From assembly GCA_947371275.1 (NCBI GenBank), contig CANBOV010000001.1:18182-82181 (forward strand): a stretch of 64,000 bases of DNA, written 5' to 3'. The translations under genes were made by a program, and so were the position numbers. This DNA is from Flavobacteriaceae bacterium (GTDB lineage: Bacteria; Bacteroidota; Bacteroidia; Flavobacteriales; Flavobacteriaceae). The notes below the pieces were generated by a model. That model worked only from the letters and a program-made list of their open reading frames with translations. It made no database searches and had not been told where the DNA came from. Of this stretch, positions 1 through 64,000 are shown piece after piece. How positions within the stretch are numbered: the first letter of the stretch is position 1; every line of letters starts with the position of its first letter.

Positions 1-697
1 GATGATTTTTAGAAATCAAATAACCTGTACTGTATAAATCACCCTTTAAGTTCAAAACTGGGTTAACAATCATATCATTAGAACCTCGATGGTATACTGT
101 AATATTTTGTGCAATTAAGTTTTGAGCTTCAATCCTACCATCCCCAAAATAAAAGTTGAAGTTTGCTGTATTTGTTTGACCTGATAAATAAAATCTAGAA
201 ACATTATTATTGCTTACTGTCAACGATTGATTATTGACTTCCATAACAAAATCCCCTATTCCAGCACCTTTTTCTCCATCTGCATCTTTATCCAAAGAAA
301 TCAAAGTTAAGTTAGGAAAAGTTAAAACTCCATTTGAACTTATTTTTCGATCGGTTTTTGAGTAAACCTCTTCTAACTCAGGCGTGGTAACTAAAACCTT
401 AGTTGTCCCATAAGACCTAACCCAATTACAACTCGTTCTATCTTTAAAAATAAGTTGGTCCCCATTTTGAGTGACTTCAATATTATCTATAAAATTTTCC
501 CCTGCCTCAACTTGAATTTTATAATCAATCCCTTGTGTAATTACAACCTCAATCCCTTTATAAACTTTTATCTTTTTAAAGTTAGTAACAGTAACTTCTT
601 TGACAATTATAGCACCTGAACTTTCTACACATTCACTTGGTCTATCACAAGAATTAATAATTAAACCTACTACTAACAAACACAAATACTTTTTCAT
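1..697 (-). CDS. Head GIN domain / DUF2807-like lipoprotein, C-terminus cut by window edge
   Basis: Reverse-strand translation from ATG at 697: MKKYLCLLVVGLIINSCDRPSECVESSGAIIVKEVTVTNFKKIKVYKGIEVVITQG..., open to the window edge; lipobox-like signal peptide. Confidence 0.75.
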   Translation of the reverse strand, partial: MKKYLCLLVVGLIINSCDRPSECVESSGAIIVKEVTVTNFKKIKVYKGIEVVITQGIDYKIQVEAGENFIDNIEVTQNGDQLIFKDRTSCNWVRSYGTTKVLVTTPELEEVYSKTDRKISSNGVLTFPNLTLISLDKDADGEKGAGIGDFVMEVNNQSLTVSNNNVSRFYLSGQTNTANFNFYFGDGRIEAQNLIAQNITVYHRGSNDMIVNPVLNLKGDLYSTGYLISKNH

Positions 698-706
698 ATC
701 CTTTAC

Positions 707-1795
707 TTATAATCTAACTCCTACTCCACACTCGATTGCTTCAGCTAAAAACATGTGTGTTTTAATTGAAAACTCTGAATAAACACTATTTGAAAAGTAA
801 TACTTCATTCCAATTCTATCGTAAATAGGCAGGTCCTGCTTAAACTTTCTATAAACATAATATCCCAATTGTGCTTCTAATGAGATATGATTTATAAATA
901 ATTCATGACCAACAAAAACACCAACACGTTTGTAATCAGTATTAGGAGCCACATTTTTTTCTGGGTATGCTATTGAATAATATCGTATATACTCTTTTAA
1001 TGAATTTGTCAAAAACAAATCAGTTCCCAATTGCAACGCTGATTTTCTACCTAGACGCTTGTCGACATAGAATCCAAGATGATAAAACACATATTGACCA
1101 CTTCTTATTATTGGACTTTCATTAACTCCGGTTCTAAAGACAAAATTATACTTTAGGGGTTCTCTATAAACTCTCTTAACCATCGTTGTATCATTCATCA
1201 CTAGCTTGTCATCGGTGAAATTATAATTCAAACCCACATTTAATAAATAGGTATTAATACCACTATTAGGAGACTTAAATCTTCCGTTAGAATAATGAGT
1301 AAACATTAATCCTGCATGAAAACCAAATGGTTTAAGTAGCTTTTGATTATCGTAACTAACTCCCAAATTTGTATTATCCATAACGCGGGTACCAAAAGCC
1401 TTATTTATACTATTTGTCACCTTGTTATAAGGATTTGTAGTAACCGCTATTCCTTGAGATATTCTTAATTGAAGATGACGGTTTAAAAAATAAAAATTAT
1501 AAAGTCCTCCAGCGGCATAACATACTCCTAATGGTTGACTCTTAAAATCCTGAAATAAAAAATACCCACCATAATCAGGGAAGTCATAAACCTTCTCCCA
1601 TTCTTGGGCGCCATGTGTTCTAGCCAAAAAACTCACCATTAAACCATCAGGATGACCATTTACCAAATTCAAAACATCATCACGATGAGGCAAAACATTC
1701 CCTCTCAAAACCGATGTTTCAATAGAAAAAGTATCCTTATGTTGACCAAAAACAACAGCAGAAAGCAATAAAATGAAACTAAAAAAAGACCTCAT
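707..1795 (-). CDS. Acyloxyacyl hydrolase / PagL-like lipid A deacylase family outer membrane protein
   Basis: ORF with signal peptide from internal Met (MRSFFSFILLLSAVVFGQ); HYSNGR motif typical of PagL family. Confidence 0.75.
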   Translation of the reverse strand: MRSFFSFILLLSAVVFGQHKDTFSIETSVLRGNVLPHRDDVLNLVNGHPDGLMVSFLARTHGAQEWEKVYDFPDYGGYFLFQDFKSQPLGVCYAAGGLYNFYFLNRHLQLRISQGIAVTTNPYNKVTNSINKAFGTRVMDNTNLGVSYDNQKLLKPFGFHAGLMFTHYSNGRFKSPNSGINTYLLNVGLNYNFTDDKLVMNDTTMVKRVYREPLKYNFVFRTGVNESPIIRSGQYVFYHLGFYVDKRLGRKSALQLGTDLFLTNSLKEYIRYYSIAYPEKNVAPNTDYKRVGVFVGHELFINHISLEAQLGYYVYRKFKQDLPIYDRIGMKYYFSNSVYSEFSIKTHMFLAEAIECGVGVRL

Positions 1796-1930
1796 CTGAA
1801 AAATTAAAAACGCACAAATATAAAAGAATATATTAAGGAGCAAATTGTTTCTCCTTATTTGTATTGCGCGAAGCATTTAATAAAACTATAGTATAACCAA
1901 CTACATTAAATAAAAAAAGAAACCGAGTAT

Positions 1931-2887
1931 TTAAAATACAGAAGATGCAATTGCCTTAATATTCTCGGCCTTTCCCATTGAATAATAATGTAAGACTGGA
2001 ATGCCGGCAGCTACTAATTCTTTACTTTGAGCAATACACCATTCAATCCCAATTTGTTTCACAACATCATTATCTTTAGCTTTTACTACGGCCATTATTA
2101 AATCGTCGGGCAACTCTATGCTAAATCGATGTGGAATCAAGTTCAACTGCTTCTTTGTAGCAATAGGTTTCAATCCTGGAATAATAGGAACCGTAATTCC
2201 CGCAGTTCTACATTTATCAACAAAATCAAAGAACTTTTTATTGTCAAAAAACATTTGAGTAATAATATAGTCAGCGCCATTTTTAATTTTTTCTTTCAAA
2301 AAATGAATATCACTATCTAAACTTGGTGCTTCCATGTGTTTTTCAGGATAACCAGCCACACCAATACAGAAATTTGTTTTTGCGGAATTCTTTAAATCTT
2401 CGTCTAAATAAATACCGTTATTTAAATTACTAATTTGTGTGACTAATTCACTTGCATATTCATTTCCCTCCTTTTCAGCATGAAAATAGGTCTCAGTTTT
2501 CAACGCATCACCACGCAGGGCAACCACATTATCAATCCCTAAGAAATCCAAATCGATTAAAAGGTTCTCTGTATCCTCTTTAGTAAATCCACCACACAAA
2601 ATATGCGGAATAGCATCTACATTATATTTGTTTTGAATTCCCGCACATATTCCAACTGTTCCTGGCCGTTTCTTAACAATCTTCTTTTGCAGCAAACCGC
2701 TTGGCAATTCTTTATATTCATATTCTTCACGATGGTAGGTTACATCTATAAACGGGGGAGTAAACTCCATTAATGGGTCTATACTATCAAATATAGATTG
2801 AATATTTTGCCCTTTTAATGGTGGCAATATTTCGAAAGAAAATAACGGTTTACCGTTTGCATTTTCTATATGTTGGGTTACTTTCAT
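1931..2887 (-). CDS. metF: Methylenetetrahydrofolate reductase
   Basis: FSFEILPPLKG, EYASELV, ADYIITQMFFDN motifs; downstream of metH. Confidence 0.95.
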   Translation of the reverse strand: MKVTQHIENANGKPLFSFEILPPLKGQNIQSIFDSIDPLMEFTPPFIDVTYHREEYEYKELPSGLLQKKIVKKRPGTVGICAGIQNKYNVDAIPHILCGGFTKEDTENLLIDLDFLGIDNVVALRGDALKTETYFHAEKEGNEYASELVTQISNLNNGIYLDEDLKNSAKTNFCIGVAGYPEKHMEAPSLDSDIHFLKEKIKNGADYIITQMFFDNKKFFDFVDKCRTAGITVPIIPGLKPIATKKQLNLIPHRFSIELPDDLIMAVVKAKDNDVVKQIGIEWCIAQSKELVAAGIPVLHYYSMGKAENIKAIASSVF

Positions 2888-2965
2888 AATTATAAGTCTT
2901 AAAGTTATAAAATCGAAAGTCGAAAGTCTTATTTAAACTTTTTGACCTTTGGTTTTATGACTAAT

Positions 2966-5629
2966 TTAATCTGCTATATTTGGTGCCAGCCATTTGTTAG
3001 CCAATTCGGTAGAAATCCCTCTACGTTTGGCGTAATCAATTACTTGATCTTCTTTAATTTTCCCCAATCCAAAATACTTACTTTCAGGATTAGCAAAATA
3101 ATAACCGGAAACCGATGCCGCTGGCCACATCGCCATATTTTCGGTTAATTGCACTCCGATTTCGTTTTCTACATTTAGCAATTTCCAAATGGTTGGCTTT
3201 TCTAAATGATCTGGACAAGCTGGATAACCTGGCGCTGGGCGAATTCCTTTATATTCTTCGTTAATCAAATCTTGATTACTCAAGCTTTCATCTGAAGCAT
3301 AGCCCCAAATTTCCTTTCGAACTTTTAAATGCAAATATTCCGCAAATGCTTCTGCAAATCGATCACCAAGTGCTTTAACTAAAATCGAATTATAATCGTC
3401 TAATTGCTTTTCAAATTCAGCCGCTTTTTCATCAACTCCAAATCCTGTTGTCACACAAAAACAGCCAATATAATCTTGTTTTCCCGAATCTTTTGGTGCA
3501 ATAAAATCCGCTAAAGCTATATTAGGTGCCCCAGCTGTTTTTTGAGATTGTTGCCGTAAAGTCAAAAGTTGAAGGTTGAAGGTTGAAAGTTGGATATCGT
3601 CATCATTTATTGTATTGGCCGGAAATATTCCTAAAATTCCTTTGGCGGTCAACCATTTGCGGTCAACGATTTGTTGTAGCATTTCTTGAGCATCTGCAAA
3701 TAACGTTGTGGCTTGCTCGCCAACTACTTCATCTGCTAAAATAGCCGGATATTTTCCATGCAATTCCCAAGATTGAAAGAAAGGAGTCCAATCTATAAAA
3801 TCTACTAATTCTGAAAGCTCCACTTCTACTTTTTGGGCTCCGATAAAATTAGGCTGAACTGGATTAAATTTGTCCCAATTCAATTGCAATTTATTTTTAC
3901 GAGCATCTTCAATAGACAAGAAATTTTTATCTCTACTTCTGCTCAAATAGCCTTCTCTTAATTTATCGTATTCCTCGCGTACTGATTTAGCATAAGCTAC
4001 TTTCGTCTCTGCTTGGAGCAAATTACTCGCAACCGTTACTGCCCGAGAAGCATCGTTTACATGAACCACCGTTTCTTTATATTCTGGTGCAATTTTTACT
4101 GCAGTGTGGGCTCGAGAAGTAGTTGCCCCACCAATCATTATTGGAATATTGATATTTAGTTTATCCATTTCTTTAGCGAGATAAACCATCTCATCTAATG
4201 ATGGTGTAATCAATCCACTAAGACCAATAATATCAACATTCTGATCAATTGCAGCTTTAATTATTTTTTCGGGCGGCACCATAACGCCCAGATCAATGAT
4301 TTCGAAATTGTTGCACCCTAAAACTACTGCTACAATATTTTTCCCGATATCGTGTACATCTCCTTTTACAGTGGCCATCAAAACTTTACCCGCAGATGAG
4401 GATTTTCCGTCCTTTTGAGCTTCGATGAATGGCAATAAATAGGCTACTGCCCTTTTCATTACGCGAGCTGATTTCACTACTTGCGGCAAAAACATTTTTC
4501 CGCTTCCAAACAAATCCCCCACAACATTCATCCCAGCCATCAAATTAATTTCGATGACATCAATTGCTTTATCAGACGCGGCTCGAGCCTCTTCCACATC
4601 TATTTCAATGAACTCATCAATTCCTTTCACTAATGAGTGTGTTAATCGATCTTGAACTGAACCGTTACGCCATTCTTGAATTAACTTTTCATTTACTTTA
4701 AAACCACCTTTGAAACTGTCTGCTAAATCCAGCAATCGCTCTGTAGCATCATCTCTCCTGTTTAACAAAACATCTTCAACATGTTCTAATAATATCGGGT
4801 CGATTTCATCGTATATCTCAAGCATTTCAGGATTTACAATTCCCATTGTCATTCCGTTCTTAATTGCGTGAAAAAGAAACGCAGAATGCATAGCTTCTCG
4901 CACTTTATCATTGCCGCGAAAGGAAAAGGAGACATTACTGACCCCTCCTGATATTCCGGCATTTGGAAGATTTTCACGGATCCATTTGGTTGCTCTAAAG
5001 AAATCTAAAGCGTTTAATTTATGCTCATCCATTCCTGTTGCCACTGGAAAAATATTTGGATCGAATATGATATCTTCGGCAGGAAAAAGCACTTCATTTA
5101 CTAGAATATCGTAACTTCTTTTACAAATTTCAATCCGTCTTTCGTAGGTATCCGCTTGCCCATCCTCATCAAAAGCCATTACAATAACGGCAGCCCCATA
5201 TCGTTTAATCAATTTGGCATGATGCATGAAGACATCTTTTCCTTCTTTAAGAGAAATCGAATTCACTATACCTTTTCCTTGAATGACTTTTAATCCTGCT
5301 TCAATAATCTCCCATTTGGAACTATCGATCATAACGGGAACACGCGCAATATCGGGTTCGGCAGCAATTAGATTTAAGAATTTGGTCATGGCATAAATAC
5401 CATCCAACATTCCTTCGTCCATATTGACATCTATAATTTGAGCTCCTCCTTCAACCTGTTCTCTCGCGACTGAAAGTGCTTCTTCATATTTCTCTTCTTT
5501 AATTAAACGTAAAAATTTACGCGATCCAGTAACATTTGTACGTTCACCAACGTTGATGAAATTAGATTCGGGCGTTACAATAAGTGGCTCCAAACCTGAT
5601 AATCGTAAATATTTAAATGCTGTCGCCAT
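2966..5629 (-). CDS. metH: Methionine synthase, pterin-binding/B12-binding/activation modules (split MetH C-terminal subunit)
   Basis: [27 protein letters not shown] (B12 DxHxxG), [15 protein letters not shown]-type activation domain. Confidence 0.95.
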
Positions 5630-6618
5630 TATATCTTTTCTAAAATTGTTCTTGGTCTAAAATCTTTTGCAACTTCGGCGATAGCCCTAATATGCTCTGG
5701 CGTAGTTCCGCAGCATCCTCCAATAATATTTACTAAATTATCTTGCAAATATTCTTTTATTAAGGCTTGCATTTCCATTGGAGTTTGATCGTATTGTCCG
5801 AAGGCATTTGGCAAACCTGCATTTGGATGAGCCGAAATATTCAATTGGGTATTCATTGCTAAACGTTTTAAATAAGGTTTTAATTGATCTGCACCCAAAG
5901 CGCAATTGAATCCGATACTTAACAACGGTATGTGCGCTATTGAAATTAAAAAAGCTTCTACCGTTTGACCAGAAAGTGTTCTTCCCGAAGCATCGGTAAT
6001 AGTTCCTGAAACCATTACAGGCATTTCAATATTACGCTCTTCTTTTACTTCTTCTATTGCAAATAATGCTGCTTTAGCATTAAGCGTATCAAAAATTGTT
6101 TCTACTAAAAGCACATCCACACCGCCGTCGATTAATGCGTTGACTTGCTGTTTATAAGCAAATCGTAAATCATCAAAAGTGACTGCACGAAATCCAGGAT
6201 CATTCACATCGGGAGACATTGAAGCAGTTCTATTGGTTGGACCTATAGAACCCGCAACAAATCTTGGCCGGTCTGTGAATTCATCTGCCACTTCTCGTGC
6301 GATTTTGGCTGATTCATAGTTTAATTCATAAACTAAATCTTCAAGGAAATAATCGGCCATTCCAATAGTCGTTCCCGAGAATGTGTTTGTTTCTACTATA
6401 TCAGCACCCGCTTGAAAATACAAACGATGTACCTCTTTCACTGCTTGGGGTTGCGTGATAGAAAGCAAATCGTTATTACCTTTTAGTGGATGTGAAAAAT
6501 CTTTAAACCTTTCACCACGAAAATCTTCTTCTGAGAAATTATTTCTTTGAAGCATAGTACCCATAGCACCGTCTAATACTAGAATTCTTTCGTTGATGGC
6601 ATCTTTAATTTTTGACAT
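5629..6618 (-). CDS. metH: Homocysteine S-methyltransferase (split MetH N-terminal subunit)
   Basis: [22 protein letters not shown] Zn motif; stop abuts start of the next ORF. Confidence 0.95.
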
Positions 6619-6773
6619 TTATTCTTCTTTACAAAAATTTATAAATAGTACCCTGCGATGAAATAAAAGCCTTCAGTTTAAAAGTTTAAATCTGTTGGAA
6701 ATATTTCCATCTGTAGCTCAGGAGCTCCTAAATTATAGTATGTGTTATCTTGAAAGTGAGAGGAATTCTCTGG

Positions 6774-6874
6774 GTTATCTGTTCTCAATTTAACGAGATA
6801 GAATGTAGCACCTTCTTTTGGCAAAGGGTTGCTAAGCTTTCAACGGGTCTATTCCCTCCAGCTTTCGTGATAAC
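6774..6874 (-). ncRNA. SAM-I (S-box) riboswitch
   Basis: Minus strand: GTTATCACGAAAGCTGGAGGGAATAGACCCGTTGAAAGCTTAGCAACCCTTTGCCAAAAGAAGGTGCTACATTC...GAGAACAGATAAC. S-box core GGAGGGA/CCC..GAA/GCAACC/GGTGCTA, P1 GTTATC/GATAAC; upstream of metH. Confidence 0.93.
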
Positions 6875-7015
6875 AAACAATACGATTATGAACGGCACAA
6901 AGTAAGAACATAGAAACGGGATTTGCAAGCAAATTAAAAAAATAAAAACCTACAACGTTTTAGTGCTACAAGTATTAGTGGATTATTATTGATTAATTTT
7001 ATAAATTACTGTTTC

Positions 7016-8116
7016 TTATAAACAAACAGTTTCTTTTATTTTTAATTTTTCGGAAATTTTTAGAATGTCTGTCAACACTCCTCGAGCGGTCACTTTTTTT
7101 CCAGCTCCAGCACCTTGAATTACTAATGGTATTTCACCATATGATTTTGTGTAAATTTCAATTAAATTATCAGCTCCTTTGAGTTGTCCAAGTGCCGAAC
7201 TTTTCGGCACTGATATTAGTTTAACTTCGAGTTGCCTAGTTTGCACATTTAGTTCGCCCACATAGCGCAACGCATGATTATCCACTTGGGTAATTTTGGC
7301 AATTTGGAATGGTTTGTCAAACAATTGTTTATTGACGGAATACTCAGTCTTACAATGATTTTCATTCAGATTGGGGAGCAAAAGGGATTCAATTTTAATA
7401 TCTGTGAATTCAAATTCTTGTTCGATTTCGCGTGCTAAAATCAATAATTTTCGGGCAACATCATTTCCGGATAAGTCTTCACGAGAGTCGGGTTCTGTCA
7501 ATCCAAAATTTTCAGCATCTACCAAAATTTTAGAAAACGGAATATCTTCATTGGAGAAACGATTAAAAATATAACTTAATGACCCAGAAAACACACCTCT
7601 TATTTTAATAATTTCTTCTCCCGAAAAATATAAATCACTTATTGTTTGAATAACTGGTAATCCAGCTCCAACATTGGTTTCATACAGGAAGGTTTTGCCA
7701 TTTTTATCGACATTTCTTCTGATTTCTCTGTAAAAATTGGTATCAAGTGTATTTGCTTTTTTATTAGCTGCAACAATATTGAATCCGTTTTGGATCAGCC
7801 GAATATAATTTTTGATGATATCTGAACTCGCTGTGGCATCAACCGCAATAAGGTTTTCTAATTCTTGTTCCTGCACATATTCGATAATATCTTCTATTCG
7901 AAATGGAATCGCCGATTGTGCAAAGTTAGCTTCCCATTGATTTTTGAGACCCTCTTTTTCGAAGAAAGCTAAAGTAGAATTGGTGATTATTGGAAATCGC
8001 AAATCAATATTTCTTTTTTCGAAAAAGAATTTTTGACTTTCAATTACTTGGTTTATCAATGTGCTTCCGATATTTCCGATTCCGAAAAGGACTATGTTTA
8101 TTCTAAGCGTTGACAT
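7016..8116 (-). CDS. hom: Homoserine dehydrogenase
   Basis: NIVLFGIGNIGSTL Rossmann, ANKKAN, GVFSGSLSYIFN motifs. Confidence 0.9.
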   Translation of the reverse strand: MSTLRINIVLFGIGNIGSTLINQVIESQKFFFEKRNIDLRFPIITNSTLAFFEKEGLKNQWEANFAQSAIPFRIEDIIEYVQEQELENLIAVDATASSDIIKNYIRLIQNGFNIVAANKKANTLDTNFYREIRRNVDKNGKTFLYETNVGAGLPVIQTISDLYFSGEEIIKIRGVFSGSLSYIFNRFSNEDIPFSKILVDAENFGLTEPDSREDLSGNDVARKLLILAREIEQEFEFTDIKIESLLLPNLNENHCKTEYSVNKQLFDKPFQIAKITQVDNHALRYVGELNVQTRQLEVKLISVPKSSALGQLKGADNLIEIYTKSYGEIPLVIQGAGAGKKVTARGVLTDILKISEKLKIKETVCL

Positions 8117-9104
8117 ATGCTTGTTGTTTTTGTTTGTTAAAAATTGGAGCTAAAATTTGAGCTAACTGTTCAAACTCGATTAAAAAAGCATCATGACCAT
8201 GAATGGAATTAATTTGGTAATAAAAAACATCTTCTTTAACAGCTTGCAATTGTTGATGTGTTTCGCGATTCTCATCGGGGGTGAAAAAATAGTCAGTATC
8301 AACGGCTATAACATGAATCGCCGCTTGGATAGTTTTGGCTACAACCAAAAAATCGCCTCTATCTCTCGTAATATCATTGGTTTTCAGTAAATGATTCATT
8401 AACTTATAGGCAGATAAACGAAAGCGATTTTTGAGTTTTATACCATGATTTACCAACCAATTTTCAATTTGAAAGATGGATAAATTATTGAACTTGTTTC
8501 TTTGAAATCTTTGGTTAAAGGATTGCGGTGTTCTGTACAATAACATGGCATGCAAGCGAGCATCAGCTATCGGGTCATCAGAGTTATTGAGAATTTGATC
8601 CTGTATCAATACATTAGCAATAACCCAGTCTGTGGCTTTCCAATCTGTCGCAATTGGAATTAAATTCTTAACCTTTTTAGGTTGTAAAACGGCCATTTCC
8701 CAGGCAACAGCTCCACCTAAACTACCTCCAATGATAGCAAAAACTTCTTCGATTTTCAAAAAGCGAAGGCCTTCCCAAAAAATACGTGCGATATCACGAA
8801 TGGTAAAATCATGATAGGCCGAAATCAGGTTGCCAAAAATATCATCGTATCCATTCCCAGGAATATTGAACGCAATCACCGTGAAATAATGCGTATCGAT
8901 GATTTTGTCTTCACCTATCAAATCGTTCCACCAGCCTGTTTCTCCTGTTACAGTTGAGTTTCCGGTCAAAGCATGATTCACTGCAACAACTGGTGCAGTG
9001 CCAATTGGCTGACCAAAAACCTGAAAGAATAACGGAATATAAGGTCTTTGTTTTCCGCTTTCTAAATTAAAATGGAATAAGTCTATTTTTTCTAAATTTT
9101 TCAT
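8103..9104 (-). CDS. metX: Alpha/beta hydrolase, homoserine O-acetyltransferase family
   Basis: NHALTGNS, GGSLGGAVAWE nucleophile elbow, HDAFL; between metY and hom, overlaps hom. Confidence 0.88.
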   Translation of the reverse strand: MKNLEKIDLFHFNLESGKQRPYIPLFFQVFGQPIGTAPVVAVNHALTGNSTVTGETGWWNDLIGEDKIIDTHYFTVIAFNIPGNGYDDIFGNLISAYHDFTIRDIARIFWEGLRFLKIEEVFAIIGGSLGGAVAWEMAVLQPKKVKNLIPIATDWKATDWVIANVLIQDQILNNSDDPIADARLHAMLLYRTPQSFNQRFQRNKFNNLSIFQIENWLVNHGIKLKNRFRLSAYKLMNHLLKTNDITRDRGDFLVVAKTIQAAIHVIAVDTDYFFTPDENRETHQQLQAVKEDVFYYQINSIHGHDAFLIEFEQLAQILAPIFNKQKQQAYVNA

Positions 9105-9184
9105 TTTTCTATTTTTTAAAAGACTGTCTAAAGCCGCGAAACTGAAGACAGTCTTAGCAAACAAACCTAACCAATGGTTTTCTT

Positions 9185-10477
9185 TTAAATTAATTGTGGG
9201 CTTTTTACAGTTACAAAAGCCGCTTTTAAATCCGCTTTTAAATCATCGATGTTTTCTAAACCAACAGACAGACGAATCAAATCTTTGGTAACACCTGTTG
9301 CTTCTTGTTCAGCATCAGATAACTGTTGATGTGTAGTGCTGGCTGGATGAATAATAAGTGACTTAGTATCTCCGATATTTGCTAATAATGAAAATAGTTT
9401 GGTAGTATCAGCTACTTTTTTAGCAGCTTCAAATCCTCCTTTTAATCCAAATGTTACTATTCCACTTTTACCTTCTGGCAAATATTCGTCGGCTAATACT
9501 TTGTATTTAGAGGTGGCCAAACCAGGATAATTTACCCATGCCACTTCTTCTTGTGTTTGCAACCATTGGGCTAAAGCCAATGCATTTTCGCTGTGTTTTT
9601 TGATTCTAATTTCCAAAGTTTCTAATCCTTGAATGGTTTGAAAAGCGTTAAACGGACTTAATGCTGCTCCGAAATCGCGTAAGCCTTCAATTCTTACTTT
9701 GGCAATAAATGAGGCAGCTCCTAGAACTTCGTAGTATTTTAATCCGTGATAACCTGCTGAGGGTTCTGTAAATTCAGGGAATTTTCCATTGCTCCAATCG
9801 AAGTTTCCAGCATCAATGATTACACCTCCTAATGAAGTTCCGTTTCCCGTGATATATTTAGTTAACGAATGAATGACAACGTCGGCACCATATTGAATTG
9901 GGTTTAGCAAAAAGGGTGTAGCGACGGTATTGTCAACAATAAAAGGCACTTTGAAAGCTTTGGCTTCTCTTGAAATCGCTTTCAAATCGAGCACATCTAA
10001 TTTTGGATTTCCTAAACTTTCTACGAAGAACGCTCTTGTGTTTTCTTTTGCCCCTTTTGTAAAGTTTTCGGGATTTGCTGGGTCAACGAAAGTTGTTGTT
10101 ATGCCTAATCTTGGCAAAGTAACTTTAAGCAAATTGTAGGTTCCTCCATATAAACTGTTCGATGCTACGATATGATCTCCAGCTTTTAGCAAAACCAAAA
10201 GTGTGGTAGCAATGGCTGAAGTACCTGAAGCGGTTACGACTGCTCCAATACCGCCTTCAAGGGCGGCTAAGCGTTGTTCCAAAATATCATTCGTTGGATT
10301 GTTCAGTCGTGTGTATATAAATCCAGCTTCGGCTAAACTAAAAAGATTGGCAGCATGGTCAGAATTATTAAACACATAGGATGTAGTTTGGTAAATTGGT
10401 ACCGCTCTGGTTCCTGCATTTTTAGTAACGTCGTGTCCCGCATGTAGTGCTTTAGTGGCAAATTTTTGTGTGCTCAT
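9185..10477 (-). CDS. metY: O-acetylhomoserine aminocarboxypropyltransferase (sulfhydrylase)
   Basis: TKALHAGHD, SLTKYITGNGTSLGGVIID PLP motif. Confidence 0.93.
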   Translation of the reverse strand: MSTQKFATKALHAGHDVTKNAGTRAVPIYQTTSYVFNNSDHAANLFSLAEAGFIYTRLNNPTNDILEQRLAALEGGIGAVVTASGTSAIATTLLVLLKAGDHIVASNSLYGGTYNLLKVTLPRLGITTTFVDPANPENFTKGAKENTRAFFVESLGNPKLDVLDLKAISREAKAFKVPFIVDNTVATPFLLNPIQYGADVVIHSLTKYITGNGTSLGGVIIDAGNFDWSNGKFPEFTEPSAGYHGLKYYEVLGAASFIAKVRIEGLRDFGAALSPFNAFQTIQGLETLEIRIKKHSENALALAQWLQTQEEVAWVNYPGLATSKYKVLADEYLPEGKSGIVTFGLKGGFEAAKKVADTTKLFSLLANIGDTKSLIIHPASTTHQQLSDAEQEATGVTKDLIRLSVGLENIDDLKADLKAAFVTVKSPQLI

Positions 10478-10516
10478 GATTTTAAGATTTAAGTTATTAG
10501 TATTACGATTTTTTAA

Positions 10517-10556
10517 AATAAAAAAGTCCCTTTGGATGGTTTACCAAAGGGACTTT
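10517..10556 (-). terminator. Attenuator terminator 2, upstream of metY
   Basis: Minus strand AAAGTCCCTTTGG-TAAACCAT-CCAAAGGGACTTTTTTATTTT, 13-bp stem plus U-tract, 5' of the metY start. Confidence 0.92.
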
Positions 10557-10578
10557 CAAGGTGTAGAGTAATCTACGT

Positions 10579-10674
10579 TTAAGGCTTCCACATTTGGCAA
10601 TAAGGTATAACGATGCAACAACACATCATGTGCATCATTTGGATCATCATCATATTATTTGCTGTTGTGTTCAT
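10579..10674 (-). CDS. Met/Cys-rich leader peptide 2: MNTTANNMMMIQMMHMMCCCIVIPYCQMWKP*
   Basis: 31-aa ORF with 9 Met (including start) and 4 Cys, clustered as MMMIQMMHMMCCC; followed by terminator 2; too short for the ORF track. Confidence 0.88.
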   Translation of the reverse strand: MNTTANNMMMIQMMHMMCCCIVIPYCQMWKP

Positions 10675-10708
10675 TTTTTTTCTAAAATTATGTTGAAATT
10701 ATTTCTAA

Positions 10709-10738
10709 TAAAAAAACCTCTGCCAATGGCAGAGGTTT
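10709..10738 (-). terminator. Attenuator terminator 1, between leader peptides 1 and 2
   Basis: Minus strand AAACCTCTGCCATTGGCAGAGGTTTTTTTATT. Confidence 0.92.
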
Positions 10739-10763
10739 CATTGTATATTTTAAATATTTAAAA

Positions 10764-10832
10764 TTATGCAATAGTGTACTCTGCGGAATTTTCCGGCATC
10801 ATGCAACACATATGGCAATTTGTGAATTTCAT
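10764..10832 (-). CDS. Met/Cys-rich leader peptide 1: MKFTNCHMCCMMPENSAEYTIA*
   Basis: 22-aa ORF with a CHMCCMM run; followed by terminator 1. Confidence 0.85.
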   Translation of the reverse strand: MKFTNCHMCCMMPENSAEYTIA

Positions 10833-10880
10833 CTCTTTCTTATTTTATGAGACAAACTTCTGAACTATTTTTTAAATGAC

Positions 10881-10911
10881 CAAACATAATTTGAAAATTT
10901 AACATTTGAAA
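10881..10911 (-). promoter_or_regulatory. Candidate Bacteroidota promoter for the leader-metYX-hom transcript
   Basis: Minus strand TATGTTTG (TAnnTTTG) with TTTC 19 nt upstream (one mismatch to TTTG). Confidence 0.5.
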
Positions 10912-10990
10912 TTTATTTATATATATTTAAATACTACGTATTTATAATTTTCATTAAATCATAAAAAAAATAAAAAAAACTAAATAGTAT

Positions 10991-11020
10991 TTTGTATTCT
11001 AATTAGTCTTTATACCTTTG
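10991..11020 (+). promoter_or_regulatory. Bacteroidota promoter for metK
   Basis: TTTG at 10991-10994, 18-nt spacer, TACCTTTG at 11013-11020. Confidence 0.75.
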
Positions 11021-11031
11021 CACACGAAAAT

Positions 11032-11081
11032 GGGAGGAAAAATTTGAACTGATTGCAACCTCGGTAAAAAATGCTAAAGCA
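11032..11081 (+). ncRNA. SAM-II (SAM_alpha)-like riboswitch aptamer
   Basis: GGAGG-AAAAATTTGAACTGATTGCAA-CCTC-GGTAAAAAATGCTAAAG: P1 GAGG/CCTC, loop TTTGAAC..ATTGCAA, 3' GCTAAA strand; at the transcript 5' end upstream of metK. Confidence 0.75.
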
Positions 11082-11119
11082 GAAACTCTCCTTTAGCATT
11101 CCCTGCAATCTTTTTTTTT
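11051..11119 (+). terminator. Terminator-like hairpin overlapping the SAM-II-like aptamer
   Basis: AATGCTAAAG/CTTTAGCATT 10-bp stem with outer GATTGCA/TGCAATC, then T9. Confidence 0.75.
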
Positions 11120-11151
11120 CGAATACAATAATATTAAACTAAATTATAGTT

Positions 11152-12402
11152 ATGGCTTATTTATTTACGTCGGAGTCAGTGAGTGAAGGACATCCAGACA
11201 AGGTGGCAGACCAAATTAGTGATGCATTAATCGACAACTTTTTGGCGTTTGATGCCGAGTCAAAAGTAGCTTGTGAAACTTTGGTTACGACTGGCCAGGT
11301 AATATTGGCAGGGGAAGTTAAATCAAGTACTTATCTTGATGTACAACAAATTGCAAGAGAAGTTATTCGTAAAATCGGATATACTAAAAGTGAATATATG
11401 TTTGAAGCCGATTCTTGTGGCGTTTTATCTGCTATTCACGAACAATCTGCCGATATTAATCAAGGAGTTGACAGAGCAAGTAAAGAAGATCAAGGAGCTG
11501 GGGACCAAGGTATGATGTTCGGATATGCTACTAATGAAACTGAAAACTATATGCCATTGGCATTAGATTTATCTCATGCTTTGTTAATTGAATTAGCCAA
11601 TTTAAGAAGAGAAAATAGTGAAATTAAATACCTTCGCCCTGATGCAAAATCACAAGTTACTTTAGAATATTCTGATGATAACAAACCGGTAAGAATCGAT
11701 GCAATTGTAATTTCAACTCAACATGATGATTTTGCAGATGAAGCTACCATGCTTGCCAAAATTAAAAGTGATTTGATTTCTATATTAATTCCAAGAATTA
11801 AGGCCAAATATCCTCAATATGCTCATTTCTTTAACGATAATATAACCTACCACATTAATCCAACAGGTAAATTTGTAATAGGTGGACCTCATGGAGATAC
11901 AGGATTAACTGGACGAAAAATAATTGTAGACACCTATGGTGGAAAAGGAGCTCATGGTGGTGGCGCTTTCTCTGGTAAAGACCCTTCTAAAGTAGACCGT
12001 TCTGCTGCTTATGCAACTCGCCATATTGCTAAAAACCTAGTCGCTGCAGGTTTGTGCGACGAAATATTAGTGCAAGTTTCCTATGCTATTGGGGTTGCAA
12101 AACCAACATCTATTAACGTAAATACTTATGGTACTGCTAAGGTAAATTTGACCGATGGAGAAATCAGTAAAGTTGTGGAAGGTATTTTTGATATGCGCCC
12201 CTACTTTATTGAGCAACGCCTAAAATTAAGAAATCCTATTTATAGTGAAACAGCTGCATATGGACACATGGGACGTAAACCAGAAACGGTCACAAAAACG
12301 TTCCAGCTACCAAATGGCGCTCCAAAAACAGTAACAGTAGAATTATTTACCTGGGAAAAACTAGACTTTGTAGATAAAGTTAAAGCTGCTTTCGGATTAT
12401 AA
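11152..12402 (+). CDS. metK: S-adenosylmethionine synthetase
   Basis: [43 protein letters not shown]. Confidence 0.98.
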
Positions 12403-12426
12403 AAAATTCCTAAACCAACCAAATAT

Positions 12427-12459
12427 AAAAAAGCCCCAAATTGATTTTTGGGGCTTTTT
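12427..12459. terminator. Bidirectional terminator between convergent metK and the OMP gene
   Basis: AAAAAAGCCCCAAA...TTTGGGGCTTTTT. Confidence 0.9.
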
Positions 12460-12463
12460 GTAT

Positions 12464-15163
12464 TTATAAGTTATACTTCAGACTGAATAGAACATACCGT
12501 GGTTGAACAAAATATTTAGAATTTGAAATAGTATATTGATTAAAACTATTATCATTAAGAGATTTTGTGTTTAATAAATTAGTTGCTGAAATTTTAAATT
12601 CCCATTTACTGTCTTTCTTTTGATAGACTAAGCTAGACGAAAGAAAATCATATTCATTGTCTGTTGTCTTATTATTATTATAATAATGGTAAAACTCATA
12701 CTCCGTAACCCACGCAAAACTTTTGAGAAAGTAATAATCTAAGGTGACAAATGGCTTATCGGTGGTGTACTTAATATGATTGTATTCATTTAAGGTATAC
12801 GTATAACCAACTTCTAAATTTGGCATGTTCCTAAAACTTGTAGAGGCTTTGATGGTGTAGTTTTGAGTAAAACTTTCAGTATCCTTAAACTGCCCCTGCA
12901 CGTTATTATAAAATTTCGACCAATTTATACTAGCACTTAGTGAGGCTTTATAGTACTTTAGAAAAGAACGGCCATAGCTCCCCATAGAAGAGAAGGTTTC
13001 ATCGGCAAAATTAGAATTATAAACTGTTGATATTTGGTTAGCATCTACAAAATTTACTATCGATTTTACAGCATTTATGGTTCTTGTATAAGTAGCATTA
13101 GCAAAAATATTTTCAAAATTGAACATATTATATTTAAAATAACGCAAAGAATGTACTTGTGATGTAGCATTTTCCAAATTACGATTTCCTTTAAACAAAT
13201 TGCTATAGTTTGACAATACATATCCCTCCGCTAATCGATTGATATCGGTAAAATCATTGCTTAAAGAAAAATTATACGTTAACGTTTCTGCTTTCTTAAT
13301 TTGATACACTGCATAAAAATCCGGAAGTACCTTAGCAAAATTGGCTTTAGCACCAGATCCCAATTGTTGATTATTCATCGTGTATTGATGTAAACTCACT
13401 CCAGGATTAAAAGTGAATTTTCCACTCAATATTTTATAATGCAAACCCATAAAAACATCATTAAAAATGTATCTTACCTCATTATTGACGGTTGGATCAT
13501 TTAAATCATTCTGAGCACTATTATCTAATATTTGGAAAATGTGGGAATTAAAATTTTGATTCGAATACGTATCGCCCAACGTTATATTGATATTACTTTT
13601 GGGTGTCACCATATAATAATAATCAAACTTGCTGTCTAATTTATTGGTTTTAACAAAACGGTTTTGATTAAGAATGGTTCTACTAGTTTGAGTTTGGGGG
13701 TTATATCCAAGTACATTAACAAAAGGCTTCGTTTGAATATTAGCATTATAAAAAGGGTCTTCATCCTGATATAGGTGCTGTACCTCAAAAGCAATAACAT
13801 TTTTATCGTTTAGCGTATAATACAAACCTAAACTTTGATTGAATGTGGTAGGTCGTTGTTTCTTGCTCGTGAAAATAGTTTCATTGTTTGTGCCTTCTTC
13901 AAACAGGAATCGCCTGTCTAAACTACTGAACTCATCCTGCTTAGAAAGCCTTCCTAACAAGTCATAATCAAATTGAAAATTACTATTAGGCTTATAACTA
14001 GAACTCAATTTAAATAAGCCAAAGTTACTCTTCTGACGAGCCTCTTCATTACTATTGGTTTGGCTATTGTCTAAAATTCTAGTAGTTTGTGATTCCGTCT
14101 CAAGCGAGGTCTTTGATCCCGAAAATATTCCGAAACCACTCAATGTCCAAGTTTTTGAGGGATTAAATGAAAAATTTGCTGCTCCAAATTTGGTGTCGAT
14201 ATCTTTGGCTCTGTTGTTTCTGAGCATTGAAATCCCTAAATCATTAGAAGAAACATTAAAACTACTGCCGCCTTTAGCCATTAATTTTTTGAAGCCACCA
14301 GTCATTTTAAAATAATCCTGAATGGTCAAAGGCAGTTCGCCGATATTGTTGAAATTAGTGATGACATTGATGCTGTATTTCGGACTGTAATAAAACACTT
14401 TGGGGTTGACGATGTAGCGATCCATTTTTTTATCACTACCACCCCCGCCTGCAGTAATATCGCCAAACCAAAAATTCTTTTTACCATCTTTTAGTTTAAT
14501 ATTCATTGCAACATTATCCTGATTGTTCTCTACGCCTTTTAGGATCGAGTTTTCATTATAATTTCTTAGAACTTGAACTTTATCAATAGCGTCTGCTGGG
14601 ATATTTTTAACTCCTAATTTAGTGTCGCCATCAAAAAAATCTTTACCTTCTACCATTAATTTAGATACTTTTTTACCTTCTACCTCAACTTCTCCATCAG
14701 CATTCACTTCAACACCAGGAAGTTTCTTCAGCACGTCTTCAAGCTTTTTTTCTGTTCCAGTCTTAAAAGAATCTGCGTTGTAAACAATTGTATCTCCTTT
14801 AATAGAAACTGGCATTTCACGTACAATTTCTACTCCCTCAAGTTCAATACCGCCACTTTCCATTGTAATGTTTTGCGTTATATTATCGGATTGCGTAGTA
14901 ATAGTAATTTCCTTATTTTTCATCCCTAAATAACTTAACTTAACAGTATAGCTACTATTAGGTTTTAGGTTCAATATAAACTTACCTTTATCATTGGTAA
15001 TGGCATAAGAATCCATGGCTTTAGTGCCTTGATTCATAGCCATGATATTAGCCATTTCTAATGGTTCTTTGTCTGTATTTTGAATAATCCCATCAAATCG
15101 AATATTCTGTGAAAAAGAAATAATACTGAAGAACAATAAGAAGAATTGGAAAATTCGCTTCAT
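12464..15163 (-). CDS. Outer membrane beta-barrel protein, carboxypeptidase-regulatory-like N-terminal domain (TonB-receptor-like)
   Basis: N-terminal regulatory-like repeat, VLKKLPGVEVNADGEVEVEGKKVSKLMVEGKDFF plug, long beta-barrel. Confidence 0.88.
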   Translation of the reverse strand: MKRIFQFFLLFFSIISFSQNIRFDGIIQNTDKEPLEMANIMAMNQGTKAMDSYAITNDKGKFILNLKPNSSYTVKLSYLGMKNKEITITTQSDNITQNITMESGGIELEGVEIVREMPVSIKGDTIVYNADSFKTGTEKKLEDVLKKLPGVEVNADGEVEVEGKKVSKLMVEGKDFFDGDTKLGVKNIPADAIDKVQVLRNYNENSILKGVENNQDNVAMNIKLKDGKKNFWFGDITAGGGGSDKKMDRYIVNPKVFYYSPKYSINVITNFNNIGELPLTIQDYFKMTGGFKKLMAKGGSSFNVSSNDLGISMLRNNRAKDIDTKFGAANFSFNPSKTWTLSGFGIFSGSKTSLETESQTTRILDNSQTNSNEEARQKSNFGLFKLSSSYKPNSNFQFDYDLLGRLSKQDEFSSLDRRFLFEEGTNNETIFTSKKQRPTTFNQSLGLYYTLNDKNVIAFEVQHLYQDEDPFYNANIQTKPFVNVLGYNPQTQTSRTILNQNRFVKTNKLDSKFDYYYMVTPKSNINITLGDTYSNQNFNSHIFQILDNSAQNDLNDPTVNNEVRYIFNDVFMGLHYKILSGKFTFNPGVSLHQYTMNNQQLGSGAKANFAKVLPDFYAVYQIKKAETLTYNFSLSNDFTDINRLAEGYVLSNYSNLFKGNRNLENATSQVHSLRYFKYNMFNFENIFANATYTRTINAVKSIVNFVDANQISTVYNSNFADETFSSMGSYGRSFLKYYKASLSASINWSKFYNNVQGQFKDTESFTQNYTIKASTSFRNMPNLEVGYTYTLNEYNHIKYTTDKPFVTLDYYFLKSFAWVTEYEFYHYYNNNKTTDNEYDFLSSSLVYQKKDSKWEFKISATNLLNTKSLNDNSFNQYTISNSKYFVQPRYVLFSLKYNL

Positions 15164-15184
15164 TTGTATAGAGTGCCGTAGCAT

Positions 15185-16096
15185 TTAGTTACCCATTCTC
15201 ATTTGCATTCTGTTCCCTCCTTGCCCTGGTCCATCATACATTTGACGCATTTCTTCCATTTTCTTTACTACCGTTTCGTCATATTTTTTTTGAGATACAA
15301 CATCCCCATTGCTTGAAGCTTTAATGGCTACTTTATCTTTTGGATTAAGTACTACTTTTGAACATAGTATTATAGTTTTACCATCATTTACTTCTAAAAT
15401 TAAACCCGGTAATCCCCAATAATTATCTGGTCCTTGATTCACCGCGATTTCGGGAGTATACCAAGCGGTTACTGTAATTTCCTTTGGAATTTCAAAATCA
15501 TCTATAAAATTGGTTTTTTTATTTTTATCATCTGCTTTAGAATCATCCTTTTTTTCCTCTTTATCTCTTTTTGGTCTATAATTTTTAAAATCAGTTTGAC
15601 TAACCGGACGCACAGCAGTTGCCTTAAAACAAGTATAACCACCGATAACTTTTGTCTCAGATTCCATTTTCCAATTTAATTTCGGTAATGAATCTTTTAC
15701 CAAAAACTCTTTGCCCATAAACTCCTTATCTACTATATATGACTTGTCTTTAACATTTTTGTAAAATGTACCGCCTCCACCTGAAATTGAATTAAACATC
15801 ATTCGCATTCCACCTCGTCCTTCATTTCCCCCAGGAGCATCAAGTTTTTCTTCTTCCTTATATATTGAAGCCGATTTATCAAAATTTAGAATAAATGTCT
15901 TTTCAAACATTTTTTTCATTCTCTCTTCAATCATTTTCTGCATTTCTGGCGTCATATCTTTATTTCCTTCAAAGCGAGATTTGAAATCAGCTGTGCTCGT
16001 TTTTGATTCATAAACAGCAATTCCTTGAAAATCTTTTTGGGCAAAAGTGCAATAAGACGTTAATGCAATTAACAAGGTATAAGTAAGTTTTCTCAT
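15185..16096 (-). CDS. GLPGLI family protein
   Basis: Contains GLPGLILEV; signal peptide; directly upstream of the OMP gene. Confidence 0.93.
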   Translation of the reverse strand: MRKLTYTLLIALTSYCTFAQKDFQGIAVYESKTSTADFKSRFEGNKDMTPEMQKMIEERMKKMFEKTFILNFDKSASIYKEEEKLDAPGGNEGRGGMRMMFNSISGGGGTFYKNVKDKSYIVDKEFMGKEFLVKDSLPKLNWKMESETKVIGGYTCFKATAVRPVSQTDFKNYRPKRDKEEKKDDSKADDKNKKTNFIDDFEIPKEITVTAWYTPEIAVNQGPDNYWGLPGLILEVNDGKTIILCSKVVLNPKDKVAIKASSNGDVVSQKKYDETVVKKMEEMRQMYDGPGQGGNRMQMRMGN

Positions 16097-16218
16097 TATT
16101 TTTCTAATTTTAAAGAACAAAGATGACGAATTGAATTAAATTATGTTACAATTTTTTGTTAAAATAGCAGTAGTAGATCTCTTGAAATTAAAACACTTTA
16201 CAGTAAATTAGCACTATC

Positions 16219-17010
16219 ATGAAAAAAGTATTTTATTTTACTCTATTATTTGTTATTTCTTCAGGATTCTGTCAAAAACCCAAACTTAAAACAACGGTTA
16301 TAGACACTAAAGAACTTGAAAATAAAATCTATTCAGGTTTTGATGGCTTAGGAAATAATTATTATATCAAGGAAAATGTTTTTATAAAACAAGATGCCAA
16401 GCAAAAATGGGAATATAAAAATGTTGCCCTAGGGAAAATAACTTCTGTTGATTTTATTAACCCATTACAAATTGTTCTTTTTTACGAAAACTTCAATACA
16501 GTAATAACTCTTGATAGCCAAATGAATGAAATTCAAAAATTAAATCTTTTTGACATTGACAATTCCATATTTGCTTCAAAAATTGGAATGTCCTCACAAA
16601 ATCAGTTTTGGATTTATAATGCTTTAACTCAACAAGTCATGTTGTTCAACTATGCAAACAATACCTTCAAAAATATTGGAAATCCTATTCATGAAAGTAT
16701 AAAATATACCCAATCTGATTTTAATGATTTTTATTGGATTGATGAAAACAATAATTGGTATTCAACTGATATTTTTGGCAAAGTAACTTTGTTGGCTAAC
16801 ATTCCACCTTGGGAAAAAATTCAAATTATTGATTCTGACCGGCTCTTGTTTTCACATGATAGTATTCTTTACTGCCTGAACAACAAAACAAAAGTCATCT
16901 ACGAAATAGAAATTGTTGAGAAATCGTTTCAGAATTTTTATTACAAAGACCAAATTTTAGCTATTTTTACCAACCAACAAATTAAGAATCTTAAATTAAA
17001 ATTACCATAA
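16219..17010 (+). CDS. Conserved hypothetical secreted protein
   Basis: Signal peptide MKKVFYFTLLFVISSGFCQ; overlaps the downstream kinase start. Confidence 0.7.
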   Translation: MKKVFYFTLLFVISSGFCQKPKLKTTVIDTKELENKIYSGFDGLGNNYYIKENVFIKQDAKQKWEYKNVALGKITSVDFINPLQIVLFYENFNTVITLDSQMNEIQKLNLFDIDNSIFASKIGMSSQNQFWIYNALTQQVMLFNYANNTFKNIGNPIHESIKYTQSDFNDFYWIDENNNWYSTDIFGKVTLLANIPPWEKIQIIDSDRLLFSHDSILYCLNNKTKVIYEIEIVEKSFQNFYYKDQILAIFTNQQIKNLKLKLP

Positions 17011-17624
17011 TGCACATAGCGGTAGCAGGAAACATCGGAGCAGGAAAGACAACGTTAACTCGATTTTTAGCCAAACATTTCAAATGGGAACCTCATTTTG
17101 AAGACGTAGTAGACAACCCTTATCTAGACGATTTTTACCACCAAATGGAACGCTGGTCATTCAACCTTCAAATTTACTTTTTAAACTCTCGTTTTCGTCA
17201 AGTACTGCAAATTAGAGAAAGTGGCAAGAACATCATTCAGGATAGAACGATTTATGAAGATGCACACATTTTCGCACCAAACTTACACGCAATGGGATTA
17301 ATGACTAATCGAGATTTTCAAAACTACACCTCTCTTTTTGAATTAATGGAAGGTTTAGTTGGTGCTCCCGACTTGCTAATCTATTTAAGAAGTTCAATTC
17401 CTAATTTAGTGTCCCAAATTCACAAGCGTGGACGAGATTATGAAAATACAATCTCCATAGACTATCTAAGCCGATTAAACGAACGCTACGAGGCTTGGAT
17501 TAGTACTTACGACAAAGGAAAATTATTAATTATAGATGTTGACAATATTGATTTCGTTAATAATCCTGAAGATTTAGGAACGATTATTAATCGAATTGAT
17601 GCCGAATTGAATGGATTGTTTTAG
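17010..17624 (+). CDS. Deoxynucleoside kinase family protein
   Basis: AVAGNIGAGKTTLTRFL Walker A; DRTIYEDAHIFA. Confidence 0.92.
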   Translation: MHIAVAGNIGAGKTTLTRFLAKHFKWEPHFEDVVDNPYLDDFYHQMERWSFNLQIYFLNSRFRQVLQIRESGKNIIQDRTIYEDAHIFAPNLHAMGLMTNRDFQNYTSLFELMEGLVGAPDLLIYLRSSIPNLVSQIHKRGRDYENTISIDYLSRLNERYEAWISTYDKGKLLIIDVDNIDFVNNPEDLGTIINRIDAELNGLF

Positions 17625-17634
17625 TCATCACAAT

Positions 17635-17669
17635 AAAAAAAAGCCCTGCAATTGCAGGGCTTTTTTTTA
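17635..17669. terminator. Bidirectional intrinsic terminator
   Basis: AAAAAAAAGCCCTGCAATTGCAGGGCTTTTTTTT. Confidence 0.9.
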
Positions 17670-17683
17670 TTGTTAATTAAATT

Positions 17684-18844
17684 TTATAAATTCAAAATCA
17701 CATATTGCAAAATCAAACCTGCATTTCCAATATTTCCGTTTGCATGATTATGGAACGTAGTAAAGTAAATCGTTCCGCTATTAGTGGTACTATCACAAGA
17801 CCCTAAAGTGTCCCCATGCGCCTCATGAGCCGCCCACTCCGATTGTTCTATTGTAATAGTTGTTGATATTCCTGAATCATCTGTATGACAAATTGTAATC
17901 CATCCATCGGTGCTGTCATCACCAACAGGAGATGTAACGGCACCTCCATTAAATTTATCTGTTTTCAACATCAATGCTTCATTATTATTTGAAGGATCTT
18001 TCACTAAAACATCCCAAAAACTGGCATCATAATTATTAATTCGTTCCCATCCTCCTAAATTATATTCAATATCAAGCGTTGAAAAACCCAAAGCTGCTGC
18101 CAAACTAGTATCACCTACTTGGGCTCCAGCGATGGTCATAGCAGACCCAGTAGTCTTAGAACATAATTTATCATCCAAAATAAAACCTCCTGCTTGACCA
18201 CAATTAGGGGAATTATATAATCCACCTGTCAAATAGGCTACAGCAAAATCCGAAGCATATAAACTACCGCCGTTAGTCACAAAATTAGCTAAATTAGTAT
18301 CAATAGCGTCATTTATACTTGTGTTATTTTGCTTAGCACCACAATCCAAAAAGATAATATCATATTGTGAAACCGTCGCATAATTAGCTAAATCATCGTT
18401 AGTGATTTGCGTAATAGCATATCCAAAACCAGTGACAACATCTTGTATTTTGTCATAAGCACCAGCCACATAGGCCATATTTGCAACTTGATCCAATCGA
18501 CAAGTTGAGGCATCAACTGTTAGAATTTGATCTTTCACAACCGTAATTTGTATTGCCGTTCTAAAATTGGCTCCGCCTCCGGTTTGCATATGGAGTGTTC
18601 GTGTTCCAATTGGAGCTTGAAAAGAAAAGTCACCATTAGCATCAGTGTGCGTAAAAAATAATTGTTTATTGTCGTCTTCTACAAAAACTAAAGCACCTCC
18701 TACTGGTTTTGAACCATTCTTAACTAATAATTTTCCGGAAACGGTTCCTGTTGGTTGCTTGGTTGACGAACTGTCATCTTTGCTACAGCTTATCGTCAAA
18801 AAGATTAAAGCAGCAAGTGTCACTAAAATTGATTTAATTTTCAT
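17684..18844 (-). CDS. Lipoprotein with carboxypeptidase-regulatory-like domain
   Basis: MKIKSILVTLAALIFLTISCSKDD lipobox; regulatory-like domain, then glutamine-amidotransferase-like stretch (DIIFLDCG...GGSLYASDF). Confidence 0.72.
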   Translation of the reverse strand: MKIKSILVTLAALIFLTISCSKDDSSSTKQPTGTVSGKLLVKNGSKPVGGALVFVEDDNKQLFFTHTDANGDFSFQAPIGTRTLHMQTGGGANFRTAIQITVVKDQILTVDASTCRLDQVANMAYVAGAYDKIQDVVTGFGYAITQITNDDLANYATVSQYDIIFLDCGAKQNNTSINDAIDTNLANFVTNGGSLYASDFAVAYLTGGLYNSPNCGQAGGFILDDKLCSKTTGSAMTIAGAQVGDTSLAAALGFSTLDIEYNLGGWERINNYDASFWDVLVKDPSNNNEALMLKTDKFNGGAVTSPVGDDSTDGWITICHTDDSGISTTITIEQSEWAAHEAHGDTLGSCDSTTNSGTIYFTTFHNHANGNIGNAGLILQYVILNL

Positions 18845-18943
18845 TGGCTTGATTGGTTTAATAAATAAAAATGTTTGATTTTTAGAGACTTGGGATTTCA
18901 AATATAACAAAAAAAACTTATCTTAAAAGAATTATCTTGCATT

Positions 18944-21427
18944 TTAGATCATGGTGTCAAACAACGTTTTAACTTTTATTCTTTCTGCAGGTTTTGACAT
19001 CTTTACTATTACTTTTTGCCCCGGTAAAACATCAAAATAATTTTCACTAAAAAAAGTATCCTCTAAAGTAGACAAATACACATTCTTTGCCAAGACATTT
19101 GAAGTGACTTCAATTGTTAACGGATCTATTTTTTTAATTTGAATAATGGGTTTGGATAAAAGTAAATCTTTAGGTTTAACAAAGTATAAAATAGTACTTG
19201 ATGGAGTATTTTTAGATAAAAATGATGCCTGAAGTACTAACTTTTTTATATCATAAGCTTCAATAACCTTTTTGGGAATGGTATATTGAACCAAACTTGA
19301 GTTCTCCAAAACATTTCTTTTAACTATAGCATTCCACAATTTAGCACCACTAAAATCAAACAAGTTTAATACTAGTTCACCTTCCTTATTTTCTATTTCA
19401 TCATTCACAACATAAACATCGTAGCGATCTTGCTCCTCTTGTACCGAAACCAGTACCTTTTCATAACTCTTCTTAACTCGATACATTACCGCTTTCCATC
19501 TTCCTAAATAATCTACCGCACTCCATGACGTCACGGGCCAACAATCATTCAATTGCCAAAACAAGGATCCCATGCAATTAGGTTTAGCCCTGCGATGTGC
19601 TTCGATAGCTGTTTTAATTCCCTCCGCTTGAAGCAATTGCGAAACATAACCATAATCCTCAAGCGATGCTGGAACCTTGAATTCACGAGCCATATATTCG
19701 TTTATCGTTTTATAACCCGTTGGATGCTTTTGATGATTTTTGAAGGCCTCCGATTCAAAATTTAATTCCTCTTGACTGCCGAACGTCTGAACCGTTTTCC
19801 AGTCGGGCATTCCTTGAAATCCATACTCACTCATGAAACGACCTACTTTCTTCTCATACATTTCAAATGGTTCCAAACCCCACCATACTCCCCAATAGTG
19901 GGAATCACCTTGTGTCAAACTTTCTTTCCTTCCCCAACCAATTGAAGGCGAGGAAGCCCAATATCGGTTTTCGCTTTTAGGCACTAAACTGTCTAATGTA
20001 TTTGGAATTACCTCATTAAACAAGTGGGTGTAATCATGCCAAATTTTGACAGAATCTGTTAAAGTATAATGGTATTGCTTTTGCCAACCCCAATTGTGCC
20101 AGCCTTCATCAATTTCATTATTACCACACCACAAAGCTATACAGGCATGATTTTGTAAATGACTAACATTATCTTTCACTTCCGCTCTTACATTAGCTAT
20201 AAATTCTGCATCACCAGGATACATTGCGCAAGCAAACATAAAGTCTTGCCACACCAATATTCCCTTTTTATCACAGGCTTCATAAAAGGCATCATCGGCA
20301 TAGGTACCGCCACCCCATACCCGTAGCATATTCATGTGAGCTGCAGCGGCATTGTCCACAATCGCTTGATAAATAGAGTCGGTGGCACGGGGTAAGAAAC
20401 TATCAGCTGGAATGTAATTGGCTCCTTTCATGAATACCGGTATACCATTGAGCTTAAAATAGAATTGTTTGCCTGCCGCATCGGGTTCTTGTATCCATTC
20501 AATTGTTCGCAATCCTATTGTTATTTGTCGCCCTTCGGTTACTTGTTTTTTGGTTCCAATACTGTGGTAAAAAGTATACAGATAGGGATCTCCTAAGCCG
20601 TTAGTCCACCACAATTTTGGGTTTTGAATCTCAAATGATGTCTTTAGAATATTGGTTCCTTTGTGCAGTTTTATAACCCGTTGGCTGTCGTTAATATTCC
20701 ACACATAGCTGCCTTCGGTTGTACTTTGAATAGTGGCCTTAAATTCGAGTAGGGCCTTAGTTTTGGTTAGTAGCTTTTGGGCGAAGGTAATATTGCTAAT
20801 GGTTTGTTTGTTCCAGAAGAGCAGTTTGACATTTTTCCAAATCCCGGCAGTCACAAAACGAGGTCCCCAATCCCAACCGTATTGATATTGGGCTTTGCGG
20901 GTAAATACCCTTTCGTCTCCGGGTAACGTATAGGGCAATTGGGCAGCACATTCCTTACCTTTTTTTCCTGCTGAAAAGAAGGTGATTTCTAGTGTGTTCT
21001 GTCCCAGTTTCAGTAGTGGTTTCAGGTCCGCTTTCCAGGTTCGGAACATATTATTGGCAGAGAGAATAGGTGTTCCATTGCACCGAACCTCGGCATAAGT
21101 ATCCAAGCCGTCAAATTCTATAATGCAGTGTTCGTAATGAAGCTCTTTGGAGCATATAGAGAACGTTGTTTTATAGTTCCAGTCTTCGTTTTCAATCCAT
21201 TGCAGTTGCTTTTCATTGGCTCCCAAAAACGGATCGGGAATGCGGTTATTGCGATATAGATCCGTGTGAACGTTTCCTGGTACTTGGGCGGACAGCCAAT
21301 TGGCATCAGTTTGTTTTTGGCTTTTGAATTGCCAGGATGAGGCATTGAGGCTACGCTCGGCATTTTGGGCCAGCAAAAAATAGGGTAGCAGCAAAAAAAG
21401 TGTTTGTCTCAGCCTTAGTAGATTCAT
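18944..21427 (-). CDS. Beta-mannosidase-like glycoside hydrolase family 2
   Basis: VPGNVHTDLYRN, MLRVWGGGTYADDAFYEACD, ALWCGNNEIDEGW, GSLFWQLNDCWPVTSWS. Confidence 0.93.
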   Translation of the reverse strand: MNLLRLRQTLFLLLPYFLLAQNAERSLNASSWQFKSQKQTDANWLSAQVPGNVHTDLYRNNRIPDPFLGANEKQLQWIENEDWNYKTTFSICSKELHYEHCIIEFDGLDTYAEVRCNGTPILSANNMFRTWKADLKPLLKLGQNTLEITFFSAGKKGKECAAQLPYTLPGDERVFTRKAQYQYGWDWGPRFVTAGIWKNVKLLFWNKQTISNITFAQKLLTKTKALLEFKATIQSTTEGSYVWNINDSQRVIKLHKGTNILKTSFEIQNPKLWWTNGLGDPYLYTFYHSIGTKKQVTEGRQITIGLRTIEWIQEPDAAGKQFYFKLNGIPVFMKGANYIPADSFLPRATDSIYQAIVDNAAAAHMNMLRVWGGGTYADDAFYEACDKKGILVWQDFMFACAMYPGDAEFIANVRAEVKDNVSHLQNHACIALWCGNNEIDEGWHNWGWQKQYHYTLTDSVKIWHDYTHLFNEVIPNTLDSLVPKSENRYWASSPSIGWGRKESLTQGDSHYWGVWWGLEPFEMYEKKVGRFMSEYGFQGMPDWKTVQTFGSQEELNFESEAFKNHQKHPTGYKTINEYMAREFKVPASLEDYGYVSQLLQAEGIKTAIEAHRRAKPNCMGSLFWQLNDCWPVTSWSAVDYLGRWKAVMYRVKKSYEKVLVSVQEEQDRYDVYVVNDEIENKEGELVLNLFDFSGAKLWNAIVKRNVLENSSLVQYTIPKKVIEAYDIKKLVLQASFLSKNTPSSTILYFVKPKDLLLSKPIIQIKKIDPLTIEVTSNVLAKNVYLSTLEDTFFSENYFDVLPGQKVIVKMSKPAERIKVKTLFDTMI

Positions 21428-22092
21428 CGCATTTGGGCTTTTAGGGTCTTAATTTCGGATGCATCTGCCGTTTCATTTTCCGTTGTAATAGCAGATGAAT
21501 GGTAGAAAGCAGCCTGCGTATGATTTTGGATATCGGCTAGGTTAGCCGCGCGCAATCCCCCTCCCGGCATGATGATAATGCGGGCATTGGCTTGGGCCAC
21601 CAACTGAACTAAGCCCTCTTTCCCTTCGGTTACGTTATTTGCTAGTCCCGAGGTTAGTACTGTGCTAAAGCCACACTCGATTAGTTTTTCCAAGGCCTGA
21701 CTTCCTTCTGTAGTGGCATCAAAAGCCCTATGAAAAGTACACGGCAAGGGATATGCCAGTTCTACTAACCGTTTATTTCGAAAGGTATTGATAGTACCGT
21801 CTGGACGTAAGATTCCAAAAACAAAGCCATCAGCATTTTTATGTTTGAAGTTGCGGATTGCGGATTGCATGGCTTTCCATTCTGTATCGGAATAGCAAAA
21901 GTCACCACCTCGTGGCCGAATCATCACATAGAGCGGAATAGTTACTCGGTTACGCACTTCATCAAAAAGTGCATCGCTAGGTGTGGTTCCTCCTACTTCA
22001 AAACCATCACAAAGCTCTATTCGGTCGGCTCCATTTTCCTGGGCTATCAAGGCAGATCGCGCATTAAAACATGCAATTTCGAGTTGGGACAT
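21424..22092 (-). CDS. cutC: CutC family TIM-barrel protein
   Basis: LEIACFNARSALIAQENGADRIELCDG, VMIRPRGGDFCYS. Confidence 0.93.
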   Translation of the reverse strand: MSQLEIACFNARSALIAQENGADRIELCDGFEVGGTTPSDALFDEVRNRVTIPLYVMIRPRGGDFCYSDTEWKAMQSAIRNFKHKNADGFVFGILRPDGTINTFRNKRLVELAYPLPCTFHRAFDATTEGSQALEKLIECGFSTVLTSGLANNVTEGKEGLVQLVAQANARIIIMPGGGLRAANLADIQNHTQAAFYHSSAITTENETADASEIKTLKAQMR

Positions 22093-22093
22093 A

Positions 22094-23086
22094 TTATTTC
22101 AGGTACGAATTAGAGTCAATTAAATGGTTGCCTGAGTTATCGTTGACGGCAAAGTTAAAGCCACTTTGAATACAAAAGGCCCCATAGTTCCCATGTTTGT
22201 CGAGGGCAATAAATCCTACTTGTATGTCTTTGAGATTTTTGTTTCGGTTTTGCGTTAGTTTGACAATGCGCATCACCGCTTCTTCACACGCTTGTTGGGG
22301 TGATTTACCTTGGCGCATCAATTCGACTACAAGGTGACAACCTGCGATTCGAATTACTTCTTCTCCGTGTCCAGTGGCGGTTGCAGCGCCAATTTCATTG
22401 TCTACATACAATCCTGCACCGATAATAGGAGAATCTCCTACCCTACCATGCATTTTAAATGCCATTCCACTGGTGGTACATGCCCCTGATAAATTACCGG
22501 CACTATCGAGTGCAATCATGCCAATAGTATCGTGGTTTTCGATATTGGCTATAGGTTTATAGTTGCTTGTTTTGAGCCATTCCTTCCATTCCTTTTCGGA
22601 TTCCTCCACCAATAAATTTTCTTTTGGAAAGCCTTGCGCAAGGGCAAATTGCAGGGCTCCTTCCCCTACCAACATTACGTGAGGTGTTTTTTCCATTACG
22701 GCCCGTGCTACTGAAATGGGGTGTTTGATAAATTCTAGGCAAGCTACCGAACCTATATTGGCCTGTTCATCCATGATGCAGGCATCAAGCGTTACTCTCC
22801 CATCTCTATCTGGGCGACCCCCATAACCCACACTGCGTTCCGTAGGGTCCCCTTCGGGGATTTTGACACCGGCTTCTACGGCATCTATTGCTCTTCCGTT
22901 ATTCTTTAGGATTTCCCAAGCGGCGCCATTGGCCTTGATTCCAAAATTCCAGGTGGATAGCACGATTGGCATATTGGATTGCTGCGGATTGGGTACCGTT
23001 CCTTTTTCTTTAGTAGTGAAGGCAGGCAAGGTTATTGCCATTGAGCCTAGTGCCGCTGTTTTTATAAAATTTCTACGATTTGTCAT
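22094..23086 (-). CDS. N(4)-(beta-N-acetylglucosaminyl)-L-asparaginase (glycosylasparaginase)
   Basis: RRNFIKTA Tat-like signal; NHDTIGMIALDSAGNLSGACTTSGMAFK autoprocessing site. Confidence 0.93.
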   Translation of the reverse strand: MTNRRNFIKTAALGSMAITLPAFTTKEKGTVPNPQQSNMPIVLSTWNFGIKANGAAWEILKNNGRAIDAVEAGVKIPEGDPTERSVGYGGRPDRDGRVTLDACIMDEQANIGSVACLEFIKHPISVARAVMEKTPHVMLVGEGALQFALAQGFPKENLLVEESEKEWKEWLKTSNYKPIANIENHDTIGMIALDSAGNLSGACTTSGMAFKMHGRVGDSPIIGAGLYVDNEIGAATATGHGEEVIRIAGCHLVVELMRQGKSPQQACEEAVMRIVKLTQNRNKNLKDIQVGFIALDKHGNYGAFCIQSGFNFAVNDNSGNHLIDSNSYLK

Positions 23087-23096
23087 ATCCGAAGTA

Positions 23097-25361
23097 TTAA
23101 TTGGCGCCAATTTCATCTACAAACAACCAAGCTGGAGAGCCTGCACCAGGGTTTCCATCTTTTATTATCCCTATGTTGGTTGCCACAACTTTGATGTATA
23201 CTGCCGTTGTAGTGGGAAACTCAATTTTCACATTTCCCTTTTGCACTTCAATTTGGTCGATAGAGGCTTTCCCTACACTAGTAAATGTTTGCCCATCTTG
23301 AGACAAGAAGACTTCGATTTGGCTAGGGTAGTAAATCCAACTGGCTTCGTTGGACAAGACCCCTATTGTGATATTACTTACTGCATTGGGTGAACCTAAA
23401 TCTATAGTGGCGTTAACGTCCTTGCCTGAAAAGCCTAGCCAATCGCGTCCAAATTTTTGTTGGTTTCCTTTAATACCATTTATCAAAGCAAAAGGGCCTC
23501 CTGATTTATAATTGTCATGAGGGTTGTTGAGCAGCACAATTTTTTTAGCCGTCGCTTTATTGAGACTTAGCGGAAGTTCGATGGCATTTCCTTTTTGGAC
23601 TTTCTGTTCAAAATAGGCTGCATTGAGGGTTAGGCTTTCTGAAATAGCTATAGGACCTGTGTAGGGAGATGCCTTCCAAGTAGGTAGTGTGCCATCTGTA
23701 GTATAGCGAATTCCTTTTTGGTCCTGTCCCGATTTTAAAGTAGCCCAAAGACCATTTCCATTTGGATTTGGCTCGACAGAAGTGGTTATTTCAAAAATGG
23801 CCTTACTATAGTTGATTTTTTTATAATCAAGGGAAGGTAATTGTTGTAATAATCGATTTTGGAAATCGGCATAGTTGGCCGGATTTGCAGTTCCCCATAG
23901 CACTTCAGAAAGTGCCATAATACGAGGAAAGACCATATATTCGACTTGGGCTGGGGTATTAATGTATTCGGTCCATACATTGGCTTGTCCGCCCAAGATA
24001 TAGCTTTCTTCCTCGGGAGTCAATTTAGCTGGAGTTGGATTAAACGTGTACACTTTTTCTATGGGGGTATAGCCTCCTATGGCTAAGGGTTCATTTTTGG
24101 GGTCGCCTTGGTAGTGATCAAAATAGCAATGAGAACCGGGAGACATTACTACTTCATGGTGTAGTTGGGCCGCTGCTATACCGCCTTCGGTACCACGCCA
24201 ACTCATGACTGCGGCATTTGGGGCTAATCCTCCTTCTAGAATTTCGTCCCAGCCTATGATTTTACGTCCTTTACTGTTCACGTATTTTTCGATGGTTTGT
24301 ACAAAATAGCTTTGGAGTTCGTGTTCGTCTTTAAGGCCTTTTTCTTTGATAAGTGCTTGGCACTGCACGCATTTTTTCCAGCGGGTTTTGGGACATTCAT
24401 CACCCCCTATATGAATATAGGTGGATGGAAACAATGCAATAACCTCATCGAGTATATTTTCGAGGAAGGTTATGGTTTCTGCTTTTGGGCAAAACACATC
24501 GTCTAAGACACCCCATTGTTTTGCGACTTCAAAAGGGCCACCTGTACATGAATACTGAGGATAGGCTGCTAGAGCTGCTAAGGCATGCCCTGGCATTTCG
24601 ATTTCGGGTATGATAGTAATGTGTCTCTCGCTCGCATAGGCTATGACACTTTTGATTTCCTCTTGCGTATAGAAGCCTCCATAGCGGATGGTATCAAAAA
24701 CATGTTCTCTATAATGGCCTACTGTAGAGCCTTTGCGCCAGGCTCCTACTTCGGTAAGTTTTGGATATTGTTTGATTTGAATGCGCCATCCTTGATCATC
24801 GGTTAGGTGCCAATGGAAGGTATTCATTTTGTAGAGTGCCAATTCATCGATGTACTTTTTGATAAAATCAATAGGAAAGAAATGACGGGCACAGTCCAGG
24901 TGCATACCTCGCCAAGCGTATTTGGGTTCATCAGAAATCAGCAAACACGGCACATTTATCGTTTCTTTTGTTCCTGATGGAAGTAGTTGCAAAAGTGTTT
25001 GAATTCCATAGAAAAAACCTTCTGGATGTTCTGCATAAATTGCAATATGATTAATTGAAATCATCATTCCATAGCCTTCTTTATTACTACGAACATCAAC
25101 AGAATGACTAAGACTAATTTTATTCGGTTGTACCGTTGCTAACACTATTTTCAAATCCAAACCTGTTTGTTGTTTTATCGCTTGCTGCAAATACTGCGCT
25201 TCAAACATAGTAGCATCAGCCTGAATTACAGTTTCTTTATTTAAAACAAAACTGCCTTTTTTCATTTCAACAATACTTGGCTGCGGAATTAAAGGCAATG
25301 GATTCTGCGTAAAAGCAGTATGGAAAAGTAAAACTAGAAAAAACGTGAATTTACGAGTCAT
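23097..25361 (-). CDS. Beta-N-acetylhexosaminidase (GH20) with C-terminal discoidin-like domain
   Basis: GMHLDCARHFFP, WHLTDDQGWRIQIK, HIGGDECPKTRW. Confidence 0.95.
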   Translation of the reverse strand: MTRKFTFFLVLLFHTAFTQNPLPLIPQPSIVEMKKGSFVLNKETVIQADATMFEAQYLQQAIKQQTGLDLKIVLATVQPNKISLSHSVDVRSNKEGYGMMISINHIAIYAEHPEGFFYGIQTLLQLLPSGTKETINVPCLLISDEPKYAWRGMHLDCARHFFPIDFIKKYIDELALYKMNTFHWHLTDDQGWRIQIKQYPKLTEVGAWRKGSTVGHYREHVFDTIRYGGFYTQEEIKSVIAYASERHITIIPEIEMPGHALAALAAYPQYSCTGGPFEVAKQWGVLDDVFCPKAETITFLENILDEVIALFPSTYIHIGGDECPKTRWKKCVQCQALIKEKGLKDEHELQSYFVQTIEKYVNSKGRKIIGWDEILEGGLAPNAAVMSWRGTEGGIAAAQLHHEVVMSPGSHCYFDHYQGDPKNEPLAIGGYTPIEKVYTFNPTPAKLTPEEESYILGGQANVWTEYINTPAQVEYMVFPRIMALSEVLWGTANPANYADFQNRLLQQLPSLDYKKINYSKAIFEITTSVEPNPNGNGLWATLKSGQDQKGIRYTTDGTLPTWKASPYTGPIAISESLTLNAAYFEQKVQKGNAIELPLSLNKATAKKIVLLNNPHDNYKSGGPFALINGIKGNQQKFGRDWLGFSGKDVNATIDLGSPNAVSNITIGVLSNEASWIYYPSQIEVFLSQDGQTFTSVGKASIDQIEVQKGNVKIEFPTTTAVYIKVVATNIGIIKDGNPGAGSPAWLFVDEIGAN

Positions 25362-25404
25362 AAATATGGTGTTTGTCATTGGCTAAATTTACACAAAAAA
25401 GTAT

Positions 25405-25439
25405 AAAAAAAAGCCCCACATGCGTGAGGCTTTTTTTTA
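25405..25439. terminator. Intrinsic terminator
   Basis: AAAAAAAAGCCCCACATGCGTGAGGCTTTTTTTT. Confidence 0.8.
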
Positions 25440-25458
25440 TATAAAGAATAATGAACTA

Positions 25459-28023
25459 TTATTTCATTGCATCCATTTTGGCTTTTACTTCATTGTAAGT
25501 ACCTTCAATAGTTTCTGTAACTTTTTTACCATCTACAGTTTTAGTAATCGTTGCTGAAACATGATTTGTACCATTTTCTAACTCTTTGATAGAAGAACCT
25601 TTAGCACAACATGATTTTCCAGCTTCTTCTTTGCACTCTTTTGGAGCTACAAATTTTCCATCGGCTCCATAATGTGACAAACAAGCTTCTTTTTGTTCTG
25701 GTGAACATTTCAAAGAATCACACATAGCTGCGCATTGGTCTTTAGTCATAGTAGCGCATTTTGACATGTCACATTTGCCCATCATATCTCCTTTACACTC
25801 CATTTTAACATCTACTGTGCATTTCATGTCTTTACCGTCTTTAGCAACACCACTTCCTAAGATAGGAGCAATTACTAAACCAATCAAACATGTTAATTTG
25901 ATTAAGATGTTCATTGAAGGACCTGATGTGTCTTTGAATGGATCACCTACTGTATCTCCCGTTACGGCAGCTTTATGAGCGTCTGAACCTTTAAATGTCA
26001 TTTCTCCATTGATTTCTACACCAGCTTCGAAAGATTTTTTAGCATTATCCCAAGCACCACCTGCATTGTTTTGGAACACAGCCCAAAGCACTCCTGATAC
26101 GGTTACACCTGCCATATATCCACCTAACATTTCAGCTATTAACTGATTGTTATCGCCGTAAACTAATTTACCTAACAACACGATAGCAATAGGAAAACCG
26201 ATGGTTAATATTCCGGGCAACATCATTTCACGTAATGCTGCTTTCGTAGAGATTTCTACACATTTACCGTATTCTGGTTTACCAGTTCCTTCCATAATTC
26301 CTGGAATTTCTTTGAACTGACGGCGTACTTCATATACCATATCCATAGCTGCTTTACCTACCGAGTTCATCGCCAAAGCTGAGAATACTACAGGAATCAT
26401 ACCTCCTACAAATAACATAGCTAATACAGGCGCTTTAAAGATATTGATACCATCTATACCTGTAAACGTAACATAAGCTGCGAATAATGCTAAGGACGTC
26501 AAAGCTGCTGAAGCAATAGCAAAACCTTTTCCAGTTGCTGCTGTTGTATTACCAACTGAATCCAAGATGTCTGTACGAGTACGAACTTCTTTAGGTAATT
26601 CGCTCATTTCAGCAATACCTCCAGCATTATCAGAGATAGGTCCAAAAGCATCGATTGCTAATTGCATAGCTGTAGTAGCCATCATAGCAGAAGCAGCCAA
26701 AGCCACACCGTAGAAACCAGCTAATGCATACGTTGACCAGATAGCACCTGCAAACAATAATACAGTTGGGAATGTAGAAATCATTCCTGTAGCCAAGCCA
26801 GCGATTACGTTAGTTCCAGCACCAGTAGATGATTTTTGTACGATAGCCAAAACTGGTTTTGTTCCTAAACCTGTATAATATTCTGTTACTGATGAAATAG
26901 CTCCACCCACAAATAATCCAATTAAAGTTGCGTAGAAAACACGCATTGCAGAAATATTTTGAAGTCCCTCACCAAAGAAAGTCATTTTCATTTCGCTAGG
27001 CAACATCAATCTTACCAAAAAGAAACAAGCCACAGCTGTTAAAACAATAGAAACCCAGTTTCCAATGTTTAAGGCCTTTTGAACTTGAGCTTCTTTAGCA
27101 TCATCACTTGATATTTTAACTAACATCGTACCGATGATAGAGAATAAAATTCCGAAACCAGCGATAGCCATTGGCAATAAAATAGGACCGATTCCGCCAA
27201 AAGCGTCTTCGATTTTACCACCCATATCTTTAATTACATAATTACCTAAAACCATCGCAGCTAAAACAGTTGCAACATACGAACCAAATAAATCGGCGCC
27301 CATACCGGCAACGTCACCTACATTATCTCCAACGTTATCTGCAATAGTAGCAGGGTTTCGTGGATCATCTTCAGGAATTCCTGCTTCAACTTTACCTACT
27401 AAGTCAGCACCTACATCGGCAGCTTTAGTATAGATTCCACCACCTACACGAGCAAACAATGCAATAGACTCAGCTCCTAAAGAGAACCCAGCTAAAGTTT
27501 CCAACACAACCGTCATGCCTTCAGTATCTGTCCAAACTCCACCCATAAAGAAGTGGAAGAAAAGTATAAAGAATGTTGTTAAACCTAAAACTGCAAGACC
27601 AGCAACACCTAATCCCATTACTGTACCTCCACCAAAAGAAACTTTAAGTGCTTGAGGCAAGCTAGTTCGTGCCGCTTGAGTTGTTCTTACATTGGTTTTA
27701 GTCGCTATTTTCATACCCATATTTCCAGCTAATGCGGAAAAGAAAGCACCAAAAATAAAGGCAACAACAATTAATAAATGTGTTTTAACACCTGGTAAAA
27801 AAGTAATACCTGCCAATACAACACTTGCAATCAGTACAAACACTGCCAACAATCTGTATTCCGCTTTTAGGAAAGCTAAGGCTCCTTCGTAGATGTAATC
27901 TGAAATTTCTTTCATCTTTCCATCACCGGCATCTTGTTTTAAAACCCAAGATCTTTTGATAGCCATAAAAGCTAAGCCAATTAATGCCATTACAATAGGC
28001 ACATAAATCATCATTGATTCCAT
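25459..28023 (-). CDS. hppA: Membrane-bound ion-translocating pyrophosphatase with Cys-rich C-terminal extension
   Basis: GGGIYTKAADVGADLVGKVEAGIPEDDPRNPATIADNVGDNVGD, GDTVGDPFKDTSGPS; Cys-rich tail after the last TM helix. Confidence 0.95.
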   Translation of the reverse strand: MESMMIYVPIVMALIGLAFMAIKRSWVLKQDAGDGKMKEISDYIYEGALAFLKAEYRLLAVFVLIASVVLAGITFLPGVKTHLLIVVAFIFGAFFSALAGNMGMKIATKTNVRTTQAARTSLPQALKVSFGGGTVMGLGVAGLAVLGLTTFFILFFHFFMGGVWTDTEGMTVVLETLAGFSLGAESIALFARVGGGIYTKAADVGADLVGKVEAGIPEDDPRNPATIADNVGDNVGDVAGMGADLFGSYVATVLAAMVLGNYVIKDMGGKIEDAFGGIGPILLPMAIAGFGILFSIIGTMLVKISSDDAKEAQVQKALNIGNWVSIVLTAVACFFLVRLMLPSEMKMTFFGEGLQNISAMRVFYATLIGLFVGGAISSVTEYYTGLGTKPVLAIVQKSSTGAGTNVIAGLATGMISTFPTVLLFAGAIWSTYALAGFYGVALAASAMMATTAMQLAIDAFGPISDNAGGIAEMSELPKEVRTRTDILDSVGNTTAATGKGFAIASAALTSLALFAAYVTFTGIDGINIFKAPVLAMLFVGGMIPVVFSALAMNSVGKAAMDMVYEVRRQFKEIPGIMEGTGKPEYGKCVEISTKAALREMMLPGILTIGFPIAIVLLGKLVYGDNNQLIAEMLGGYMAGVTVSGVLWAVFQNNAGGAWDNAKKSFEAGVEINGEMTFKGSDAHKAAVTGDTVGDPFKDTSGPSMNILIKLTCLIGLVIAPILGSGVAKDGKDMKCTVDVKMECKGDMMGKCDMSKCATMTKDQCAAMCDSLKCSPEQKEACLSHYGADGKFVAPKECKEEAGKSCCAKGSSIKELENGTNHVSATITKTVDGKKVTETIEGTYNEVKAKMDAMK

Positions 28024-28325
28024 AAATATAATTTTGGTTATAAATTTTATCGGGGGCAAAAATAACAAAATTTTAAGAATTTATACAAGTTGTGTTCTTT
28101 TATAAATCACAAAACTGCTAATTTCGTATAGGTATAAAGATTTTATTTTATTTTTTGAGGTAATAAGGCCACAATATAAAGAACCTTTAATCCAGAGCTT
28201 AAAGACAAGGCGCTTAAGCATAGCGTCAAAATAAGTAAATCTCTTCAATCATTTTACAGGTTAAAATGCCAAAACTAAAATAGGAATAAATCGGAAGATA
28301 TTTTCATAAATTAAAGACTAAAACT

Positions 28326-30806
28326 TTAAAAATAGAAACCGAAAGAGCCTTTAATAGTAAAGTTATTAGTATCAGGTAGATTTCTGTAATTCCCTCGCCA
28401 AGCAAAGTCTAAACGAAAAACTTTAAAAATATTACCTATTCCAGCATTATATTCCCAATAAGGTTTTTCAGGAGCTTTGTATATCAAACCAGAGGCATTA
28501 ATAGCTTTATTTTGGTCTGAAACAGTACCGTAGACTCCTTTAATCCCGACAATTTCGCGTAAATTCAATTTACGCAATACCGGAATTCGAGCAAATATCT
28601 TTCCATTGAAATTATGCTCCCATTGTAATGTTGCATATTGATCAGCGACAAATTCATAGAAATTCAAATTACTAAAGGTGTTTTCAATAATAAAATAAGT
28701 CTGATTCCCAGGAACAACACTCATTAAACCCAACGGAATTTTACCATACGTTTTACCCAACTCCATAATAAAATTAGAACGTCCTATCGCTCCAATAATG
28801 ATTGGTTGTTTATAATATAATTGCAGTTTTTGATAATCAAAATCACTATTAATAAAACCTTTAAATCCCTGACTGTAATTCACAAAAAAGCGACTGTAAG
28901 GACTGTCAATGTCACGGCGCTCTACCCCATATCCTATAGTTTTCTTTTTAGGTGTAAATTCAATCTGTAGATTCAATTCTGATTGTTTAACTTCACTTTT
29001 GGTAGTTGTAAAGGAATCATCTTTATAATAATCTAACTTAAATGTAGAAGAGGCAGACTCTAACGTTCTATAGGTAAATCCTAGTTGAAATGTTAGATTT
29101 TTTAAAGGTTCAATTTCTCCTTGAAGAGAGGTCAAGTTAATATTTGTTAACTTTCCATTTGAACCTGTAGTAAACAAGCCAGATGAAGCATAACTCCTCC
29201 CTAACACATCATTAGTTGTGGTCAAACTTGCCCCGATCTGTTCCACATCTCTCCGATTACCACCAGATATGATTATTCTATTTTTCTTATCAATCATCCA
29301 TTTTCCCGAAGCACCATATTTGAACTTATTATCTCCAAATCCATAAGCTGTATATCCTTGCAAACGCCATAAATCATTAGGCCCAAAATAAGTTCGCCCA
29401 CCAGCTCTTAGTCTTAGTCCTTCTACTTGGTTATAACCAATTGTGGAAAATATTGGCCCATAATCAAAATGACCAGACTGTATATAACCACTCCCTAAAA
29501 TAGAAACTAAATTATACATTTGCTTGAATCGTTTAACAGTCTTGAGGGTATCAATCATTTTATAAATCTTAACTTCATCTTTGTTAAGTTTTTCAAAACG
29601 ATTTTCTTGCCAAAACTCATCCGATTTAGCGTAAACAGAATTATCTATAAAATTAATTTCGTCTTTATAAAATTTATCTGGCTTCTTTTCATCGAATTTA
29701 AAATTTTTATACAGTGTTGTTCTTTTACCATAAACTCCTTTAGATTCTTCTTTCTTTCTCAAGGCAAAATCAGACATCATATAATCTCGTGTTGGCAAAA
29801 ATACTGAGTCATTTAACACCTCAAATTCCTGTTCAATATAAATATCTTTTACCCAATTAATATTTGCACTTTTAGTCACTGCCATATTTATAGTCTTAAT
29901 TGCAAACGTGGTATCATTAACCCAAAAATCTCCTTTAAAAGTTAATTCATTTTTTCTTCTAGGATAGAATACTATGTTATAACATAATTTATTATCAATT
30001 ACAGCAGTATCTGCTAAAACATAATTATAAACATCGATTCCTGTTCTAGATAATGGACTAGTAAAACTCTTATCAAAAAAATTTAAATAGTTATCATAAA
30101 TATCAAAATCACTGTATAAGTCTTTAATAAACATATTCACTCCGTCACCATTCCCAAGTCCTGAATTTTTATTAGCCTTTATTATTTCTTTGGTTTTTTT
30201 GTTTTCGTTATCTCCATAAAACTCAGATAATGTCTCATTTATGAAAATTGGCAAATAGGTTTTTCCGGTAACTTTTGAAGTATCTACGTTTTTAAACACA
30301 AACTCCATACCTTTAAAAATCTTACTTTTCATAAAGGCACTGTCTATGGTGTTCATATCAAACTCTACTTTTTCGTATTTATCATATTGATATTGTTTGA
30401 ACATCTTCAGTCCATTCTTCCTTCTTCGTTCCCATATTTTTCTAAGAATATCTAACGCAGGATTATTTTTTTTTGATGTTTTACCTGCAAATATTTTAAC
30501 CTCTTTCAAGGTATTTCCTTCCGTCAAGATAACCTTAAAATCATAATTAACTTGTTTTGGTAATTTTACCTCTTTATCAGGAAAACCAACAAAAGAAACT
30601 ATTAAAGCAGTATAATTCTCTGAGGATTCAATATAAAAACGCCCGTCTTCATTTGAAACCACACCAGTCTGTGACCCTTTAAAAACAACATTTGCAAAAG
30701 GAACTGGCTGCTTAGAATTGTCTAAAACAATTCCGCTAACTTTAGTTTGGGCAAAAAAAGTCGTAATAAAGAAAACAAAAAATAAACAAGAAAATATTTT
30801 TTTCAT
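28326..30806 (-). CDS. DUF5686/carboxypeptidase-regulatory-like domain outer membrane protein
   Basis: Signal peptide, regulatory-like domain, beta-barrel ending SFGFYF. Confidence 0.85.
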   Translation of the reverse strand: MKKIFSCLFFVFFITTFFAQTKVSGIVLDNSKQPVPFANVVFKGSQTGVVSNEDGRFYIESSENYTALIVSFVGFPDKEVKLPKQVNYDFKVILTEGNTLKEVKIFAGKTSKKNNPALDILRKIWERRRKNGLKMFKQYQYDKYEKVEFDMNTIDSAFMKSKIFKGMEFVFKNVDTSKVTGKTYLPIFINETLSEFYGDNENKKTKEIIKANKNSGLGNGDGVNMFIKDLYSDFDIYDNYLNFFDKSFTSPLSRTGIDVYNYVLADTAVIDNKLCYNIVFYPRRKNELTFKGDFWVNDTTFAIKTINMAVTKSANINWVKDIYIEQEFEVLNDSVFLPTRDYMMSDFALRKKEESKGVYGKRTTLYKNFKFDEKKPDKFYKDEINFIDNSVYAKSDEFWQENRFEKLNKDEVKIYKMIDTLKTVKRFKQMYNLVSILGSGYIQSGHFDYGPIFSTIGYNQVEGLRLRAGGRTYFGPNDLWRLQGYTAYGFGDNKFKYGASGKWMIDKKNRIIISGGNRRDVEQIGASLTTTNDVLGRSYASSGLFTTGSNGKLTNINLTSLQGEIEPLKNLTFQLGFTYRTLESASSTFKLDYYKDDSFTTTKSEVKQSELNLQIEFTPKKKTIGYGVERRDIDSPYSRFFVNYSQGFKGFINSDFDYQKLQLYYKQPIIIGAIGRSNFIMELGKTYGKIPLGLMSVVPGNQTYFIIENTFSNLNFYEFVADQYATLQWEHNFNGKIFARIPVLRKLNLREIVGIKGVYGTVSDQNKAINASGLIYKAPEKPYWEYNAGIGNIFKVFRLDFAWRGNYRNLPDTNNFTIKGSFGFYF

Positions 30807-30810
30807 ATCC

Positions 30811-30847
30811 AAAAAAAAACTTCATCAAGTAATTTTTGATGAAGTTT
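30811..30847 (-). terminator. Intrinsic terminator after pdhB
   Basis: Minus strand AAACTTCATCAAAAATTACTTGATGAAGTTTTTTTTT. Confidence 0.85.
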
Positions 30848-30867
30848 CAAATATAGGTAATTTTAAA

Positions 30868-31845
30868 TTATTTGTAAGCTACTTTTTTCACCGCTTTAAT
30901 AACATCTTCGGCATTTGGCAACCACTCTTTAAGCAAAGTTGGTGAATATGGTGCAGGTGTATCAGCAGTTGTGATTCTCTGTATAGGAGCATCCAAATAA
31001 TCAAAAGCTCTCTCTTGAACCATATAAGTAATTTCAGCAGCAACACTAGCAAATGGCCATGCTTCTTCCAACACTACTAATCGATTTGTTTTCTTAACTG
31101 AATTGAGAATCGTTTCATAATCCATAGGGCGCACCGTTCTTAAATCAATAATTTCACATGAAATCCCCTCTTTAGCTAATTGTTCTGCTGCGATATGGGC
31201 TTCTTTAATGATTTTACCAAAAGAAACTATAGTAACATCAGTACCTTCTCGTTTAATGTCAGCAACTCCTATAGGAATTGTATAATCTCCTTCTGGCACT
31301 TCTCCTTTATCTCCATACATCTGTTCAGACTCCATAAAAATCACTGGGTCATTATCCCGAATTGCTGCTTTTAACAAGCCTTTAGCATCGTATACTGTCG
31401 ACGGAACAACAACTTTCAATCCTGGTGTATTAGCAAACCAATTTTCAAATGCTTGAGAATGCGTAGCTCCTAATTGACCTGCAGAAGCTGTAGGCCCCCT
31501 AAAAACCATTGGCATCGGAAATTGTCCCGCTGACATTTGACGCATTTTTGCAGCATTATTGATAATTTGATCAATTCCAACTAAAGAAAAATTAAATGTC
31601 ATATATTCAACAATTGGACGACAACCATTCATGGCTGAACCTACTGCAATTCCTGCAAAACCTAATTCAGCAATTGGAGTATCTATAACTCTTTTGGGTC
31701 CAAATTCATCTAACATTCCTTTTGAAGCTTTATAGGCTCCATTATACTCTGCCACTTCTTCTCCCATTAAATATACGGATTCATCGCGACGCATTTCTTC
31801 ACTCATCGCTTCGGCAATCGCTTCTCTAAATTGTATCGTTCTCAT
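30868..31845 (-). CDS. pdhB: Pyruvate dehydrogenase complex E1 component subunit beta
   Basis: REAIAEAMSEEMRRDESVYLMGEEVAEYNGAYK, VDQIIN-like, SPTLLKEWLPN. Confidence 0.95.
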   Translation of the reverse strand: MRTIQFREAIAEAMSEEMRRDESVYLMGEEVAEYNGAYKASKGMLDEFGPKRVIDTPIAELGFAGIAVGSAMNGCRPIVEYMTFNFSLVGIDQIINNAAKMRQMSAGQFPMPMVFRGPTASAGQLGATHSQAFENWFANTPGLKVVVPSTVYDAKGLLKAAIRDNDPVIFMESEQMYGDKGEVPEGDYTIPIGVADIKREGTDVTIVSFGKIIKEAHIAAEQLAKEGISCEIIDLRTVRPMDYETILNSVKKTNRLVVLEEAWPFASVAAEITYMVQERAFDYLDAPIQRITTADTPAPYSPTLLKEWLPNAEDVIKAVKKVAYK

Positions 31846-31955
31846 AAAAATTACTTTGTATCAATTTTGGATAGCAAAAGTAAAAATTTAAAATGATAAA
31901 CCATTTTTTTTGGAGTTTTTTGTAGGTGGCTTATTCGAAATAACAGATTTCTAAG

Positions 31956-31971
31956 TTACGAAATCGATATA
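31956..31971. repeat. 16-bp direct repeat, left copy (TTACGAAATCGATATA)
   Basis: Identical to 33590-33605. Confidence 0.8.
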
Positions 31972-32024
31972 TTAAGTATTCTATTCTACTTCCACCCATG
32001 ATACTTAGCAACTTCCCTATAATA

Positions 32025-32190
32025 TCAGATTGCTTTTTCACTATGTTCTCTTGCTAATTTAGCACTATTGTATGCTTGATTTTCATCTCCATTCACGTGA
32101 TATTTCATTGCTTCTAAATAAGCTTTTGCTGCATACTAATGCTCTTTTATCGCTTTTAATGATATTCGATGTTGACGCGCCGAATGTCTT
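32025..32190 (-). pseudogene. Remnant of a small Ala/His-rich stress-associated protein
   Basis: Minus strand RHSARQHRISLKAIKEH*YAAKAYLEAMKYHVNGDENQAYNSAKLAREHSEKAI*, one in-frame TAG at 32136-32138, no obvious start. Confidence 0.6.
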
Positions 32191-32205
32191 CAAAGTTTTT
32201 ATATT

Positions 32206-32529
32206 TTATCCATTATTTTCTTCAAGATTATTATGATTGTCTCCACCTATACTATAGCCATTATTTTCTTCATCTTCATTCCCGTTTTTTTCTTGTTCGT
32301 CATCTAATTCTGAACCTGGTATATCCAAATCAGCACCTGATTTATCTTGATTGAAATCCTTCTCATTATTGCTCCCATCATTTCCATTGGATTCTTTTGT
32401 TTTGGTAATGTCTTCGGGATCGATTTCGATTTCTTTCTTGTCGTTATTATAAATATCCTCATTAGGGGGATAGTTCAGGTAATTTGGCAGTACTTGGTTA
32501 GACTTAGTTAATCTTTCGTTTTTTTTCAT
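32206..32529 (-). CDS. Hypothetical acidic low-complexity protein
   Basis: ORF overlapping the upstream gene by 4 nt (ATGA). Confidence 0.55.
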   Translation of the reverse strand: MKKNERLTKSNQVLPNYLNYPPNEDIYNNDKKEIEIDPEDITKTKESNGNDGSNNEKDFNQDKSGADLDIPGSELDDEQEKNGNEDEENNGYSIGGDNHNNLEENNG

Positions 32530-32942
32530 GATTTTTCTTCTTGAGTTATCTTCGCTCTTTCACTTTTAAGCTTTAATTCTTCCATATCTGCATCCATTTT
32601 TTCTTTCTTCATTCCTACTCTAATAAAAGCGAATAAACTCATATAAACATTGGCTATCCAAACTAATGATAACGCTGAAATAAGATAGCCTCGCCAATCA
32701 TCATACAAAAGTTGAAATTTTGTTAGAAGCAAAAAGGCTAAACTTACGTAATGGCTAAAACAATATTCACATGTGAATAAGTAGAAAAATTTTCGAATGA
32801 ATAATGATTTACTGTGTTTTGACTTTTCGATACAAAACGCTCTTGATTCCTTAAATATTTCTTCCCTAGTCACTGTCCATGAAATACAAGCAATTGGAAT
32901 TGATAAAAGAAACAGAAAAAACAGTTGTTGACTATATAACAT
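32526..32942 (-). CDS. Hypothetical membrane protein with CEYCFSH motif
   Basis: Three hydrophobic segments and FTCEYCFSHYVSL. Confidence 0.65.
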   Translation of the reverse strand: MLYSQQLFFLFLLSIPIACISWTVTREEIFKESRAFCIEKSKHSKSLFIRKFFYLFTCEYCFSHYVSLAFLLLTKFQLLYDDWRGYLISALSLVWIANVYMSLFAFIRVGMKKEKMDADMEELKLKSERAKITQEEKS

Positions 32943-33025
32943 TCAATTATAAATTTAAATTCTATTTTTTAATTCTTTCTTTAAACATAGAATTAGCTTC
33001 CATCTGCCCGTTTTTATGACAAAGA

Positions 33026-33481
33026 TTAATTTTTAATTGGTATTATCAGTAGTGGTATTTTTACATTTTTTAAAACACTCTCAGTAACACTGCCCATAAC
33101 TGCTCTTTCAAGCCAATTATGACTATGGGATCCTAAAACAATTAAATCAGAATGCAGTTTTTTTGCTGTCTCTAAAATTATTGTTGAAAATTCTCCTTGC
33201 TCTGCGACAACCTCAACATCAGCATTTTTTATACGATCCTTTATTTTATTTAAAAAATTTAAAGAGGATTCTATTAGGCTTTCATTATTATCTATATTAA
33301 AAAAATCATAACCATAAAAACCCATAAATGGCTCAGAATCTATGCTATTATAATAGGAATCATCAGCCACTACGTGTAAAAGGGTAACTTTAGCATTCAT
33401 ACGCTGAGCCAATTCAAAACCTTTTTCAGCGATTAGTTGTGCTGAAAGTCCATAATCAAGTGCAATTAAAATCTTATCCAT
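33026..33481 (-). CDS. Universal stress protein (UspA family)
   Basis: KILIALDYG, DLIVLGSHSHNWLERAVMGSVTESVLKNVKIPLLIIP. Confidence 0.93.
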   Translation of the reverse strand: MDKILIALDYGLSAQLIAEKGFELAQRMNAKVTLLHVVADDSYYNSIDSEPFMGFYGYDFFNIDNNESLIESSLNFLNKIKDRIKNADVEVVAEQGEFSTIILETAKKLHSDLIVLGSHSHNWLERAVMGSVTESVLKNVKIPLLIIPIKN

Positions 33482-33589
33482 TTGTGCCTTTTGTATAATT
33501 TGAACAATGTAATTCTATTTCATAAAGATACTTTACCCCCATTTTTTAATTTTTATACAACTATTATTTTCTGTTATATAATTAACACT

Positions 33590-33605
33590 TTACGAAATCG
33601 ATATA
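33590..33605. repeat. 16-bp direct repeat, right copy (TTACGAAATCGATATA)
   Basis: Identical to 31956-31971. Confidence 0.8.
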
Positions 33606-33696
33606 ATAGAGTAAAATTATTATGCACGCATAGTACATTATTCAAAATAATGTGCTAATTTTGTGCCTCAAATTTGTCAACAAACACTTAATAATT

Positions 33697-34443
33697 ATGA
33701 AAATATTAGTTTGCATCAGTCATGTGCCTGATACTACTTCAAAAATCAATTTCATCAATGGCGATACCGAATTTGACACAAACGGAGTGCAATTTGTAAT
33801 TAATCCAAATGATGAGTTTGGATTAACTAGAGCGATTTGGTTTCAAGAACAACAAGGCGCCAATATAACGGTGGTTAACGTTGGAAACACTGATGTCGAA
33901 GCAACACTTAGAAAAGCCTTAGCCATAGGAGCTAATGAAGCTATTAGAATTAATGCAAATCCTAGAGATGGATTTTTTGTAGCAAAGCAAATAGCTGAAG
34001 TAGCAAAAAATGGCAATTACGATTTAATAATATGTGGCAAGGAATCGTTAGACTATAATGGCGGGATGGTTCCCGGAATGCTTGCTTCTTTATTAAATTA
34101 CAACTTTGTGAATTCTTGTACAGAACTTTCAATAGAAGGAAATATTGCCAAGGTAGCAAGAGAAATAGACGGAGGGAAAGAAATAATTTCAGCAACATTA
34201 CCTTTAGTAATTGGAGGTCAAAAAGGATTGGTGGAAGAAAAAGATTTACGTATTCCTAACATGCGCGGAATTATGACTGCAAGAACAAAAGTTTTAACAG
34301 TTTTAGAGCCAATAACAGCCAATTCCAATACATTGGCGGTAAAATTCGAAAAGCCAATGGCAAAATCAGCAGTAAAATTAGTTTCAGCTGATAATTTGGA
34401 CGAATTAATCAATTTGTTACACAACGAAGCTAAAGTTATCTAA
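33697..34443 (+). CDS. etfB: Electron transfer flavoprotein subunit beta
   Basis: MKILVCISHVPDTTSKI, VINPNDEFGLTRA. Confidence 0.95.
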   Translation: MKILVCISHVPDTTSKINFINGDTEFDTNGVQFVINPNDEFGLTRAIWFQEQQGANITVVNVGNTDVEATLRKALAIGANEAIRINANPRDGFFVAKQIAEVAKNGNYDLIICGKESLDYNGGMVPGMLASLLNYNFVNSCTELSIEGNIAKVAREIDGGKEIISATLPLVIGGQKGLVEEKDLRIPNMRGIMTARTKVLTVLEPITANSNTLAVKFEKPMAKSAVKLVSADNLDELINLLHNEAKVI

Positions 34444-34459
34444 TTAAAATAAAAATAGT

Positions 34460-35428
34460 ATGTCATTATTAATATATGCAGAATCTGTAGACGGAAAATT
34501 TAAAAAAGTAGCTTTTGAATTAGCATCCTATGCAAAAAAAGTAGCCGAATCTTTAGGAACAACAGTAACTGCGGTTACAGTAAATGCTGCCAATGTTTCT
34601 GATTTATCAAAATATGGTGTAGATAACATTTTAAAAGTCACTAATGAAAAGTTGGCCAACTTCAATGCTAAAGCATATGCAGATGTAATAAAACAAGCCG
34701 CACTTAAAGAAAATGCTAAAGTGATATTGTTATCATCCTCTACAGATAGTTTATACTTAGCCCCAAACGTAGCTGTTGGATTAGAAGCTGGATTTGCCTC
34801 TAATGTCGTTGGATTGCCTACTAGCATTAACCCATTTCAAGTAAAAAGAAATGCTTTTTCTAATAAAGCATTCAACATTACAGAAATATCAACCGACATT
34901 AAAGTGTTAAGCTTAGCTAAAAACTCTTATGGCGTTTTCGAAAATAGTTCAACTTCTACGGAAGAAGATTTTACACCTATTTTGAATGATGCTGATTTCA
35001 ATGTAAAAGTAGTTGCAGTAGAAAAAACAACTGGCAAAGTAACAATAGCCGATGCTGATATAGTAGTTTCTGGAGGTCGCGGTTTAAAAGGCCCAGAAAA
35101 CTGGGGGATGTTAGAAGAGTTAGCTACTGTATTAGGAGCAGCAACAGCATGTTCAAAACCCGTTTCCGATTTAGGATGGAGACCACATAGTGAGCATGTA
35201 GGACAAACTGGGAAACCTGTTGCCACAAATCTATATATTGCCATTGGAATCTCAGGTGCCATACAACACATCGCCGGAATAAATTCTTCAAAAGTAAAGT
35301 TAGTCATCAATTCCGATCCTGAAGCTCCTTTCTTTAAAGTAGCAGATTATGGCGTAGTAGGCGATGCTTTTGACATTGTACCAAGATTAACTCAAAAACT
35401 TAAAGAATTCAAAGCACAAAACACATAA
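34460..35428 (+). CDS. etfA: Electron transfer flavoprotein subunit alpha
   Basis: SGGRGLKGPENWGMLEELA, GQTGKPVATNLYIAIGISGAIQH. Confidence 0.96.
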   Translation: MSLLIYAESVDGKFKKVAFELASYAKKVAESLGTTVTAVTVNAANVSDLSKYGVDNILKVTNEKLANFNAKAYADVIKQAALKENAKVILLSSSTDSLYLAPNVAVGLEAGFASNVVGLPTSINPFQVKRNAFSNKAFNITEISTDIKVLSLAKNSYGVFENSSTSTEEDFTPILNDADFNVKVVAVEKTTGKVTIADADIVVSGGRGLKGPENWGMLEELATVLGAATACSKPVSDLGWRPHSEHVGQTGKPVATNLYIAIGISGAIQHIAGINSSKVKLVINSDPEAPFFKVADYGVVGDAFDIVPRLTQKLKEFKAQNT

Positions 35429-35450
35429 ACCAATTTATTAATTCAAATAA

Positions 35451-35492
35451 GAGCTGTCAGAAATATATAGTTTACTGACAGCTCTTTTTTTT
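35451..35492 (+). terminator. Intrinsic terminator after etfA
   Basis: GAGCTGTCAG..CTGACAGCTC TTTTTTTT. Confidence 0.92.
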
Positions 35493-35673
35493 GAGTTTCA
35501 TTTTTTGGAGCGAAAAGTTTTTGTTACTTTGCAGTCCATATTCTTGTCATAAACTGCAAGTCCATGTAAAACGGAATCTTTATGTTAGTGTCAGGGCTAA
35601 GTACTGGATTATTGGGAAAGTTTATAATGCATTACAATAATCAAATTCTAATATCAGCAATCTAACAGCTAAA

Positions 35674-36300
35674 ATGAGTTTAGTAAAACTAACCATAAAA
35701 GGGATTTCATATAGCCAAACACAAAATGGCGCGTATGCTTTAATTTTGAATGAAGTGGATGGAGAACGAAAACTACCCATCGTAATAGGCGCTTTTGAAG
35801 CACAATCCATTGCTATAGCCTTAGAGAAAGAAATTAAACCCCCAAGACCTTTAACCCACGACCTGTTCAAAAGTTTTGCTGATCGTTTTGACATCGTCGT
35901 AAAGCAAGTAATCATTCACAAACTAGTAGATGGCGTATTCTACTCTAGTATTATTTGTGAAAGAGATAAAATAGAAGAAATTATAGATGCTAGAACTTCC
36001 GATGCAATTGCATTAGCGCTGCGGTTTAACGCACCAATTTTTACCTATAAAAATATTTTAGACAAAGCAGGAATTTATCTAAACACGAATCCAACAGAAC
36101 ATGAAAACGAAAATCAGGAGGATGATGGAGTTCTTTCAACACCAGAAACGTTTGGTCTAGAAAACAATTCAACAGTTGGAGATATTTATGTAAGCATGAG
36201 TTTATCCGAATTGCACGAAGCTTTAGAAAAAGCTGTGCAGGATGAAGATTATGAAAAAGCCGCAAAAATAAGAGACGAAATATCGAAAAGAGAAAGTTAA
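35674..36300 (+). CDS. Bifunctional nuclease family (DUF151) protein with UvrB/UvrC-like C-terminal motif
   Basis: LPIVIGAFEAQSIAIALE; C-terminal LEKAVQDEDYEKAAKIRDEI. Confidence 0.9.
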   Translation: MSLVKLTIKGISYSQTQNGAYALILNEVDGERKLPIVIGAFEAQSIAIALEKEIKPPRPLTHDLFKSFADRFDIVVKQVIIHKLVDGVFYSSIICERDKIEEIIDARTSDAIALALRFNAPIFTYKNILDKAGIYLNTNPTEHENENQEDDGVLSTPETFGLENNSTVGDIYVSMSLSELHEALEKAVQDEDYEKAAKIRDEISKRES

Positions 36301-36354
36301 TTAGGTTTTTAATTATCCATAATTCTAGTAACCTAAAAACCAAAACAACACATA

Positions 36355-37179
36355 ATGAAACAATATCATGACTTAGTGCGACATGTTTTAGAACACGGTT
36401 GTCAAAAAGGAGATAGAACTGGTACTGGTACAAAAAGCGTCTTCGGTTATCAAATTCGTTTTGATTTAAATGAAGGTTTTCCAATGGTAACTACCAAAAA
36501 ACTGCATCTAAAATCAATTATTTACGAATTACTTTGGTTCTTAAAAGGCGATACAAATATTGGCTATCTAAAAGAAAATGGTGTTAAAATATGGGATGAA
36601 TGGGCGGATGATAAAGGTGATTTAGGTCCAGTTTATGGTCATCAATGGCGCAATTGGAATAATGAAGAAATAGATCAAATATCAGAACTAATTGACACCT
36701 TAAAAAGTAATCCAAATAGTCGTCGTATGTTAGTTTCTGCATGGAATCCTTCTGTATTACCAGACACTTCTAAATCTTTTGAAGAAAATGTTGCTAATGG
36801 AAAAGCGGCCTTACCACCTTGCCACGCATTTTTTCAGTTTTATGTAGCCGACGGTAAATTATCTTGCCAATTATATCAAAGAAGTGCCGATGTTTTCTTA
36901 GGTGTTCCCTTTAACATTGCTTCCTATGCTCTATTCACCATGATGATTGCTCAAGTTTGTGATTTACAATTAGGCGAATTCATACATACTTTTGGTGATG
37001 CACATATTTACAATAATCATTTTGAACAAATAGAATTACAACTCTCGCGAGAACCTAAAGCATTACCTAAAATGATCTTGAACCCAAAAATTAAAAACAT
37101 TTTTGATTTCACTTTTGAAGACTTTACCTTAGCTAATTACGATCCACACCCACACATCAAAGGAATTGTTGCTGTTTAA
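36355..37179 (+). CDS. thyA: Thymidylate synthase
   Basis: [35 protein letters not shown]. Confidence 0.98.
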
Positions 37180-37263
37180 ATGACTACTTTTGTATAAAAC
37201 ATAATTGATTTATAGCCTTAAAATTGGTAATAAATCTTTGCTTTAAAGGTGAGGTATAAATAA

Positions 37264-37289
37264 GAAAAGCCACTCTAGAGCGGCTTTTC
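37264..37289. terminator. Bidirectional terminator
   Basis: GAAAAGCCACTCTAGAGCGGCTTTTC between convergent genes. Confidence 0.8.
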
Positions 37290-37310
37290 CTATTTCTCAC
37301 AATCTTAAAT

Positions 37311-37607
37311 TTACAATGCCAAAACACTATTTTCAGCTCCAGCAAAATCATTATAGGCATAACTATCAGCTTCTGGATCATTAACATAAGAACCATCTAC
37401 TAAGTATTTAAATTCAAATGAGTGGTCTTTTGGCAAGTCAAAAACTGCCTTAAAAGTACCATTCTTTAATTTTGCTAATTCACCCTCAGCTGGATTCCAA
37501 TTATTGAAATCACCTACTACAGCAGCTGTTACTGCTTTTTTTGCTTCGATTGAAAACGTAACTTTTACAACCGGTTTTGTTTTTATAAATTGCTTCTTAA
37601 TAGCCAT
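37311..37607 (-). CDS. Stand-alone isoamylase early-set / CBM48-like domain protein
   Basis: VVGDFNNWNP...FEFKYLVDGSYVNDPEADSYAYNDFAGAENSVL. Confidence 0.88.
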   Translation of the reverse strand: MAIKKQFIKTKPVVKVTFSIEAKKAVTAAVVGDFNNWNPAEGELAKLKNGTFKAVFDLPKDHSFEFKYLVDGSYVNDPEADSYAYNDFAGAENSVLAL

Positions 37608-38056
37608 AACTAATTCATTTATAGATTACTGAAGCAAAGTAAAGCGATTTTATCCAATGTTTAACATCACAATTCATTTTTAGGAGATTACTAAAAAGTA
37701 AGCCAATTTTAAAGAAAATATACAATTAACACCCATTTATAAAAAATTTCTCGAATTAAGAAAACGTTTTCTTACTACATTATCTTAAAACAACCAATCT
37801 ATTATTTTAAAATATAAATCTTATCTTTAAAGCCTAAAATCGTCTAGATTCATAAAAAATCTAGAATAATATAAATTTATTAAACACCAAATCAAGTAAC
37901 AAAAGTTCCTAATATAAATCCTTATTTCTTTTCAATCAAAATAATTATGAAAGTGTCCTTTATGAAATTTATTAAAAAAGAATTTCATTGACAAATGAAT
38001 AAATACCATTCTAAAAAACGAATAATTAAAAACCCATAAATAAATATTTCTGCAGT

Positions 38057-38539
38057 ATGATTACAATTATAGCTGCTGTCGCAGAAAACAATGCTTTAGG
38101 AAAAAACAATAAATTGCTCTGGCACTTACCTGATGATTTCAATAGATTCAAAACACTTACTTCAAATCACTATATTATAATGGGACGTAAAACTTTTGAG
38201 AGCTTCCCAAAACCCTTACCAAACAGAACTCATGTTATAATATCACGACAAAAAGACTATGCCCATGAAGGATGTATTGTGGTAACTTCACTCGAAGAAG
38301 CGATTTCATCATGCCCCAAAGACAAAGAAAACTTTATTATTGGTGGTGGAGAAATTTATAAACAATCCATAGAGTTTGCTGATAAAATTGATATTACTAA
38401 AGTACATCATAGTTTTGAAGCCGATACTTTTTTTCCAGAATTAGAATTGAATCTTTGGCAATTAGAACATAATGAATTCCATTCAAAAGACGAGAAACAC
38501 GCGTTCGACTTTAGTTTTTTAACGTACTACCGTAAATAA
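38057..38539 (+). CDS. folA: Dihydrofolate reductase
   Basis: IIAAVAENNALGKNNKLLWHLPDDFNRFK, IMGRKTFES. Confidence 0.96.
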   Translation: MITIIAAVAENNALGKNNKLLWHLPDDFNRFKTLTSNHYIIMGRKTFESFPKPLPNRTHVIISRQKDYAHEGCIVVTSLEEAISSCPKDKENFIIGGGEIYKQSIEFADKIDITKVHHSFEADTFFPELELNLWQLEHNEFHSKDEKHAFDFSFLTYYRK

Positions 38540-38563
38540 AAAAACACCCCCACAGGGGTGTTC
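38540..38563 (-). terminator. Intrinsic terminator for the minus-strand gene, possibly bidirectional
   Basis: AACACCCCCACAGGGGTGTT flanked by an A-run on the plus strand. Confidence 0.75.
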
Positions 38564-38592
38564 TAAACCAAAATAAATAAAAGCATTACCTT

Positions 38593-38934
38593 TTATGATT
38601 CCAATAAAATCTGGCAGCTAAGGATGAAAATAATAAAAACAAGCACTAAGCCTGAAGCTATCATTATAATATTGGAAACCCTGTCTGAATACATTTCATA
38701 AAAGCCCTTAATACCAAATACCACAAAAGTACTAAAGGTGAAATACGTCAAAATTTCCAAAAAGTTATTTAACCCAATAAATAAGTGTAAATCAACCACA
38801 TTGCCCCCAATTAAGTTGATAGAATCTTTCAATAGAAAAAGTAAAACGAATGTGATCAATATTGAAATCAACATCCATTTTAATTCTGTAATAATGATTC
38901 TTGCATTCATACCTTCAATTGTTTTGGTTTTCAT
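38593..38934 (-). CDS. Hypothetical membrane protein
   Basis: Three to four TM segments, 113 aa. Confidence 0.65.
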   Translation of the reverse strand: MKTKTIEGMNARIIITELKWMLISILITFVLLFLLKDSINLIGGNVVDLHLFIGLNNFLEILTYFTFSTFVVFGIKGFYEMYSDRVSNIIMIASGLVLVFIIFILSCQILLES

Positions 38935-39100
38935 TGACAAAGTTTCTAATTATATATGAGAAAAAAATCCCCAACAATGGGGATTTTTCATTAAATATTC
39001 ATGTATTTTTATTACAAATCTATTTTTTCGAAATGCAGCAACCTTTTATATCTAACTATCGTAATCAAAATAATGGCTTATATTTGCCTAAAAAATAGAA

Positions 39101-39832
39101 ATGTCTAAAAGTATATTGCCTTATAAAGATTCATCTCTTGGTAAGAAAGAGCAGGTCACTCAAATGTTTGATACTATTTCAGGAAATTACGATGGATTGA
39201 ACAGAGTTATTTCTTTGGGTATAGATGTCAAATGGAGAAAAAAAGTAGTTTCATTAGTAGCTGCAACTAATCCAAATACGATTTTAGATATTGCAACAGG
39301 AACAGGTGATTTGGCTATTTTGATGTCTACTACTTCTGCCAAAAAAATTATAGGCTTAGATCTCTCTATTGGCATGCTGAATATTGGAAAGAGAAAAATT
39401 CTAGATAAAAACCTTGATAATAAAATTGAAATGGTAGTTGGCGACAGTGAAAACATACCTTACCCTGATAATTCTTTTGATGCCATTACAGTTTCCTTTG
39501 GCATTAGAAACTTCGAAACTTTAGAAAAAGGACTCGCTGAAATATACCGAGTCCTAAAACCTAATGGACTATTTGTAATATTAGAAACTTCTGTCCCAAC
39601 AAAATTCCCCTTTAAACAAGGCTACACTTTATATTCTAAATACATATTACCTTTGCTAGGCAAACTTTTTTCAAAAGACAATAATGCATATGGTTATTTG
39701 TCAGAATCTGCAGCTAATTTTCCTTTTGGAGAAGCATTAAACAATATATTGCAAAAAGTTTCGTTTATAGATTGTGAAGCTATGCCTCAAACTTTTGGCG
39801 TAGCAACCATATATACCGCAACCAAAAAATAA
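39101..39832 (+). CDS. ubiE: Demethylmenaquinone methyltransferase
   Basis: LDIATGTGDLAI, GDSENIPYPDNSFDAITVSFGIRNF. Confidence 0.96.
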   Translation: MSKSILPYKDSSLGKKEQVTQMFDTISGNYDGLNRVISLGIDVKWRKKVVSLVAATNPNTILDIATGTGDLAILMSTTSAKKIIGLDLSIGMLNIGKRKILDKNLDNKIEMVVGDSENIPYPDNSFDAITVSFGIRNFETLEKGLAEIYRVLKPNGLFVILETSVPTKFPFKQGYTLYSKYILPLLGKLFSKDNNAYGYLSESAANFPFGEALNNILQKVSFIDCEAMPQTFGVATIYTATKK

Positions 39833-39854
39833 AAAATGCTTTTTCAGCGAAGCC

Positions 39855-40556
39855 ATGAAAAAAATAATTATACTCATAATCTTATTCACTATTAATAGTC
39901 AAGCCCAACTTGGTAGAAGCTTATTTACCAAAGACCCTATTATTAACTTAGAAAATTTTGATAAGCAACGAATTTATTGGGGGTATTTTTTAGGCTTTAG
40001 TACCTTTGATTATAAAACCGATTATAAAATTCCAGGATACAATATAGACGTGCAAGGACATACAGGATTCAATGTAGGTTTAGTAGGAAGCTTGAGACTC
40101 CAAGAATATTTAGAATTACGGTTTGAACCTGGCTTATATTACGCTAGCAGAACTTTAACTTACTCCGGATTCTCCAGTGATCGCGATGCAATAAGAGAAG
40201 TGAAAGCCACTTATATCGATTTCCCTGTATTGCTTAAATTCTGCTCTTTACGAACTGGGAATGTTAGGCCTTTTCTTGTAGGAGGTGTTTCATCCACTTT
40301 AAATCTATCCAGCAATTCTAAATCAAAAGACGATAATTTAGAACAAAAATTCCGAGTAAAACCTTGGACACAAAATTACCAAATAGGCTTTGGTGTTGAT
40401 TTGTACTTCGAATATTTCAAGTTTTCTCCTTCTATTAGGGGAGTGTTTGGGTTAAATGACGAATTAATTAGAGATAAAGACCCAAACAGTCCATGGACAA
40501 GCAATATTCAATCTCTAAGAACAAGAGCTGTTTTAATAAATTTTACGTTCCACTAA
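39855..40556 (+). CDS. porT: PorT family outer membrane protein (T9SS/gliding associated)
   Basis: KQRIYWGYFLGFSTFDYKTDYK, GFNVGLVGSLRL; location next to ubiE. Confidence 0.85.
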   Translation: MKKIIILIILFTINSQAQLGRSLFTKDPIINLENFDKQRIYWGYFLGFSTFDYKTDYKIPGYNIDVQGHTGFNVGLVGSLRLQEYLELRFEPGLYYASRTLTYSGFSSDRDAIREVKATYIDFPVLLKFCSLRTGNVRPFLVGGVSSTLNLSSNSKSKDDNLEQKFRVKPWTQNYQIGFGVDLYFEYFKFSPSIRGVFGLNDELIRDKDPNSPWTSNIQSLRTRAVLINFTFH

Positions 40557-41281
40557 AAGTCTCTTCTAAATTCGCTTAAGAAAATGGCAGCTGCAGTAGC
40601 CACATTCAAACTTTCTGTCTTTTGAATTGAACCAAATCTAGGGATAGCAATCCGATTGATTATCATTTTTTCTAATTGAATCGAAATTCCATTTGCTTCA
40701 TTTCCTAAAACCAAAATTCCTTCTTTGGTTAATGCTTCTTGATACAAATTTGCGCCATCCATAAAAGTTCCAAAGACCGGAAGTGATGTCTTAGAAATAA
40801 AATCATTCAAATCTATATAACTTACATTTACTCTAGATAGAGAACCCATAGTTGCTTGTACCACTTTAGGATTATAAACATCAACAGTTTCAGAAGAACA
40901 CAGCAATTGAACAACTCCAAACCAATCGCAAAGGCGAATTATTGTCCCTAAATTGCCTGGGTCTCTAACATCATCTAATGCTACCATCAACCCATTTTCA
41001 ACTATCGGTTGTGTCAACGGTATCTTAAAAATTCCTAAACAAGAACTAGGGGTATTTAGAGCAGAAATACGCTTCATATCTTGTTCCTTTATTAGTGTTT
41101 TTTTTGAAGAAGGTACTTTATTAAATATAACTTCTGTCTCAAATAAATGTTCTAACACAAAATTTGATTCTAACAATTCCTGTATTACTTTTACACCTTC
41201 GGCAAGAAATAATTGATGTTCCTGACGGTATTTTTTATACTGAAGACTAGTTATTAATTTTATTTGGTTTTTACTAACCAT
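40553..41281 (-). CDS. TrmH/SpoU family RNA methyltransferase
   Basis: ALDDVRDPGNLGTIIRLCDWFG, LVLGNEANGIS, IPRFGSIQKTESLNVATAAAI. Confidence 0.95.
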   Translation of the reverse strand: MVSKNQIKLITSLQYKKYRQEHQLFLAEGVKVIQELLESNFVLEHLFETEVIFNKVPSSKKTLIKEQDMKRISALNTPSSCLGIFKIPLTQPIVENGLMVALDDVRDPGNLGTIIRLCDWFGVVQLLCSSETVDVYNPKVVQATMGSLSRVNVSYIDLNDFISKTSLPVFGTFMDGANLYQEALTKEGILVLGNEANGISIQLEKMIINRIAIPRFGSIQKTESLNVATAAAIFLSEFRRDF

Positions 41282-41318
41282 AAAATACTGTACTTTTGAA
41301 TTAAATATTTCACAACAC

Positions 41319-43862
41319 TTGAAAAATAGTATCACAAAAATATCATTATTTATTCTAACTGGACTAATTTTCTTTGGTTGCAACACTACAAAAAGGGTTC
41401 CCGACGGAAAAAACCTCTTAACCAAAAATGATATTTATGTAGATGGTAAAAAAGATAACAGTGAAGATATTTTTAATCAATTATATCAGAAACAAAACAC
41501 CTCTATTTTAGGGTATCATCTTCGACTCAATCTCTTTAATTTAGCTCGACCAAAATCAGATTCTTTGTTCAAAGCAAATATGATTAAACATCCTAATCGC
41601 TATTACCACAAAGCTAAATGGCTCTCAAAAAAGCAAGTGAAACGATTAGGCGAATCATTCCTATATTCTGGAATTGATGATTTTTTAAAGAGAACAGGGG
41701 AAGCACCTGTTATTTTAGATACTGCAAGTACAAGAAAATCGTTAAGACGCTTAAAATCTTATTACTTTAATAAAGGCTATTTTGACGTTACAACTAAATA
41801 TAAAATTGACAGTCTAGAACGCAAAAAAGTCAAATTAAAATACGATATTAGTAACGGAAAACCTTATATTTTAGATACTCTTAGTACAAGCATCTCTAGC
41901 CACCCTTTAGATTCAATTTACAAATTAAGAATATCAAATTCTCTGATACAAAAAGGAGAACAGTTTAACAAAAGTAAATTTGATGAAGAAAAAAATAGAA
42001 TCACTGAAGATTTTAGAAATAATGGAGCGTTCCGTTTTCAACAAAATTACATCACTTATAATCTAGACACCATAGTAAAAACACACAAGGTAAATGTTGA
42101 TTTACTTGTAGAGAATGAATCAATTCGAACTGAAGACAGTGTAAAATCAGCACCATTCGAATTATACAAGATTAGTAAAGTAAATATTTTCACCGATCAC
42201 AATCCAAGTAATCCCAATGCTAAAATTACCGATAGTATTACATACAAAGACTTCACGCTATATGGTGTCAACAAAATTAAATACCGTCCAAAAGCTATAA
42301 CCGACGGTATATTTGTAACCAAAGGAAATTATTATGCTGACACCAAAAATGCTTTAACATCAAAATACTTAAGTAATCTTAAAGTATTCAATTACCCTCT
42401 AATTCAATACATAGAAGATAAATCACAAAAAAACAGTTTAATAGCCAACATTTATTTGCCTCCAAGAGACAAATACACCTATGGAATTTCTAATGACTTT
42501 TCCCATTCTAATATCCAAGATTTCGGGATTACAGGGAATACATTTCTTGGTATTCGTAATGTATTTAATGGGGCCGAAACTTTTGACCTTGGTTTCAGAG
42601 GAAATATTGGATCCTCCAAAGACTTAGCCAATCCTCGCAACAATTTTTTCAACATTTCAGAAATTGGAGTTGATGCCAACCTGAATTTCCCAAGATTATT
42701 TCTGCCTTTTAAAACAGATAAAATAATACCCAAAACAATGATTCCGTTTTCAAAATTAAGCGTTGGGTATTCAAAACAAACCAATATTGGATTAGACAAA
42801 CAGAACTTTACTAGTTCACTTACCTACAATTGGACTCCAAAGAAAAACACCAATTTCAAATTTGAATTATTCAACATTCAATTTGTCAAAAACTTAAATC
42901 CTGGGAATTATTTCAACATCTATAAATCATCTTATAATACCTTAAATAGTATTGCACAAAACTATATCATTAATCCAAATTATTTAGATAATAACAATTT
43001 GATAATTGGAACTGGAACTACTGGATTTACACTAGATGCGCTTACTGGCAGTAATAATTTAAACTTATCCGCTAGCGATTTAAAATCGGTGCTGAGCATT
43101 GCTGAAAGACAAGTACGTCTGACCGAAAACAACTTAATTTTTGCTTCAAGTATTATCTACTCCAAAACCTCGCAAAAAGACCTTTTTGATAATAATTTTT
43201 ATGCATTTAAAACAAAATTAGAGTCTGCAGGAAATTTGTTGTCACTCTTTGCAAGAGCTGCTAGACAGCTAAAAAATCAAAATGGAGCCAATACCATATT
43301 TGATGTAGAATTTTCACAATACATTAAAACAGAATTTGAGTTCATAAAACATTGGGATTTAAGACGCAAAAAAGTATTAGCCTCCCGTGCATTTTTCGGA
43401 ATAGCAATTCCTTATGGCAATTCAAATAGCATTCCCTTCTCCCGAAGTTACTTTGCTGGGGGCTCCAACGACAATAGAGCGTGGCAATCCTACAGTTTAG
43501 GGCCAGGAGGCAGTAGTAGTATCCTAGATTTCAACGAAGCTAATATGAAGATAATGATGAGTACTGAATTGCGATTCAATATCTTCCAAAAACTGAATGG
43601 TGCGCTCTTTGTAGATGCTGGAAACATATGGAATGTGCTAGACAATACTACTTTTGAACCTTCAATTTTCAGCAACATCAAATCGTTAGAAAACATAGCA
43701 ATTGGTTCTGGTTACGGATTTCGATATGACTTTAATTTCTTTATCCTTCGATTCGATATGGGATTCAAAACATACAACCCCGCCAGAACCGAAGATAAAT
43801 GGTTCAAAGAAATGCGCTTTAACAAATCAGTTCTAAATATTGGTATAAATTACCCTTTCTAA
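41319..43862 (+). CDS. BamA/TamA family outer membrane protein (POTRA plus surface antigen barrel), TTG start
   Basis: Lipoprotein signal ILTGLIFFGCNTTKRVPDGKNLLTKN; barrel with FAGGSNDNRAW; ends NIGINYPF. Confidence 0.92.
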   Translation: MKNSITKISLFILTGLIFFGCNTTKRVPDGKNLLTKNDIYVDGKKDNSEDIFNQLYQKQNTSILGYHLRLNLFNLARPKSDSLFKANMIKHPNRYYHKAKWLSKKQVKRLGESFLYSGIDDFLKRTGEAPVILDTASTRKSLRRLKSYYFNKGYFDVTTKYKIDSLERKKVKLKYDISNGKPYILDTLSTSISSHPLDSIYKLRISNSLIQKGEQFNKSKFDEEKNRITEDFRNNGAFRFQQNYITYNLDTIVKTHKVNVDLLVENESIRTEDSVKSAPFELYKISKVNIFTDHNPSNPNAKITDSITYKDFTLYGVNKIKYRPKAITDGIFVTKGNYYADTKNALTSKYLSNLKVFNYPLIQYIEDKSQKNSLIANIYLPPRDKYTYGISNDFSHSNIQDFGITGNTFLGIRNVFNGAETFDLGFRGNIGSSKDLANPRNNFFNISEIGVDANLNFPRLFLPFKTDKIIPKTMIPFSKLSVGYSKQTNIGLDKQNFTSSLTYNWTPKKNTNFKFELFNIQFVKNLNPGNYFNIYKSSYNTLNSIAQNYIINPNYLDNNNLIIGTGTTGFTLDALTGSNNLNLSASDLKSVLSIAERQVRLTENNLIFASSIIYSKTSQKDLFDNNFYAFKTKLESAGNLLSLFARAARQLKNQNGANTIFDVEFSQYIKTEFEFIKHWDLRRKKVLASRAFFGIAIPYGNSNSIPFSRSYFAGGSNDNRAWQSYSLGPGGSSSILDFNEANMKIMMSTELRFNIFQKLNGALFVDAGNIWNVLDNTTFEPSIFSNIKSLENIAIGSGYGFRYDFNFFILRFDMGFKTYNPARTEDKWFKEMRFNKSVLNIGINYPF

Positions 43863-43912
43863 AATCAGAAATTATTATTTTTGTACCCTTAACTTAAAAA
43901 CAACACAAAACA

Positions 43913-44980
43913 ATGGCTCACAATATTAAACCAGGAGTAGCTACGGGCGATGAAGTTCAAGCAATTTTTAGCTATGCTAAGGAAAAAGGATTTGCACTTC
44001 CTGCCGTAAATGTTATTGGCTCAAGTACTATCAATGGTGTTTTAGAAACCGCAGCAAAACTAAACGCTCCCGTTATTATCCAATTTTCTAATGGAGGAGC
44101 GGCTTATAATGCTGGAAAAGGTCTTTCAAATGCAGGTGAAAAAGCAGCAATCGCAGGTGGTGTAGCCGGCGCTAAACATATTCACACGTTAGCAGAAGCC
44201 TATGGAGCTGCTGTTATTTTACATACGGACCATTGTGCCAAAAAACTTTTACCATGGATTGATGGTTTGTTAGATGCATCAGAAAAACATTTTGCCGAAA
44301 CAGGCAAACCTCTTTTCTCTTCTCACATGATTGATTTATCAGAGGAGCCTATTGAAGAAAATATAGAAATCTGTAAAACCTATCTTGCGCGTATGAGTAA
44401 AATGGGAATGACGTTAGAAATCGAACTAGGCATAACAGGCGGGGAAGAAGATGGTGTTGACAACTCCGATGTCGACAGTTCTAAATTATATACCCAACCT
44501 TCTGAAGTGGCGTATGCCTATGAAGAATTAGCTAAAGTTTCCCCTAGATTTACCATTGCTGCATCGTTTGGAAATGTCCACGGAGTATACAAACCAGGAA
44601 ATGTAAAACTAACTCCAAAGATTTTGAAAAACTCACAAGAGTACGTTCAAAATAAATTCAACACCGGTCCTAATCCAGTTGATTTTGTTTTCCATGGAGG
44701 ATCTGGTTCAACATTAGAAGAAATTAGAGAAGCTATTTCTTATGGTGTTATCAAAATGAACATCGATACTGATTTACAATTTGCCTACACTGAGGGTATT
44801 CGTGATTATATGGTAAACAATATTGAATTCCTTAAAACGCAAATAGGAAATCCAGAAGGAGCAGATGCTCCTAACAAAAAACACTACGATCCAAGAAAAT
44901 GGATTAGAGAAGGCGAACTTACATTCAACAAAAGATTAGAACAAGCTTTTGCCGACTTAAACAATGTAAATACATTATAA
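43913..44980 (+). CDS. fbaA: Class II fructose-bisphosphate aldolase
   Basis: ILHTDHCAKKLLPWIDG, FVFHGGSGSTLEEIREAI. Confidence 0.97.
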   Translation: MAHNIKPGVATGDEVQAIFSYAKEKGFALPAVNVIGSSTINGVLETAAKLNAPVIIQFSNGGAAYNAGKGLSNAGEKAAIAGGVAGAKHIHTLAEAYGAAVILHTDHCAKKLLPWIDGLLDASEKHFAETGKPLFSSHMIDLSEEPIEENIEICKTYLARMSKMGMTLEIELGITGGEEDGVDNSDVDSSKLYTQPSEVAYAYEELAKVSPRFTIAASFGNVHGVYKPGNVKLTPKILKNSQEYVQNKFNTGPNPVDFVFHGGSGSTLEEIREAISYGVIKMNIDTDLQFAYTEGIRDYMVNNIEFLKTQIGNPEGADAPNKKHYDPRKWIREGELTFNKRLEQAFADLNNVNTL

Positions 44981-45052
44981 ATTTCAAATTACGAAATACG
45001 ATACAAGGCGTTCCTTAATTCGTAATTCATAATTCATAATTCACTATTAATT

Positions 45053-45907
45053 ATGGCTTGGTTTAAAAGAACAGAAAAAGGGATTACCACCGCAACAGAA
45101 GATAAAAAAGATGTTCCGAAAGGACTTTGGTACAAATCACCAACAGGGAAAATAATTGACCAAGATGAATTGGCTAGAAATCTATGGGTAAGTCCTGAAG
45201 ATGATTTCCACGTTAGAATTGGCAGTAAAGAATACTTCGAAATCTTGTTTGACAACAATGAATTCAAAGAATTAGACGCCAAAATGACTTCCAAAGACCC
45301 CTTACATTTTGTTGACACCAAAAAATACGAAGACCGTCTAAAAGAAGCTATTGACAAAACAGGATTAAAAGACGCTGTACGTACTGGAGTAGGTAAATCA
45401 AAAGGTAATGATTTAGTAGTATGTTGCATGGATTTTGCTTTCATCGGAGGCTCAATGGGTGCCGTAGTCGGGGAAAAAATTGCCCGCGGAATTGATTATT
45501 CCATCAAAAACAGAATCCCATTTGTGATGATTTCTAAATCTGGAGGCGCACGTATGATGGAAGCGGCCTACTCTTTAATGCAGTTAGCCAAAACTTCGGC
45601 AAAATTAGCCCAATTAGCCGAAGCTAAAATCCCTTATATTTCATTATGTACTGACCCTACAACAGGAGGAACTACGGCTTCCTATGCGATGCTAGGAGAT
45701 ATCAATATCTCTGAACCAGGAGCATTGATTGGCTTTGCTGGCCCCAGAGTAGTGCGTGATACTACCGGAAAAGACTTGCCAGAAGGATTTCAAACTGCTG
45801 AGTTTGTACTTGACCATGGTTTTCTTGACTTCATTACCCCGCGTAAAGAACTAAAAGACAAAATCAACTTGTACATAGATTTAATATTAAACCAAGAGGT
45901 ACGCTAA
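45053..45907 (+). CDS. accD: Acetyl-CoA carboxylase carboxyltransferase subunit beta
   Basis: [47 protein letters not shown]. Confidence 0.97.
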
Positions 45908-45933
45908 GTTTAAAAACTTAATTCTTATAAATT

Positions 45934-45965
45934 AAAAGGCACAAGGTTCAAACTTTGTGCCTTTT
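45934..45965. terminator. Bidirectional terminator
   Basis: AAAAGGCACAA..TTTGTGCCTTTT. Confidence 0.85.
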
Positions 45966-46000
45966 AATTTTTATTAATAAATCAATTAATGTAAATAAAA

Positions 46001-47257
46001 TTATATCCCGCTTCGAATAGCTTCCACTGGATCTAACTTAGAAGCAGATATAGCAGGCAAGATACCTGAGATTAAACCAACCACCACAGACAATCCAGTA
46101 CCTATAAGCACATTGGTCATACTTAATACAAATTCAAAATCTAGTGCTTTTGACAACACTACAGCCAACAACCATACGATGATCAATCCTATAGCGCCAC
46201 CTATTAAACAAAGTATAATAGCTTCAAATAAAAACTGAAACAAAATGAACTTATTTTTAGCGCCCAATGATTTTTGAATTCCAATGAGATTCGTCCGCTC
46301 TTTAACCGAAACAAACATAATATTAGCAATACCAAATCCACCTACCAAAAAAGAAAAAAAGCTTATCATAATACCTCCCTTACGAACATTTCCCAATATC
46401 CCATCTATAAAATCTGTTAATCCAGAAAGCACATTAACAAAAAAGTTGTCGATATCCCCTTCCTTAACTCCCCGTAGATTACGCAACTTTTGCGAAATAT
46501 CGCCTTTGAGGGCAGCCATATCAATCCCCTTTTCAGGTTTAATTACAATTACAGGCAAAACTCTTGGATTATTATCACCATAAATGCGGCGTAAATAAGC
46601 CGAAGGAAAAAAAGCGGAAGTGTCATCACCACCTCCAATGTCTATACCCGAGCTCCCCTTCTTTTTCGTAACTCCAATCACCACAAACCGTTGTCCATAC
46701 ATACGAACGGTTTTCCCTAATGGTTCCATTTCACCAAAAAGATTCTTAGCAATATCATTTCCTAACACCACTACTTGCCTTCCTGAATTGGATTCTGATT
46801 CATTAAAAAACCGACCCTCTGAAAACTCCATGCGTTGGATGTCCACAAACTCGGAGGTTACAGCCACCATATTAACATTATCTGCCGTATTTGAGTCAAA
46901 GGATATGTTCTGACTAGAGGCAAAATACTGAAAACAGGAATTCTCTACGTGATCTATTGATCCTTTCAAATTTTGATATTCCTCGTAAGAAACATTGGGA
47001 AACTGTTCTCTTTTCCACCTGGGTACCTCAGTCGGTCCAAAAGATTGACTCGTTAGATAAATAGTATTTTTATCTAGCGTACTTAAATTCTTTTGAATTT
47101 TTTGATCCAAAGAGTCTACAGCAGCCAAAACCGCAATAATAGAAAAGATTCCAATAGTTACTCCCAACAAAGAAAGCATCGTGCGCAGTTTGTTGTTGCG
47201 CAAAGCATTCATTGCAAAAGCAAAACTTTCTTTCAACAGTCGGAAATATAATATCAT
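46001..47257 (-). CDS. ABC transporter permease (MacB/FtsX family)
   Basis: NNKLRTMLSLLGVTIGIFSII; VKERTNLIGIQKSLGAK; LDPVEAIR. Confidence 0.95.
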   Translation of the reverse strand: MILYFRLLKESFAFAMNALRNNKLRTMLSLLGVTIGIFSIIAVLAAVDSLDQKIQKNLSTLDKNTIYLTSQSFGPTEVPRWKREQFPNVSYEEYQNLKGSIDHVENSCFQYFASSQNISFDSNTADNVNMVAVTSEFVDIQRMEFSEGRFFNESESNSGRQVVVLGNDIAKNLFGEMEPLGKTVRMYGQRFVVIGVTKKKGSSGIDIGGGDDTSAFFPSAYLRRIYGDNNPRVLPVIVIKPEKGIDMAALKGDISQKLRNLRGVKEGDIDNFFVNVLSGLTDFIDGILGNVRKGGIMISFFSFLVGGFGIANIMFVSVKERTNLIGIQKSLGAKNKFILFQFLFEAIILCLIGGAIGLIIVWLLAVVLSKALDFEFVLSMTNVLIGTGLSVVVGLISGILPAISASKLDPVEAIRSGI

Positions 47258-47441
47258 TGTGCGTTTTTTTATAGTGGTAAATTTCCATAAAATTAATGGA
47301 AATCACTAGTGTTTTATGTTTAGACTTATTGGTGTCAAAAAATAAAATAATGTTACACGCTTCGCTTGAATTTTGCATTCAAAAAAACTACTTTTGTCCC
47401 CTTAAAACTATCGGTCTTTAAACAGCCAAAACTCACACAAC

Positions 47442-48968
47442 ATGACTACTACAAAAACAATCCAATCGGCACTAATTTCAGTCTTTTCAAAAGACGGACT
47501 AGAACCCATTGTTCGCAAACTTCACGAGCAAAATGTTACCCTGTATTCAACAGGCGGAACAGAAGAATTCATAAAAAACTTAGGAATACCTGTTGTTCCA
47601 GTGGAAGATGTTACCTCATACCCCTCAATTCTTGGCGGCCGAGTTAAAACGTTACACCCAAAAATTTTCGGAGGAATTCTAAACCGTCAAGACAATGATT
47701 CCGATGCAGCTCAAATGGAAGAATTTAACATCCCACAACTGGACTTAGTCATTGTTGACTTGTATCCATTTGAAAAAACTGTAGCCTCGGGAGCTAGTGA
47801 AGCCGATATCATTGAAAAAATTGATATTGGTGGAATTTCTCTAATTCGGGCTACCGCAAAAAACTTCAAAGACACCGTTATTGTAGCTTCTGTGAATGAA
47901 TATGCCACTCTATTAGAATTAATCTCTAATCAAAATGGCGCAACTACTATAGAACAAAGAAGACTTTTGGCAACCAAAGCATTCCATGTTTCCTCCCACT
48001 ATGATACTGCCATTTTTAATTATTTCAATGCCGAAGAAACGTATTTCAAAACCAGTATTGAGAATGGTCAAATTTTGCGCTATGGAGAAAACCCACATCA
48101 AAAAGGCTTTTTCTTCGGAGAATTTGACAACATGTTCACCAAACTTCACGGAAAAGAGCTATCCTACAACAACCTATTAGACGTTGATGCAGCTGTGAAT
48201 TTAATTTTAGAATTCAAACAAAATGACCCTACCTTCGCCATACTGAAACACAACAATGCTTGTGGATTAGCGACTAGAAAAACTATGAAAGACGCCTATT
48301 TGTCCGCGTTGGCAGGCGACCCTACCTCAGCTTTTGGAGGTGTTTTAATTGCCAATGGCAACATAGATGCGCCTACTGCAACTGAAATCAATAGTCTGTT
48401 CTGTGAAGTAGTCATTGCGCCTAGCTTTGACAAAGAGGCTATTGCCATTTTATCGGAAAAGAAAAACAGAATTATTTTAGTGCAACATGATGTAGCGTTA
48501 CCCAACAGTCAAGTAAGAACTTGTTTAAACGGACTTTTAGTGCAAGACCGAAACAATTCCACAGATACAAAAGAAGATTTGAAAGTAGTTACTGCTACCG
48601 CGCCATTAACTTCGGAAATAGATGATTTATTATTTGCATCAAAAATTTGTAAAAACACCAAATCAAACACCATTGTTTTTGCAAAAAACAGTACATTAGT
48701 AGCATCAGGAACCGGACAGACCTCTAGAGTAGATGCGTTAAAACAAGCCATCGAAAAAGCAAACGTTTTTGGCTTTGATTTGAAAGGAGCCGTGATGGCC
48801 AGCGACGCTTTCTTTCCGTTTCCCGATTGTGTAGAAATCGCTCATAATGCAGGAATTACAGCTGTAATTCAGCCAGGTGGCTCCATTAAAGATGAGTTGA
48901 GCATTAATTTTTGCAACGAAAATAAAGTTGCAATGGTATTTACAGGAACACGTCATTTTAAACATTAA
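47442..48968 (+). CDS. purH: Bifunctional AICAR transformylase/IMP cyclohydrolase
   Basis: ALISVFSKDGLEPIV, GGRVKTLHPKIFGGIL, LRYGENPHQ, GTRHFKH. Confidence 0.98.
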   Translation: MTTTKTIQSALISVFSKDGLEPIVRKLHEQNVTLYSTGGTEEFIKNLGIPVVPVEDVTSYPSILGGRVKTLHPKIFGGILNRQDNDSDAAQMEEFNIPQLDLVIVDLYPFEKTVASGASEADIIEKIDIGGISLIRATAKNFKDTVIVASVNEYATLLELISNQNGATTIEQRRLLATKAFHVSSHYDTAIFNYFNAEETYFKTSIENGQILRYGENPHQKGFFFGEFDNMFTKLHGKELSYNNLLDVDAAVNLILEFKQNDPTFAILKHNNACGLATRKTMKDAYLSALAGDPTSAFGGVLIANGNIDAPTATEINSLFCEVVIAPSFDKEAIAILSEKKNRIILVQHDVALPNSQVRTCLNGLLVQDRNNSTDTKEDLKVVTATAPLTSEIDDLLFASKICKNTKSNTIVFAKNSTLVASGTGQTSRVDALKQAIEKANVFGFDLKGAVMASDAFFPFPDCVEIAHNAGITAVIQPGGSIKDELSINFCNENKVAMVFTGTRHFKH

Positions 48969-49023
48969 TTTGTTTAACTTTGTCCGTTAATTTTTTATAA
49001 ACATTTAAACCCTTAAAAAACTT

Positions 49024-50052
49024 ATGGGATTTTTTGATTTCATGACCGAGGATATAGCAATTGACCTTGGTACAGCAAACACTCTGATAATTCACAATGA
49101 TAAAGTTGTAATTGATAGCCCCTCAATTGTTGCTCGTGACCGTATATCGGGTAAAATCATCGCTGTTGGTAAGGAAGCCAACATGATGCAGGGTAAAACA
49201 CATGAAAACATTAAGACCATTAGACCTTTGAAAGATGGGGTAATTGCCGACTTTGATGCGTCTGAAAAAATGATCAGTATGTTCATCAAAAGCATTCCTG
49301 CTTTAAAGAAAAAAATGTTTACTCCTGCACTCAGAATGGTGGTTTGCATCCCTTCAGGAATTACCGAAGTAGAAATGCGTGCGGTAAAAGAATCATGTGA
49401 ACGTGTAAATGGTAAAGAAGTATATCTAATACATGAACCCATGGCAGCAGCTATTGGTATCGGCATCGACATCATGCAACCCAAAGGAAATATGATTGTG
49501 GATATAGGAGGAGGTACTACCGAAATCGCAGTTATTGCCTTAGGCGGAATAGTTTGTGACAAATCTGTTAAAATTGCTGGAGACGTTTTCACCAACGATA
49601 TCGTTTACTACATGAGAACGCAACATAATCTATTCGTCGGGGAAAGCACTGCAGAGAAAATTAAAATTACCATTGGTGCTGCAACGGATGATTTAGAAAC
49701 ACCTCCAGACGACATGTCAGTTCAAGGTCGCGATTTATTGACAGGAAAACCTAAACAAGTGGAAGTCTCGTACAGAGAAATCGCCAAAGCATTAGACAAA
49801 TCAATACAACGCATCGAAGATGCTATTATGGAAACATTATCACAAACTCCACCAGAATTAGCGGCCGATATTTACAATACAGGGATATACCTTGCCGGAG
49901 GCGGTTCTATGCTAAGAGGTTTAGATAAACGTATTTCTCAAAAAACAGATTTACCAGTATACATTGCCGAAGATCCATTAAGAGCCGTTGTACGCGGTAC
50001 TGGTATGGCGCTTAAAAACATACCTAAATTCAGAAGCATACTTATAAAGTAA
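49024..50052 (+). CDS. mreB: Rod shape-determining protein MreB
   Basis: DIAIDLGTANTLI, VDIGGGTTEIAVIALGG. Confidence 0.98.
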   Translation: MGFFDFMTEDIAIDLGTANTLIIHNDKVVIDSPSIVARDRISGKIIAVGKEANMMQGKTHENIKTIRPLKDGVIADFDASEKMISMFIKSIPALKKKMFTPALRMVVCIPSGITEVEMRAVKESCERVNGKEVYLIHEPMAAAIGIGIDIMQPKGNMIVDIGGGTTEIAVIALGGIVCDKSVKIAGDVFTNDIVYYMRTQHNLFVGESTAEKIKITIGAATDDLETPPDDMSVQGRDLLTGKPKQVEVSYREIAKALDKSIQRIEDAIMETLSQTPPELAADIYNTGIYLAGGGSMLRGLDKRISQKTDLPVYIAEDPLRAVVRGTGMALKNIPKFRSILIK

Positions 50053-50155
50053 GTTCCAAATAAATAAATTCAGATTTCCATTTAGCCATAAAACACCCTG
50101 CTCTTGGAATTTGAGTATTGAGATTTGATTATTTAAAAAATTTTAATTTTTTACG

Positions 50156-50983
50156 ATGCAGCAAATTTTTAATTTCATACTTAAAAACAGTAATCGCTTA
50201 CTGTTTTTGCTGCTTTTAGTCATATCGCTTTCTCTTACGGTTCAATCCCATTCCTATCATAAGAGCAAAGTCATTAGTTCCGCGAATTTCTTCACTGGAG
50301 GTATCTATGAAAAAATAAATAATGTGAATGAATATTTTGGTCTTAAAGAACAAAATGAAGAACTTGCATTAGAAAACGCACGATTAAAATCGCTGCTATT
50401 CAACATAAAAGACACTACCAAAGCTCCTGAAATCGACAGCATCAAAGGGGTTAAAAAAACAGACATCATTGTCTCCAAAGTTATTCACAACTCATACAGC
50501 GTATACGAAAACTTCTTGACCATCAATAAAGGTGCTACTGCAGGGATCAAACCAAAAATGGGAGTTATCAATAGTGCCGGTATCGTTGGCATCATAGACA
50601 AAGCCTCTCAAAATTATGCAACGGTTATTAGCATCTTAAATATTGAATCAAAAATCAATGCCAAAATAAAGAAATCAAACCATTTTGGTTCCTTAGTTTG
50701 GAATGGTAAAAGTACTGGATTTGTTCAGCTAATAGATGTTCCTCGATTAGCGGGTGTTCGAAAGGGAGACACCATAGTAACAGGTGGAGAGTCCATCATC
50801 TTTCCAGAGAATATTGGTATTGGCACCATTGACAAAGTATACATAGACGATGTAACTCATTACTATACTCTAGACATCAAATTATTCAATGACATGACCA
50901 ATCTAGGCCATGTGTACATCATAAAAAATAAAGATGCAGAAGAGATTACCAACTTAGAAAATCAAAACAAAAAAGATGAATAG
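50156..50983 (+). CDS. mreC: Rod shape-determining protein MreC
   Basis: Follows mreB; coiled coil then beta domain with GVVGI-like segment. Confidence 0.93.
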   Translation: MQQIFNFILKNSNRLLFLLLLVISLSLTVQSHSYHKSKVISSANFFTGGIYEKINNVNEYFGLKEQNEELALENARLKSLLFNIKDTTKAPEIDSIKGVKKTDIIVSKVIHNSYSVYENFLTINKGATAGIKPKMGVINSAGIVGIIDKASQNYATVISILNIESKINAKIKKSNHFGSLVWNGKSTGFVQLIDVPRLAGVRKGDTIVTGGESIIFPENIGIGTIDKVYIDDVTHYYTLDIKLFNDMTNLGHVYIIKNKDAEEITNLENQNKKDE

Positions 50984-51482
50984 TGCCATACTAGGAAATA
51001 GTGCCCGTTTTGTTTTACTCTTAGCTGCCCAAGTTTTGATCTTCAATAGAATTGACCTATTTGGATTCATCAATCCATTCCCTTATGTGCTTTTCATTAT
51101 ATTATTTCCCGTAAATGGAAATAAAACAGGATTATTAGTTGCTAGCTTCTTTTTAGGCTTATTAATGGATATGTTCTGCAATTCAGGAGGAGTACATGCG
51201 GCAGCTTGTTTAATCTTGGCCTATTACAGACCTGCTATTTTTAAGTTCTCCTTCGGATTAAGTTACGAGTACCAAACCGTCAAACTAAACGATGTTTTAT
51301 CCCCTGAACGATTTTCATTTATTTTAATCGCAGTGATACTCCATCACTTTCTGCTTTTTATTTTAGAGGTATTCAAAATAACCTTCCTCTGGGAAATTCT
51401 TGTACGTACCATTTTGAGTACGCTTTTCACAATCATTACCTGCATTATCATAATCTATATCATTAAGCCAAGCAAACGATGA
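50976..51482 (+). CDS. mreD: Rod shape-determining protein MreD
   Basis: Multi-TM protein between mreC and pbp2. Confidence 0.88.
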   Translation: MNSAILGNSARFVLLLAAQVLIFNRIDLFGFINPFPYVLFIILFPVNGNKTGLLVASFFLGLLMDMFCNSGGVHAAACLILAYYRPAIFKFSFGLSYEYQTVKLNDVLSPERFSFILIAVILHHFLLFILEVFKITFLWEILVRTILSTLFTIITCIIIIYIIKPSKR

Positions 51483-53428
51483 GAAAAGTTTTGCTACCCA
51501 CTATCATTTTCATTGCTACAATTTTATTGGTAATTCGCTTATTTTACCTCCAAGTAATTGACGATTCGCTCAAATTAAAATCAGACAACAATGCCATTAA
51601 AATCAAATATGACTATCCTGAAAGAGGATACATCTATGATCGTTTTGGCAAACTCCTAGTAGCTAATCAACCTTCCTATGACATCATGGTAATCCCAAAA
51701 GATGTTAAGGATTTAGATACTACCGAATTTTGTGCTTTGCTTAAAATAACAAAAGATGATTTTCTAAAAAAAATGGCTAAAGCAAAAGTTTATAGCCCAA
51801 GATTACCATCTGTGTTTTTGGCACAACTAAACAAAAAAGAATACGCCGCCTTTCAAGAAGTACAAAGGATTTTTACAGGATTCTATATTCAAAAACGTTC
51901 ATTAAGAGATTACCAAGTTCCCTATGGAGCAAATGTATTTGGCTTTATAACTCAAGTAAATGATAAAATCATTGAAAAAAACAAATACTACAACAGTGGT
52001 GATTTAATTGGTCGCCAAGGAGTAGAAGAAAGTTATGAAGAAATACTGCGCGGCATTAAAGGAGTAAAATACATTCAAAAAGACAAATACAACCGAGAAA
52101 TAGCCTCCTATAAAGAAGGAAAATTTGACACCATTGCTCTGCAAGGTAAAGACATCAACCTTTCGATTGACGCTGAACTGCAAAAATACGGCGAAGAATT
52201 AATGGTCAATAAAAGAGGAGGTATCGTAGCCATCGAACCCAAAACAGGTGAAATTCTTGCTTTAGTTACCGCCCCTTCCTACGATCCAGCCATCTTAGTA
52301 GGACGCCAACGTTCCAAAAATTACACCATGCTCTACCATGACTCTATTGCCAAGCCCTTATACGATAGAGGTCTATTAGCACAGTACCCTCCTGGTTCTC
52401 CTTTCAAAATAATGACTGGTTTAATTGCATTACAAGAAAAAGCTATTGATGAAAATACTACCGTAGTATGTAATCACGGTTTTAGTTTTGCACCAGGCCG
52501 ATTTATGAGATGCCACTGTCACGGAGGTGCCATGCAATTACACCGCGGAATTTACGAATCATGTAATACTTTTTTCTCTACTTCTTATATGCGAACTTTA
52601 GACAAGTTCGCTGACCCTTCAATAGGTGTCGATGTATGGAGTAAACATTTGAAAACTTTTGGTCTAGGACAATTCATGGGCTACGATTTACCTACCGGTA
52701 GAAAAGGAAACATCCCGACATCCAAAACCTATAACAAAGTATACAAAGGATGGCGCTGGAGTAGTAAAACCATTGTATCAAACGCAATCGGGCAAGGGGA
52801 AGTATTAATGACTCCTATGCAATTGGCCAACATGATGGCCACCGTTGCCAATAGAGGCTACTACTTCACTCCTCACATTGTCAGAAGAATCAAAGGACAA
52901 ATAATAGATAAAAAGTTTACGACTAAGCATATTGCCACAATTGACAAAGGACACTTTGAAACCATGATCAGTGGTCTTTTTGATGTGTATAATTTTGGAA
53001 CAGCTCACGGTTTAAATGTACCAGGAATCGATATTTGTGGTAAAACAGGTACCGCAGAAAACTTTGCTAAAGTAGACGGGAAACGTGTTCAACTTAAAGA
53101 CCACTCTATCTTTGTAGCCTTTGCTCCCAAAGACAATCCAAAAATTGCAATTGCGATACTGGTAGAAAACGGCGGATTTGGTGCTACCATAGCCGGACCC
53201 ATAGCAAGTTTGATGATTGAAAAATACATTAAACGCAAAATAACCCGCAAAGATCTTGAAACTAGAATCCTAGCCAAAGACCTTCAACCCGAATATAATC
53301 GATTTATTGCCAAACCGGTAAAGGATACTCTTATCAATACAAAAGTAGCCAACCCCGATAAGGAAATAGCCAAACCAATAGTAAAAGATACTAGTGAAAT
53401 TAAAAAGAGCCTTGCTCCAAAGCCTTAA
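51479..53428 (+). CDS. mrdA: Penicillin-binding protein 2
   Basis: GQGEVLMTPMQLA, GKTGTAEN; dimerisation domain RGYIYDRFGKLL. Confidence 0.95.
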   Translation: MRKVLLPTIIFIATILLVIRLFYLQVIDDSLKLKSDNNAIKIKYDYPERGYIYDRFGKLLVANQPSYDIMVIPKDVKDLDTTEFCALLKITKDDFLKKMAKAKVYSPRLPSVFLAQLNKKEYAAFQEVQRIFTGFYIQKRSLRDYQVPYGANVFGFITQVNDKIIEKNKYYNSGDLIGRQGVEESYEEILRGIKGVKYIQKDKYNREIASYKEGKFDTIALQGKDINLSIDAELQKYGEELMVNKRGGIVAIEPKTGEILALVTAPSYDPAILVGRQRSKNYTMLYHDSIAKPLYDRGLLAQYPPGSPFKIMTGLIALQEKAIDENTTVVCNHGFSFAPGRFMRCHCHGGAMQLHRGIYESCNTFFSTSYMRTLDKFADPSIGVDVWSKHLKTFGLGQFMGYDLPTGRKGNIPTSKTYNKVYKGWRWSSKTIVSNAIGQGEVLMTPMQLANMMATVANRGYYFTPHIVRRIKGQIIDKKFTTKHIATIDKGHFETMISGLFDVYNFGTAHGLNVPGIDICGKTGTAENFAKVDGKRVQLKDHSIFVAFAPKDNPKIAIAILVENGGFGATIAGPIASLMIEKYIKRKITRKDLETRILAKDLQPEYNRFIAKPVKDTLINTKVANPDKEIAKPIVKDTSEIKKSLAPKP

Positions 53429-53440
53429 TTTCTAAACAAG

Positions 53441-54700
53441 ATGAAAAATCAAAGCGTTACAAATAATTTAGATTGGATGAGTGTAGGCATCTATATTACT
53501 TTAGTAATATTAGGTTGGCTCAACATATACTCCTCCTCCCTATCTTCCATAGCCGAAGAAACTTCGATTTTTGATTTTACTCAAATCTACGGTAAACAGT
53601 TCCTGTTCATCATCCTGTCAGTCCCTTTAATCTTTGTCGTTTTATCCGTGGACGGCAAGTTTTATGAAAAATTCTCCAGTGTGATCTACATCATCGGATT
53701 ACTGTCCCTCGCCGGACTTTTTGTATTCGGAAAGTCAATCAAAGGAAATACAAATTGGTATTCTTTTGGATCTTTCGGAATTCAGCCTTCCGAGTTTGTA
53801 AAGGCATCAACAGCGCTTGCCATTGCAAAATACTTAAGTGATGTACAAGTAAACCTCAAAGACACAAATAGGCAGATACAGGCTTTTGGAATACTATTCC
53901 TGCCCATGCTACTTATTGTACTACATGATCCTGGTAGTGCTTTAATTTTTACCATTTTCATATTAGTCCTCTATAGAGAAGGACTTCCTTCCTGGTATGT
54001 ATGGACCGGATTTATTGCTTTAGTGTTGTTTGTTTTAGCTTTAATAGTAAAGCCTTTAATTCTAACCATCATTGCGTTAGCTATCATCCTACTAATTTAT
54101 TACCGTAGTCGAATCATCAATAGAAACTGGATATTAAGTTCGATCATCTTTCTAATGATAGGTGGCTTTGTTTTTTCGGTCGATTATGTATTTGAAAACG
54201 TATTTAAACAGCATCACCGGGACCGATTTAACATCATATTAGGAAAAGAAGTAGACATGAAAGGGATTGGTTACAACATCAATCAATCTGAAATAGCTAT
54301 AGGCTCAGGGGGTTGGTTCGGCAAAGGATACCTAGAAGGCACGCAAACTAAAGGGGGATTTGTACCTGAGCAACATACTGATTATATTTTCACCACCGTA
54401 GGAGAAGAATGGGGCTTTGCAGGTTGTATTTTAGTAATGTTACTTTTTGTCTTCCTAATTATACGAATCATCTATTTAGCAGAAAGGCAGAAAACCAAAT
54501 TTAGCCGCGTCTACGGCTATTGTGTAGCCAGTATTTTGTTCATCCACTTCTTTTTAAATATCGCTATGGTGGTCGGCGTATTCCCTACTATCGGAATTCC
54601 ACTTCCCTTCTTCTCTTATGGTGGATCCGGACTTTGGGGCTTCACCATCCTTTTATTTATCTTCCTAAAAATGGATGCCAACAAAGTGAACGAGTGGTAA
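53441..54700 (+). CDS. rodA: Rod shape-determining protein RodA
   Basis: FGIQPSEFVK, HDPGSALI, PEQHTDYIFTTVGEEWGF, GIPLPFFSYGGSG. Confidence 0.97.
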   Translation: MKNQSVTNNLDWMSVGIYITLVILGWLNIYSSSLSSIAEETSIFDFTQIYGKQFLFIILSVPLIFVVLSVDGKFYEKFSSVIYIIGLLSLAGLFVFGKSIKGNTNWYSFGSFGIQPSEFVKASTALAIAKYLSDVQVNLKDTNRQIQAFGILFLPMLLIVLHDPGSALIFTIFILVLYREGLPSWYVWTGFIALVLFVLALIVKPLILTIIALAIILLIYYRSRIINRNWILSSIIFLMIGGFVFSVDYVFENVFKQHHRDRFNIILGKEVDMKGIGYNINQSEIAIGSGGWFGKGYLEGTQTKGGFVPEQHTDYIFTTVGEEWGFAGCILVMLLFVFLIIRIIYLAERQKTKFSRVYGYCVASILFIHFFLNIAMVVGVFPTIGIPLPFFSYGGSGLWGFTILLFIFLKMDANKVNEW

Positions 54701-54744
54701 ACATAGGTTTTCATTTAATTTTCTAAGCATTATCAATATACCAT

Positions 54745-54774
54745 AAAAAAAGCCACCTAATTGGTGGCTTTTTT
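54745..54774. terminator. Bidirectional terminator
   Basis: AAAAAAAGCCACCTAATTGGTGGCTTTTTT. Confidence 0.9.
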
Positions 54775-54789
54775 ATTATTGGTACTAGC

Positions 54790-57042
54790 TTAAGACTTCA
54801 CAGCTTTGTCTTTTTTAGCTTTACTAGTTAATCCTTTATTATTTTCAGATTGTAAATCATTAAGTATGTGAATAGCCTCTTCTATATAGATGTCTTTCGA
54901 CAAACTCTCATGCCAACGGTCTCTTTTCTCTTTTAGCACATTATCCTTCTTCATAGCATCTAATTCATAAGGCAATGATTTGAACTCAAACAAATTTTTA
55001 TAATCTACAATCGATTTGTATTTTTTACTCTTGTCTTCTAAAGCTTTTTGCTCTGCTTTAAACTTATCAATATTTAAACTATAAACATTCTCCTTATTGC
55101 GCTCATCCAACCACTTAGCATTGTCATCTATCAATTTCATCTGAGCATTATCAGCCATACGCTCTCTACTTTTTGCAATGGCCAAATCAAAGTTATTTTG
55201 CTTATTCCATACATGATAATCAGCTGGATCTATTTTATCCCATGGCATTGCATTATCAATATCTTTCTCTCCCATTTTCAAATAAGCATAGCGGTCCGGA
55301 ATCGCAATATCACTCTTAACGCCTTCTAATTGCGTAGAACCTCCATTGATTCTATAAAATTTCTGAGTGGTCGTTTTCAAAGCCCCCAAATCTCCATAAG
55401 TACTACCGCGAACAAATTGATTCAAATCAATAACATTCTGAACAGTTCCCTTACCATAGGATTGTTTACTTCCTATAATAACCCCACGCTTATAATCTTG
55501 AATAGCTGCCGCCAATATCTCAGAAGCCGAAGCCGAAAACTCATTAATCATAACCACCAATGGTCCATCCCATTGTACTTTTGAATCTCGGTCAAACAAT
55601 ACTTCTTTTTTTCCTGCAGCCGATTTAATCTGAACTATAGGTCCTTGCTCAATAAATAATCCCGCAATATCAACTACCGTTTTCAAAGAACCTCCTCCAT
55701 TATCTCTAACATCCATAACAATCCCTTGAACGCCTTCAGCTTTCAATCGCTCTACTTCTAAGGCAACGTCTTTACCAGCATCCCGACTGTTTTGATCTTC
55801 AAAATCTATATAGAATTTTGGTAAATAAATAACCCCATACTTAAACCCATCTTTCTCAACAACACTCGATTTTACATAGGTTTCTTCTATCTCTACCTCA
55901 TCTCTAATAATCGTAATCACTTTTATGGTCCCGTCCTGCTTTTTGACCGTTAAACGAACTTCAGTTCCCTTAGGTCCTTTAATTTTTTTAACTACATCAT
56001 CTAGACGCATCCCCACAACATCCACAGCTTCCGCATCTTTTTGCGCTACTTTTAAAATGATGTCACCCGACTCTAATTGTTTTCCACGCCACGCCGGACC
56101 TCCCGAAATCAATTCTGATATTTCAGTAAAGTCACCTTTTTTTTGTAAACGAGCTCCTATTCCTTCTAGCTTTCCACTCATGCTCACATCAAACTTCTCT
56201 TTTTCAGAAGGTCCAAAATAAGAGGTGTGAGGGTCAAACCGTGAAGCAATAGCATTTACATAGATAGAAAACCAATCCTCTCTGTCCAGATCTTTAATAA
56301 AACTAAAGTTGTCATTCAACGAATTTAAAGTAGCTTCTCTTGTAGATTTTTCTAATTCAGCATACGTTTTTGGCTTTTCAGCTCTTCGCTTAGCATCGTC
56401 TTCTCTAAATTTCTTCTCCATTTCAGGAGTAATATCCTCACTCGAATCTTTACGATAATCAGCTAATTTTTCTTCAATTGTTTTTGTAGCATCTTTAGCT
56501 AAATCTTCTTGCAACTTTTGTTTTTCTACTAACGAAGATAAGGCAGACAATTTTACTTGTAAACGCCATCTGTCTTTTAACTCCGCAGTTGTTTTAGCAA
56601 AAGGCATCTTCTCATAATCCGTGTTAAATGACTCGTCTTTTTTATAATCAAACGGACTAGCTAAAGCTTCTTTGTAATAGCTTTTGCTTTCTTCCATTCG
56701 CTGCATCAAACGATTATAGGTCAAATCAAAGAACGCCAAATCCTTATTTTTAATCTGATCATCCAATTCCGTTTCGAATTTGACAAACTCATCAATGTCC
56801 GACTGCAAAAAGAAACGTTTCGATGGATCTAAAGCATTCAAATAGTCTTTGTAAACACCTTTTGAAAAAGTATCATCAATCGCAGCTGGGTTGTAATGCC
56901 CTTTTTCAATAACAAAAGTCAACAACTCCAAGAGCAATTTATCCTTTTCAGGATCCGTCGAAGCCTTTTGTTTAGGCATAAAACTCCATAGCGCTATTGA
57001 TAACGTTACAACTACCAGCAGTATTTTATAGTTTCTTTTCAT
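54790..57042 (-). CDS. prc: Carboxy-terminal processing protease (Tsp/Prc, S41)
   Basis: PDZ domain, VMDVRDNGGGSLKTVVDIAGLF, VMINEFSASASEILAAAIQDYKRGVIIGSKQSYGKGTVQ. Confidence 0.95.
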   Translation of the reverse strand: MKRNYKILLVVVTLSIALWSFMPKQKASTDPEKDKLLLELLTFVIEKGHYNPAAIDDTFSKGVYKDYLNALDPSKRFFLQSDIDEFVKFETELDDQIKNKDLAFFDLTYNRLMQRMEESKSYYKEALASPFDYKKDESFNTDYEKMPFAKTTAELKDRWRLQVKLSALSSLVEKQKLQEDLAKDATKTIEEKLADYRKDSSEDITPEMEKKFREDDAKRRAEKPKTYAELEKSTREATLNSLNDNFSFIKDLDREDWFSIYVNAIASRFDPHTSYFGPSEKEKFDVSMSGKLEGIGARLQKKGDFTEISELISGGPAWRGKQLESGDIILKVAQKDAEAVDVVGMRLDDVVKKIKGPKGTEVRLTVKKQDGTIKVITIIRDEVEIEETYVKSSVVEKDGFKYGVIYLPKFYIDFEDQNSRDAGKDVALEVERLKAEGVQGIVMDVRDNGGGSLKTVVDIAGLFIEQGPIVQIKSAAGKKEVLFDRDSKVQWDGPLVVMINEFSASASEILAAAIQDYKRGVIIGSKQSYGKGTVQNVIDLNQFVRGSTYGDLGALKTTTQKFYRINGGSTQLEGVKSDIAIPDRYAYLKMGEKDIDNAMPWDKIDPADYHVWNKQNNFDLAIAKSRERMADNAQMKLIDDNAKWLDERNKENVYSLNIDKFKAEQKALEDKSKKYKSIVDYKNLFEFKSLPYELDAMKKDNVLKEKRDRWHESLSKDIYIEEAIHILNDLQSENNKGLTSKAKKDKAVKS

Positions 57043-57268
57043 AAATAGAAGTATAATTTTCATTAATCTTGGGTCTAAAATAAACAAAAAACTAGGCACA
57101 CCTTTTCTTATGGTGATAATTTTTTGTTAAAAACATTATTATATTGTCCTGAAACAGCAAAACGTTCAAAGTTATAAAAAATGTATCTTTATAAAACTTT
57201 AAAAAAAGTTAATTTCGCAATCAACTTAGCATCTTCAAAAATCGTGCTATAAAATTTAATAGAGCCAA

Positions 57269-58039
57269 ATGATTTCCAAACCCACCATTTTAGTCACCAA
57301 TGACGACGGCATCAATGCTCCAGGAATAAGAGCCTTAATTTCAGTTATGGCCGAAATTGGTAAAGTAATAGTAGTGGCACCCGATAGCCCTCAAAGCGCC
57401 ATGGGTCATGCCATTACCATAAATAGCACCTTATATTTAAACAAAGTATCGGCCGAAAACGCCGATATTACAGAATATGCCTGCTCCGGAACTCCCGTAG
57501 ATTGTGTCAAATTGGCGGTGAATGAAATCCTTAAAATGAAACCCGATTTGTGCGTGTCAGGGGTAAACCACGGCTCTAATTCATCCATCAATGTCATCTA
57601 TTCTGGCACCATGAGTGCCGCCGTAGAAGCCGGCATAGAAGGAATACCCGCCATTGGATTCTCTTTATTAGATTATGCTTGGAGTGCCAACTTTGAAGCC
57701 ATCAAGCCTTTTATAAAAAAAATAGCCTTAGAAGTCTTGTCGAAGAAAATGACCGAAGGAACCGTTCTAAACGTGAATTTCCCCAAACTAAAACAAGAAG
57801 ATATAAAAGGAATAAAAATATGCCGTCAAGCCAAAGCACTTTGGATGGAACGTTTCGATAAAAGACAAACCCCCTTCGGTAAAGATTATTACTGGCTTAC
57901 TGGCGAGTTCGTCAATCAAGATAAAGGGGAAGATACTGATGAATGGGCGCTAGCCAATGGCTATATTTCCATAGTTCCCGTCCAATTTGATTTAACGGCA
58001 CACCATGCGATTGCCCAACTTAACACTTGGAATTTATAG
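57269..58039 (+). CDS. surE: 5'/3'-nucleotidase SurE
   Basis: ILVTNDDGINAPGIRAL, SGVNHGSNSSINVIYSGTMSAAVEA. Confidence 0.97.
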   Translation: MISKPTILVTNDDGINAPGIRALISVMAEIGKVIVVAPDSPQSAMGHAITINSTLYLNKVSAENADITEYACSGTPVDCVKLAVNEILKMKPDLCVSGVNHGSNSSINVIYSGTMSAAVEAGIEGIPAIGFSLLDYAWSANFEAIKPFIKKIALEVLSKKMTEGTVLNVNFPKLKQEDIKGIKICRQAKALWMERFDKRQTPFGKDYYWLTGEFVNQDKGEDTDEWALANGYISIVPVQFDLTAHHAIAQLNTWNL

Positions 58040-58091
58040 TACAACCGAAAAAGTCTGCATTGTATTCAACTAATAAATAGGCATGCAAAAT

Positions 58092-59204
58092 ATGAAATAC
58101 TACATTATAGCAGGTGAAGCTTCCGGCGATTTGCACGGAGCCAACTTAATGAAGGCACTTTATAAAGAAGATACCACCGCAGAAATCCGCTTTTGGGGCG
58201 GTGACCTAATGCAACAAGTAGGTGGTACGCTGGTAAAACACTACCGAGAACTAGCTTTCATGGGGTTTGCCGAAGTTATACTGAATCTTAAAACCATCCT
58301 AAACAATATCAAAATCTGTAAAGCCGATATCGAAAAGTTCCAACCCGATGTCATCATCTTTATCGATTACCCTGGGTTCAACATGCGCATCGCTAAATGG
58401 GCAAAACAAAAAGGGATCAAAACCCATTATTACATCGCTCCACAAATCTGGGCTTGGAAAGAAAATCGCATCCAAGCCGTAAAAAGAGATTTCGACAAAC
58501 TATTTGTAATACTCCCCTTTGAAAAAGAATTCTTCGAAGTAAAACACCACTTCCCCGTAGATTTTGTAGGTCATCCCCTAATCGACGCCATCCACAATCG
58601 AACTCAAGCAGAAGAAGCCTTCTTTAGAAAAAACAACAACCTCAACGAAAAACCCATCATCGCACTGCTGCCAGGTAGCCGCAAACAAGAAATAGCCAAA
58701 ATGCTTACCATTATGCTAAGCGTAGTAGAGGATTTCAAAGATTACCAATTTGTTATCGCAGGTGCACCCAGCCAAGACTTTCATTTTTACGAACAATTCC
58801 TTACCAATAAAAATGTAAAATTCATTGCCAACCAAACCTATGACTTACTCAGTGTCGCTGCTGCTGCTCTTGTAACCTCCGGTACAGCCACCCTTGAAAC
58901 TGCCTTATTCAAAGTACCCGAAGTCGTTTGCTATAAAGGAAGTTGGGCTTCCTACCAAATAGCCAAACGCATCATCACCCTTAAATACATATCTCTTGTT
59001 AATTTAATCATGGATGAAGAAGTAGTAGCCGAATTAATACAAGAAAAGTGCACAAAAAAGAACTTAAAAACAGAACTTTCAAAACTCCTCGAACCTACTT
59101 ATAGAAAGGCTTTACTAGAAAAATACGAGGCCCTAGAGCTTAAATTAGGAGGCATAGGCGCCAGCGACAAAACTGCTAAATTAATCTTAAAAGACCTGAA
59201 TTAG
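58092..59204 (+). CDS. lpxB: Lipid-A-disaccharide synthase
   Basis: MKYYIIAGEASGDLHGANL, YYIAPQIWAWKENR, LLPGSRKQEI. Confidence 0.97.
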   Translation: MKYYIIAGEASGDLHGANLMKALYKEDTTAEIRFWGGDLMQQVGGTLVKHYRELAFMGFAEVILNLKTILNNIKICKADIEKFQPDVIIFIDYPGFNMRIAKWAKQKGIKTHYYIAPQIWAWKENRIQAVKRDFDKLFVILPFEKEFFEVKHHFPVDFVGHPLIDAIHNRTQAEEAFFRKNNNLNEKPIIALLPGSRKQEIAKMLTIMLSVVEDFKDYQFVIAGAPSQDFHFYEQFLTNKNVKFIANQTYDLLSVAAAALVTSGTATLETALFKVPEVVCYKGSWASYQIAKRIITLKYISLVNLIMDEEVVAELIQEKCTKKNLKTELSKLLEPTYRKALLEKYEALELKLGGIGASDKTAKLILKDLN

Positions 59205-59250
59205 TTGGTATTAGTGTTTAAAATGGTATCTTTGCAGTCAAATCTATTGG

Positions 59251-59859
59251 ATGAAAAGCATACTTAAAATAACATTTCTATTACTTGTTTGCAGTGGCAA
59301 ATTGTTCGCGGCTAACGGAACCAACTACGTTGTTTTAAAGAAGTCTCTTCCCTTTTTTCATATTGACTCAGTAAAAACAAACACTACTGATCCCAATAAA
59401 ACAGACCCAAAAAAAACCTTCTCTCTCAATACCAAAAATGAATCCGATATTATCATTTCAGACAGTGAAGAAAGCTATGTAGCAGAACAATTAATCAATG
59501 TGGCTTCTGATAATTTAGGGATTGTTTATCGCGCTGGAGGCACAACCAAAAATGGTTTTGACTGCTCTGGTTTGATTTTTTCTACCTTTAGAAAATTCGA
59601 CATTACTTTACCTCGTTCTTCCAACGAGATGGCACTAATTGGTAATAAAACCGACCTAAAGAATGCCAAAAAGGGAGACCTTGTTTTCTTTATTAATCGC
59701 GGGCAACACCACATCAATCATGTGGGTATGGTCGTTGAAGTAACCGAAGATGATGTAAAATTCATTCACTCCTCTACCCAAAGTGGCGTGGTGATTTCAT
59801 CCATGAACGAACCTTACTACAAAAGGACTTTCACTCAAATCAACCGAGTAATAGAATAA
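59251..59859 (+). CDS. C40 (NlpC/P60) family peptidase
   Basis: GGTTKNGFDCSGLIFSTF, GDLVFFINRGQHHINHVGMVV. Confidence 0.95.
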   Translation: MKSILKITFLLLVCSGKLFAANGTNYVVLKKSLPFFHIDSVKTNTTDPNKTDPKKTFSLNTKNESDIIISDSEESYVAEQLINVASDNLGIVYRAGGTTKNGFDCSGLIFSTFRKFDITLPRSSNEMALIGNKTDLKNAKKGDLVFFINRGQHHINHVGMVVEVTEDDVKFIHSSTQSGVVISSMNEPYYKRTFTQINRVIE

Positions 59860-59899
59860 TTTTCTTGCATTTTTAAGATTTATCCTGTACTTTAGTGAC

Positions 59900-61924
59900 A
59901 TGAAAATCTTACAATTTCCTCTTTCTAAGATTACCATTGCCTTCCTCATAGGGATAATTATATTCAAATCTACCCCCATTCAACCCCTTTTCTTATTCCT
60001 AAGTAGTGCTACTAGCGTAAGCTGCTTACTACTTATACATTGGCGCATACTAAAAGTAAATCAATCCAAATTCTTATTCGGAATCTCAGTGCTTCTAACC
60101 GCTATGCTACTAGGCTATGTTAATGCGCTCATTCACAAAGAATCCCTTAGAAGCAATCATTATATGCATCTTATAAAAGATCATAACGACCATAAACTGG
60201 TTCTGTTGGTACAGGAAAAAATAAAAAATACTACTAAAAATATACGATATACATGTGAAGTACTAAATCTCGACTCCCATAATGGCACCGGAAGGGTAAT
60301 TCTCAATATACGCAAACGCAATACTGCAAACTTCAACATAGGAACTACCCTCCTAGTCAAAGGTGACCTCTATAAGAACCAATCCATTACAAACCCCTAC
60401 CTTTTTGATTATGGTAAGTACCTAGAAAATCAAGAAATTTATGCACAAGTATATACTCAAAATAAACAAATCAAAACCATAGGCTACCAATCCAGTATTT
60501 GGGCCTCCTTTTCCAACTTCAGAAATAAAATAATCGCAAATCTGCAACAGTCTGGTATAAACAAAAAAGAACTTTATGTCCTAAACGCATTAGTCCTCGG
60601 ACAACAACAAGATATAGCTCCAGAAATAGTAAAAGAATATCAATATGCGGGTGCCATACACGTGCTTTCTGTCTCTGGATTACATGTAGGCTTCATCATG
60701 CTATTCATAACTTTTCTACTAAAACCCATTACAAATTCAAGAAAAGGAACTTTTATTAAAGCACTTATAATAATAACATCCCTATGGATCTTCGCCATCA
60801 TAGCAAGTCTATCTCCCTCCATCGTGCGCTCCGTTACCATGTTCTCATTTCTTACCATTGGTTTATACCTAAGAAGAACTGTAGCAGTATACCATACCCT
60901 AATAGTGTCCATCCTACTGATCCTGCTATTTAAACCCTCTTTTCTATTCGATGTCGGATTTCAATTAAGCTACCTTGCCCTATTTTTTATACTTTGGCTC
61001 CAACCTCTTTTAGCCCAATTCTATAAACCTAAACACAAAATAATCTCCTATTGCTGGGATATTATTACCGTTTCTTTTGCCGCTCAAATTGGCACCATGC
61101 CCTTAAGCCTCTATTACTTCCATCAATTCCCAGGCCTGTTTTTTGTGACCAACCTACTCATACTACCCCTAATAGGTATCATCATGGCCGTTGGTGTACT
61201 AGTCGTAGTCATAGCGCTATTTAAAACACTGCCGCTCTACTTAGCCAAGGCGGTAGAACTACTAATCTCACTACTCAACAACATTATCCACTACATTGCT
61301 ACCCAAGAGGAATTTGTCATTAGAAATATTGCCTTCTCCAAAGAAATGCTATGGGGCTCCTATTTAGTAATCATTTTAGTAATCCTTTGGTGGAAAAAAC
61401 CAACCTACCCAAAGCTCATTCTCGCGCTGTCTAGTATTGCAGCGCTCCAACTCATTATCATCCATCAAAAATACACCACGGCCAATAGCACTGAATTCAT
61501 TGTATTCAACAGTAGAAAAAACACCCTCCTAACCGAAAGAATAGGCAACAAAGTAACCGTTTATAGCAACGACAGCATTCTTAACACTATAGAAAACAAC
61601 AACACCCTACAATCCTATCTAATGGGAAATTTTTGTCAAAGAATAAATCGTAAACCTATTCAAAACCTAAGCTACTTCAAACAACAAAAAATCTTACTCA
61701 TTGATAGCACAGCACTATACCCCTTGAATGGTTCGCCCGATATCGTAGTCCTCATACAATCTCCAAAACTTAACCTAGACCGATTCCTGCTCCACAACAA
61801 ACCAAAACAAATAATAGCAGACGGCTCCAACTTTAAAACCTGTGTTAAACGCTGGAAAGCGACTTGCCTAAAACAAAAAATCCCCTTTCATTATACCAAT
61901 GAAAAGGGATTCTATAAATTATAA
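59900..61924 (+). CDS. comEC: ComEC/Rec2 family competence protein
   Basis: HVLSVSGLHVGFIM, SPSIVRSVTMF, FDVGFQLSYLALF. Confidence 0.93.
   Translation: MKILQFPLSKITIAFLIGIIIFKSTPIQPLFLFLSSATSVSCLLLIHWRILKVNQSKFLFGISVLLTAMLLGYVNALIHKESLRSNHYMHLIKDHNDHKLVLLVQEKIKNTTKNIRYTCEVLNLDSHNGTGRVILNIRKRNTANFNIGTTLLVKGDLYKNQSITNPYLFDYGKYLENQEIYAQVYTQNKQIKTIGYQSSIWASFSNFRNKIIANLQQSGINKKELYVLNALVLGQQQDIAPEIVKEYQYAGAIHVLSVSGLHVGFIMLFITFLLKPITNSRKGTFIKALIIITSLWIFAIIASLSPSIVRSVTMFSFLTIGLYLRRTVAVYHTLIVSILLILLFKPSFLFDVGFQLSYLALFFILWLQPLLAQFYKPKHKIISYCWDIITVSFAAQIGTMPLSLYYFHQFPGLFFVTNLLILPLIGIIMAVGVLVVVIALFKTLPLYLAKAVELLISLLNNIIHYIATQEEFVIRNIAFSKEMLWGSYLVIILVILWWKKPTYPKLILALSSIAALQLIIIHQKYTTANSTEFIVFNSRKNTLLTERIGNKVTVYSNDSILNTIENNNTLQSYLMGNFCQRINRKPIQNLSYFKQQKILLIDSTALYPLNGSPDIVVLIQSPKLNLDRFLLHNKPKQIIADGSNFKTCVKRWKATCLKQKIPFHYTNEKGFYKL
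61879..61911 (-). terminator. Intrinsic terminator of the minus-strand thioredoxin gene, inside the comEC 3' coding end
   Basis: Minus strand AATCCCTTTTCATT..AATGAAAGGGGATTTTTTGTTTT. Confidence 0.8.
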
Positions 61925-61934
61925 GTACAGCTTA

Positions 61935-62405
61935 CTAAGCTTTCTTTTTGCCTAAGATTTGATTAGCACCAGCCAACCATGCACTAGGCCCACCAGCTAC
62001 ATAACCGGTACTTCCTAACTTTTCTAAATTGATTTTACCGTCCTTCTTAGACGCATTCACAAACCATACGGTTGGATACCCTTGTATCGCAAACGTTTGT
62101 ACTAATTCAGAATTTTGCTTTTGAAATTCTGGTATATGTGCAGTACCGTTACGGTCATAATCTAATTCGACCAATACAACATTGTCATTTGCCCATTTAG
62201 CAAACTCAGGTGTTTTTAATACTTCTTTTTGCAAACGCATACACCATCCACACCATTGACTACCCGTAAAGAATAATAATAAAGGCTTTTTCTCTTTCTT
62301 AGACAATTCCATGGCTTTGTTCATATCCGTTTGCCAGGTCAACTCCTGTGCTTGTATCGTCATACTTCCCAATACAAGGAACAACGTAAGTGCTAATTTT
62401 TTCAT
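61935..62405 (-). CDS. Thioredoxin family protein (secreted)
   Basis: Signal peptide; FFTGSQWCGWCMRLQKEV; IQGYPTVWFV. Confidence 0.93.
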   Translation of the reverse strand: MKKLALTLFLVLGSMTIQAQELTWQTDMNKAMELSKKEKKPLLLFFTGSQWCGWCMRLQKEVLKTPEFAKWANDNVVLVELDYDRNGTAHIPEFQKQNSELVQTFAIQGYPTVWFVNASKKDGKINLEKLGSTGYVAGGPSAWLAGANQILGKKKA

Positions 62406-62456
62406 GTTTCTAATTTTTTTATCAAATATAACAAAAAAAGTGCCAAACCAAATTGA

Positions 62457-63956
62457 CTACTTAACTTCTTGCATTAACTTTCTAATTAAAGGGGAAATTA
62501 CAATCAATACAACGCCAGCAATCAATGCATAGATTGCCAATTGATAATAGCCCGAAGTATACCCTTCAAGCTTCGTCAAAGCAGACGCATTCTCATCTGG
62601 TGAAGACATTCCTGCACCTAACAATCCAGCAGCATATTGACCATAAGCACTTGCCAAAAACCACATCCCCATCATCATGCCCGACAATCTTTTTGGGGAT
62701 AGTTTAGTCATGATTGATAACCCAATAGGGGACAAACACAACTCTCCAAAAGTAATCACAAAATAAGCCAACGTGAATATATTTAACGAGGTCAAACCAT
62801 TTCCGTCTGCAAAAAACTTAGTGTAATAAAACACATAAAAAGCTAACGCTAAAAACAAGAATCCTAAACCAAACTTAATTAACGTATTTGGCTCTACTTT
62901 CCTTTTAGCCATAGCCAACCATACCACTCCTAATATCGGACTAAAAATAATCACAAACAACGAATTCGATGTGTTGTTCACAATATTCGGATTAATATCA
63001 AAAAACAATAAATTATGATGCAAATTTTCTTTGGCAAACAAAGCTAAAGAACCACCGCTCTGCTCAAAAAAGGCCCAAAATATTACCGAAAACAAGATAA
63101 AAACAAAAGCTGCAAACAACTTGCGCTGTGCCTTACCATCCTTCTCCTTGTAGGTTTCATATAAAAAATACAATACCGCCAATGGACCAATAGTATACAT
63201 GAAATAATCGGTGTAATCCGTATTCTTAATCATGATGAAAATCAAAGGAATACTCAATAAAGCACCGATATAAACAATCACTTCTCGTGCGGTTCGCTTC
63301 TTTACTGACAAAGCTACCAAGGGAGAATCTCCTATCGGACCCAAGGATTTTTTAGTAAACACAAACGTGACGAGCCCAATAAACATAACTACAGCCGCTG
63401 ATAAGAAAGCGTAGCTCCAACCATAATCTTTACTGGTACCAAAATATACACATACAGCTCCACCCAATAAAGCTCCGATATTAATTCCTGAATAAAACAA
63501 TCCAAATCCAGCATCACGACGACTATCGCCCTCTCTATACAACTCTCCTACCATCGAAGAAATATTGGGCTTAAAAAATCCCGTACCAATAATGGATAGG
63601 GTAATCCCCAAATAAAATAAGTTTTGAGGCGAAAAAGCAATCAATAAATTACCCACAATCATAACAACACCTCCAAACAATAAAGACTTTTTAAATCCTA
63701 ATATCTTATCCGCAAAAATCCCGCCTATAAAAGTAAAGGCATACACAAAGGCCTGTATAGCACCGTACTTCAAATTAGCATCTTTATCAGACAAGGACAA
63801 CCCTAATAATTTATCCGCCATAAAAATGGTCAATACCCCGCGCATGCCATAAAAACAAAAGCGCTCCCACATTTCTACCGTAAATAAATACCATAACTGT
63901 TTTGGGTATCTCCCTTCAAAATTCTGAATCTGCTCTAAAGTCAATTTTTCACTCAT
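62457..63956 (-). CDS. Peptide MFS transporter (POT/PTR family)
   Basis: WERFCFYGMRGVLTIFM, GFFKPNISSMVGELY, FYSGINIGALLG. Confidence 0.95.
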   Translation of the reverse strand: MSEKLTLEQIQNFEGRYPKQLWYLFTVEMWERFCFYGMRGVLTIFMADKLLGLSLSDKDANLKYGAIQAFVYAFTFIGGIFADKILGFKKSLLFGGVVMIVGNLLIAFSPQNLFYLGITLSIIGTGFFKPNISSMVGELYREGDSRRDAGFGLFYSGINIGALLGGAVCVYFGTSKDYGWSYAFLSAAVVMFIGLVTFVFTKKSLGPIGDSPLVALSVKKRTAREVIVYIGALLSIPLIFIMIKNTDYTDYFMYTIGPLAVLYFLYETYKEKDGKAQRKLFAAFVFILFSVIFWAFFEQSGGSLALFAKENLHHNLLFFDINPNIVNNTSNSLFVIIFSPILGVVWLAMAKRKVEPNTLIKFGLGFLFLALAFYVFYYTKFFADGNGLTSLNIFTLAYFVITFGELCLSPIGLSIMTKLSPKRLSGMMMGMWFLASAYGQYAAGLLGAGMSSPDENASALTKLEGYTSGYYQLAIYALIAGVVLIVISPLIRKLMQEVK

Positions 63957-64000
63957 CGTAACTAATTTAAAATAACAAACCTACAAGCGATGCTTGTAGG

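Follow-up and report, generated by a model that had tools for sequence, protein, structure and literature searches.

Two serial, putatively ribosome-mediated attenuators with Met and Cys codons in the metY-metX-hom leader of a Flavobacteriaceae bacterium

The metY leader region

The DNA analyzed here (the window) is a 64,000-nt stretch of Flavobacteriaceae bacterium GCA_947371275.1 (contig CANBOV010000001.1, positions 18,182 to 82,181 of the forward strand). A similarity search with its metY gave closest relatives of 93-95% identity, mostly from Flavobacterium species, and the window is Flavobacterium DNA. The genes 3' of the leader region are metY, metX and hom, as an earlier note on this sequence had said, and metK lies upstream of it in divergent orientation. 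The features of the region are as follows, in the direction of transcription.

10853 to 10884, minus strand: candidate sigma-A type promoter, -33 TTTG (10884-10881) and -7 GAAGTTTG (10860-10853), a weak match in the window copy
10764 to 10832, minus strand: leader 1 ORF, MKFTNCHMCCMMPENSAEYTIA
10797 to 10817, minus strand: leader 1 control codons C6 to M12, TGC CAT ATG TGT TGC ATG ATG
10784 to 10795, minus strand: protector hairpin (1:2), CGGA-AAAU-UCCG, compensated across 41 modules
10779 to 10784, minus strand: 5' arm of the module 1 antiterminator, GCAGAG, pairing with 10729-10734
10713 to 10739, minus strand: terminator 1 (3:4), followed by a U-tract that reaches about 10707; the antiterminator 3' arm lies within the left arm of this terminator
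10579 to 10674, minus strand: leader 2 ORF, MNTTANNMMMIQMMHMMCCCIVIPYCQMWKP
10615 to 10653, minus strand: leader 2 control codons, M8 to C20
10593 to 10600, minus strand: 5' arm of the module 2 antiterminator, UUGCCAAA, pairing with 10541-10548 (UUUGGUAA, terminator arm and loop)
10522 to 10557, minus strand: terminator 2, with a U-tract to about 10517
9185 to 10477, minus strand: metY, O-acetylhomoserine/O-acetylserine sulfhydrylase family (TIGR01326)
8103 to 9164, minus strand: metX-like homoserine acyltransferase, whose true start may be internal
7016 to 8116, minus strand: hom, homoserine dehydrogenase

We use module for a Met/Cys-rich leader ORF together with its antiterminator and terminator, module 1 lying upstream of module 2. 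Both leader ORFs (10832-10764 and 10674-10579) read exactly as the earlier note had given them, and the intrinsic terminator that it had placed behind each, ahead of the first gene, is present as a stem-loop followed by a U-tract, at 10739-10713 (12 bp, -18.1 kcal/mol) and 10557-10522 (14 bp, -21.3 kcal/mol). The sites had been chosen correctly, but the spans first assigned to them (10709-10738 and 10517-10556) took in part of the U-tracts. Non-start Met and Cys make up 6 of the 21 residues of leader 1 (binomial p about 1e-5) and 12 of the 30 residues of leader 2 (p about 4e-12), against 2.5% in the window proteins, so that the enrichment claimed for both short ORFs, in codons for the operon's own amino acid, lies far beyond chance by this test. 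We do not expect either peptide to fold. The 64 kb hold 35 terminator-like sites on both strands, and only terminators 1 and 2 are preceded by a Met/Cys-rich short ORF. Judged by its sequence, a single leader transcript would carry two complete attenuators, as in leaders of the mgtCBR type.

Some 4.3 kb of this DNA hold three differing RNA sensors for the Met/SAM pathway: a SAM-I element (6772-6876, minus strand) ahead of metH, a SAM-II element with a long loop (11028-11087, plus strand) before metK, which is divergent, and, upstream of metY-metX-hom, the Met/Cys tandem leader (10522-10832, minus strand). The methionine synthase (2966-6618, minus strand) is split into two adjoining ORFs, a homocysteine S-methyltransferase half at 5629-6618 and the remainder at 2966-5629. 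We found no cysH in the source genome, which is 87% complete, and no second module 1; the next match there (E 3e-4) is on contig 8, where the module scan gave no Met/Cys leader.

Conservation at metY loci and ahead of other genes

We collected 80 metY loci on metY similarity alone. At least one module is present at 79 of them, with both in series at more than half, and the Met/Cys codon runs are thus clearly conserved in orthologous leaders, the point on which the earlier note had been prepared to see its reading fall. At the sole locus lacking a module, that of Paucihalobacter (L075), metY is preceded by a SAM-I riboswitch. The two modules differ in terminator type (CCTCTGC in module 1, CCTTTTGG in module 2), and module 1 precedes module 2 in all 55 tandem pairs collected. 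Scanning with the -7 consensus TAnnTTTG given in PMC9723704, we found a sigma-A type promoter upstream of the first leader ORF in 32 of 42 orthologs; from terminator 1 to leader 2, the 37 loci scanned gave no such site.

Modules have been lost in some copies: a johnsoniae-type group has module 2 only, L072 and L080 have module 1 only, and leader 1 of F. psychrophilum (L029) has no stop codon before the terminator. These cases speak for a reading in which one module is active per species and its partner is either a relic or an additional terminator. In the window, however, ORF, antiterminator and terminator are all retained in both modules, and the pair recurs in a single order upstream of several different genes; moreover, because the upstream neighbor metK is divergent, no insulating terminator is needed. 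We therefore regard the one-module reading as unlikely, and favor two working attenuators in series.

In three johnsoniae-type loci (L033, L030 and L053) terminator 2 is separated from metY by an extra small ORF, about 60 aa long and beginning MNTLDINTIAFQYLLRNN or MKTLNSIAVEYLLRND. In L072 and L080 the place of module 2, about 65-120 nt ahead of metY, is taken by a Cys/Arg-rich short ORF (MKIAIYNPRRCCRMCS) with no terminator detected. At two further loci (L001, positions 2124-2744, and L099) a CpeT/CpcT-family gene (PF06206, 207 aa) lies between modules 1 and 2, so the modules are separable by a gene.

Beyond the 80 metY loci, modules were found partly by their Met/Cys content or with models built from such modules, so that codon counts there are not independent of the search. 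They also stand ahead of metX, a metH half, cysH, a cysE-like gene, NIR_SIR-family reductases and second metY copies, and the tandem pair recurs upstream of metX, cysH and second metY copies. At E <= 0.01 the module 1 model matched 117 of 150 Flavobacterium genomes, and about 18 further genera of Flavobacteriaceae gave strong matches. Outside the family the distribution within the phylum is sporadic, with Met/Cys leaders before metY, cysH or a reductase in inspected cases (L175, L177, L182, L183, L206, L289 and L290). R1/R2 matches outside Flavobacteriaceae with E of about 1e-5 to 1e-3 proved on inspection to be mostly ordinary 3' terminators and were not counted.

For a few of the genes that follow a module (OsmC, TonB receptor, CpeT) a link to sulfur amino acids is not obvious, which counts against reading the modules as Met/Cys attenuators. 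TonB-dependent receptor-like and OsmC-like genes follow Met/Cys modules at L137, L142, L170, L151 and L133, Pfam confirming the receptor at L137 and OsmC at L151; uptake or stress functions are possible for them. At metY of 29 other genera, SAM-I occurs without a module in 21 and modules without SAM-I in 5, with neither in 3 and both in none (Fisher p = 0.0005, a value from which relatedness is not removed).

RNA pairing and codon placement

The module 1 pairings were evaluated in 41 modules from several genera with various downstream genes. For the antiterminator, 96.6% of cells are paired and four of the five pairs show double changes; none of 500 shuffles equaled the real modules in pairing or in covariation score, and slid controls were 27-59% paired. 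Compensatory examples include GCAGCG/CGCTGC, GCAAGG/CCTTGC and TGTGGG/CCCACA. The protector lies directly 3' of the ATG ATG pair and shares its 3' arm with segment 2 (GCAGAG), and it too varies in a compensatory manner (tgtgga/tccgca, tgtgtaa/ttacgca, gtggc/gccgc). Module 1 thereby has the 1:2, 2:3 and 3:4 arrangement of trp-type attenuators. In module 2 the antiterminator extends into the terminator loop and is 89% paired, with double changes at two pairs, weaker than in module 1; the pair that involves the loop is seen as GU, AU, UA and GC, a covariation not explicable by the terminator stem itself. We saw no clear protector in module 2. In both modules, then, an antiterminator mutually exclusive with the terminator is conserved by compensatory change, less strongly in module 2, and an energy swap test, which ignores relatedness, gave the same direction as the covariation counts. 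These pairings, together with the module 1 protector, lend support to the ribosome-mediated attenuation that the earlier note had proposed.

We calculated how a ribosome would affect these pairings by partition function, moving a footprint, its size assumed from E. coli, codon by codon along each leader. The module 1 antiterminator is predicted to be free (0.95-1.0) as long as the stall lies no further than M12, with blocking from E14 onward; for module 2 the prediction is a free antiterminator (0.7-0.8) for stalls as far as C20 and V22 and a blocked one from I23 onward, placing the switch point just past the last Met in module 1 and the run's last Cys in module 2. With no ribosome, the calculation gives the module 1 antiterminator 0.52 against 0.32 for the protector, and leaves module 2 open (0.78). 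Among 69 module 1 and 64 module 2 sequences (non-redundant), Met and Cys codons peak 12-36 nt 5' of the antiterminator arm, and across the boundary their share falls from 43% to 7% in module 1 and from 41% to 21% in module 2. The control codons are thus placed, in the model, where a stalled ribosome would free the antiterminator. Against this stands the observation that in many copies of leader 2 the antiterminator is overlapped by the later Cys codons, at which stalling would favor termination; these codons remain partly unexplained.

In an alignment of 22 sequences, the Cys codons of leader 1 vary synonymously, and every sequence keeps the final ATG of the run. The RNA 3' of the codon run (UCCGCAGAG) is conserved while its reading frame differs (MMPENSAE versus MMWKSPQR), and because the RNA is kept where the frame changes, selection appears, from these sequences, to act first on the codons and then on RNA pairing. 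The same change of peptide frame over conserved RNA argues against peptides that sense a metal such as copper, with attenuators answering metal-dependent stalling rather than amino-acid supply. The leaders do cluster Met, Cys and some His residues (MMHMMCCC in leader 2), but His is rare in the control region, and the genes downstream are those of sulfur amino-acid synthesis and sulfate assimilation, with no recognized copper genes among them. On downstream gene content and the frame-shifted peptide tails we rejected metal sensing, which we hold to be extremely improbable.

An undescribed riboswitch for SAM or a sulfur compound, with the ORFs incidental, would be in keeping with a leader that stands where related genera have SAM-I. 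Rfam 15 gave no known element at 10.5-10.83 kb on the minus strand, nor did the SAM-I and SAM-II covariance models match there. Conservation is confined to control codons, protector, antiterminator and terminator, and the invariant ATG beside synonymously varying Cys codons likewise speaks against it. With no further conserved folded core seen, this candidate was also rejected, and we give it very little weight. Ribosome-mediated attenuation accordingly remains our preferred reading.

A two-stage attenuation model and known systems

We consider it highly probable, from the features above, that the metY-metX-hom operon has its leader at 10.52-10.83 kb and that this leader contains two serial ribosome-mediated transcription attenuators, very probably acting as two off-switches that open only when ribosomes lack Met or Cys. 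How the leader is transcribed and translated, and where ribosomes stall in response to Met/Cys supply, we infer as follows. In each module RNA polymerase would transcribe a short ORF with abundant Met and Cys codons in its control region, and scarcity of Met-tRNA or Cys-tRNA would stall a ribosome on these codons. In module 1 the stalled ribosome would cover the 5' half of the protector hairpin. In both modules GCAGAG or UUGCCAAA would then be available for pairing with the terminator's left arm, and transcription would go on. With both amino acids ample, the ribosome would move toward the stop codon and cover GCAGAG or UUGCCAAA, and the terminator would form. Expression of the operon would need passage of both terminators, from which a tighter or steeper response is expected. 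Severe Met shortage would, as a counterpoint, also hinder initiation at the leader AUG.

A broader proposal, which we put forward tentatively and hold to be less likely than not, is that the fixed-order two-module cassette is the sulfur amino-acid control element of many Flavobacteriaceae whose modules differ in default state. Module 1, with its protector, would tend to terminate when untranslated, and module 2 would antiterminate with ribosomes stalled or absent, so that a combined Met and Cys signal is computed; the cassette would have exchanged places with SAM riboswitches in evolution.

Leader-peptide attenuation is a classical mechanism. The trp/his/thr-type attenuators of Proteobacteria share with the present leader a short ORF, control codons, a protector, an antiterminator and terminator with a common arm, and a cognate biosynthetic operon, whereas here Met and Cys codons occur together, in two serial units, in Bacteroidota, and module 2 has no clear protector. 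SAM-I (RF00162) resembles the leader in its position before metY, which it takes in 21 of 29 other genera, and in reporting on the Met pathway, but it binds SAM directly, has no leader peptide and was never found alongside modules at metY here. The Salmonella mgtCBR leader has two short ORFs, each with its own attenuator, responding to proline-tRNA and ATP (PMC3641672); it resembles the present leader in having two ORF-attenuator units, but in the metY leader Met and Cys codons are present in each unit, and we saw no sequence relation. Polycysteine leader ORFs precede cysteine genes in mycobacteria and other Actinobacteria (PMC1262725; Canestrari 2020 via PMC13236596), and are similar in being Cys-rich; they differ in that no intrinsic terminator was found and Met runs are absent, with control that is translational or of unknown mode.

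The earlier note was not aware of a tandem Met/Cys case in this phylum, but leader-peptide attenuation had already been suggested there (PMC7366714, PMC9723704), and tandem attenuators are known elsewhere (PMC3641672). The 2021 paper PMC9723704 suggests the same mechanism in the same genus, at amino-acid operons of F. psychrophilum; neither metY nor a Met/Cys leader is mentioned in its main text, and overlap is possible through its Table S7. In a literature search covering main texts, mostly outside subscription journals, we found no description of Met codons in a leader-peptide role or of such a regulon. Relative to these known parts, the apparent novelty, as read from sequence, would be the use of Met codons in a leader peptide, the regulon itself and the constant order of the modules.

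The analysis points to a likely layer of control over sulfur amino-acid synthesis in a large group that is common in the environment and whose regulation has received little study. One operon run either by a SAM-binding riboswitch or by a codon-reading leader would make two sensing strategies comparable, and the leader itself would be a natural two-stage attenuator carrying the codons of two amino acids.

Follow-up and report, generated by a model that had tools for sequence, protein, structure and literature searches.

The leader upstream of metY in a 64,000-nucleotide stretch of DNA from a member of the Flavobacteriaceae (hereafter, the window) is very probably a classical ribosome-mediated transcription attenuator that senses the supply of methionine, and usually also that of cysteine. 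It would be the first of two attenuators that precede metY, the metX-like gene and hom. Its central feature is a six-nucleotide element, GCAGAG, that lies within a short ORF rich in Cys and Met codons (leader ORF 1) and whose complement, CUCUGC, is part of the 5′ arm of an intrinsic terminator. An earlier reading of the sequence alone had proposed that this element acts as an antiterminator. The positions and the complementarity that it reported are exact (Table 1), and the element is indeed located inside the ORF, 3′ of the Cys/Met codons, where it occupies codons 17-18.

The methionine gene cluster and its leader region

The window comes from a genome that resembles Flavobacterium. Leader ORF 1 opens a minus-strand series that continues with terminator 1, leader ORF 2, terminator 2, metY, the metX-like gene and hom, in this order, and metY is the first structural gene 3′ of both attenuators. 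Based on the spacing of the genes, it is likely that metY, the metX-like gene and hom share a transcription unit. The metK gene, located behind a SAM-II riboswitch, is divergent from the metY cluster. MetH is split over two adjoining ORFs (5629-6618 and 2966-5629, minus strand), with the homocysteine-binding part and the rest, and the gene at 1931-2887 (minus strand) looks like metF, judging by its sequence. We view the region as a methionine gene cluster whose candidate RNA controls are of three types: SAM, SAM-II and tRNA-type attenuators. SAM and SAM-II were the only families detected when we searched the window with Rfam, and both are away from leader 1; this search yielded no aptamer before metY. 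Within 10480-10900, no Rfam leader or riboswitch family reached its gathering threshold, the cis-regulatory near-misses being PyrR (27.3 bits versus a threshold of 54) and Phe_leader (25.6 versus 55).

Table 1. Features of the two leaders and of the neighbouring genes and RNAs in the window
Feature	Positions	Strand	Remarks
Candidate -33 promoter element GTTTGG	10880..10885	-	From sequence, with relatives inspected by eye
Candidate -7 promoter element GAAGTTTG	10853..10860	-	Resembles flavobacterial TAnnTTTG
Leader ORF 1, MKFTNCHMCCMMPENSAEYTIA	10764..10832	-	Conserved in relatives
Region 1:2, protector hairpin	10764..10817	-	Individual folds and covariation
Region 2, antiterminator element GCAGAG	10779..10784	-	Exact complement of CUCUGC
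Region 3, CUCUGC, in 5′ arm of terminator 1	10729..10734	-	Partner of GCAGAG
Terminator 1 (3:4), GAAACCUCUGCC-AUU-GGCAGAGGUUUU	10713..10739	-	12-bp stem, U tract after
Leader ORF 2 (Met/Cys), MNTTANNMMMIQMMHMMCCCIVIPYCQMWKP	10579..10674	-	
Probable leader-2 antiterminator element CCAAA	10593..10597	-	Only 5 nt in the window
Terminator 2, GAAAGUCCCUUUGG..CCAAAGGGACUUUU	10522..10557	-	Directly ahead of metY
metY, O-acetylhomoserine sulfhydrylase	9185..10477	-	TIGR01326, 633 bits versus cut-off 495
metX-like homoserine O-acetyltransferase	8103-9164	-	Score below equivalog cut-off for MetX
hom, homoserine dehydrogenase	7016-8116	-	Downstream of metX-like gene
SAM riboswitch (SAM-I)	6772-6876	-	Ahead of metH; Rfam search of the window
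SAM-II riboswitch	11028-11087	+	Ahead of metK; Rfam search of the window

A flavobacterial-type promoter just 5′ of leader ORF 1 is plausible. In many relatives, inspection by eye reveals TTTGG upstream of leader 1 and then, about 21-25 nt further on, a box resembling AnnTTTG. The flavobacterial -7 consensus is TAnnTTTG (PMC9723704). This strict pattern is present in only 18 of 58 relatives, and we did not take the promoter match as proof.

Several features expected of an attenuator are evident in this region. A short ORF with clustered codons for amino acids of the pathway is represented by the putative, conserved leader ORF 1 before metY, in which codons 6, 9 and 10 encode Cys and codons 8, 11 and 12 encode Met. 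Between this ORF and the gene lies an intrinsic terminator with a 12-bp stem and a U tract, and the interval contains 3 terminator-like sites, as compared to 0.3 expected in shuffles. It is important to consider how readily the match between GCAGAG and the terminator might arise by chance. In dinucleotide shuffles, a match of at least 6 nt to the 11-nt arm has a probability of 0.009 for the whole of leader 1, and of 0.018 for the part 3′ of the last Met codon. Because chance produces such a match in 1-2% of single-leader shuffles, we tested relatives; the match is suggestive in the window's sequence alone, and decisive in combination with the relatives.

Conservation and covariation of the antiterminator

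We used a sample of 80 metY loci, each with up to 2.5 kb of upstream sequence. A pattern search found leader 1 in more than 40 of the 80 loci, not counting the window, and in nearly all of these Flavobacterium leaders the element reads CCGCAGAG and the terminator includes CCUCUGC. The element is read in either of two frames, ..TCC GCA GAG.. (SAE) or ..CCG CAG AGG.. (PQR). A 1-nt indel 5′ of the element shifts the frame, and a second 1-nt indel on its 3′ side restores it, such that the SAE and PQR leaders differ in peptide and retain the RNA element. The codons that make up the element are uncommon in the genes of the window, in the SAE frame (GAG, 18% of Glu) as in the PQR frame (CAG, 14% of Gln; CCG, 13% of Pro; AGG, 6% of Arg). 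Two Flavobacterium-like metY contigs are filed as MAGs of Bifidobacterium breve (L013) and Candidatus Nitrotoga (L020), which are likely binning errors.

The frame switch bears on the hypothesis that the leader peptide itself acts, e.g., as a Cys/Met-rich metal-binding micropeptide, and that the hairpin is an ordinary terminator. The CHMCCMM stretch does look metal-binding, and trans-acting leader peptides exist, e.g., peTrpL (PMC7298713). However, the RNA persists where the second half of the peptide switches frame, leader 1 is devoid of Cys codons in several genera (L112, L115, L108 and L113; e.g., MKLNTNIMSMMMWKVSARATIM), the order and number of Cys and Met codons vary while their spacing to the RNA element is constant, and the element covaries with the terminator, as detailed below. 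On the strength of the frame switch, the Cys-free genera and the covariation, we rejected a trans-acting or metal-binding peptide, and we regard peptide action as highly improbable.

Across relatives, the most constant feature of leader 1 is the pair of Met codons, ATGATG, beside the element. Since leader 1 in several genera lacks a Cys codon, Met supply is the likelier main signal of attenuator 1, and Cys would add to it in most Flavobacterium species. In Flavobacterium psychrophilum (L039), leader 1 upstream of metY has no stop codon, and its ORF runs through the terminator (..SAEYRIASFYFKIYNQTSGNCRGFFI); attenuator 1 may behave differently in this organism.

Within Flavobacterium, the antiterminator helix is invariant in our alignment, and a covariation analysis confined to this genus therefore has no power. 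We accordingly rely on a covariance model of leader 1 that was searched against 301 genomes of Flavobacteriaceae, with only strong R1 matches counted. The strong matches come from many genera. Weak R1 matches (E > about 1e-5) were left out of the count; those that we inspected (L123-L125, L140, L143 and L147) are terminators that have no Cys/Met leader or that precede unrelated genes. Besides the window's own locus, 29 loci were retrieved, and 26 of them have the leader ORF, 23 of these ahead of metY. The metY leaders share the same architecture, and each has its own matching element. Whereas the element and arm are GCAGAG/CUCUGC in Flavobacterium, they are GCAGCG/CGCUGC in 8 loci, GCAAGG/CCUUGC in 2, GCAGGG/CCCUGC in 1 and GCGAAG/CUUUGC in 1.

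The formal covariation count was made on an alignment of 25 SAE-frame leaders (A4). In this alignment, 98% of cells in the antiterminator pair, and 14 cells are changed on both sides, as compared to 3.7 in shuffles (0 of 500 shuffles reached this number). The covariation score is 0.294 versus 0.097. Controls in which the helix was slid all fail, with 32-45% paired. In another alignment (A3), MAFFT had placed the PQR-type leaders one base out of register, and these were anchored by hand for a permutation of the arms among 29 leaders. This permutation gave 143 +/- 2.7 pairs, while the true combinations have 161 of 174 (0 of 10000 permutations were as high). The covarying alleles occupy at least 4 separate clades in the MetY tree, and the stem of terminator 1 also covaries, with 99.5% of its cells paired across genera. 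Imperfect antiterminator helices occur in four loci (L107, L117, L119 and L120).

The sequence-only reading would have been undermined by a lack of covariation between GCAGAG and CUCUGC in orthologs; across genera, the covariation is present, and it supports an antiterminator that is mutually exclusive with the terminator. It also refutes chance complementarity, i.e., a leader element that is merely like the 3′ arm of the terminator. The shuffles described above do allow for such a coincidence in a single leader, but the match is kept in dozens of leaders and covaries in several clades, and we assign this explanation almost no probability.

Ribosome position, predicted folding and the protector hairpin

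We folded the window transcript up to the 5′ arm of the terminator and masked the nucleotides beneath a ribosome, for which we assumed a footprint of about 29 nt. With the ribosome on codons 5-12, the predicted probability of the antiterminator is about 0.98-0.99. It is 0.83 with the ribosome on codon 13, and about 0 from codon 14 through the stop codon. These predictions agree with the proposal of the sequence-only reading that a ribosome stalled on the Cys/Met codons exposes GCAGAG, and that one reaching the stop codon covers or passes it. The same exposure and masking are predicted for most of the 59 leaders that we analyzed. In 48 of these 59 leaders, 14-15 nt separate the last control codon from the element downstream of it, a distance that matches the footprint of a ribosome. 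In 49, the switch is predicted one codon beyond the last Cys/Met codon. Exceptions are L104 and L117, in which a ribosome at the stop codon is predicted to leave the element unmasked.

The sequence-only reading also mentioned a small CGGAA/UUCCG hairpin as a possible alternative fold. This hairpin is real, but it is only the apex of a longer, conserved and covarying hairpin over the Cys/Met codons, which in our model corresponds to 1:2 in classical attenuators. In the window, codons 6-8 supply one strand of the lower stem, UGC(C)AUA, and the other strand, UAUUGCA, immediately precedes the stop codon; the GCA of the element is sequestered in the apex, UGC-GGA/UCCGCA. Relatives have a recurring lower stem, in which UGCAAUA within the Cys/Met codons pairs with UAUUGCA just 3′ of the element, and a recurring apex, in which UGUGGA or UGC(C)GGA pairs with UCCGCA and holds the first half of GCAGAG. 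SAE and PQR leaders differ by 1 nt, which forms a bulge in the 1:2 stem. In alignment A2, the 1:2 stem and terminator together have 7 pairs changed on both sides, as compared to 2.6 in shuffles (0 of 500), and five of these 7 belong to the lower stem of 1:2. In the lower stem, 24 cells are changed on both sides when genera are compared, versus 11.7 in shuffles (0 of 500). RNAalifold missed the 1:2 stem in the MAFFT alignment A2, probably because gaps break it; folds of single sequences and evaluation of the named structure recovered it.

Thus a protector that overlaps the control codons is present, but it is weak in the window's own sequence. When the RNA ends after the 5′ arm and is free of ribosomes, the antiterminator is favoured with a probability of 0.96, which indicates that the window's protector is weak at equilibrium. 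This result, and the fact that the 14-15 nt spacing by itself yields the predicted switch, are compatible with an earlier, bare model, in which the position of the ribosome directly hides or exposes GCAGAG, the upstream hairpin is incidental and there is no functional 1:2. However, the lower stem and apex of 1:2 are kept, the lower stem covaries, and in many relatives (e.g., L002, L073, L076, L102 and L111) the upstream hairpin is predicted to hold the element when no ribosome is present. We therefore consider direct masking alone to be unlikely, and favour a classical attenuator with a protector.

In this attenuator, RNA polymerase would initiate just 5′ of leader ORF 1 and be trailed through the ORF by a ribosome. 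Given ample charged Met-tRNA (and Cys-tRNA), the ribosome would get to the stop codon and cover GCAGAG, leaving CUCUGC available for GGCAGAGG further downstream; the terminator that the two form would stop transcription before metY. If no ribosome is present and 1:2 has formed, GCAGAG would also be withheld in many species. A shortage of charged Met- or Cys-tRNA would stall the ribosome on the Cys/Met codons, where it would melt 1:2 and thereby expose GCAGAG directly before its leading edge. Once CUCUGC is transcribed, GCAGAG would pair with it, and the polymerase would pass before the terminator forms. The second Met/Cys leader and its terminator would then repeat the test ahead of metY-metX-hom.

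In the full-length window RNA, the terminator always folds at equilibrium (probability 1.00, 12 bp). Folding of the full RNA therefore cannot reveal antitermination, and the decision must be kinetic. With an antiterminator of 6 bp facing a terminator of 12 bp, the model needs both kinetics and the coupling of transcription to translation. In classical attenuators, the terminator is likewise the most stable form.

Related leaders and comparison with known systems

In some Flavobacterium (L092, L093 and L139), a gene for a 948-aa TonB-dependent receptor is located between leader 1 with terminator 1 and leader 2 with terminator 2. The two attenuators are therefore separate modules, which are arranged in series in the window. 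Given its position beside an attenuator, the receptor is a candidate for the import of some sulfur compound. In leader 2, the candidate pairing in most relatives is CCAAAAG with CUUUUGG. Copies of leader 1 with their own matching elements occur before cysE-cysK-cysJI (L137:573-705) and metX-thrA (L145, minus strand), and the element is imperfect (GCAGGGG) in the metX-thrA copy of L146. In another family of the same order (L141:540-870), a leader of this type precedes cysH-cysD, with CAGAGGCUU opposite AAGCCUCUG, and a second Cys-rich leader lies in tandem behind it. Separately, we observed leaders that end in ICVCVC or ICVHVC, with the terminator CCCTTTTGG (L139:7092-7258 and L144:4015-4180); in L139, a metX-like open frame is downstream of a leader of this type.

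We believe, with somewhat more confidence than doubt, that leader-1 attenuators form one modular family defining a Met/Cys-tRNA regulon, that this regulon extends beyond Flavobacteriaceae to at least one neighbouring family, and that its targets are metY, metX-thrA, cysE-cysK-cysJI, cysH-cysD and the TonB-dependent receptor. This proposal includes a two-step gate in series beside SAM-I and SAM-II in the window, and a 14-15 nt spacing that implies functional transcription-translation coupling in Bacteroidota. If true, the ribosome-length spacing would be evidence that ribosomes closely trail RNA polymerase in Flavobacteriaceae. The covariation of element and terminator opens the way to direct tests by compensatory mutations.

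Our best reading is that leader 1 is a new member of an established class, the ribosome-mediated transcription attenuators. The proteobacterial trp, his, thr, leu and pheA attenuators have a short ORF containing control codons, 1:2, 2:3 and 3:4 pairings that exclude one another, and a U-rich intrinsic terminator ahead of a biosynthetic gene, and leader 1 has counterparts of all of these. Unlike them, its control codons are Met and Cys, the 5′ half of its antiterminator is inside the ORF and forms only 6-7 bp, its targets are metY, metX and cys genes in Bacteroidota, and two leaders are arranged in series.

Within the same bacterial family, strong clues for leader-peptide attenuation before amino-acid operons were reported in F. 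psychrophilum, where the structured 5′ elements that are named include pheA and hisG (PMC9723704). The relevant section of that paper's main text describes neither a metY or methionine leader nor a mechanism, although its supplementary tables may list metY. In Mycobacterium and other Actinobacteria, ORFs rich in Cys codons precede cys operons (PMC1262725). These leaders have no conserved intrinsic terminator hairpin, and their run of Cys codons is near the stop codon, whereas leader 1 has a mixture of Met and Cys codons, a terminator and a covarying antiterminator. None of the papers that we searched, a partial sample of the literature, describes a leader-peptide attenuator that senses methionine.

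The RNA control better known for methionine genes is that by SAM riboswitches. SAM-I and SAM-II control methionine genes, as leader 1 would, and both are present in the window, ahead of metH and metK. However, these riboswitches sense SAM directly with an aptamer, and we found none ahead of metY. Sensing of tRNA and sensing of SAM seem to govern parts of one pathway side by side.
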